Source of the DNA: Brooklawnia sp.
GTDB taxonomy: Bacteria; Actinomycetota; Actinomycetes; Propionibacteriales; Propionibacteriaceae
Assembly: GCA_012517115.1 (NCBI GenBank)
Contig: JAAYVP010000325.1
Coordinates: forward strand, 1-37,779
Direction of reading: 5' to 3'
DNA length: 37,779 bases
Positions 1 to 37,779 of the stretch are shown piece by piece. The notes beneath the pieces are model-generated. The model saw nothing but the letters and a program-made list of their open reading frames with translations. It made no database searches and was not told where the DNA came from. The stretch's first letter is position 1, and each line of letters opens with the position of its first letter. Both the position numbers and the translations under genes were made by a program.

Positions 1-124
1 CGACGAAGGCTTCGGCGTCTTCCTCTGTGGGCCGGGGAGCAAGCATGAACGAAATAGCGAAGATGGCGACCACCACGGCGATGAGCGCCACAGTGATCCA
101 AGCCTGGGAGCGTTTGTTAGGCAT
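1..124 (-). CDS. cbiN: Cobalt transport protein CbiN, partial (N-terminus only)
   Basis: This is the first 41 or so codons of a minus-strand gene that leaves the window at base 1; it is absent from the ORF track. The translation starts [15 protein letters not shown] and shows one hydrophobic segment (about residues 9-28), followed by an acidic stretch, as expected for CbiN. CbiN is the small two-helix component of CbiMNQO energy-coupling-factor cobalt importers in the cytoplasmic membrane. The ATG lies inside the end of cbiM (8-nt overlap), which implies translational coupling, and cbiM-cbiN is the usual family order. The family call rests mainly on that position plus the N-terminal helix. 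The C-terminal helix and the expected cbiQ and cbiO lie outside the window. Confidence 0.8.
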
Positions 125-809
125 CTGCGCTCTCCTTCGCGGTGGCCGGGACAACCGGGTCGACGATGCCGCGGGTTTCGAGTTGCGGCCGGACGACGGT
201 GGCCAGGAAGCGGAAGAGCAACACTCCGAGGAATCCCTCGGCAATCGCCAACGGGATCTGGGTGATGGCGAAGATGCCCAGGAACTTCGCGGCGGCGCCC
301 CAGAACCCCGAGGCCGGATCGGGGTGGGCCAACGCTAGCTGCAGCGAGGTGACACAGTAGGTGCTGAGGTTGGCGAAGAACATGGCCGCGAAGATCGCGG
401 CGGACGAGCCAAAGCGACGCAGCAGCCGATAGGCGCCGTATCCTATCCATGGCCCGGCGATCGCCATTGAGAAGACGTTGGCGCCGAGAGTCGTGATTCC
501 ACCATGGGCCAGCAGCAGCGCCTGGAAGAGCAGCACGACGGTGCCGAGGAAGGCCATCACCGGAGGACGGAACAGCACCGCCCCCGCTCCGGTGCCGGTC
601 GGATGCGAAGAGCTCCCAGTCACCGATGGCAGCTTGATGGCCGACAGGACGAACGTGAAGGCGCCAGCCGCGGCTAGCAGCATCTTGTTCTCTGGCGACT
701 TGCGGGCTTCCCTGATGCACTCCCGGGCACCATGCACCACGAACGGGGTGGCAATGGCATACCAGGCGACGCAGTGCGCTGCCGGGAGGAACCCTTCGGC
801 AATGTGCAT
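117..809 (-). CDS. cbiM: Cobalt ECF transporter substrate-binding membrane protein CbiM
   Basis: CbiM is the integral-membrane S-component that captures Co2+ for the CbiMNQO importer, feeding the B12 pathway next door. The protein (230 aa) is strongly hydrophobic with several membrane segments. The track ORF starts at 839, but I place the start at 809. That gives the family N-terminus MHIAEGFLP, in which Met1 and His2 form part of the metal site together with the conserved His69 in [12 protein letters not shown] strong Shine-Dalgarno (AGAAGGAGAG) lies just upstream of this ATG, and any N-terminal extension would destroy the site. The gene overlaps cbiN downstream. A cobalamin riboswitch lies about 45 nt upstream of the start, so cobalt uptake should fall when B12 is plentiful. 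Confidence 0.95.
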
Positions 810-851
810 GATCTCTCCTTCTGAGATTGCGCGTCCCATTATTCGAAGCCG

Positions 852-960
852 ACAAGGTGAGTTCCTGACTTCCGTCCGTTGTGGACGTACACAGTGGCGC
901 GACCGTGCCGGCTTTCCCCGGCTTCCTCAGCGCTTGCCGCTTGTGCCACTCTAGTGCACA
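852..960 (-). promoter_or_regulatory. Cobalamin riboswitch controlling cbiM-cbiN
   Basis: Read on the minus strand, this stretch carries the conserved adenosylcobalamin aptamer core in order: GAGGAAGCCGGGGAAAGCC, then GGCACGGTCGCGCCACTGT, then GGAAGTCAGGAACTCACC. These match the class-I B12-box pattern of actinobacterial cobalamin riboswitches. It ends about 45 nt before the cbiM start, and no U-run follows, so control is more likely at translation initiation than by termination (inference). It occupies the divergent gap between cbiM and cbiC. The exact outer ends, including the P1 helix, are estimated. Confidence 0.88.
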
Positions 961-988
961 GCTTCGGTCAGCTGAGAGGGGACCCCGA

Positions 989-1651
989 GTGGTTGAGCAA
1001 GTCAGTTATCAGTACCTGACGGACGCGGCCGAGATCTACGCCGAATCGTTCGCCATCATCAGGCGGGAGGCCGATCTCACCCGGTTCCCCGACGATGTCG
1101 CCAAGGTCGTGGTGCGGATGATTCACGCGGCGGCCCAGACCGACCTGCCCGCCGATATCGCCTTCACTCCAGGTGTCGTCTCGGCTTGTCGGAATGCGTT
1201 GTGGGCGGGCGCCCCGATCCTGTGCGATTCGACGATGGTCGCGACCGGCATCATCCGCTCGCGGCTGCCGGCCGACAACGAAGTTGTCTGCCATCTGGGT
1301 GATCCACGGCTGGTCGAGTTGGCGGCGCAACGAGGCACCACAAAGACGGCCGCTGCGGTCGACCTGTGGGTCGAACAGTTGGCAGGCGCCGTGGTAGCCA
1401 TCGGCAACGCTCCGACAGCGTTGTTCCGGCTGCTTGAGGTGGTGCGCGAGACCGGTATTCGCCCGGCCGGTGTGATCGGTATCCCGGTTGGTTTCGTGGG
1501 GGCGGCCGAGTCGAAGCAGGCTCTGGTCGACAACCCGTTCGGGCTGGAGTATCTGGTTTTGCAGGGTCGGCGTGGCGGTTCCGCAGTGACCGTGGCTGCG
1601 GTGAACGCGATCGCATCCACCGACGAGCGCAGCAACCGCGCCCAGCAGTGA
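989..1651 (+). CDS. cbiC: Precorrin-8X / cobalt-precorrin-8 methylmutase
   Basis: CbiC (CobH) moves the methyl group from C11 to C12 to give hydrogenobyrinate or cobyrinate. The 220-aa protein matches the family from [24 protein letters not shown] onward, retains the catalytic His (about residue 46, in [10 protein letters not shown]) and carries the conserved DIAFTPG and [14 protein letters not shown] blocks. The track ORF begins at 881, but its first 36 codons lie antisense to the cbiM riboswitch and match no CbiC. I use GTG at 989, preceded by GAGAGGGG. It is the first gene of a plus-strand unit with cbiD and cbiB; the cbiD start follows its stop by 1 nt. I saw no riboswitch on this strand, so how this unit senses B12 is unclear. 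Confidence 0.95.
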
Positions 1652-1652
1652 G

Positions 1653-2780
1653 GTGTGCTCCGTAGTGCCGGACGGGCAGGGCGGGCGGCGCGGCCAGTTG
1701 GCGTCCTCGGGGCTGCGTCCGGGCTGGACGACCGGCGCCTGCGCCACCGCGGCCGCCCGGGCCGCCTACACCGCGTTGCTGACCGGCGAGTTCCCTGATC
1801 CGGTTGAGGTGGCGTTGCCACACGATCGGACACCTTCGTTCGCGCTTACCGCCGAGCGGTTGGGCGAGGCCTTCGCAGAGGCCGCCGTGACCAAGGACGC
1901 TGGCGACGACCCCGACATCACCCACGGGGCGGTCATCCGGGTCCGGGTTTCGGTTGGCAAACCAGGTAGTGGGGTCGGCTTCCGGGCTGGCGCGGGCGTG
2001 GGCACCGTTACCCTCCCGGGGCTGCCGCTGCCTGTCGGTGAGCCAGCGATCAACCCGATGCCGCGAACCATGATCACCGCCAACCTGCGCTTGGCAGCCG
2101 GGCTGGACGCCGAGGCGTCCGATCCTGACCTGGTGGTCACCGTGAGTATCGACGACGGCGAACAGTTGGCCGCCAAGACGTTGAACCCGCGGCTCGGCAT
2201 CGTGGGTGGTTTGTCGGTGCTGGGCACCACCGGAGTGGTGGTGCCGTACTCGTGCTCGGCGTGGATCGATTCGATCCGGCGCGGCGTGGACGTGGCCCGC
2301 GCGCTTGGGCATCGCCATGTTGCCGGCTGCACCGGCTCGACTTCGGAGCGGGTGGCCGCCGAACTCTACGGGCTGCCCGAGACCGCTCTTCTCGACATGG
2401 GCGATTTCGCGGGTGCGGTGCTGAAGTATCTGCGCCGCCACCCGGTCGAGAGGCTGACCATCTGTGGCGGGGTCGGGAAATTGGCGAAGCTCGCCGATGG
2501 GCACTTGGACCTGCATTCGGCGCGGTCCCGGGTGGATACTCGATTCCTGGCCGGGTTGGCTCGGCAGTCGGGCGCCGACGAACAACTCGCCGAGGCGGTG
2601 GCCCAGGCCACCACGGCACTGGGCGCAGTAGAGCTGTGCGCGGCGTCCGGAATCGGACTCGGTGATGCGATCGCCCGGGCCGCCAGGCAGGTGGCAGCGG
2701 GGGTGCTCGGCGAGGCACCGGTTGCCATCGACGTGGTGTGCGTCGACCGATCCGGCACGATCGTGGGGTGTTCACGGTGA
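1653..2780 (+). CDS. cbiD: Cobalt-precorrin-5B C1-methyltransferase CbiD
   Basis: CbiD methylates C1 during ring contraction in the anaerobic B12 pathway, and its presence marks the early-cobalt route. The 375-aa length is normal. The N-terminus has the signature LRPGWTTGACATAAARAA, followed by the family pattern through NPRLGIVGGLSVLGTTGVVVPYS and the C-terminal TICGGVGKLAKLADG block. The start is taken as GTG 1653; GTG 1665 is an equal alternative and neither has a strong ribosome site. Translation is probably coupled to cbiC, whose stop is 1 nt upstream. The 3' end overlaps the cbiB start by 4 nt (GTGA). Confidence 0.95.
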   Translation: MCSVVPDGQGGRRGQLASSGLRPGWTTGACATAAARAAYTALLTGEFPDPVEVALPHDRTPSFALTAERLGEAFAEAAVTKDAGDDPDITHGAVIRVRVSVGKPGSGVGFRAGAGVGTVTLPGLPLPVGEPAINPMPRTMITANLRLAAGLDAEASDPDLVVTVSIDDGEQLAAKTLNPRLGIVGGLSVLGTTGVVVPYSCSAWIDSIRRGVDVARALGHRHVAGCTGSTSERVAAELYGLPETALLDMGDFAGAVLKYLRRHPVERLTICGGVGKLAKLADGHLDLHSARSRVDTRFLAGLARQSGADEQLAEAVAQATTALGAVELCAASGIGLGDAIARAARQVAAGVLGEAPVAIDVVCVDRSGTIVGCSR

Positions 2781-3733
2781 CCGCCGACGGTGGTTGGGTT
2801 CGCGCGTTGGGGTTACTGGCCGGTCTGGGCGCCGACGCGGTGCTGGGTGACCCACCCAACAGGTGGCATCCCACTGCGTGGTTCGGCACCTGGGCGGGCT
2901 GGCTGGAGCGGCGGTGCTACTCCGATTCGGTGGTGGCGGGTGTCGGCTACGTGGTGGTGGCCGTGGCTCCGGTCACCCTGCTCGGGATGGGGGTCGAGGC
3001 GTTGGGACGCCGCTGGCCGTCGCTGCGTCCGGCGAGCGTGGCGTTGGCCACTTGGGCGGTAGTGGGTGGGCGCAGCCTCGCCACCGAAGGCCGGGTGATG
3101 GCCGACCTGATCGATGCGCAAGATCTGCCCGGGGCCCGTGAGCAGCTCAGTCATCTGTGTGGACGGCAGGCCGATGAACTTGGCGCGTCAGAATTGGCCC
3201 GGGCCACCATCGAGTCGCTCGCCGAGAACACTGCGGACAGCGTGGTGGCGTCGATCTTCTGGGGCGCCTTGCTGGGCGTCCCAGGGATGGTCACCCATCG
3301 TGCGGTCAACACGCTGGACGCCATGGTTGGCCACCACAACGAAAGGTACGAGCACTTCGGTAAGTGCGCTGCCCGGTTGGACGACATCCTTGACTTGCTG
3401 CCTGCCCGGGTGACCGGTTTGCTGGCGGGGTTGGCGAGTTCCGATCCGGTCTCGACTTGGCGGGTCACGATTCGAGACGCACGCAATCATCCCAGCCCCA
3501 ACGGGGGTTGGTGTGAAGCTGCCTGGGCAGCGGCGCTCGGTGTCGCGTTGGGCGGCAGAAACCTCTACCCGGGCGGCCGCGTCGAAGACCGGGGTGTGCT
3601 GAACGCTGGCGGGCGGCCTTCGGACGGGGTGGCCGTGCGCGGGGCGGCCCGGATGGTACGCGCCGTCACGGTGTTGGCCGGTGCCGGGGCGGCAGTCGCC
3701 TTGGTCGTCTCCGCCACCGTGCGGAACCGTTGA
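2777..3733 (+). CDS. cbiB: Adenosylcobinamide-phosphate synthase (CbiB/CobD)
   Basis: CbiB is a membrane enzyme that attaches (R)-1-aminopropan-2-ol or its phosphate to adenosylcobyric acid. The 318-aa protein has the family hallmarks: LGDPPNRWHPTAWFG near the N-terminus, ATIESLAENTADSVVASIFW, the loop THRAVNTLDAMVGHHNERYEHFGKCAARLDD, and the late block HPSPNGGWCEAAWAAALGVALGG. The track start at 2738 is too early. GTG 2777 gives a 4-nt GTGA overlap with cbiD and a sensible N-terminus. It is last in its unit and convergent with the cbiX operon. Its last codons (VRNR-stop) lie inside the first copy of a 32-bp direct repeat, so its original C-terminus may have been altered. Confidence 0.94.
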   Translation: MTADGGWVRALGLLAGLGADAVLGDPPNRWHPTAWFGTWAGWLERRCYSDSVVAGVGYVVVAVAPVTLLGMGVEALGRRWPSLRPASVALATWAVVGGRSLATEGRVMADLIDAQDLPGAREQLSHLCGRQADELGASELARATIESLAENTADSVVASIFWGALLGVPGMVTHRAVNTLDAMVGHHNERYEHFGKCAARLDDILDLLPARVTGLLAGLASSDPVSTWRVTIRDARNHPSPNGGWCEAAWAAALGVALGGRNLYPGGRVEDRGVLNAGGRPSDGVAVRGAARMVRAVTVLAGAGAAVALVVSATVRNR

Positions 3734-3752
3734 TTGGGCCCGGTTCTTGCAG
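3721..3752. repeat. 32-bp perfect direct repeat, copy 1 (spans the cbiB stop codon)
   Basis: The 32 bases beginning GCGGAACCGTTGATTGGG recur without mismatch at 3949-3980, 228 bp away. This copy includes the last four sense codons and the stop of cbiB. The 99-bp inverted-repeat element A lies between the copies, which suggests a local duplication or a recombination event linked to that element (inference). Confidence 0.9.
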
Positions 3753-3840
3753 GGCGAATGGCTCGACCGGATGCGTATCTGACCTGGGGGTGTCACGGGG
3801 GCCCAGTTAGGCCCGACGGTAATCGTCCCCGGATGAGGCC

Positions 3841-3939
3841 GTGACCAGCTTCTTTCAGTTCTGCCCGGTTCGGCGCCGCCGCCACGACGTCAACCGCGCA
3901 CATTGGCCATCACCCGACGCCAAGAAGGAAACCCGTCAC
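3841..3939. repeat. 99-bp dispersed inverted-repeat element, copy A
   Basis: The left end GTGACCAGCTTCTTTC and the right end GAAGGAAACCCGTCAC form an imperfect 16-bp terminal inverted repeat (12 of 16 pair). The element is 99 bp and aligns without gaps to copy B at 17204-17302 with 74 of 99 identities by hand count. It sits in the 334-bp gap (3734-4067) between the convergent cbiB and cbiX genes. That gap otherwise contains only the 32-bp direct repeat and a 42-bp palindrome. No open reading frame in the gap looks real. It could be a MITE-like remnant or a structured bidirectional terminator. Confidence 0.85.
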
Positions 3940-3948
3940 CGTCATCGG

Positions 3949-3980
3949 GCGGAACCGTTGATTGGGCCCGGTTCTTGCAG
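3949..3980. repeat. 32-bp perfect direct repeat, copy 2
   Basis: Identical to 3721-3752, but here it is non-coding. It starts 9 bp after the right end of element A and runs nearly into the 42-bp palindrome at 3991. The tail that follows element copies B and C (ending TCCGGCGCA) is replaced here by this repeat. Confidence 0.9.
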
Positions 3981-3990
3981 TCGGAAGCCA

Positions 3991-4032
3991 TCGTGCCGAT
4001 TTACCTGCGCAGATGGCCGGAAACCGGCACGA
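3991..4032. repeat. 42-bp palindromic repeat, copy 1
   Basis: Starts TCGTGCC and ends GGCACGA, with the arms CGTGCCGATTT and GGAAACCGGCACG flanking CTGCGCAGATGGCC, so it can fold into a hairpin. It matches the reverse complement of 17418-17459 at 36 of 42 positions without gaps. It begins 35 bp before the 3' end of the convergent cbiX gene and could serve as a terminator for either strand. Confidence 0.75.
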
Positions 4033-4067
4033 CGTCCATCGGCCGTGGCGTGGCTGGTCCGAGGCGA

Positions 4068-5279
4068 CTAGCTGCCCGCTGCACGCAACGCAGCGACCGC
4101 AGCGGTGCGCGCCCTGGCCGAACGATGGGGGTGACGATCTCCCACCACACCCACGATCAGACCGCCAGTGCTGCCCGTCGCCGGCGTCCAAGCGCTGCCA
4201 CCGGCCGCATCGTCGGAGCGGACGCAGAAGACCTGTCGCTGCTCGGCCCAGGCGGCGACCTGCGCGTTGACCTCTGGTGAGTCAGTCAGTGCTAGCGCAT
4301 ACCAGGCGTCAGCCAAGTCGGACTCGGTCACCTCTCGCTGTGTCCAGTTCAGCAGCCCATCGGTAGCTAACTGACTGATCTGTGGGGACGCAGTTGGCGC
4401 CACTACGTGCAGGTCGGCGCCGGCCTCCAGAAGCTTGCCGACTCGGCGGGAAGCTACCCGCCCGGCTCCGGCGATGACGACCTTGCGGTCGCGGAGCACT
4501 AGTGCGCTCAGGTACAGCTGGGGTGCCTCTTCAGCGTCAGCGGCAGCGCTCCGGTACCGGTCGACGACTACCGCGGCCAACTCGTCGCAGGAACCGATGA
4601 CTTCGGCGACCCGTACTTCGGTGTTCGGATGCTGGCTCGCCCAATCCGCAGCCTGCTGCTGCGCCCAATGTTGCAGGCGGCCAGGGAACAGGTAGTGCGG
4701 CATGACCACGATCCGGCGACCGCCGTGCGCGTAGGCGCGGTCGAGTGCCCCAGGCAGATCGGGTCGAGCGATCTGGATGAATCCGGTTACCAGGTCTGCA
4801 TAGCCGGCTTCCTCCAACAGGACGCGGCCCAACCGTTCGTGGTCGGCGTTGGCGTCGGTGTGGCTGCAGCCGCGGCCGAGGAAGACCACGGAGGTCTGGG
4901 CCGCCGGCCATTCGTCGGCCGCCGCCGCGATCCGATCCCGGACGACGGACCGCAGTCGTGGGTCGGGGCCCAGATGGGGGGTGTAGGTAACGGTGCCACC
5001 GGAGAGTTCCTGCTTGCCGGCGGCGATCTCGCTCGGGATGTCCTCACGAACGTGCCCGCCCGTGCCGATCATCAGGGGCACCACCACCGCATGCCTGGCC
5101 GGGTCGGTTTCCAGCGCATCGGTGACCGCCACTGAGATGGCAGGCTCGTCCAGTTCGACGTACGCGTCCAGCACCCGCACCCCGGGCAGCATGGCCCGGA
5201 CGCGGTCGACCAACTCCCGGCAAGCCTGTTGACCCTCCGGCAACCGGGTGCCGTGTGCCGCGATCACCAATGCTGTCAT
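4068..5279 (-). CDS. cbiX: Sirohydrochlorin cobaltochelatase CbiX fused to precorrin-2 dehydrogenase
   Basis: This 403-aa protein joins two consecutive steps: oxidation of precorrin-2 to sirohydrochlorin and cobalt insertion. Residues 1 to about 250 are a long-form, two-lobed CbiX chelatase with catalytic histidines His9 (IAAHGTR) and His76 (GTGGHVRED); the second lobe carries GRGCSHTDANAD and MPHYLFPGRL. Residues about 265-403 are a Met8/SirC/CysG-N type NAD-dependent dehydrogenase with a Rossmann motif VIAGAGRVASRRVGKLLEAGADLHVVAP. No methyltransferase domain is attached. The start is ATG 5279, giving a 4-nt ATGA overlap with cbiG/H; the longer track ORF (to 5615) is antisense read-through. 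It is last in the five-gene riboswitch operon. Confidence 0.93.
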   Translation of the reverse strand: MTALVIAAHGTRLPEGQQACRELVDRVRAMLPGVRVLDAYVELDEPAISVAVTDALETDPARHAVVVPLMIGTGGHVREDIPSEIAAGKQELSGGTVTYTPHLGPDPRLRSVVRDRIAAAADEWPAAQTSVVFLGRGCSHTDANADHERLGRVLLEEAGYADLVTGFIQIARPDLPGALDRAYAHGGRRIVVMPHYLFPGRLQHWAQQQAADWASQHPNTEVRVAEVIGSCDELAAVVVDRYRSAAADAEEAPQLYLSALVLRDRKVVIAGAGRVASRRVGKLLEAGADLHVVAPTASPQISQLATDGLLNWTQREVTESDLADAWYALALTDSPEVNAQVAAWAEQRQVFCVRSDDAAGGSAWTPATGSTGGLIVGVVGDRHPHRSARARTAAVAALRAAGS

Positions 5280-7036
5280 CGTTCCTCCAACCACTTGTAG
5301 TCGCGTGGGGTGACCATTGCTTCGGCACCCACACCCGTGGGCACCATGCGGGTAGTCGACGACCCCACGATCACGATCGAATGCATGTCGACCCACTCCG
5401 GGTCGAATAGCGAAATGGGTGCCACCCGGTAGTTCTCGCCGGGTCGGGTGGCGTCCTGCACCACCGCTACCGGAGTGCCAGGCGGGCGGTGCACAGCCAG
5501 GATCTCCAGCGCCCTGGGCAGGTGCATGGTCCGCTTGCGGCTCCTCGGGTTGTAGAGCGCGACCACGAAATCGCCTTCGGCAACCGCCTGCAGCCGGCGT
5601 TCGATGACGTCCCACGGGGTATGCAAGTCGGACAGCGAGATAGTGGCGTGGTCATGGCCGAGCGGGGCGCCCAGAATTGCGGACGCGGCCAGTTCGGCAG
5701 TCACCCCGGGTACGACCTGCACGTCGACGCCTTCGGTGCCCTGCTCCAAGGTGGGCGAGGCCATCGCGTAGATGGCCGGATCGCCGGAGCAAACGATGGC
5801 GACGTTGCGTCCCTCGCGAGCTTTCTCGATGCCTAGCCCGGTTCGCATCTCCTCGGTGCCCATGCCGCTAGCGACAATCTCGGTGCCCGGACGCAGCAGA
5901 TGGGCGATCTGCGCCACGTACGGGCGGTAACCGATCACCACCGCCGAGTCCCGCAGCACCTGCCGGGCGCGTGGCGTGAGCAGGTCGTCTGCGCCCGGCC
6001 CGAGCCCGACAATCGCGAGCCGGCCGCGGGGGGAAAGGCGTCCGATGGCGAGCGTGGCGTCCGGATTCTTACGCTTCTCGACGATCAATTCGGCACCGTA
6101 GGCCAGCACGGACGCCTCGGCGACGCTGGGTGTGCCGACTGCCGCGGCCGGTGCCCGGCTGGGGTTGGGTACCTCGATTCCGGCCAGCCGATCAGCTGGG
6201 TAAGTGACGAAGTCGACACCCAACTGGCCAGCTAACTCCCGCATGGCGGGTTCGTCGGCCTTGGCGTCCACACTGGTCAACGCGGTTATCGACGCGTCGG
6301 CCAGACCGGCCTCAGCGAGGGCTCGGTCGAGCAAGTCGCGCAGCGCCGCGACCGGGGCGTCCCGGTTGCAGCCCATGCCGACGATCAGCGATTTCGGATG
6401 CAGAACCACCGTGGGCAGGTCTTGGGGGACGCCCGAGTGGTCGCTCACCAGTATCCGGGCCACCGGGGCGGGCGGCGGCGGCAGTTCACGCACGTGGCTG
6501 CCGCGCCGTTCGAAACGAGGCACCCCCGGCTCGGTGACGTTGTCGGGCAGCGCGGGCAACGGCCACGACTGTTCCCGCACCAACTCCACCGCTTCACCGT
6601 CCAGGATCGCCCGGGTGACGCGCGCGAGTTCGCCGGCGGTCGGCCAGCCGAGGGTGTCGAGGCCCGGCAGCCCTTGGGCGTCGGTGGCTGTGGTCAGCAC
6701 TGCAGTTGCCCCTAGCCCGTCGGCAAGCCGTCGCGCCAGGTCGTTGGCGCCTCCGACGTGTCCACCCACCAGCGGGACGATGAAGCGGCCGGCGTCGTCG
6801 ATCACGACCACCCCGGGGTCGGTTTTCTTGTCGGTCAGCAGTGAGGCGATCAGCCGGGTCGTCGCACCGACAGCCAGGTGGGAAATGATTAGGTCGCACT
6901 CGTGCCAGGCCTGTCGGAGGCCTTCGCCGGCTGGGCCGGGGTAGCGACGCGTGGGCCCGACGATCGCGTCGATCGCGTCGGCTCGGGCCAGGCTGGCTGG
7001 GGCGGCGGCCACTTGGCCGATGACGGGCTCGGTCAT
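5276..7036 (-). CDS. cbiGH: CbiG-CbiH fusion: cobalt-precorrin-5A hydrolase / cobalt-precorrin-3B C17-methyltransferase
   Basis: This 586-aa protein fuses the two ring-contraction enzymes. Residues 1 to about 335 are CbiG: the N and mid parts include LIISHLAVGATTRLIASLL and FIVPLVGGHVGGANDLARRLA, and the C-terminal part has SLIVGMGCNRDAP and ITALTSVDAKADEPAMRELA. CbiG opens the lactone and releases acetaldehyde. From about residue 342 to the end is CbiH (CobJ), an SAM-dependent tetrapyrrole methylase with GRLAIVGLGPGADDLLTPRA, CSGDPAIYAMA and VVPGVTAELAASAILGAPLGHD. Start ATG 7036 overlaps the cbiE stop by 4 nt, and its stop overlaps cbiX by 4 nt. Fusion of adjacent steps suggests intermediate channelling (inference). 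Confidence 0.95.
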   Translation of the reverse strand: MTEPVIGQVAAAPASLARADAIDAIVGPTRRYPGPAGEGLRQAWHECDLIISHLAVGATTRLIASLLTDKKTDPGVVVIDDAGRFIVPLVGGHVGGANDLARRLADGLGATAVLTTATDAQGLPGLDTLGWPTAGELARVTRAILDGEAVELVREQSWPLPALPDNVTEPGVPRFERRGSHVRELPPPPAPVARILVSDHSGVPQDLPTVVLHPKSLIVGMGCNRDAPVAALRDLLDRALAEAGLADASITALTSVDAKADEPAMRELAGQLGVDFVTYPADRLAGIEVPNPSRAPAAAVGTPSVAEASVLAYGAELIVEKRKNPDATLAIGRLSPRGRLAIVGLGPGADDLLTPRARQVLRDSAVVIGYRPYVAQIAHLLRPGTEIVASGMGTEEMRTGLGIEKAREGRNVAIVCSGDPAIYAMASPTLEQGTEGVDVQVVPGVTAELAASAILGAPLGHDHATISLSDLHTPWDVIERRLQAVAEGDFVVALYNPRSRKRTMHLPRALEILAVHRPPGTPVAVVQDATRPGENYRVAPISLFDPEWVDMHSIVIVGSSTTRMVPTGVGAEAMVTPRDYKWLEER

Positions 7037-7701
7037 GACAGCTCCTGTTGAGTAGGCCGGACACCACCGGCGATAGGTGCCTGCTCGCCAAGGGCGGCGG
7101 GGTCATCGGGGTGATGGGCAAGCACCAGCACCACATTGGGCTGGGCGATCTCGCCGATCGCTGCCGCATCATCTTCGGTCAGCACGCGGACGCGCTCGTC
7201 GGGTTCCCCAAGTCGTTCAGCCAGCACATAGGTGCGGCCGAGCCCCGCGGTCGCTGCAACGATCTGCGGCAACCCGAAGTTCGGGTCGGTCAACAGCCCA
7301 ACCTTGGGGTGGACTCGGCAGGCCGCCAGCGCCGGCTCCGGGTCGTTGCCATGTGCGGAAGCCAGCAGGGCGTCGTCCCAGGGCAGCGCGACAGCGGCGA
7401 AGGCGAGTTGCAGCGAGGTCACGGTCGGGACGACGCGGCATTTCAACCCGGCGGCCCGGATACGCCGCACCACCCCGTAGAACAGTGGATCGCCCGACGC
7501 GATGACCACCGCCGACAGGGCCGGGTCGAGCGCGGCGAGGGCGTCCACCGCCGGACCGATACGTCCCAGCACGATGCGCATGTGGGGGGGCACTGCCAGG
7601 GCGTCAAGGTGGCGTTGGCCACCCACCACCAGCGCGGCGGAAGCGACCGCCTCCCGCAGCTGCCTGCTGGGTTCGCCGGCGTAGCCGTAGACGGTGATCA
7701 T
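7033..7701 (-). CDS. cbiE: Cobalt-precorrin-7 C5-methyltransferase CbiE (stand-alone)
   Basis: CbiE methylates C5 (and C15 jointly with CbiT) late in corrin synthesis. The 222-aa protein begins MITVYGYAGEPS and shows the tetrapyrrole-methylase pattern: VVGGQRHLDAL, VVIASGDPLFYGVVRRI, VVPTVTSLQLAFAAVALPWDDALLASAHG and KVGLLTDPNFGLPQIVAA. The track ORF to 7944 runs into cbiF; ATG 7701 gives a 4-nt overlap with cbiF. Many actinobacterial homologues (CobL) carry a C-terminal CbiT decarboxylase/methyltransferase domain. It is missing here: the stop comes straight after the CbiE domain and the next gene is cbiG/H. A separate cbiT must exist elsewhere if the pathway is complete. Confidence 0.93.
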   Translation of the reverse strand: MITVYGYAGEPSRQLREAVASAALVVGGQRHLDALAVPPHMRIVLGRIGPAVDALAALDPALSAVVIASGDPLFYGVVRRIRAAGLKCRVVPTVTSLQLAFAAVALPWDDALLASAHGNDPEPALAACRVHPKVGLLTDPNFGLPQIVAATAGLGRTYVLAERLGEPDERVRVLTEDDAAAIGEIAQPNVVLVLAHHPDDPAALGEQAPIAGGVRPTQQELS

Positions 7702-8549
7702 GATGTGGCCGTTCGGGTTTCGTCGACGACCGCGCCATGTTCGGCCAGTGCCCGTGCTGCGTCCGGGTCTGCGCCGCGATACTCGTGCCGGAACCCTGGG
7801 TGGTAGAGGTGCGAGCGTTTCACCAGCGGTGTGGTGGCTAACGCCGGGCCGACCAAGATGACGGTGTGCTTCCAGAACTTGTGGTCTTTCATGGTCGCGG
7901 ACAGCTCCTCGAGCCGACAGCGCAGCAGCACCTGGTCGGGCCAACTCACCCGATGACCGATGATGACCGGAGTATCAGGCGGGTAACCGCCGGCGAGCAA
8001 CTCCTCCTGCAAGACCCGGTTTCGCGCCGCCGACAGGTACAGCGCCATCGTGGTGCCGTGCCGGGCGAACTCGCGCACCGACTCCTTGGGTGGCATCGGC
8101 GTGCGGCCCCCCTCCAGCCGGGTGAGGATCAGCGACTGCGCCACCTCAGGCAGGGTGATCTCTACCTCGGCGGCCGCCGCGCAGGCCGAGAACGCCGAAA
8201 CACCCGGAATCGACTCGTATGCGAGCCCCAGTCGATTGCACAGTTCGCGCTGTTCGGCGGTCGCGCCATAGATAGCTGGGTCGCCGGTGTGAACGCGCGC
8301 GACCAGCAGGCTCTCGTCGCGGGCGCGTTCATACAGCGGGGTGATGTCCTCCAGCGACGCCGACGCCGAGTCGACCAGCAACGCGTCCGGCTTGTGACTG
8401 GCGACGATCTCAGAAGCGACCAGCGACGACGCCCAGATGATGACGTCGGCCTCGGCGATGACGCGAGCTCCGCGGACAGTGATCAAGTCGGGTGCCCCCG
8501 GCCCGGCCCCGACGAAGACCACCTTGCCCGCCGAGGTCGAGGCGCTCAC
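7698..8549 (-). CDS. cbiF: Cobalt-precorrin-4 C11-methyltransferase CbiF (CobM)
   Basis: CbiF is an SAM-dependent methylase acting at C11 of the corrin ring. The 283-aa protein has the full motif set: VVFVGAGPGAPDLITVRGARVIAEADVIIWASSLV near the start, RVHTGDPAIYGATAEQ, SIPGVSAFSACAAAAEVEITLPEVAQSLILTR, the RTPMPPKESV loop and FWKHTVILVGPAL near the end. The start is GTG 8549, which forms a GTGA overlap with the cbiL stop. The stop overlaps the cbiE ATG by 4 nt. It is the second gene of the riboswitch operon. Confidence 0.96.
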   Translation of the reverse strand: MSASTSAGKVVFVGAGPGAPDLITVRGARVIAEADVIIWASSLVASEIVASHKPDALLVDSASASLEDITPLYERARDESLLVARVHTGDPAIYGATAEQRELCNRLGLAYESIPGVSAFSACAAAAEVEITLPEVAQSLILTRLEGGRTPMPPKESVREFARHGTTMALYLSAARNRVLQEELLAGGYPPDTPVIIGHRVSWPDQVLLRCRLEELSATMKDHKFWKHTVILVGPALATTPLVKRSHLYHPGFRHEYRGADPDAARALAEHGAVVDETRTATS

Positions 8550-9295
8550 AGCCGCTCTCCTGTTCCGCCGCGCTGTGGGGCGATCAGGACGCTGGTGAAG
8601 TAGGGCGCCTCGTCCAGGTCGCTGATCGGGACGAGGCGCTCGCCGGGCATCCCGATGTCGATACCGGCGATCGCGTCCCGGCCGATCGTGCCAAGGTACT
8701 CCCGCAGCGCGTCGAGGTGGCGTCCGGCCTTGTAGACCACGCAGGTGTCGGCGTACTGGGCGACCTCGACGAGGTCTGCGATGCCATGTTTGAGCGGCAC
8801 GAGTGCCAGCACTTCGTTGCCTTCGACCAGCGGGGTGCGGCTGGCGGCGGCCAGGGCTTGCATCGCGGTGATGCCGGGGATCACCTCAACGTCAATCTCG
8901 GGCACCTGATCGCGGACGCCGGCGGCCAGGTAGCTGAAGGTGGAGTAGACCGACGGGTCGCCGACAGTGGCGAAACCCACGCGGGTGGCTCCGGCCTCGA
9001 AGGCCCGGACGGCGGCGGCAGCGGCGACCTGCCAGGCGGCGGCACGACGTTTCGTCACACCAGTGCGGTCTGCCATCGAGAACGGGACACGCGTCAAACG
9101 ATCGACGGTTTCGGGGCAGGCGGACGCCACGATGGCTTCGGCGCGCCCAGGATCGTCGCCGCTGGCCTCGGTCGCCGGCACCAGAATGAGGTCGCAACTC
9201 CGCAACGCACGAACGGCCTTGACCGTAACCAGTTCGGGATCGCCGGGGCCGACCCCGATACCGAGCAGGCAGGGACGTTGGTCGGGCTGGCTCAA
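8546..9295 (-). CDS. cbiL: Cobalt-factor II / precorrin-2 C20-methyltransferase CbiL (CobI)
   Basis: CbiL adds the C20 methyl group that is later lost with ring contraction. The 249-aa protein shows LLGIGVGPGDPELVTVKAVRAL, ATVGDPSVYSTFSYLA, VIPGITAMQALAAASRTPLVEGNE and TCVVYKAGRHLDAL, typical of the family. The track start at 9481 reads backward through the riboswitch and is wrong. I use TTG 9295 because AAGGAGG lies 6 nt upstream and the N-terminus then reads LSQPDQRPCLLGIG. It is the first gene of the operon cbiL-F-E-GH-X, directly behind a cobalamin riboswitch and divergent from hemA. Confidence 0.95.
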   Translation of the reverse strand: MSQPDQRPCLLGIGVGPGDPELVTVKAVRALRSCDLILVPATEASGDDPGRAEAIVASACPETVDRLTRVPFSMADRTGVTKRRAAAWQVAAAAAVRAFEAGATRVGFATVGDPSVYSTFSYLAAGVRDQVPEIDVEVIPGITAMQALAAASRTPLVEGNEVLALVPLKHGIADLVEVAQYADTCVVYKAGRHLDALREYLGTIGRDAIAGIDIGMPGERLVPISDLDEAPYFTSVLIAPQRGGTGERL

Positions 9296-9339
9296 CTTGG
9301 CCTCCTTGCGGCCCTTCTGCCGAGGGCCCCTCGCAGGGT

Positions 9340-9450
9340 GCAGGGCGCCAGTCGACCGGGCTCGTCCCAAGCTGTTGCGCTCAGGAACCACCGTTGCGGG
9401 ACAGCGTCGGAATCGCACCGACTTCGCGTGGCACCCCACCGCCGACCACA
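9340..9450 (-). promoter_or_regulatory. Cobalamin riboswitch controlling the cbiL-F-E-GH-X operon
   Basis: On the minus strand the segment contains GGTGCC, then AAGTCGGTGCGATTCCGAC, then GCTGTCCCGCAACGGT, the conserved core of class-I cobalamin riboswitches. GAGCCCGGTCGACTGG follows at the position of the 3' B12-box region. About 45 nt separate it from the TTG start of cbiL. That interval holds a pairable GGCCCT/AGGGCC hairpin just before the AAGGAGG ribosome site, consistent with translational control (inference). The core is clear; the outer helix boundaries are approximate. Confidence 0.87.
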
Positions 9451-9521
9451 CGGTCGGCTGGATCAGCATAGCGGTTGGCATTCAGCAGTGGTGGGCGCTC
9501 ATTGGCTGAGCCTTTGGGAGC

Positions 9522-9535
9522 TACGCTGGGGCGCG
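9522..9535 (+). promoter_or_regulatory. Probable leaderless promoter -10 box of hemA
   Basis: TACGCT at 9522-9527 fits the actinobacterial -10 pattern TAnnnT. Exactly 7 nt separate it from the hemA GTG at 9535, so transcription would begin at or next to the start codon. No good -35 is visible (TTGGCT at 9502 is only 14 nt away). The same arrangement precedes several other genes in the window. Confidence 0.5.
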
Positions 9536-10755
9536 TGCCGGTTCTTGCCATCGGAGTCAGCCACCATCAGGCCAGCGCTGACCAACTGATCCGTTTCGCT
9601 GCCTGCGGGAAGCAGGCGCTTGATGAGTTGCGCGCCTTGCCGGGCGTCCATGGGGTAATCGAACTGGCCACCTGTAACCGCTACGAGCTCTACATCGACA
9701 CCGATCAGTTCCATTCCACCAAACGCCAGGCGAACCGGTTGTTGAACGAGGCGGGTGCCGGTGAGTTGCTGGGACTCGTCGATCCGCTGGCGGCTCGCAA
9801 TGCCGTAGAGCACTTGCTGCGGGTTGCTGCTGGCCTCGAATCGATGGTGGTCGGTGAGCCAGAGATAGTCGGGCAGGTTCGGCATGCGCTGAACGCCAGC
9901 CACGACAAGATCAGCCCGGCGTTGCGGCGATTGTTCCAGTTGGCGCTCAGCACCGCCAAGCAGATCGCGGCCGGCACCTCGCTGGGTTCGGTCGGACGCA
10001 ATCTGGCCACCGTCGCCCTCGACCTGGCCGAGGAGAGGCAGGGGCCACTGGTCGACCGCAAAGTCTTGCTGTTGGGCACGGGAAGTTACGCAGGGGCGGT
10101 CACCGCCGATCTGACCAAGCGCGGCGCGCAGATCTTTGTTTACTCCGGCTCGGGGCGGGCTCAGGCATTCGCTCGCTCACATGAGGTGACTGCGATCACC
10201 GATCAGCAGTTGCCTGCGGCGATCGGCTCGGTCGCGGCCGTCGTCTCGTGCAGTGGACTTGGCCGCCACGCCTTGACTCCGGAGCAGGTCGTCGCAGTGT
10301 CGGCCGAGCGAAGCTCTCAGTTGACGATCATCGATCTGGCCTTGGGACGCGACGTCGACCCGTTGCTGGCCGACGTGCCCGGAGTAGATCTGATCGACCT
10401 GGACGAGATCGGGCGTCACGCGCCAGCCGAACACGCCGAAACAATGGCTGCCGCCAACCGGGTGGTGACGGCTGCGGTCGAGGAGTACCTCGAAGCAGAG
10501 CGGGGGCGGCTCGCCGATCCAGCAGTGCGGGCCATGCGTGAACACGTCAACGCGATCATCGACAACGAGATCAAATCTGTGGCAGCGCGGGCGACCCCCG
10601 AGGTTTCTGCAGCGGTCGCCCGGTCGCTGCGCCGGGTGGCTGGCGTCCTGCTGCACACCCCGTCGCTGCGGGCGGCCGAGTTGGCGCGTGGTGGCGACCC
10701 CGCTGAGGTGAACCGCGCGATCGAGACGGTTTTCGGGGTCAAGGTGGACGCATGA
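9535..10755 (+). CDS. hemA: Glutamyl-tRNA reductase
   Basis: HemA reduces glutamyl-tRNA(Glu) to glutamate-1-semialdehyde, the first committed step of the C5 tetrapyrrole pathway. The 406-aa protein carries the catalytic Cys47 in VIELATCNRYELY, the conserved EHLLRVAAGLESMVVGEPEI block, the Rossmann segment VLLLGTGSYAGAVTADL and the helical dimerisation domain at the C-terminus. The track start at 9475 adds 20 unrelated residues. GTG 9535 gives the family N-terminus VPVLAIGVSHHQASAD and fits a leaderless -10 box. It heads hemA-C-D-B-L and overlaps hemC by 4 nt (ATGA). It is divergent from the riboswitch-controlled cbiL operon, which draws on the same precursor pool. Confidence 0.97.
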   Translation: MPVLAIGVSHHQASADQLIRFAACGKQALDELRALPGVHGVIELATCNRYELYIDTDQFHSTKRQANRLLNEAGAGELLGLVDPLAARNAVEHLLRVAAGLESMVVGEPEIVGQVRHALNASHDKISPALRRLFQLALSTAKQIAAGTSLGSVGRNLATVALDLAEERQGPLVDRKVLLLGTGSYAGAVTADLTKRGAQIFVYSGSGRAQAFARSHEVTAITDQQLPAAIGSVAAVVSCSGLGRHALTPEQVVAVSAERSSQLTIIDLALGRDVDPLLADVPGVDLIDLDEIGRHAPAEHAETMAAANRVVTAAVEEYLEAERGRLADPAVRAMREHVNAIIDNEIKSVAARATPEVSAAVARSLRRVAGVLLHTPSLRAAELARGGDPAEVNRAIETVFGVKVDA

Positions 10756-11639
10756 CCGCGCTGCGGTTGGGTACCCGCGGGTCGGTGTTGGCACGAACTC
10801 AGTCGAGTTCGGTGGCCGCTGCGTTAGCCAGCGTCATCGGTCGCCGGGTCGATTTGGTGGTGATCAGAGCGGAAGGTGATGACGTCACGATTCCGTTGGA
10901 CGCGCCGCCACGTCCCGGCGCCTTCGTCGCGACTCTGCGAGACGCGCTGGGTGCCGGTGAGGTTGATCTAGTGGTGCATTCGTTCAAAGACCTGCCGAGT
11001 GTGCCAATGGCCGGATTGGTAGTGGCTGCGATCCCGGCGCGCGCCGACGCCCGAGATGCGCTTTGCGCGCGCGACGGACTGACGCTGGCGGGGCTGCCGC
11101 GGGGAGCACGAATCGGCACGTCTAGTCCCCGGCGAGCTGCCGCGTTGCGGCGTGTTCGGCCGGACGTGAAGATCGTGCCGGTCAGGGGCAATGTTGACAC
11201 TCGGCTGCGCAAGGTCGCCGATGGGCAGGTGGACGCCGTGGTGCTCGCCGGGGCTGGCTTGCAGCGGCTCGGACGCGCCGACGTCATCACCGAGTGGCTC
11301 GATCCCGCCGTGTGTGTGCCCGCGCCCGCCCAGGGGGCCCTGGCCGTCGAATGCCGGGCCGGCACCCTCGAGAGTGTTTTGGCTAGCCTGGACGACAATG
11401 CCACGCGGCTGGCTGTGACCGCCGAGCGTGCGGTACTCGCCGGGGTCGAGGCGGCCTGCACCACGGCTGTCGGGGCGCACGCGGTATGGCAAGGGGCTGG
11501 TGAACTCCGGCTGCTCGCCGAAGTTACCGATCATCGTGGTGTCGAACATGGACGCAGTTCGCGTCAGGTGAGGGTGACCACCAGCGCCGAGGCCGAGGCA
11601 TTGGGGTTGGCGGCGGCTCAGGAGTTGTTGGCGGGTTGA
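10752..11639 (+). CDS. hemC: Porphobilinogen deaminase (hydroxymethylbilane synthase)
   Basis: HemC polymerises four porphobilinogens into hydroxymethylbilane. The protein (295 aa) has LRLGTRGSVLARTQS at the N-terminus, the HSFKDLPS motif, RIGTSSPRRAAALRRVRPDVKIVPVRGNVDTRL, and Cys236 in EAACTTAVGAHA, which holds the dipyrromethane cofactor. Start ATG 10752 overlaps the hemA stop by 4 nt, so the two are translationally coupled. The stop is 1 nt before the hemD start. Confidence 0.97.
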   Translation: MTALRLGTRGSVLARTQSSSVAAALASVIGRRVDLVVIRAEGDDVTIPLDAPPRPGAFVATLRDALGAGEVDLVVHSFKDLPSVPMAGLVVAAIPARADARDALCARDGLTLAGLPRGARIGTSSPRRAAALRRVRPDVKIVPVRGNVDTRLRKVADGQVDAVVLAGAGLQRLGRADVITEWLDPAVCVPAPAQGALAVECRAGTLESVLASLDDNATRLAVTAERAVLAGVEAACTTAVGAHAVWQGAGELRLLAEVTDHRGVEHGRSSRQVRVTTSAEAEALGLAAAQELLAG

Positions 11640-11640
11640 G

Positions 11641-12423
11641 GTGAGTGTCAGTAGGCGGCCGATTCTGTTGATCCGGCCGGACGGTAACGAAGCCGACGCA
11701 TCAGCGCTGGCAGCGTTCGGCTTGCCGACGGTCATCGAACCGTTGCTGACGACCGGGCCATCGGCGGACGCTGCGCCAGCGCGGGCGCTGGCCGATGAAC
11801 TCGACCGTGCGGGGGCTGGGGACTGGCTGGTGATCACCTCACCCCGAACATGGCGAAACTGGTGCGCACTCGTCCCTGACCTGCTGGAACGCGTGGCCCC
11901 TGCGCTTGATGCGGGGCTTCGGGTGGCGTCGGTGGGGTCGGCAACCACGGCGTCCTTGCCGCTGCCGGCCGAGCGGGTACTCACCTCGCCCGGACCTGCT
12001 GCCGAGCAGTTGCTTGATCTGCTGCTCTGCCAGCCCAAGACCTTTGGACGCGCCAGCACGGCCGTCCTGCCGCAATCCGCCCAGGCGCGGGCGGTACTGC
12101 CGGACGGCTTGCGGGCAGCGGGCTGGCAGGTGCACAGCGCGGCCGTCTACGATACCCGGCCGCGTGCGCCCAGCCCGGGCACTGTCTCCGGTCTGGCCGC
12201 AGGCGACTTCGCCGGGGTTCTGGTGCGTTCGCCCAGCGCGGCAGACGCATTGGCCGTGGTCCCGATGGTCACCGCACAGGTTTTCGCGGTGGGGCCGATC
12301 ACCGCCGCCCGCTGCCGCGCGCACGGCTGGGTTGTGGTCGAGGTTCAGCCGACCGACCCAGCAGCGGTGGCCGAATCCCTGGCCAGGTGTTGGCCAGATT
12401 CACTCGAAGGGAGTCTGTTGTGA
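11641..12423 (+). CDS. hemD: Uroporphyrinogen-III synthase
   Basis: HemD closes and inverts ring D to make uroporphyrinogen III, the branch point to heme and cobalamin. This family diverges fast in sequence. The assignment rests on position between hemC and hemB, length (260 aa) and family-like blocks: [21 protein letters not shown] at the start, [41 protein letters not shown] and [15 protein letters not shown]. Start GTG 11641 lies 1 nt after the hemC stop. The stop overlaps the hemB GTG by 4 nt. It is a stand-alone domain, not fused to a methyltransferase as in some actinobacteria. Confidence 0.9.
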
Positions 12424-13397
12424 ACATGGTGGAGCGTCCGCGTCGGCTGCGACAGTCGGCAGGGGTGCGGCGACTGGTCGCCGAAACACGACTGCACCCG
12501 GCCAATCTGGTGTTGCCGATGTTCGTAGTCGAAGGGCTCGCCGAACCGCGACCGATAGCGTCCATGCCGGGCGTCGTGCAACACAGCATGACCAGCCTGG
12601 CCGCGGCGGCCCGTCAGGCCCAGCAGGCAGGCGTCGGCGGGCTGATGCTGTTCGGCGTCTCAGCGCACAAGGACGCCATCGGCTCCGAAGCGGTCAACCC
12701 ACACGGAATTCTGGCTGCCGGCGTGCGGACACTGGCGGCGGCCGTGCCGGGGCTGCCGATCATCGCCGACCTGTGCCTCGACGAGTTCACCGATCATGGC
12801 CATTGCGGCGTCCTCGACGAGCAGGGACAGGTCGCCAACGATGCGACCCTGATCCAGTACCGCAAGATGGCCACGGTGCTGGCCGAAGCCGGCGCGACCA
12901 TGGTGGGCACCTCCGGCATGATGGACGGCCAGGTCGGTGCCGTCCGCGATGCCCTGGACAAGGCCGGGTACGTCGACACGCTTGTGCTGGCCTACGCGGC
13001 GAAGTACGCCTCCGCCTTCTACGGGCCGTTCCGGGAAGCCGTCGCATCCAGTCTGCGGGGCGACCGACGCAGCTACCAGCAAGACCCGGCCAACGGGGTC
13101 GAAGCCCGCCGCGAGGTACGCCTCGACATCGCCGAGGGTGCCGACATCGTCATGGTCAAGCCCGCACTCGGCTACCTCGACGTGCTCGCCGAGGTGTCTG
13201 CGATGGTCGACGTGCCGACTGCTGCCTACGTGGTCTCGGGAGAGTACGCGATGGTCGAGGCAGCCGCGGCCAATGGCTGGATCGATCGTGACCGGGCGGT
13301 GCTGGAGGCGCTGACCAGCGTTCGTCGCGCAGGCGCCGCCATCATCTGTACCTACTGGGCGGTCGAGGTGGCCAACTGGCTGGGGGAGCGATCATGA
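12420..13397 (+). CDS. hemB: Delta-aminolevulinic acid dehydratase (porphobilinogen synthase)
   Basis: HemB condenses two 5-aminolevulinate molecules to porphobilinogen. The 325-aa protein has the two active-site lysines: Lys195 in [13 protein letters not shown] and Lys247 (Schiff base) in [14 protein letters not shown]. The metal-binding loop reads [14 protein letters not shown]. Zinc enzymes have three cysteines there and magnesium types have none; here the middle one is Asp, so metal use is not obvious. I place the start at GTG 12420 (GAAGGGAG about 7 nt upstream, 4-nt overlap with hemD); ATG 12426 is possible. The stop overlaps the hemL ATG by 4 nt. Confidence 0.97.
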
Positions 13398-14710
13398 CCA
13401 GCAGCAACGCGAGGCTTTTTGAGCGTGCCCGACGTGTGATGCCGGGGGGTGTTTCCTCCCCGGTTCGGGCGTTCGGTGCTGTCGGTGGGACGCCCAGGTT
13501 CGCGGCGTCGGCGCGGGGCGCCTGGATCACCGACGTCGAAGGTAAGCAGTATGTGGATCTTGTCGGTAGCTGGGGGCCGATGATCTTGGGTCACGCTCAT
13601 CCAGAGGTGGTGGCCGCGGTCCAAGATGCGGTCGGCGACTCGTCGTCCTTCGGCGCGCCTTGTTTGCGCGAACTGGAACTTGCTGAGGAGATCGTCCGGC
13701 TGGTCGAGCCCGTGCAACGGGTTCGGTTCACCTCCAGCGGGACTGAGGCTGTCATGACGGCCGTCAGGCTGGCGCGCGGCGCCACCGGCCGCGCACTCAT
13801 CGTCAAGTTCGCCGGCTGCTACCACGGGCATTCCGACGCTTTGCTGGCCGCGGCAGGCTCTGGGGTGGCGACGCTGGGCCTTCCAGATTCACCGGGTGTG
13901 ACCGCCGGTACGGCAGCCAGCACCCTCGTGCTGCCCTACGGCCGACTCGATCTGGTTGAGCAGGCATTCGCGGCCCATGGCGACCAGATAGCGGCCGTGG
14001 TCACCGAGCCGGTGCCGGCAAACATGGGGGTGATCGCGCCACCTGCGGGCTTCAACCGCGGGCTGCGCGACCTGTGCTCTGCACACGGCGCGGTTTTCAT
14101 CGTGGATGAAGTGCTGACCGGCTTCCGTCTCTCCCGCGCCGGTTACTGGGGTCTGGCTGGTAGCGCCGAAGGTTGGGCACCCGATCTGTTCACCTTCGGA
14201 AAGGTGGTCGGTGGTGGTCTGCCGATGTCGGCGGTGGGCGGGCGGGCCGACCTGATGGATCTGCTCGCGCCGGCCGGCCCGGTCTATCAGGCAGGTACGT
14301 TGAGCGGCAATCCGGCGGCTGCTGCCGCTGGGTTGGCAACGTTGAGGCTCGCGGACGACGCGGTCTACGCCCACCTCGACCAGGTCAGCAGCCAGTTGCG
14401 GGCGATGGTTTCCGAGGCGCTCACCCAGGCCGGGGTCGCACACCGCATCAACCACTGGGGCAACCTGTTCAGTGTCTTCTTCACCTCCGCCGAGGTGAGC
14501 GACTACGACACGGCCAAGGCCCAGGACAGTGCTGCCTTCGCACGCTTCTTCCACGCGATGCTCGACCGGGGAGTGTGGCTGGCGCCCAGTGCCTTCGAAG
14601 CATGGTTCGTTTCCGCCGCGCTCGGTGAACGCGAACTCGATGTGATCGCCCGAGCGCTGCCCGAAGCCGCCTGCGCCGCCGCTGATCCCGCCCGGCCCGC
14701 GGGGTCGTAG
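13394..14710 (+). CDS. hemL: Glutamate-1-semialdehyde 2,1-aminomutase
   Basis: HemL is a PLP enzyme that converts glutamate-1-semialdehyde into 5-aminolevulinate, acting straight after HemA. The 438-aa protein starts with [21 protein letters not shown], has the [13 protein letters not shown] and [16 protein letters not shown] blocks, the cofactor site [12 protein letters not shown] and the PLP lysine Lys270 in [22 protein letters not shown] 13394 overlaps the hemB stop by 4 nt. It closes the cluster. No hemE or ferrochelatase follows, so the cluster covers only the trunk up to uroporphyrinogen III. Confidence 0.97.
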
Positions 14711-14825
14711 GCCATTCGGACCTCCCGCCAGACACGGCTGTAGGCCATTGGCTGAGCATGATTACGCTGTCGCGTCGGCTGGCTGACTGGCGTGCCAAAC
14801 TGGGGACACCGATCTTGAAGGGAGC

Positions 14826-15734
14826 ATGTCTGTGAACCTGTACCTGTCTGCCTATGTCGTCTGGCCCGCCGACGAGGACGCCCGCCCCGACTTTCTGGCC
14901 CAGGTGGCTGAGCGTGAGTGGCTTGGCGGAATTGAGCTGGGCTACGTCGATTCCCTTGGTTGGCCGACCGGTGCCCCCGATGACCTGCCCGCCATCGTGA
15001 CAGGTATCCCCGGAACTACCGGCCACAACGCCAAGGACCCCGATTTCGGTTTCGCCTCTCCCGACGAGGCCGGACGCCAACGCGCGCTCGATTGGGCTCG
15101 CGGTGAGGCCGCGGCAATCGCTCACCTGGCGAATGAGGGCCACCAGATCAGGGCCGTCCAACTGCACTCCGCCCCGACCGGAAAGGCCGACGCGGACGCC
15201 TTCGCCAAGTCGCTGCTCGAGATGGCTGGCTGGGATTGGGGCGGGGCGGCGCTGTGGATCGAACACTGCGATGCTTGGGTCGAGGGCCAAGAGCCCAACA
15301 AGGGGTACCTGACCTTGGATCAGGAACTCGCCGTGCTCGACGCGGTTTCGGCGCAAACGCCGAGCATCAACTGGGGCGTGGTGATCAACTGGGCCCGCAG
15401 CGCCATCGAGGGACGCAACGCCCAACTCCCGCTCGACCACGTCAAGGCCGCAGCCGCAGCGGGCTGGCTGCGCCATGTCGGCTTCTCCAGTTGCTCGGGT
15501 GAACAAACCGTCTTCGGGATCCCCTGGATCGACATGCACCTGCCCCTGGCTGGCACCACCGGCACCCCGAACGGGACGCTGCTGGGTGCCGCCGAGGTGG
15601 CCGACGTCTTCAAGGCCGCCGGGGACGTCACGTACGGGTTGAAGATCGGGCTGCGTCCGATTGATCAATCCACTGCCGAGAAGCTGGCCGGCTTGGACGA
15701 GAATGCGGCGGTGATCCTGGGGGCGATGGCCTGA
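14826..15734 (+). CDS. DUF4862 family protein, function unknown
   Basis: This 302-aa protein looks like the actinobacterial DUF4862 family, whose fold is probably a TIM barrel related to xylose-isomerase-like proteins. Visible blocks are LYLSAYVVWPADED, IELGYVDSLGWPTGAPDD, VTGIPGTTGHNAKDPDFGFASPDE, LWIEHCDAWVEGQEPNKGYLTLDQELAVLDAV, SINWGVVINWARSAIEGRN and LKIGLRPIDQS. Conserved His, Glu and Asp residues suggest an enzyme, perhaps acting on sugars, but no activity is established. A good ribosome site (GAAGGGAGC) precedes ATG 14826, and a TACGCT box at 14763 may be its promoter. It is separated from hemL by 115 bp and is probably transcribed independently. Confidence 0.75.
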   Translation: MSVNLYLSAYVVWPADEDARPDFLAQVAEREWLGGIELGYVDSLGWPTGAPDDLPAIVTGIPGTTGHNAKDPDFGFASPDEAGRQRALDWARGEAAAIAHLANEGHQIRAVQLHSAPTGKADADAFAKSLLEMAGWDWGGAALWIEHCDAWVEGQEPNKGYLTLDQELAVLDAVSAQTPSINWGVVINWARSAIEGRNAQLPLDHVKAAAAAGWLRHVGFSSCSGEQTVFGIPWIDMHLPLAGTTGTPNGTLLGAAEVADVFKAAGDVTYGLKIGLRPIDQSTAEKLAGLDENAAVILGAMA

Positions 15735-15754
15735 ATTGAGCCGCGGGTGGGCGG

Positions 15755-15774
15755 GCCATCCCCTGGGGTGGCCA
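15755..15774 (+). terminator. Possible hairpin terminator after the DUF4862 gene
   Basis: GGCCATCCC and GGGGTGGCC can pair over 9 bp with one G-U and a very short loop, 20 nt after the stop. No U-run follows. Weakly supported. Confidence 0.3.
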
Positions 15775-15830
15775 ACGTCGCGATGCCAACCCGTGCGATC
15801 CGGCAGACCGCCGCGAAGTAGGCAGTCCGG

Positions 15831-15866
15831 TTGGCCCGGGGGCAGCGGAGGTTAAGCTCCTGGCCA
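15831..15866 (+). promoter_or_regulatory. Promoter of the glycosyltransferase gene, probably leaderless
   Basis: TTGGCC (15831-15836) and TAAGCT (15853-15858) are separated by 16 nt, and the ATG follows the -10 box by exactly 7 nt. The nearest purine-rich stretch (GGAGG) is about 15 nt from the ATG, too far for a normal ribosome site. A leaderless mRNA is therefore likely. Confidence 0.55.
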
Positions 15867-17128
15867 TGCGTGTGCTCTTGTTGTCGTATGGCAGCCGTGG
15901 TGACTGCGAGCCGTTTCTGGCTGTTGGCGAGTTGCTGCGTGCTCGTGGTGATGAGGTCGTTTGCGCCTTTCCGGAGCAGTTCCGGGGCTTGGCGGAGTCG
16001 GGCGGATTCGACTTCCACACTCTGGGTGGGGAGTTTCTCGACCAGTTGGAGTCGGACGACATGAAGGTCGCGCTGAGCGGAAGCGGAGTCCGCCGCGTGA
16101 TGGGGTATCTGAGGGCGGCCTCCAGGGGGATGGACACCCAGCGGTTGATGGTCGACCGTCAAGCTGATGCCATTCGCTGTACCCGGCCCGACTTGGTGAT
16201 CCACCACTCAAAATGCGCGTATGTCGTCCCGTGGGCCACGCTGAACGGACGCAAGTCGATGCTGTTCGCCCTCCAGCCGGCGCTGTTGCACGAAGTGAAG
16301 GGCACGGCGCACGTCGGCATGCCGCGCTGGATGCCAGCGTGGCTGTCGTACGCATTGATGCGGCTCGGCTTCGTGATGATGGCCTTGTTGGTTGTCGAAC
16401 GGCACTTCAAGGATGAGTTGACCGCCCAGCAGGTCAGGCGGGCCATCCTGGCCGAAGCGGTGGCGTACAACGTCTCGCCGGCACTGTTCGCTCAGCCGAA
16501 GTACTGGCCAGGCCACGTGCGGGTCGTCGGCTTCATTGAGCGTGATAAGACGGCGGCTTGGTCGCCTCCGGCAGAGCTGACCGACTTCCTTGATGCGCAT
16601 GAGAAGGTCCTGTTCCTGACCTTCGGCAGCATGACGAACTCCGATCCAGCAGCGAACACGACTTTGTTCCTGCAGGCGCTGTCCGACTGCGGCATCCCGG
16701 CGGTGATCAATACTGCCGGCGGGGCCTTCGCTGAACCGGAGCACCGCCACGGCGCTGACGTCTTGTTCGTAGACGAGGTGCCCTACGACTGGGTACTTCC
16801 GCTGGTCGAAGCCGTCGTCCATCACGGCGGTGCCGGCACGGTGCACTCGGCACTCAAAGCGGGCCGTCCCACCATGGCCATTCCGCACGGCTTCGACCAG
16901 CCGCTGTGGGACGAACTCATCGCGCGGGCAGGCGTCGGGCCTCGGGGTATTCCGATTGGGAAGCTCACCCTCAAGCACCTGAAGGTCAAGCTGCTCGATC
17001 TGTGGCAGAACCCCCGCTACCGGCGGGCTGCCGAACGGGTGGGGCGCCGAATGCGTGCCGAGAAGAGCGGTGCGGTCTTCAACGATTTCGTCACACGCGT
17101 CACCAAGAGTCGCCCCGGCACCATCTGA
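15866..17128 (+). CDS. UGT/MurG-like glycosyltransferase (GT-B, family 1 type)
   Basis: The 420-aa protein has a GT-B layout. The N-terminal acceptor domain begins MRVLLLSYGSRGDCEPFLAVGELLRARGDEV, the pattern of sterol, macrolide and flavonoid UDP-glycosyltransferases. The C-terminal donor domain contains VLFLTFGSM and the nucleotide-sugar signature VEAVVHHGGAGTVHSALKAGRPTMAIPHGFDQPLWDE. It probably transfers a sugar to a small hydrophobic acceptor such as a lipid, sterol-like compound or secondary metabolite; the acceptor cannot be read from sequence. The gene stands alone, has a leaderless-type promoter, and is convergent with the HAD gene across a repeat-filled gap. Confidence 0.88.
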   Translation: MRVLLLSYGSRGDCEPFLAVGELLRARGDEVVCAFPEQFRGLAESGGFDFHTLGGEFLDQLESDDMKVALSGSGVRRVMGYLRAASRGMDTQRLMVDRQADAIRCTRPDLVIHHSKCAYVVPWATLNGRKSMLFALQPALLHEVKGTAHVGMPRWMPAWLSYALMRLGFVMMALLVVERHFKDELTAQQVRRAILAEAVAYNVSPALFAQPKYWPGHVRVVGFIERDKTAAWSPPAELTDFLDAHEKVLFLTFGSMTNSDPAANTTLFLQALSDCGIPAVINTAGGAFAEPEHRHGADVLFVDEVPYDWVLPLVEAVVHHGGAGTVHSALKAGRPTMAIPHGFDQPLWDELIARAGVGPRGIPIGKLTLKHLKVKLLDLWQNPRYRRAAERVGRRMRAEKSGAVFNDFVTRVTKSRPGTI

Positions 17129-17138
17129 CCAGGTCTTG

Positions 17139-17173
17139 CCCGCTGGGCCTGCTCACAGCCGCCTCCCAGCGGG
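17139..17173 (+). terminator. Hairpin after the glycosyltransferase gene
   Basis: CCCGCTGGG (17139-17147) pairs perfectly with CCCAGCGGG (17165-17173) around a 17-nt loop, 11 nt after the stop codon. There is no U-run, as is common for actinobacterial terminators. It is the first element in the 387-bp convergent gap 17129-17515, which also holds repeat B and the second 42-bp palindrome. Confidence 0.55.
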
Positions 17174-17203
17174 GGTGCGATACGGCATCATCGTCGCGAG
17201 ACC

Positions 17204-17302
17204 GTGACCAGCTTCCTTCGACTTAGGCTGGTTCGGCGCTGTCACCACGGTGTCCTCTGCGCACGTTGGCCGTGACCCGACGATTTGAAGGAAGCCTGTC
17301 AC
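17204..17302. repeat. 99-bp dispersed inverted-repeat element, copy B
   Basis: The ends GTGACCAGCTTCCTTC and GAAGGAAGCCTGTCAC pair at 14 of 16 positions. Length is exactly 99 bp, as in copies A and C. The 32 bases that follow (17303-17334, ending TCCGGCGCA) match the 32 bases after copy C at 24 positions without gaps, so the conserved unit extends to the right. It lies between the convergent glycosyltransferase and HAD genes. Small ORFs here (17266 and 17285 on plus, 17153 on minus) have no coding support. Confidence 0.87.
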
Positions 17303-17417
17303 CGGAGTTGGGCTGCGTTCACACATCCGGCGCAGCGAACGCCAACTGGCGGGTGTGGCCGGTCGTGGATGCTGGTAGCTGGGCTTGTCGGCCGTCGCCA
17401 GTGCCAACTGCAGAAGA

Positions 17418-17459
17418 TCGTGCCTGTTTCCGGCCGTCTGCGCAGGGAATCCGGCACGG
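17418..17459. repeat. 42-bp palindromic repeat, copy 2 (inverted relative to copy 1)
   Basis: Starts TCGTGCC and ends GGCACGG around CCGTCTGCGCAGGG. Its reverse complement matches 3991-4032 at 36 of 42 positions without gaps. It lies about 115 bp beyond element B and 57 bp before the 3' end of the HAD gene. As at the other locus, the palindrome sits on the right-hand side of the 99-bp element. Confidence 0.75.
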
Positions 17460-17515
17460 TCTTGATCGGCTCTGTGGGGTCGGCCCGAAACCGCGGGTTG
17501 AATCGGCCGGTGGGC

Positions 17516-18349
17516 TCAGGGCAGGCGGAGAGCCGCGGTGATCGTCCGAACCACCCCGTTCTCGGTGTTTGGTGGGGCAACGAACCGGGCTCGTTCTCGC
17601 AACAGTGGGTGGGCGTTATCCATGGCGAACGAATAGTCAGCGGAGTCCATTAGTTCTAGGTCGTTGAGGAAGTCGCCAAAAACCATCGTCTGCGCGGAGG
17701 TGATGCCGAGCACTCGCTGGACGCGGCGCAGAGCAGCGCCTTTGTTCGTGCCGAGGCTCTGTACGTCAACCCAGTGCTGACCGGATAACACGACTTGGGC
17801 TTCGGCTGCGAATGACGACAGGGCAGGCCAGGTGTGCTGCTCGGCAGACCCGAAATCGTAGACGGCAACCTTCAGGATGTCATCGACAGGGCGGTCGAGC
17901 AGATCGGGCAAGAGCGCGAGAGAGACGTAGTATTCGTCGGTTTCGGCCCGGAACGCCGGGTGGTTGCGTTCGATGTAGGCCGAGTCTTTTCCGCAGACGA
18001 CGACGCCGAGGTCGGCGCCCTCGGCGGTCAGGGTGCGGACGGCCAGCACCACCCGCCTGACCAGGTCGTTGTCCAGCGCTTGAGCTGCGATCTCCGTGCT
18101 GCCGTGCACAAGGTAGGCGCCATTCTCGGCGATGTAGATGAGTTCGTCGGCCACCTCACCGAAGAGCCTGTACAGCGTGTGGTACTGCCGGCCGCTGGCA
18201 GCGGCGAACGAGATGCCGCGCTCAAACAGTGCTTCGACCGTCGGCCAGAAGTTGTGGTGGAGTTCTTTGTTTTCGTCGAGCAGTGTGCCATCCATGTCGG
18301 CGGCGATCAGCCGGATGTCTGGCGGTGGGTCGAAGTTGGGTGGCTTCAC
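17516..18349 (-). CDS. Cof-type HAD-superfamily phosphatase
   Basis: The 277-aa protein is a HAD hydrolase with a Cof-type (C2) cap. Motif I is IAADMDGTLLDEN (Asp18 nucleophile, Asp20), motif II lies in ISFAAASGRQ, the motif III lysine is in LGTNKGAALRRV and motif IV is FGDFLNDLELMDSADYSFAMDNA. Such enzymes dephosphorylate sugar phosphates, FMN or PLP in the cytoplasm; the substrate cannot be read here. The track ORF extends to 18418, but GTG 18349 lies 6 nt after a TACAGT box and gives the compact N-terminus VKPPNFDPPPDIRLIAADMDG. It is divergent from the bgl operon and may serve sugar-phosphate metabolism (inference). Confidence 0.9.
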   Translation of the reverse strand: MKPPNFDPPPDIRLIAADMDGTLLDENKELHHNFWPTVEALFERGISFAAASGRQYHTLYRLFGEVADELIYIAENGAYLVHGSTEIAAQALDNDLVRRVVLAVRTLTAEGADLGVVVCGKDSAYIERNHPAFRAETDEYYVSLALLPDLLDRPVDDILKVAVYDFGSAEQHTWPALSSFAAEAQVVLSGQHWVDVQSLGTNKGAALRRVQRVLGITSAQTMVFGDFLNDLELMDSADYSFAMDNAHPLLRERARFVAPPNTENGVVRTITAALRLP

Positions 18350-18361
18350 GCAGCCACTGTA
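18347..18361 (-). promoter_or_regulatory. Probable leaderless -10 box of the HAD phosphatase gene
   Basis: On the minus strand TACAGT (18361-18356) is followed after 6 nt by the GTG start at 18349. No ribosome site is present between them and no clear -35 is visible. It matches the spacing seen upstream of hemA, the glycosyltransferase and the acyl-CoA synthetase. Confidence 0.45.
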
Positions 18362-18534
18362 GGCAGAGTTGCCAAAGTAGCCTCGGGGCCGGCTGGACGC
18401 GGCTCCACCCAGCGCCACGCCGCGATCGGATCGCTCTCGTCGACGCCCACTGTGCCGCCCAGACTCGCGAGCCTGGGGCTCGGCGACGGATTGGCAGCCG
18501 TGAACAGCCCAGCGACAACCAATGAGCAGCTGGT

Positions 18535-18564
18535 TTGCAAGCTCCGAGGAGCCTGTGCTAGCTT
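18535..18564 (+). promoter_or_regulatory. Probable promoter of the bgl operon
   Basis: TTGCAA (18535-18540) and TAGCTT (18559-18564) are separated by 18 nt. Transcription would start near 18571, about 20 nt before the RAT site. This leaves a leader of about 110 nt containing the antiterminator target and terminator. The rest of the gap 18350-18534 shows nothing else I can name. Confidence 0.5.
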
Positions 18565-18589
18565 GCCATGCAAGAGCTTAGGCTCAACA

Positions 18590-18618
18590 GGATTGTTACT
18601 CGGTGACGAGGCAAGACC
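18590..18618 (+). promoter_or_regulatory. RAT (ribonucleic antiterminator) site for a BglG/LicT protein
   Basis: The 29-nt sequence starts GGATTGTTACTCGGTGACG and ends GAGGCAAGACC. This follows the known RAT pattern GGATTGTTACT-n-AGGCAAAACC bound by BglG, LicT and SacY. Its last six bases form the first arm of the intrinsic terminator, so the antiterminator and terminator folds exclude each other. The cognate regulator is the bglG gene of this operon. Confidence 0.92.
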
Positions 18619-18652
18619 TGAGACGCATTCACGTGCGCCTCAGGTCTTTTTT
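18613..18652 (+). terminator. Leader terminator (attenuator) of the bgl operon
   Basis: AAGACCTGAG (18613-18622) pairs perfectly with CTCAGGTCTT (18639-18648). A small inner CGCA/TGCG stem can extend the helix. The run of six T (18647-18652) begins within the last paired bases. It stands 28 nt before the EIIBCA start and overlaps the RAT site. Confidence 0.93.
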
Positions 18653-18680
18653 GCGTTTCAGACCAGAAAGGACAGCAACG

Positions 18681-20630
18681 ATGGGCTCAGTGGACTATCG
18701 GGCACTCGCCCCCCAAATCTTGGACAAGATCGGTGGCGAGGCGAACATTTCGGCGTTGGCGCATTGTGCCACCCGGCTTCGGTTGAACTTGAAGGACGAG
18801 TCCAAGGCGGACAAGACGGCGGTCGAGAGTCTCCCGGGTGTCATTGCCGTGGTGCAGGCCGGCGGTCAGTTCCAGGTCGTGATTGGCAACGAGGTGCCGA
18901 TCTTGTTCGAGGAACTGACCCGGATCAGCAATGTCGGCGGTTCTCACACCTCGGTCGCGGTTGACGAGAAGGGGCCGAAGGGCAACGTGTTCAACCGATT
19001 CATCGAATTGATCAGCGCCATCTTCCAGCCGATCGTCTGGCCGTTGGCTGGCGCCGGGCTGCTGAAGGCGCTGTTGGCCATGAGTACCACCTTCGGATGG
19101 CTGAACGGTGAAACGACGACCTACACAATCCTGAATGCGGCGGCCGACGCGGTGTTCTACTTCCTGCCCATGTTCTTGGCCATCACCGCCGCGAAGCGGT
19201 TCAAGACAAACCAGTTCACCTCGATGGCCCTCGCCGGGGCTTTGGTCTACCCGTCCATCGTCGCGCTGACGGAGTCCGTCGATCCGGTGACCTTCCTCGG
19301 CATACCGGTCGTGGTGATGTCGTATGTCAGCTCGGTGATTCCGATCATTATCGGCGTTTGGCTACAGGGCTACCTGGAACGCAGCCTCAACAAGTTGTTG
19401 CCGCACTGGTTGCGTAACTTCATGACCCCGCTACTCACGCTACTGATCATGGTGCCGCTGCTATTGATGACGGTTGGTCCGGCCACCACATTCGCGGCCC
19501 AAGGCATCTCGGCTGGCGTGAACTTCCTATTCAGTTTCGCGCCTTGGCTCGCAGGGGCGATCCTGGGTGGACTGTGGCAGGTCTTCGTGCTGTTCGGCCT
19601 GCATTGGGGTTTGGTACCGATCATGCTCAACGACTTGTCAACCCAGGGCTTCTCACTGCTCAACGGCCCGTTGCCAGCCGCCGTTCTTGCGCAGGCCGCC
19701 GCCGGGTTGGCAGTTGCTATCCGTAGCCGGAGTGCGAAGCGCCGCGAGGCAGCCGCGCCCGCTGCGTTGTCCGGCTTCGTCGCTGGCATCACCGAGCCCC
19801 TCATCTACGCCGTCAACCTTCCGTTGAAGCGTCCCTTCTACTTCGGTGTCGTCGGTGGTGCGATTGGCGGGGCGATCGCGGCTGCGGGTGGCAGCGCCGC
19901 TAACCAGTTCGTCTTCCCGTCGATACTCGGGCTCACCGCCTACACCCAGCATGGCTCGTTCGTGCTCCAATTGATCGGCACCGGTGTCGCAATGGTGATC
20001 GGCTTCACCCTCACTTTCCTGTTCGGTCCGCGTGAGCAGGCCGACGCCAAGGAAGAGGACGCAACCGTCCCCACCCTCAGCAGCGAGGCTGCACCCACCG
20101 CCGGTGTGACCGATACTGCCGAGATCGCGGGGCCGGTATCGACCGGCACCCGAACCGTCACCTTGGCCACCGGGACCAAGATCGCGCTGGGTGCTCCGGT
20201 CGCCGGAACCGCAGTCGACCTCACCAAGGTGCCCGACAGGGTCTTCGCCTCCTTGGCGATGGGTCGCGGCATCGGCATCGTCCCGACCGACGGCACGATC
20301 GTGGCACCGGTCGACGGCCGGGTGGCTGTGGCGATGAAGACTGGTCATGCGTTCGGGCTCAAGACCGACACCGGAGTTGAGGTGCTGGTGCACATCGGGA
20401 TCGATACTGTGCAAATGAAGGGCGAGGGCTTCGCAGCCCGAGTCGCCAAGGGCGACTTGGTCAAGAAGGGTGATGTCTTGTGTGAGGTCGATCTCGACGT
20501 CATTCGTGCCGCAGGGTACGACCCGACGACGGTGATGATCGTGACCAACACCACGAACTTCACCGATGTCTCGCCCATAGCAACCGGCACACTGGTCGCC
20601 GGGGCGGACGCCGCACTGGTCACGATCTGA
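18681..20630 (+). CDS. bglF: Beta-glucoside-specific PTS transporter EIIBCA
   Basis: This membrane permease imports and phosphorylates beta-glucosides such as cellobiose, arbutin or salicin. The 649-aa order is EIIB (about 1-95, phospho-acceptor Cys29 in LAHCATRLRLNLKD), a multi-helix EIIC (about 110-460, including FLPMFLAITAAKRFKTNQF and the FVAGITEPLIYAVNLPLKRPFYFG region), then a glucose-type EIIA (about 510-640) with phospho-His571 in VEVLVHIGIDTVQMKGEGF. The track ORF starts at 18603 inside the RAT/terminator leader and is wrong. ATG 18681 has AGAAAGGAC upstream. The GH1 gene follows after 32 nt. BglF-type permeases also control the antiterminator by phosphorylating its PRD domains (family knowledge). 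Confidence 0.96.
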   Translation: MGSVDYRALAPQILDKIGGEANISALAHCATRLRLNLKDESKADKTAVESLPGVIAVVQAGGQFQVVIGNEVPILFEELTRISNVGGSHTSVAVDEKGPKGNVFNRFIELISAIFQPIVWPLAGAGLLKALLAMSTTFGWLNGETTTYTILNAAADAVFYFLPMFLAITAAKRFKTNQFTSMALAGALVYPSIVALTESVDPVTFLGIPVVVMSYVSSVIPIIIGVWLQGYLERSLNKLLPHWLRNFMTPLLTLLIMVPLLLMTVGPATTFAAQGISAGVNFLFSFAPWLAGAILGGLWQVFVLFGLHWGLVPIMLNDLSTQGFSLLNGPLPAAVLAQAAAGLAVAIRSRSAKRREAAAPAALSGFVAGITEPLIYAVNLPLKRPFYFGVVGGAIGGAIAAAGGSAANQFVFPSILGLTAYTQHGSFVLQLIGTGVAMVIGFTLTFLFGPREQADAKEEDATVPTLSSEAAPTAGVTDTAEIAGPVSTGTRTVTLATGTKIALGAPVAGTAVDLTKVPDRVFASLAMGRGIGIVPTDGTIVAPVDGRVAVAMKTGHAFGLKTDTGVEVLVHIGIDTVQMKGEGFAARVAKGDLVKKGDVLCEVDLDVIRAAGYDPTTVMIVTNTTNFTDVSPIATGTLVAGADAALVTI

Positions 20631-20650
20631 AAACCAACCAGCACCACTGA

Positions 20651-22072
<1,422 letters not shown>

Positions 22073-22079
22073 GCCGCGC

Positions 22080-22110
22080 AGGGCGTCCGGACAGAACGCC
22101 CGGACGCCCT
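22080..22110 (+). terminator. Strong hairpin between the GH1 gene and bglG
   Basis: AGGGCGTCCGG (22080-22090) pairs perfectly over 11 bp with CCGGACGCCCT (22100-22110), with a 9-nt loop. It starts 8 nt after the GH1 stop. Without a U-run it may act as a partial terminator or mRNA-stabilising hairpin that lowers bglG expression relative to the enzymes (inference). Confidence 0.6.
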
Positions 22111-22146
22111 TCTGGCGAGCTGAACCCGAGCGGGGAGGGGAAGAGG

Positions 22147-23004
22147 ATGACTGGGGCCGACGACGGCCGACGCATCTTGAGGATCTTCAACAACAATGTG
22201 TTGCTGGCGCGCGACTCTCTGGGCCGGGAAGTCGTACTGACCGGTCGAGGGCTTGGTTTCCAGGCAACGCCGGGGCAGCGTGTGGACGAGTCGAAGGTGG
22301 CCAGAACGTTCGTGCCTGAGGACGGCCGGAACGCCGACAACGTGGCCGCGATGCTGGCCTCGATAGCTCCCGAATATCTCCAGATCACCGACGAATTGCT
22401 GGCCCCGGTGTGGGTGGAACGTGGCCAGGAGCCGTCGTCGGCGACGGTGCTCGCGGTGGCCGATCACATCAGCTTCGCGGTCAAGCGCGTCCGGCAGGGA
22501 ATCGAGGTCGACTATCCGCTGCGCACCGAGATCGCCCACCTCTACCCACGCGAGCTGGCCTGGGGGGAACGGATTGTAGCCACACTGAATCAGCGCCTCG
22601 ACTTGCAACTGCCTCCCGAAGAGGCCGTACCACTCGCATTGCACCTGGTAAACGCAGCGTTCAACACAGGGAACCTGTCGCAGACCTATCAGATGACCGG
22701 GGTTTTCTCGCAGATCTTCGACATCATCGAGCAGACGTACGCCCAGAAGCTGGACCGGGACTCGGTCAACGTGGCTCGGTTCATCACCCACCTGCGCTAC
22801 TTCTTCGCGCGCGTGCATGCCGAGACCCAACTCGACCAGGAGTTGGGCTCGTTCACCTCCGCAATCCGTTTGAGCTACCCGGACGCCTACCGGTGCGCTA
22901 TTGGCGTCCGGGCGATCCTCGAACTCCGACTAGGGCAATCAGTGACCGAGGACGAGACCGCCTACTTGGCGATGCACATCGCCCGCCTGACGCAGCCGAG
23001 CTGA
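22147..23004 (+). CDS. bglG: BglG/LicT-family transcriptional antiterminator
   Basis: This 285-aa RNA-binding regulator should bind the RAT site upstream of the PTS gene and prevent termination. Residues 1-60 are the CAT RNA-binding domain (LRIFNNNVLLARDSLGREVVLTGRGLGFQATPGQRVDESKVARTF). Two PRD domains follow, with conserved histidines in AVADHISFAVKR and TEIAHLYPRE (PRD1), and in ARFITHLRYFFAR and YLAMHIARL (PRD2), the sites of PTS-dependent phosphorylation. ATG 22147 has GGGGAGGGGAAGAGG upstream; the longer track ORF to 22057 overlaps the hairpin and GH1 end. Being last in its own operon makes the loop autoregulatory. Confidence 0.95.
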   Translation: MTGADDGRRILRIFNNNVLLARDSLGREVVLTGRGLGFQATPGQRVDESKVARTFVPEDGRNADNVAAMLASIAPEYLQITDELLAPVWVERGQEPSSATVLAVADHISFAVKRVRQGIEVDYPLRTEIAHLYPRELAWGERIVATLNQRLDLQLPPEEAVPLALHLVNAAFNTGNLSQTYQMTGVFSQIFDIIEQTYAQKLDRDSVNVARFITHLRYFFARVHAETQLDQELGSFTSAIRLSYPDAYRCAIGVRAILELRLGQSVTEDETAYLAMHIARLTQPS

Positions 23005-23125
23005 ACCTAGGGTCAGGGTATCCACCCGTGATTGGAGTGGTAGAGGCGCAGCCGCCTCGCTGGACTCTGGACTTCCCCGGCTCAGGGACGCAGACTGTTG
23101 CGACAACCCCCTGAAAGGGACGCCC

Positions 23126-24418
23126 ATGACACACCGAACCCGTTTGAGTCCCGTTACCCGTGGATTTCACAGCGGGAGGTGCTGGCGCCGGCATGCGTTG
23201 CCCGCGGCCGTGGCTACCTTGGCGATTGGACTGCTCGCTGCGTGCGGTGGCCAGCCGAGCAACCCGTCTTCGAGCACAACCGGCACTCCGGGCACGTCGA
23301 GCCCATCGGGTGCCCCCATGTCGCCCGCCAATCTCCCGGTGCTGGGTGCGACGGTCGAAGCCAAGATGGCGGAATTGCTCGTCCCGGGCGCAGTGGTCCT
23401 GGTGCGGACTCCCGAGTCAGAATGGCTGGAGGCATTCGGATCGCGGCAGGTGGGTGCGGACGATCCGGTCACCGTCGACGACCACTTCCGTATCGGGTCG
23501 AACACCAAGACCATGACCGGCACGGTCTTGTTGCAACTGGTGGACGAGGGTCTGATCTCGCTCGACGACCCGGTCTCAAAGTACCGACCTGACGTCCCCA
23601 ACGGCGATGCGATCACCGTCGAGCAGTTGCTGACCATGCGCAGCGGTCTATTCAGCTACAGCGAACTCGAGTCGTTCAACGCGATCCTGGACGAGGATCC
23701 CGAGCGGGTCTGGCAGCCGGAGGAACTGGTGGTCCTCGGCTTGGCCGAACCGGTGTACTTCGCGCCCGGTGCAGGGTTCCACTATTCGAACACCAACACG
23801 GTGCTGGCTGGGCTGATCATCGAGCAACTCACCGGAAACAAGCTGGAGGTGGAATTGGAGCAGCGGCTGTATGAGCCGCTCGGGCTCACCGACACCTCGT
23901 TCCCGCCGATCGAGGACGCAGCACTCCCGGCTCCGCACCCGCACGGCTATCTCTACGGCACGAACGTCTCGACGCTCCAGGATGCCGCCCTGCCGTCCGG
24001 GCAGCAGGCGGAGGCGTCCGCGGGAACCCTGCTGCCCAACGACGTCACCAATATGAATCCCTCTTGGGGCTGGGCTGCCGGGGCGGCGATCTCGACCGTT
24101 TCCGATCTGGCCGACTATGTGGAGGTGCTGATCGGGGGTGGCTTGTTGAGTTCCCAACTGCAGCAGGAACGCCTGGACAGCATCCAGCCGTCCAACCCGG
24201 ACGATCCCAGCAGCGCCGGCTACGGGATCGCCTTGGCCCAGTTCGGGCCGATGCTCGGCCACGATGGCTCGTTGCCAGGATTCCAGTCGTTCATGGCCCA
24301 CGACCCCGAGCGAAGTATCACGCTGATCGTGCTCACCAATCTGCAGGCCGGCCCGGGCGGCGAACAGGTCGCGAACGAGATCGCGCGCGCCGTGATCGGG
24401 GAACTCTATGCTGACTGA
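23126..24418 (+). CDS. Lipoprotein serine hydrolase, beta-lactamase class C / D-alanyl-D-alanine carboxypeptidase type
   Basis: The 430-aa protein has a basic N-terminus, a hydrophobic segment and a lipobox LLAACGG, with Cys40 as the probable lipidated residue. A Ser/Thr/Pro-rich linker to about residue 70 follows, then a penicillin-recognising serine hydrolase domain. Active-site motifs are Ser125-x-x-Lys128 in RIGSNTKTMTG, Tyr220-Ser-Asn in HYSNTNTVLAG, and His379-Asp-Gly in MLGHDGSLPGFQS in place of the KTG box. It should be anchored outside the membrane. It may act on peptidoglycan peptides or as an esterase; true beta-lactamase activity is uncertain. Ribosome site GAAAGGGAC precedes ATG 23126. 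It appears monocistronic. Confidence 0.9.
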   Translation: MTHRTRLSPVTRGFHSGRCWRRHALPAAVATLAIGLLAACGGQPSNPSSSTTGTPGTSSPSGAPMSPANLPVLGATVEAKMAELLVPGAVVLVRTPESEWLEAFGSRQVGADDPVTVDDHFRIGSNTKTMTGTVLLQLVDEGLISLDDPVSKYRPDVPNGDAITVEQLLTMRSGLFSYSELESFNAILDEDPERVWQPEELVVLGLAEPVYFAPGAGFHYSNTNTVLAGLIIEQLTGNKLEVELEQRLYEPLGLTDTSFPPIEDAALPAPHPHGYLYGTNVSTLQDAALPSGQQAEASAGTLLPNDVTNMNPSWGWAAGAAISTVSDLADYVEVLIGGGLLSSQLQQERLDSIQPSNPDDPSSAGYGIALAQFGPMLGHDGSLPGFQSFMAHDPERSITLIVLTNLQAGPGGEQVANEIARAVIGELYAD

Positions 24419-24536
24419 CCTACTTCGCTGACGGGTCGGCAGCATCCTGCGGCGCCCCGGACGCACCCCACCTCCATGTCGCTGCTGTGCCGGCGAAGAT
24501 CTGTCCGGAGAAGACTAGGTAGACGATTCCCGGTAG

Positions 24537-24554
24537 CCGGGCGCCGGCGCCCGG
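24537..24554. other. 18-bp perfect GC palindrome
   Basis: CCGGGCGCCGGCGCCCGG is self-complementary with no loop. It lies in the 221-bp gap between the serine hydrolase and acyl-CoA synthetase genes, about 120 bp after the former. It might form part of a terminator or bind a dimeric protein; nothing further supports either role. Confidence 0.35.
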
Positions 24555-24627
24555 CGTCCTGCGGAGCATTGGGAACACTCATCGTCCCAGCTGGCTATTT
24601 GTGCGCACTGATCTGCCGGGGAACCCC

Positions 24628-24640
24628 TACGCTCAGTCCA
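24628..24640 (+). promoter_or_regulatory. Probable leaderless -10 box of the acyl-CoA synthetase gene
   Basis: TACGCT (24628-24633) is followed after 6 nt by ATG 24640 with no ribosome site between. The hexamer is identical to that of hemA. It also argues that the track start at 24601 is too early, because that codon lies upstream of the -10 box. Confidence 0.5.
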
Positions 24641-26361
24641 TGAGCTACCTGCCTCGAGCGGCAACCCCGGCAACCGAAGCGGTGCGCAGCGCACGCGACC
24701 TCCTGCTCCACAACGTCTACGACTACGAGAAGGTGACGCGCGAGTTCCGCTGGCCCGAGCTTGCGGAGTTCAACTTCGCGCTCGAGTGGTTCGACGTCGT
24801 CGCGGGCGAGCACCCCGATCGGGCCGCGCTGACGATCGTGGACGCCAACCTCACCGCGACGAGTTGGTCGTACGCCGAACTGGCCAGGCGTTCCGATCAG
24901 GTCGCCTGCTGGCTCAGCTCACTGGGGGTTCGCCGGGGCGACTCGATGATCGTGATGCTCAACAACACCGTCGAGCTCTGGGAGGTCCTGCTGGGCTTGC
25001 TGAAGGTGGGCGCTGTCGCGATTCCGACCTCCACGCTGGTGTCCGATGTCGATCTGGCTTGGCGCATCGAAACCGCCGACGCCCGCTTCGCGATCGCCCC
25101 CACCTCGTTGGCAGATCGGTTCCATCTGGTGCGGCCCGGCACCACGTTGGTCTGCGTTGGTGAGCAGCCAAGTGCGGGTTGGACGAGCTACTCCGACAGC
25201 CATGCGGCCTCCGACACGTTCGTCCCGGACGGGCCGACACCTGCGGATTCGACCTCGTTGCTCTATTTCACTTCGGGGACGACCGCGCGGCCGAAGCTGG
25301 TCTGTCACACCCAGGTCAGTTACCCGGTCGGGCATCTGTCGACGATGTTCTGGTTGGGGGTTCGCCCGGGTGACGTGCACCTCAACATCAGTTCGCCGGG
25401 CTGGGGCAAGCACGCCTGGAGCAACTTCTTCAGCCCATTCCTGGCTCAAGCCACTGTCTTCATCTTCAACTATGAGCGCTTCAGCGCCGAGACGCTGATG
25501 AAGGTGATGGACTCCCACGAGGTCTCGTCATTCTGCGCACCGCCGACGGTATGGCGAATGCTGATCCAGGCCGACCTGTCGCGGCTGTCTCGTCCGCCAC
25601 GGGAACTGGTGGGAGCCGGTGAAGCCCTCAACCCGGAGGTGATCAACAAGGTTCGGGCCGCGTGGAACAACACGATTCGCGACGGCTACGGGCAGACGGA
25701 GATGACCTGCTGCCTGGGCAATTCGCCGGGGCAGCCCGTTCGGATTGGCGCCATGGGACGCCCGATGCCCGGTTACGCGGTGGTGCTGAAGGATCCGGCC
25801 ACCGATGCCCTGATTGAGGGCGCTGGTGAGGGGGAGATCTGTCTCGACCTGTCGGTGCGCCACCTGGGTTTGATGGGTGGGTACGCCGGTGCCGACGACC
25901 TAACCGCAGAGGCGTGGCGCGGTGGCTATCACCACACCGGAGACATCGGTACTCGAGACGCCGACGGCTACATCACCTATGTCGGGCGTGCGGACGATGT
26001 CTTCAAAGCGTCCGACTACAAGATCAGCCCGTTCGAACTGGAGAGTGCGCTGATGCTGCACGAGGCAGTGGCCGAGTGCGCGATCGTGCCCTCACCGGAC
26101 GGGCTGCGCGGGGCCGTCCCGAAGGCCTACATCTGTTTGGCGTCCGGTTACCAACCGGGCCGCGAAGCAGCAGCGGCGATCTTCGAACACTGCCGCGAAC
26201 ACCTCAACGCCTACCAGTACGTCCGGGTGATTGAGTTCGTCGACCAGTTGCCGAAGACGGTGTCGAGCAAGATCCGGCGCGTCGAACTGCGAAACCTCGA
26301 GGCCGAACGGGTCGCGGCCGGCAGCGACGAGGGCCAGTATTTCTATCGCGATTTCCGCTGA
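24640..26361 (+). CDS. AMP-dependent acyl-CoA synthetase (medium/short-chain, ACSM-like)
   Basis: The 573-aa enzyme activates a carboxylic acid to acyl-adenylate and then acyl-CoA. It shows the adenylate-forming motifs in order: LLYFTSGTTARPKLV (about 205-220), DGYGQTEMTCC, HHTGDIGTRDADGYITYVGRADDVFKASDYKISPFELES, and the C-terminal lysine Lys544 in LPKTVSSKIRRVELR. The overall pattern resembles medium-chain acyl-CoA/butyryl-CoA ligases more than acetyl-CoA synthetase. The substrate is not readable. The start MSYLPRAATPATEAV (ATG 24640) is preferred on the promoter evidence. No lipid-metabolism partners are adjacent. Confidence 0.9.
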   Translation: MSYLPRAATPATEAVRSARDLLLHNVYDYEKVTREFRWPELAEFNFALEWFDVVAGEHPDRAALTIVDANLTATSWSYAELARRSDQVACWLSSLGVRRGDSMIVMLNNTVELWEVLLGLLKVGAVAIPTSTLVSDVDLAWRIETADARFAIAPTSLADRFHLVRPGTTLVCVGEQPSAGWTSYSDSHAASDTFVPDGPTPADSTSLLYFTSGTTARPKLVCHTQVSYPVGHLSTMFWLGVRPGDVHLNISSPGWGKHAWSNFFSPFLAQATVFIFNYERFSAETLMKVMDSHEVSSFCAPPTVWRMLIQADLSRLSRPPRELVGAGEALNPEVINKVRAAWNNTIRDGYGQTEMTCCLGNSPGQPVRIGAMGRPMPGYAVVLKDPATDALIEGAGEGEICLDLSVRHLGLMGGYAGADDLTAEAWRGGYHHTGDIGTRDADGYITYVGRADDVFKASDYKISPFELESALMLHEAVAECAIVPSPDGLRGAVPKAYICLASGYQPGREAAAAIFEHCREHLNAYQYVRVIEFVDQLPKTVSSKIRRVELRNLEAERVAAGSDEGQYFYRDFR

Positions 26362-26417
26362 GTCCCGCACCGCACAGGCAAGCCACCGGGTATCCACAGC
26401 GTCCTCTAAGGAACCCG

Positions 26418-27119
26418 TTGTGGACTCGAGTCATGAAAGCGAGATCCTCGCCGACGAGGCAGTTGGACGATCAGGCTCAGGTAGTTCGCGCCGGCCAAGC
26501 CGCCGCGGACGCGGTCCGTGGGGTGGTGGTCGTGGTCGATCAGACGGGCTCCCCGCAAACAGTCGACTGGGCGACCCATTGGGCGGCGGAGACCCATCAG
26601 CGGTTGACCGTGCTCCCGCGGGGGCGCTGGGCGGAGTCTACGGGGTCACAGGTCAGCTCAATCATTGCGGACGCCGGCGTGGCAGCCGTGCTGTTCGCCG
26701 GTCCCCGTAATCCAACCCCCCGGGGCCCAGTGATGATCCTTCCCGAAGGGGCGTTCTGTCCGCCCGAGGACGGGCCCGTTGTGGTTGCCGCGGACGGATT
26801 GGCAGGGTGCGCGCTTCCGCTCGGCGTAGCGTTTGCGTCCGCCCAGCGCTTGGGAGTGCCAGTGCGGGTGACGCCGCTCGCCCGGAACGACCAGGCGGGC
26901 GTCGACCGCGTCCATGAAGCGGTGGAGATGTTCGCCGAATGCTATCCCGACGTGCCGGCCACCGTGGGTCCGGCCGCCGAACTTGCGGCCATCGTGAAGG
27001 ACGAGCGGGCGCAGCTGGTGGTGACCGGGGTGATGGTGTACGGACGCCGGAGTCGGCCACGTCGCTCGCCCGTGGCCGATGCCAGGATGCCGGTAGTCTT
27101 GGTCAACCTGGCGGCTTGA
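26418..27119 (+). CDS. Degenerate tandem universal-stress-type protein
   Basis: The 233-aa protein appears to contain a short first Usp-like half (VRGVVVVVDQTGSPQTVDWATHWAAETHQRLTVL, then SSIIADAGVAAVLFAGP). A second half follows (GPVVVAADGLAGCALPLGVAFASAQRLGVPVRVTPLAR to AQLVVTGVMVYGRRSRPRRSPVADARMPVVLVN). The usual ATP-binding signature G-2x-G-9x-G-S/T is replaced by a basic GRRSRPRRSP stretch, so nucleotide binding is doubtful. The start is uncertain: TTG 26418 has AAGGA 6 nt upstream, while ATG 26433 has no ribosome site. Function is unknown; such proteins are often tied to starvation or dormancy in actinobacteria. The assignment is by pattern only. Confidence 0.65.
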   Translation: MWTRVMKARSSPTRQLDDQAQVVRAGQAAADAVRGVVVVVDQTGSPQTVDWATHWAAETHQRLTVLPRGRWAESTGSQVSSIIADAGVAAVLFAGPRNPTPRGPVMILPEGAFCPPEDGPVVVAADGLAGCALPLGVAFASAQRLGVPVRVTPLARNDQAGVDRVHEAVEMFAECYPDVPATVGPAAELAAIVKDERAQLVVTGVMVYGRRSRPRRSPVADARMPVVLVNLAA

Positions 27120-27220
27120 AACCGCGATGATCCGACAAGGACCAGCGAAATAGACTGGACGGCAGGGATGCCTCAGGGCCGTCCGTCCGGGGGCTTCGAC
27201 CCGAGACAGAAGGTGGAGCC

Positions 27221-28111
27221 ATGCAACGGATAGTTCCCTGCCTGTGGTTTGATCACAAGGCAGTCGAAGCAGTCAACTTCTACACTTCTGTGTTCCCGGA
27301 CGGCCGGGTGACCGATACCCAGTACTACCCCTCTCAGGGGTTGCTCGACTTCCAGCGGGAGTTCGCGGGCAGCGAGTTGAGTATCGAGTTCGAGATCGCG
27401 GGCTTGCGGATGATGGCGATCAACGCCGGCCCGGAGTTCACGGTCAACCCGTCGGTGTCGTTCATGGTCAACTTCGACCCGCACGATGGCAAGGCCGTCG
27501 AGTACCTGGAAGCACTCTGGGCGGCGCTGACCGACGGCGGCCGGGAACTGATGCCGCTGGGTGAGTACCCCTTCAGCCGGCGCTACGGGTGGGTCCAGGA
27601 CCGCTACGGGGTCAGCTGGCAACTCATGCTCACCGCCGCTGACGCCGAGCCGCAGCCTGTCGTCGTCCCTTGCCTGATGTTCGCCAACATCGCTCAGAAC
27701 CGAGCGGGTGAGGCGTTGGAGTACTACCAGTCGGTCTTCCCCGAGGCGCGCGTGGGCATGGTGGTCCGCTACCTCGAGCAGACCGGCCCGGCCATCCCGG
27801 GTGCAGTGACGTTCGCCACCATCGACCTGCTCGGGCAGCGCATCGCCGTGATGGATTCCGGCGCCGAGCAGGATTTCACCTTCAACAGCGGTGTCTCACT
27901 GATCGTCGAATGCGCGGACCAGGCGGAGATCGACCGTTATTGGGCGGCGCTGAGCGAGGTGTCGGAGGCGGAACAATGCGGCTGGTGTGTCGACCGGTTC
28001 GGGCTGAGCTGGCAGATTGTCCCCGTCGACCTGGAGAAGCTGATGCAGACCCCGGGCTCGTTCGAGAAGCTGATGCAGATGAAGAAGATCGACATCGCCG
28101 CGTTCGGCTGA
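27221..28111 (+). CDS. Tandem VOC (PhnB / 3-demethylubiquinone methyltransferase-like) protein
   Basis: The 296-aa protein has two similar halves of the PhnB-like vicinal-oxygen-chelate fold. The first is MQRIVPCLWFDHKAVEAVNFYTSVFPDGRV to YGWVQDRYGVSWQLML. The second is VVPCLMFANIAQNRAGEALEYYQSVFPEARV to CGWCVDRFGLSWQIVP. The repeat of FY/YYxSVFPxxRV and DRxGxSWQ shows internal duplication. PhnB-type proteins lack a firm activity despite the database name. ATG 27221 is preceded by GAAGGTGGAG. It is convergent with the GyrI-like gene, with only 48 bp between. Confidence 0.88.
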   Translation: MQRIVPCLWFDHKAVEAVNFYTSVFPDGRVTDTQYYPSQGLLDFQREFAGSELSIEFEIAGLRMMAINAGPEFTVNPSVSFMVNFDPHDGKAVEYLEALWAALTDGGRELMPLGEYPFSRRYGWVQDRYGVSWQLMLTAADAEPQPVVVPCLMFANIAQNRAGEALEYYQSVFPEARVGMVVRYLEQTGPAIPGAVTFATIDLLGQRIAVMDSGAEQDFTFNSGVSLIVECADQAEIDRYWAALSEVSEAEQCGWCVDRFGLSWQIVPVDLEKLMQTPGSFEKLMQMKKIDIAAFG

Positions 28112-28159
28112 GCCGCCAAGTGGCTGTGCGTGGCGCCGTCGGCTGCGGCGGTGTGCTTG

Positions 28160-28780
28160 CTAGGACGCGCGGACCGGCTGCCGCAAGATGGTGCGCAGCT
28201 TCGCTGGCTCGACCTTGCGTAGGTCGCTGAGGTAGACCTCGTGGTGCTTGCCGACCATGTGCAGCCCGTGCTCGGGGATGAACTGCTCGTGCATCTGCTT
28301 CAACACCGGCGCCTCATCGTCGAACGAGCCGATGTGCAGGGTCTGCACGCATCGCCCTTCGGACAGCACACTCAGCCGGACTTCGTCGAGGCCCGCTGAC
28401 GCGGACGAGGTGCGGACCTGGTCGACCGCTGCCTCGAACATCGTTTGGTCGATCCAGTCGGGAGTCAGCAGCATCAGCGTCCAATCCCAGCGGGACTTGT
28501 CGCGGGCGGCCGTGAACGCTGTCATGTCGTCGGCCCACCACAGTCCCTCAAGGGGCGGGACGACATAGTCGCGACCCAGATCGCGCTTGCTGGCGAACTT
28601 CAGCTTGTAGGCCACCGGATAAAGCACACCCAAGGCGGCGGGGTAGGCCGGTGAGTTGTTCGGATCCCCGTGACCGTCGACCATCAGGTACTGCAGGTCG
28701 GGCACGTCGACGATCTCGAAGACTCCGTGCTTCGCTCGGTAGCTGGCGATGGTCCGTTTGAAATCGATCTTGTCACTCAC
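28160..28780 (-). CDS. GyrI-like small-molecule-binding domain protein
   Basis: The 206-aa protein matches the stand-alone GyrI-like type: MSDKIDFKRTIASYRAKHGVFEIVDVPDLQYLMVDGHGDPNNSPAYPAALGVLYPVAYKLKF-like N-terminus, then LEGLWWADD, KSRWDWTLMLLTPDWI, and the C-terminal HEVYLSDLRKVEPAKLRTILRQP. Such proteins bind, and some hydrolyse, small hydrophobic compounds; none of that is shown here. The track ORF to 28837 is too long. GTG 28780 follows GAAGGAGC with 7-nt spacing. It lies 28 nt downstream of the luciferase-like gene and is likely co-transcribed with it. Confidence 0.87.
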   Translation of the reverse strand: MSDKIDFKRTIASYRAKHGVFEIVDVPDLQYLMVDGHGDPNNSPAYPAALGVLYPVAYKLKFASKRDLGRDYVVPPLEGLWWADDMTAFTAARDKSRWDWTLMLLTPDWIDQTMFEAAVDQVRTSSASAGLDEVRLSVLSEGRCVQTLHIGSFDDEAPVLKQMHEQFIPEHGLHMVGKHHEVYLSDLRKVEPAKLRTILRQPVRAS

Positions 28781-28808
28781 TGCCGGGCTCCTTCCTTCGG
28801 GGTTCTTG

Positions 28809-29825
28809 TCACCGCCAGCCCAGGCCGGGGGCGACATGGGTCAGCAGTGCCTCGATGACGTGCGCGTTGTATGCCACCCCCAGCTGGTTGGGCACCGTCA
28901 ACAGCAAGGTGTCGGCGGCGGCGATGGCCTCGTCCTTGGCGAGGTCCGCGATCAACCGGTCGGGTTCTGCGGCGTAGGTCTTACCGAAGCGGGCCTGTCC
29001 ACCGTCAAGCCAACCGACCTGGTCGCGGCTTGCCGATTCGAGGCCGAAGTAGCGCCGGTCCAGTTCATTGACCAGCGGGAAGATGCTGCGGCTCACCGAA
29101 ATCCGCGGTTCGCGCTGGTGACCCGCCGCCTGCCAGGCCTGCCGGAAACGCTGGATCTGCTCGGCCTGCAGTTGGTGGAACGGCACCCCGGTGTCTTCGG
29201 TGAGCAAAGTGGAACTCATCAGGTTCATCCCGAGCTCGGCGGCCCATTCGGCGGTTGCCCGCGTGCCGGCACCCCACCAGATACGATCACGCAGCCCGGG
29301 GGAGTGCGGTTCGATTCGCAACAGTCCGCCTGGATTGGGGAACATCGGGTGCGGGTTCGGCTCGGCGAACCCTTCGCCGGTCAGCACCTGCAGCAGGGTC
29401 TTGGTGCGCTCGCGCGCCATGGCAGCGGCGTCGTCGTCCACCGGATGATGCCCGAAGTAGCGGAAGCCGTCCACGACCTGCTCGGGGGATCCGCGGCTGA
29501 CCCCCAGCTGCAGCCGGCCACCCGAGATCAGGTCGGCGGCCCCGGCGTCCTCGGCCATGTACATCGGGTTCTCGTAGCGCATGTCGATGACGCCGGTGCC
29601 GATCTCGATTCGGCTGGTCCGGGCGCCGATCGCGGCCAGCAGCGGGAAGGGCGAGGCCAGTTGTCGCGCGAAGTGGTGGACGCGGAAGTAGGCGCCGTCG
29701 GCGCCCAGTTCTTCGGCGGCCACGGCCAGTTCGATGGATTGCAGCAGCGCGTCAGCTGCTGACCGGGTATGCGAGTGGGGGGACGGAGTCCAGTGTCCGA
29801 AGGATAAGAAGCCGATGTTCTTCAC
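28809..29825 (-). CDS. Luciferase-like (LLM class) flavin-dependent oxidoreductase
   Basis: The 338-aa protein has the bacterial-luciferase-like barrel: NIGFLSFGHWTPSPHS at the start, SIELAVAAEELGADGAYFRVHHFARQLASPFPLLAAIGARTSRIEIGTGVIDMRYENPMYMAEDAGAADLISGGRLQLGVSRG, and a C-terminal part with ADTLLLTVPNQLGVAYNAHVIEAL. It would use reduced FMN or F420 for a monooxygenation or reduction; cofactor and substrate are not readable. The first track codon (TTG 29840) is unlikely; GTG 29825 gives the family start VKNIGFLSFGHW. It is divergent from the TMEM175-like gene across 93 bp and probably forms a two-gene unit with the GyrI-like gene. Confidence 0.9.
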   Translation of the reverse strand: MKNIGFLSFGHWTPSPHSHTRSAADALLQSIELAVAAEELGADGAYFRVHHFARQLASPFPLLAAIGARTSRIEIGTGVIDMRYENPMYMAEDAGAADLISGGRLQLGVSRGSPEQVVDGFRYFGHHPVDDDAAAMARERTKTLLQVLTGEGFAEPNPHPMFPNPGGLLRIEPHSPGLRDRIWWGAGTRATAEWAAELGMNLMSSTLLTEDTGVPFHQLQAEQIQRFRQAWQAAGHQREPRISVSRSIFPLVNELDRRYFGLESASRDQVGWLDGGQARFGKTYAAEPDRLIADLAKDEAIAAADTLLLTVPNQLGVAYNAHVIEALLTHVAPGLGWR

Positions 29826-29918
29826 GCTGGTGCAACGCAAACCGACGGTCTTGCCTTCCCCAACTCCGCAGCTTGCGGTCGGACGCGTCCGCGGCGTTGT
29901 TCGGTCACACTCGGAGAT

Positions 29919-30602
29919 GTGAGCATAGACGCGACAGACACGCCAGCCGGGACGCGCTACGGCCGGGACACGGTGGAGTTCGGACGGGCCATCGCATTCT
30001 TCGATGCGGTGTACGCGTTCGCGGTCACGATGCTGGTGGTCAACATCGAACCACCCGGACGCGAGGGATGGTCAAGCCCGGCCGCGCTCATTAGCAGCGG
30101 GGTCGGCGAGCAGTTCGTGGGGTTCGTGATCAGCTTCGTGGTGATCGCGGTTTTCTGGCGCGTCAACCACCGGTTGATGGCCCTGTTGAGCGCGGTCAGC
30201 CCCGGTGTTATTGCCGCCAACCTGGTGGCGACGGCGTTTGTGGTGCTCATCCCGTTCTCGACCCAGGGGATGAGCGATGCCGAGACCTCCGACGCGCCCC
30301 TGGCAGTCGCGGTCTACGCGGTGAACATCAGCTGCGCGGTACTGGCTCAGTCAGCCATGCACTTCGTGGCGCGCTCCCAGGGTCTGCTCAGCGATCCGCT
30401 GCCGTTGCGGGCTGATCTCGTCCGTTTTCTCGACACGTTGGTGACCCCGGCCGTCTTCCTCGCCTCGATTCCCATCGCGTATGTGTACGGGACTGACTGG
30501 GCCCGAAGCAGTTGGGCGGTGCTGCTGCTGCTTGGGCCGCTCAGCGGCGCTTGGGCGACGCGTCGCATCGCCCGGATCGTCGCGGTCGAGCATGCCGACT
30601 GA
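29919..30602 (+). CDS. TMEM175-like (DUF1211) potassium channel family membrane protein
   Basis: The 227-aa protein has six predicted hydrophobic segments. The first carries RAIAFFDAVYAFAVTMLVVNI, the family's TM1 signature. Typical members read R-x3-F-S-D; here Phe replaces Ser. Bacterial TMEM175 proteins form tetrameric K+-permeable channels in the cytoplasmic membrane. FWRVNHRLMALLSAVSPGVIAANLVATAFVVLIPFSTQ also fits the family. The start is GTG 29919. A CACACT box lies 7 nt upstream, so this may be another leaderless gene, though a weak CGGAG also precedes it. It is convergent with the GH28 gene. Confidence 0.85.
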   Translation: MSIDATDTPAGTRYGRDTVEFGRAIAFFDAVYAFAVTMLVVNIEPPGREGWSSPAALISSGVGEQFVGFVISFVVIAVFWRVNHRLMALLSAVSPGVIAANLVATAFVVLIPFSTQGMSDAETSDAPLAVAVYAVNISCAVLAQSAMHFVARSQGLLSDPLPLRADLVRFLDTLVTPAVFLASIPIAYVYGTDWARSSWAVLLLLGPLSGAWATRRIARIVAVEHAD

Positions 30603-30672
30603 CGGGCCATCCACGCAGTCAACCCAGCAACGTGGACGCGGCTCGCGCAGCCTTCGCCGGACGTTTCCTCCT

Positions 30673-32106
30673 TCAGCTCAGCGTCAACGGTTGGCCGTTT
30701 TCATAGACGTCTTCGATCACCACGTCGTCGACATACTCAACTCGTGGTGTGATCTGGGTACTCCCGAAGTCGATGTCGGACAGCCGCAGTCCACGAATGT
30801 GGCAGTCGGGGTAGCCTGAGATGTTCAACGACTGGCGCGCCGACTGGACCGTCATGTCCGCTACGTTGATGTCGCTGACGTCGGGATTGAAGCCGTGGCC
30901 TGGGCCTTCTTCGTAGTAGAAGTCGATGTCGATTGCCGCCTTGGCTACCGTACCCACTGTGATGTCACGAGCCCAGAAACCGCGGATGTAGCCGCCGCGC
31001 ACCGAGTTTGTCTTGAAGCGCAAGGCAATGTCCAGATTGGGGCTCGACAACGAGCAATCGCGCGCGAAAACATTCGCGACGCCACCCGACATCTCGCTGC
31101 CGATGGTGATGCCGCCATGCCCGTCGGCCATCGAGCAGTTCTGGATCAACACATCAGTGGTCGGAACCCCGACCCGGCGACCGTCGTTGTTGCGTCCGGC
31201 CTTGATGGCGATGCAGTCGTCGCCGGTGCTGAAGGTGCAGTCCTGGATGACCACCATGGAGCAGGACTCAGGGTTGCAGCCGTCGTTGTTGGGGCCGTGG
31301 GTGTTGATTGTCACCTCTTCGACGAGCACGTTCTCGCAGAGCACCGGGTGTACCTCCCACATCGGTGAGCGCAGGATGGTGACCCCTTGGATCCAGACAT
31401 TTCGGCACTTGTACGGCTGGATGAACGACGAACGCAGGTAGTCGCCCTCGCCATAGATGCGTTCCTCGACTGGTGTGCCGGCGGCCACCTGCGCAATCAA
31501 CCGATCGCGAGCCGTCGACTGTTCGGGGGTACCGGGCACCCAGCCGTATTGGGCCTTGCCCTTCCACGGCCACCAGTTGGTGTTGTCGGCCTGGCCGTCC
31601 AGCGTCCCGTCGCCAGTGACCGCAACGTTCTCGCAATCGTAGGCATAGATCAGCGGGGAGTAGTTGTACAGTTCCATGCCTTCGAACCTCGTCAGTACTG
31701 CAGGAAGGTAGTCGGCGGGGGTGGTGCTGAACAGTAGAGTCGCACCCTGTGAAATGTGCAGATTGACGTTTGACGCCAGGTGGATTGGTCCGGTCAGGAA
31801 GTTGCCGGGTGGTACCAGCACCTGACCGCCGCCGCGGGACGCAGCGCAAGCCGCGATGGCCGCCGCGATGGCTTCGGTGCAGGGTTGTTCGCCGCCTTCT
31901 ACTGCGCCGTAGTCGACGATGTTGAACACTCTCCGGCCGAACCTGGGTGCTCGGACCTTGGCCTGGATGTAGGTGGCCCGCGCCCAAGGCGCGCGTTTGG
32001 GGTCGGGGGCGGCGTTGGCGTCGGAAACGATTGAGCTGGAGAACGTGGCGATGCCAGCGAGCAGGGTGCCTTGCAGCACATTGCGGCGGGTTGGTTTGAT
32101 CATCAT
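30673..32106 (-). CDS. GH28 glycoside hydrolase (polygalacturonase family), Tat-exported
   Basis: The 477-aa protein starts MMIKPTRRNVLQGTLLAGIATF and is followed by SDANAAPD. This is a twin-arginine signal peptide with a probable cleavage near ANA-AP, so the enzyme should be secreted folded. The rest is a right-handed beta-helix of family GH28. Catalytic motifs are NNDGCNPESC, GDDCIAIKAGRN, DGHGGITIGSEM and LRFKTNSVRGG, matching NTD, DD, GHG and RIK. Activity is likely exo-type on galacturonan or rhamnogalacturonan, but subfamily is not readable. ATG 32106 follows GAGAGG; the track start at 32202 has no support. It lies 487 bp downstream of the symporter gene. Confidence 0.93.
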   Translation of the reverse strand: MMIKPTRRNVLQGTLLAGIATFSSSIVSDANAAPDPKRAPWARATYIQAKVRAPRFGRRVFNIVDYGAVEGGEQPCTEAIAAAIAACAASRGGGQVLVPPGNFLTGPIHLASNVNLHISQGATLLFSTTPADYLPAVLTRFEGMELYNYSPLIYAYDCENVAVTGDGTLDGQADNTNWWPWKGKAQYGWVPGTPEQSTARDRLIAQVAAGTPVEERIYGEGDYLRSSFIQPYKCRNVWIQGVTILRSPMWEVHPVLCENVLVEEVTINTHGPNNDGCNPESCSMVVIQDCTFSTGDDCIAIKAGRNNDGRRVGVPTTDVLIQNCSMADGHGGITIGSEMSGGVANVFARDCSLSSPNLDIALRFKTNSVRGGYIRGFWARDITVGTVAKAAIDIDFYYEEGPGHGFNPDVSDINVADMTVQSARQSLNISGYPDCHIRGLRLSDIDFGSTQITPRVEYVDDVVIEDVYENGQPLTLS

Positions 32107-32593
32107 TGGGGGCCTCTCGATGGATCTGAGACTCTCCGGCTTGGGGGTGCCGAGGAGGTGACCAACGCTACTCGAGGACGGCCACGCGCGACCAGACCGC
32201 ATGTCAGAGTTCTTGTGGCTGCTCGACTAGTCCCCACGTCGCCGCGGGGCGGGCCGTCGACGAGGGCCGAGCGCCTGATTTGCGCACTAGCGGGTCGTGT
32301 GGAAGTCACGGTTGGGTGCCCGCAAGATCGAGCACCTCGGGTCGGCGCATGACGAGGTTGAGGTAACCGGCGCTCCACGGAATGCGCACTAAATGAGGGA
32401 AGTCAGGACCCGGACATGATGAGGTCCTCGGGGAGGATGCTCCGTAACACTCCCCGAGGACCTCGGCCCATGTTTCCTGCGTGCCAGGCATGACATGACA
32501 TGAGGATGAGCCACCCAGTCATCCTTCACTATCGTCTGACACGGTTGCGTATCCAGCCCGTGGTGCTGGAGTTTGACGACGACGACAGGCGCC
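32107..32593. other. Intergenic stretch without a recognisable gene
   Basis: This 487-bp gap separates the symporter from the downstream GH28 gene. Apart from the perfect hairpin at 32421-32464 I see only short tandem CATGA units near 32487. Small ORFs on both strands (32071-32352, 32103-32378, 32306-32491) have no family resemblance. The gap presumably holds the GH28 promoter, but I cannot place it. Confidence 0.6.
32421..32464 (-). terminator. Perfect 15-bp hairpin, terminator of the lacZ-symporter unit
   Basis: GAGGTCCTCGGGGAG (32421-32435) pairs without mismatch with CTCCCCGAGGACCTC (32450-32464) around a 14-nt loop. It lies about 130 nt beyond the symporter stop and ahead of the GH28 gene, so it probably ends the upstream transcript. 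No U-run follows on either strand. Confidence 0.65.
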
Positions 32594-33985
32594 TCAGTGC
32601 ACGGCCGCGAGTTCCTGCCGCAGCTTGTTGTTCGCCTGCTCCACCTTGAGCCGGGTGAGCAAGAAGATGATCACGCCAGCGACGATGGTCGGCATCCACA
32701 GATACATGAAGTTCAGCATGTTCATGGCCGACGCCGACTGCACTGCTGCTGAGCCGTCGTAGCCGCTCGCCGCCAGCAGCCACCCGGACAGCGCGACACC
32801 GCCGCCACCACCGATCTTCACGCCCAGCGAGGTGGCGGAGAACATCATGCCGTCGATGCGCTTGTTCTTGGTGAGGAAGGTGTATTCCGAGGCTTCGGCA
32901 ATGAGCGCGTTCAGAGTTCCCTGAAGGGGACTCATGCCGAGCGACGCCAACCCAGAGAAGACCAGCATGAGCGGGATGCTGCCCATGCCGGCGGCAACGA
33001 TGACCAGAGCCCGGCCAATGAATGCGATCACGTAGCCGACGAGGTTGACTTTGAAGATCCCGCGGAACCACTTGACCACGAGCGGGGTGGCCATCAGCCC
33101 GATGATCAGTGGGATATTGATGGCCCAGGCGAAGGTGCTGAAGTGATTGGCATCGCCCAGCACGTAGGTCATGAAGTACATGCCAGTCCCCAACATCGCC
33201 GTGAAGACTTGGCCGAGAATGAACACTGCCACGATCAGCAGGTAGTACTTGTTCGAGAACAGCAGCTTGAGGGACTGACCCAAAGAGTGCTTGTCCGCGG
33301 CTATTGCCGCCGCTTCCTCGGCTTCGGTTTCGCCGGAGCGCTCGTACAGAACTGAGGCTGGCAGCTCTCGCACTGAGAACACCGAGATTGTATTCACGGC
33401 AAGGCCGATTACGGCGTAGATGATCGCGACGGTGCGCCAGGCCCCCGCGTCATTGCCGAATGCCTGGACCAAACCGACCGTGGCCACCTGGATCAGCAAG
33501 CTGGTGCCGAACGCGAACATGAAGCGAATCGAGCCCATCTGCACACGCTCTTCGGCATTCTTGGTGATCAGCGCGGTCAAGGTGGAGTATGCGATGTTGT
33601 TGGCTGTGAAGAAGCCAGCATTTAGCAAGACGTAGGTGATGAAGAACCATGCGTACATTGCGAAGTCGCCGAGACTCGGGGGAATCGCAAAAATTGCGAT
33701 GACCATGGCGGCGCACCCGAAGTACCCCCAGAACATCCACGGTCGAGCCTTACCCATCTTCGTGTTGGTCTTGTCGATCAGCGCCCCGAAGATGATATCC
33801 GATACGCCGTCGAAGATCCTGGCGACCATGATCAAGGTGCCGACGATTCCCGGATTGAGTCCCATCGTGTCGGTCAGATAGATCATCACGAAGAACGCGA
33901 GGAGCGCGTAGACGACGTTCCCGCCAACGTCTCCCGCTCCGTATCCAACTTTGTTATACCACTTCAGGTACTTCTTGTCGTCCAT
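32594..33985 (-). CDS. GPH-family (MelB-like) glycoside:cation symporter
   Basis: The 463-aa membrane protein has about twelve hydrophobic segments and the GPH/MelB pattern. The N-terminus is KVGYGAGDVGGNVVYALLAFFVMIYLTDTMGLNPG, with acidic residues used for cation coupling. IFDGVSDIIFGALIDKTNTKMGKARPWMFWG is the family loop motif. It would import galactosides or uronides by Na+ or H+ symport. I place the start at ATG 33985, with AGGAG 8 nt upstream; the track GTG 33994 overlaps that site. It lies 38 nt downstream of the beta-galactosidase gene and is likely co-transcribed, supplying its substrate. No EIIA-like regulatory domain is attached at the C-terminus, unlike LacS. Confidence 0.93.
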   Translation of the reverse strand: MDDKKYLKWYNKVGYGAGDVGGNVVYALLAFFVMIYLTDTMGLNPGIVGTLIMVARIFDGVSDIIFGALIDKTNTKMGKARPWMFWGYFGCAAMVIAIFAIPPSLGDFAMYAWFFITYVLLNAGFFTANNIAYSTLTALITKNAEERVQMGSIRFMFAFGTSLLIQVATVGLVQAFGNDAGAWRTVAIIYAVIGLAVNTISVFSVRELPASVLYERSGETEAEEAAAIAADKHSLGQSLKLLFSNKYYLLIVAVFILGQVFTAMLGTGMYFMTYVLGDANHFSTFAWAINIPLIIGLMATPLVVKWFRGIFKVNLVGYVIAFIGRALVIVAAGMGSIPLMLVFSGLASLGMSPLQGTLNALIAEASEYTFLTKNKRIDGMMFSATSLGVKIGGGGGVALSGWLLAASGYDGSAAVQSASAMNMLNFMYLWMPTIVAGVIIFLLTRLKVEQANNKLRQELAAVH

Positions 33986-34023
33986 ACTTGTCACTCCTGT
34001 GTGCTTACTTGACTTGGGGTTGC

Positions 34024-37137
<3,114 letters not shown>

Positions 37138-37157
37138 TCAACCAGGCAAAAGAAGGC

Positions 37158-37186
37158 GTGTAACCGGTTACACTCGAGGATGTCAA
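37158..37186 (-). promoter_or_regulatory. lacZ promoter with LacI-family operator
   Basis: On the minus strand TTGACA (37186-37181) and TTACAC (37163-37158) are 17 nt apart. A 16-bp perfect palindrome GTGTAACCGGTTACAC (37158-37173) with a central CG covers the spacer and the -10 box. This is the classic LacI-family operator form, placed to block RNA polymerase. The leader to the lacZ start is about 60 nt. No LacI-type gene lies in the window. Confidence 0.82.
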
Positions 37187-37648
37187 AAATTTACCTGCTG
37201 CTGACGCTGATGTCAACTGCGTCGATCAACGACTTCGTGGCAAGACCCCCGGTGAGTCAGGCTTCTCTGAGATCAGGCATCACGTGCCAAGACCGTGACG
37301 ACCCGAGTTGGGCCACGTTTGGTGACTTGTTGCCTTGGATCCGTGTTTGATTACGGGTTTCTCTGTGTTGGGTTGGGGAGTTTGCGCACTAGCTCGTCTG
37401 TGCCGTTACCGCCAAGTCAACACCGGCGACCACACGATGACCTGCTGCCTGACGACTCCAACGGCTGCTCGCAACCGTCCCTGGCTGGAATGCGCACCAT
37501 TCTTGGTCCAACTCGGGTGAAACCGCGTTGGCGGCGACTGCGGTTCAGATCCGTGCGGGGAGTGTTGTCGCGGCGCCCGGAGGCTCAGAGCACTTCGGCG
37601 CGAGGGACTGCGGGGTCGCGGTGCAGCGGGTCGCCTCTCGCCAGGACC
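37187..37648. other. Intergenic stretch without a recognisable gene
   Basis: Upstream of lacZ, about 460 bp carry no supported gene. The 61-aa ORF at 37335-37520 resembles nothing I know. Around 37291-37318 there is GACCGTGAC followed closely by GAGTTGGGC, which matches the left border and right tail of the 99-bp element. It may be a decayed or internally deleted copy, though the match is short. Confidence 0.5.
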
Positions 37649-37747
37649 GTGACCAGTTTCCTTCGTCTCGGGCCGGTGTCGGTGCTGTCGCCACGGTGGC
37701 TATCGTGCGCGTTGGAGTCGCTGGGCAATGTGAAGGAAGCTGGTCAT
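37649..37747. repeat. 99-bp dispersed inverted-repeat element, copy C
   Basis: The ends GTGACCAGTTTCCTTC and GAAGGAAGCTGGTCAT pair at 14 of 16 positions and the length is again exactly 99 bp. The interior keeps GCTGTCGCCACGGTG from copy B (one mismatch) with small shifts. The right tail continues to the window edge (37748-37779) and matches the tail of copy B, so the conserved unit may extend past the end. Confidence 0.85.
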
Positions 37748-37779
37748 CTGGGTTGGGTCAGGTTCATAGATCCGGCGCA

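Follow-up and report, generated by a model that had tools for sequence, protein, structure and literature searches.

The stretch of Brooklawnia sp. DNA analysed here, called the window (37,779 nucleotides), carries three copies of a short element bounded by inverted arms, each exactly 99 bp long and lying where the first-pass annotation of this DNA had placed it. These copies and a direct repeat around the first of them are as follows.

3841..3939, + strand: element A, 99 bp, arms at 3841-3856 and 3924-3939
17204..17302, + strand: element B, 99 bp, arms at 17204-17219 and 17287-17302
37649..37747, + strand: element C, 99 bp, arms at 37649-37664 and 37732-37747, at the contig end and continuing in contig C425
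3706..3980, + strand: 47-nt direct repeat (91%) around element A, copies at 3706-3752 and 3934-3980

Element A stands between the convergent genes for CobD/CbiB (+) and for a CbiX/NAD-binding cobalamin protein (-), while element B has a glycosyltransferase gene (+) on one side and a HAD hydrolase gene (-) on the other. At element C the contig end (37639-37779) is a 141-bp identical overlap with contig C425, and the break there is an assembly break at a repeat. The agreement of A and B at 74 of 99 positions was reproduced; B and C agree at 53 positions and A and C at 44, and the 32-bp right tail said to be shared by B and C comes down to agreement at 24 of 32 positions. The 16-bp inverted repeats are imperfect, as had been described, with arms that match at 12/16 positions in A and at 14/16 in both B and C. 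With up to three mismatches allowed, the arm pattern occurs nine times in the window against 0.61 expected, a number reached in none of 100 shuffles. The right copy of the 47-nt repeat begins within the right arm of element A. A cobalamin riboswitch, just above the Rfam cut-off, lies at 9356-9422 (-) within the cobalamin gene region.

The family is real and larger than the three copies first counted. A search of the whole genome for more copies, proposed by the first-pass annotation as a check, found them: the genome of origin (G000, a draft of 2.88 Mb in 446 contigs) yields 32 listed pairs of arms, 31 of them unique, since the 141-bp overlap divides a single locus into C40:37649 and C425:11, and a near-complete relative from the same genus (G001) has 31 paired-arm units. 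The drifting interior noted for A, B and C is that of one expanded subfamily, which is recovered with copy B as query against all of G000 (16 matches at E<1e-6). A search with nothing but the arm pattern adds many pairs in G000 with interiors unrelated to those of A to C (about 10 pairs), and interiors across G000 pairs are not generally conserved. The constant part of the units is the inverted pair of 16-bp arms, GTGACNNNNTTCCTTC, in which GTGAC-N4-TTCCT is invariant in both genomes, usually with C before it and TC after it; the G001 arms are longer (CGTGACNNAGTTCCTTCAAATTT). The length that had seemed fixed is 99 or 100 bp in G000 but also 97 and 119 bp, the total range being 97-119 bp there and 87-118 bp in G001. 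With at most one mismatch, arm sites number 69 for G000 and 72 for G001, against 4 and 5 for the reversed-pattern control, and every exact arm in the near-complete G001 sits in a pair of about 100 bp. In 197 other genomes of the bacterial family the G000/G001 pair pattern does not occur, and neither GTDB 220 nor viral contigs gave a match to these arms, as expected if the arms are lineage-specific.

The units are nearly all intergenic, the exceptions being one G001 unit near dnaX, which overlaps a 5' extension in the gene calls, and some G000 units at called gene ends. With gene orientation taken from a simple purpose-made gene caller, the G001 sites fall between convergent (14), co-directional (11) and divergent (7) genes. 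The genes next to them are unrelated housekeeping genes, and a regulon was rejected on this ground. A chimeric query traced 17 genes that flank G001 units to their orthologs in G000. In six neighbourhoods (PNPase/DapB, FtsH/MshC-like, RsmI/PMT and others) the genes are adjacent in both genomes, and there G001 has an element and G000 has none; such empty sites, which the first-pass annotation had suggested looking for, indicate that units come and go. Within G000, C344:13127 and element A are 97% identical across exactly the unit and have unrelated flanks, C344:12964 and C344:13127 are 95% identical over the unit, and C15:5086 matches element B at 86.5% over the unit; the agreement of these copies is limited to the unit, with 4-6 bp extra on one side. 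These alignments show that some G000 copies are moved or converted as separate units, and no target duplication accompanies this. The earlier statement that no target-site duplication is visible also holds for G001, where the identity of left and right flanks over 2-12 bp is the same as for shuffled pairs; one G000 copy has the 47-nt repeat described above. Other G000 copies lie in larger repeats or tandem arrays (C31, C250). Around about ten subfamily copies there is also an intergenic repeat of roughly 400-600 bp (G000 contigs C142, C327, C331, C374, C42, C307, C176, C234 and C270).

Other candidates were rejected as well. Integron attC-like cassettes were ruled out because the elements are scattered among core genes, the only arrays being a few tandem repeats in G000, and a replication-oriented motif because core orientation in the units has no consistent relation to GC skew. 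RIT recombinases were ruled out because the G000 trios lack these arms and have ends of their own, and no G001 arm match falls in a trio. About five RIT-like trios of adjacent tyrosine recombinases occur in G000 (C249, two in C380, C158 and C241), some with palindromic ends.

The lengths of the G001 units follow helical steps of about 10.5 bp: 87 bp (one unit), 97-98 bp (11), 107-108 bp (19) and 118 bp (one). An unconstrained motif search of the G001 interiors returned an asymmetric 18-bp core, RGCRTYTNCCTAGTCRS, with a log-likelihood of 190 against 72-79 for shuffled interiors. Among the 28 units with a clear or moderate core score, 27 have the start of the core 43 bp inside one outer end and one has it 44 bp inside; the remaining units score weakly. 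Towards the other end the core leaves 36, 46-47 or 57 bp. The G001 core is not seen in G000, where nothing convincing was found. G001 also shows a weak AC at +15/+16, symmetric in the outward direction. Complementarity of the 4-bp arm spacer (N4) stays at chance level in G000 (p 0.66), and a weak signal appears in G001 (p 0.017). Of 42 deviations within the arms, a single one is compensated. Taken together, the length steps, the core offset and the near lack of N4 covariation point to a protein acting on looped double-stranded DNA and not to an RNA. In a more distant genome (G003), elements such as C1:864141-864227 and 970533-970619 share a palindromic core, TTGGATCGATCCAA, at a fixed offset, which suggests that cores may be lineage-specific too.

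One gene with elements on its two flanks encodes a DUF559 protein, and its neighbourhood stood out among the element sites. In G001 the order is a menD-like TPP-enzyme gene, an element, the DUF559 gene, an element and an RNase H-like gene. In G000 the menD-like and RNase H-like genes have a single element between them, and the DUF559 ortholog has another locus, with orn and Ku as its neighbours and an element on both sides; the upstream element is about 64 bp from the DUF559 start codon in both genomes. The GTGAC-TTCCTTC pair is absent from three other genomes, G002, G003 and G006, despite DUF559 orthologs there, and DUF559 was for this reason first set aside as a partner; the flanks of those orthologs then proved to carry different arms, GTGMCNNNTCTTCTTC in G002/G003 and GTGCRAAACCTTCC in G006. 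DUF559 orthologs are thus bracketed by elements in four lineages (G000, G001, G002/G003 and G006) that differ in both locus and arm sequence. A second DUF559 gene of G001, a paralog (L158:1344-2457, on C1), has 77-bp pairs on both flanks, and these use a third arm, GRRTCGGGATSTCGT.

All four orthologs match PF04480 (DUF559) above the cut-off at their C-terminus, and an N-terminal match to AbiEi_4 is sub-threshold, suggesting a weak AbiEi-like HTH. PDB matches are to the nuclease-like 3hrl (E 0.002) and, weakly, to the mobile-intron protein 3r3p (E 0.84). Residues E186, D217, E228, D230 and D244 are conserved at 88-98% among 49 relatives, and this conservation makes it likely that the protein is an active nuclease. 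A structure prediction from the single sequence (AlphaFold, without alignment) gave a pLDDT of 33. To our knowledge, no function has been established for DUF559/HTH genes of this kind.

Within the bacterial family, 134 of 199 genomes, from 26 of 29 genera, have such genes, often with several in one genome. With the four orthologs left out, 12 of 51 DUF559 relatives have pairs with the same arm on both sides of the gene, compared with none of 200 control genes, and 22 of 51 have a strong pair (15/16 or better) on either side, compared with 5 of 200; the control genes all come from G003 and G006, so that differences in composition are not fully controlled in these comparisons. In the other 39 relatives no same-arm pair was detected on both sides, and pairs there may be diverged or absent. 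In five genomes (G003, G006, G012, G030 and G054), scanned over slices of 200-600 kb each, the arm that flanks the nuclease gene recurs in dispersed pairs away from it, of 87 bp in G003, 86-87 bp in G006, 59 bp in G030, 63 bp in G054 and 54 bp in G012; none of the G003 pairs lies within the first 400 kb of that genome. The dispersed pairs are all intergenic (20/20), reversed-pattern controls give 0-1 arm sites, and the matrix of arms by genomes is strictly diagonal, each arm occurring in its own genome only. Searches of viral and phage collections returned no relatives of the DUF559 protein; a relative on a Tsukamurella plasmid lacks a clear pair at its flanks.

In its logic, REPIN/RAYT comes closest to this system; in it, intergenic inverted-repeat doublets of several families are served in trans by single-copy genes with adjoining elements, without a self-mobile parent (PMC3116915). 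The elements described here resemble REPINs in these respects, and likewise have two short inverted repeats, a variable spacer and dispersal between genes. However, REPIN repeats are palindromes with a GTAG or CGTC head, and the arm consensus CGTGACNNNNTTCCTTC has neither the palindrome nor such a head; the enzyme here would be a PD-(D/E)XK DUF559 protein with a gene bracketed on both sides; and the G001 units add helical length steps and a fixed core. Y1 tyrosine transposases (RAYT, PF01797) were found in none of the eight genus genomes, in which controls were detected. On these parts membership in REPIN/RAYT fails, and the RAYT and DUF559 enzymes are unrelated. MITEs are likewise non-coding, intergenic, about 100 bp long and bounded by inverted ends (PMC10969869), but here target duplication (in G001) and an autonomous parent are missing and interiors are mostly unrelated. 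The C-terminal nuclease domain is common to Vsr/EDxHD nucleases and other DUF559 proteins (3hrl, 3r3p, Caulobacter VsrA), of which 3r3p is a mobile-intron protein and VsrA has a proposed role in very-short-patch mismatch repair (PMC12907096); the open-access papers searched describe no link from DUF559 to paired-arm elements. Internal eliminated sequences of Paramecium are also short, with conserved ends, decayed interiors and a length periodicity of about 10 bp that is explained by DNA looping (PMC3464196), but they are eukaryotic and are excised in development by a transpososome-like complex. In the open-access literature we found no paper that brings DUF559 together with inverted repeats, and a prior description may exist elsewhere; no element family is known to us that combines these parts, even though the logic resembles REPIN/RAYT.

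A partnership between the elements and DUF559 genes is strongly supported by the genomic comparisons. The DUF559 nuclease probably recognises the elements and spreads them, and we hold the reading as a whole, in which arm pairs are recognised and dispersed by this nuclease in a REPIN/RAYT-like way, to be moderately likely. The units would be short non-autonomous elements, with each inverted arm a putative protein-binding half-site and a spacer whose length depends on DNA geometry; in G001 an asymmetric core lies close to the centre. The arms would be recognised by the DUF559-family protein, which joins a putative N-terminal AbiEi-like HTH to a Vsr-type PD-(D/E)XK nuclease at the C-terminus, and the gene, itself between two elements, would move with them. 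The nuclease, probably dimeric and seated on a short loop of DNA that places both arms on the same helix face, would nick or cut at or near an element, and repair or strand transfer would copy the unit to new intergenic sites without canonical target duplication. Nuclease and arms would change together in each lineage, giving every genome its own arm. The sequences themselves establish the two-armed elements and their geometry, their copying or conversion as units, and their association with DUF559 genes through genome-specific arms; arm binding, cutting and mobilisation by DUF559 are the parts that we infer. Against this reading stand the 39 of 51 relatives in which no same-arm pair was detected on both sides, the absence of the G001 core from G000, and the lack of target duplication in G001; no insertion in progress was seen. 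A nuclease without a known strand-transfer domain may be insufficient for transposition, and a partner may be missing from this scheme.

Helical phasing and a fixed core offset are also typical of nucleoprotein loops, and the units might instead serve the DUF559/HTH protein as operators or architecture sites across the chromosome, involved in looping, insulation or autoregulation and copied by ordinary recombination. The weak similarity to the HTH of AbiEi antitoxins and the element upstream of the nuclease gene itself agree with such a role, but 14 G001 sites are flanked by convergent genes, a setting in which a promoter is not expected, the neighbouring genes make no regulon, G000 and G001 do not share the positions of their units, and near-identical units sit within unrelated flanks; we consider this explanation unlikely. 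Somewhat less likely still is that the nuclease cuts DNA that lacks (or carries) the element and that repair copies the element-nuclease unit, either as a gene-drive-like homing system or as a defence that marks self. The Vsr/EDxHD-type fold, with its weak match to a mobile-intron protein, and the presence of the element-gene-element unit at different loci in G000 and G001 would fit, but homing spreads to allelic sites and the units here are copied without flank homology.

The first-pass annotation had offered two options, a miniature element moved by a transposase in trans or a structured RNA or terminator. The former is the better of the two given discrete copying and empty sites, but its transposase did not materialise: none with matching ends was found. 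That the units are MITEs of the ordinary kind, moved by some DDE or tyrosine transposase, with the DUF559 gene as a passenger, is suggested by their short intergenic form with inverted-repeat ends and by the richness of G000 in tyrosine recombinases; we judge it improbable, since no autonomous copy has these ends (the exact G001 arms are all in pairs of about 100 bp), G001 shows no target duplication, and the supposed passenger belongs to the same gene family, with matching arms, in many genera. An RNA or terminator is the least credible of these explanations, to be given hardly any weight: the arms could form a long stem and many sites are at gene 3' ends, but the near absence of compensated arm deviations, spacer complementarity that is at chance in G000 and weak in G001, lengths that track the DNA helical repeat, the seven G001 sites between divergent genes and the lack of any Rfam match to the elements all argue against it.

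The DUF559 reading would extend beyond this genus. That a large group of actinobacterial DUF559 nucleases makes up a new class of systems, selfish or domesticated, in which each nuclease maintains and spreads a private set of two-armed elements by way of a short DNA loop and arm recognition co-evolves with the protein, as a counterpart of REPIN/RAYT built on a restriction-type nuclease fold, is a proposal on which we see the balance as even. The link to private element families gives DUF559 proteins a testable role, and suggests that REPIN-like populations have evolved with an unrelated enzyme. The many natural pairs of arm and protein would be material for decoding DNA recognition, and the helical length steps amount to a natural helical-twist experiment in a bacterium.
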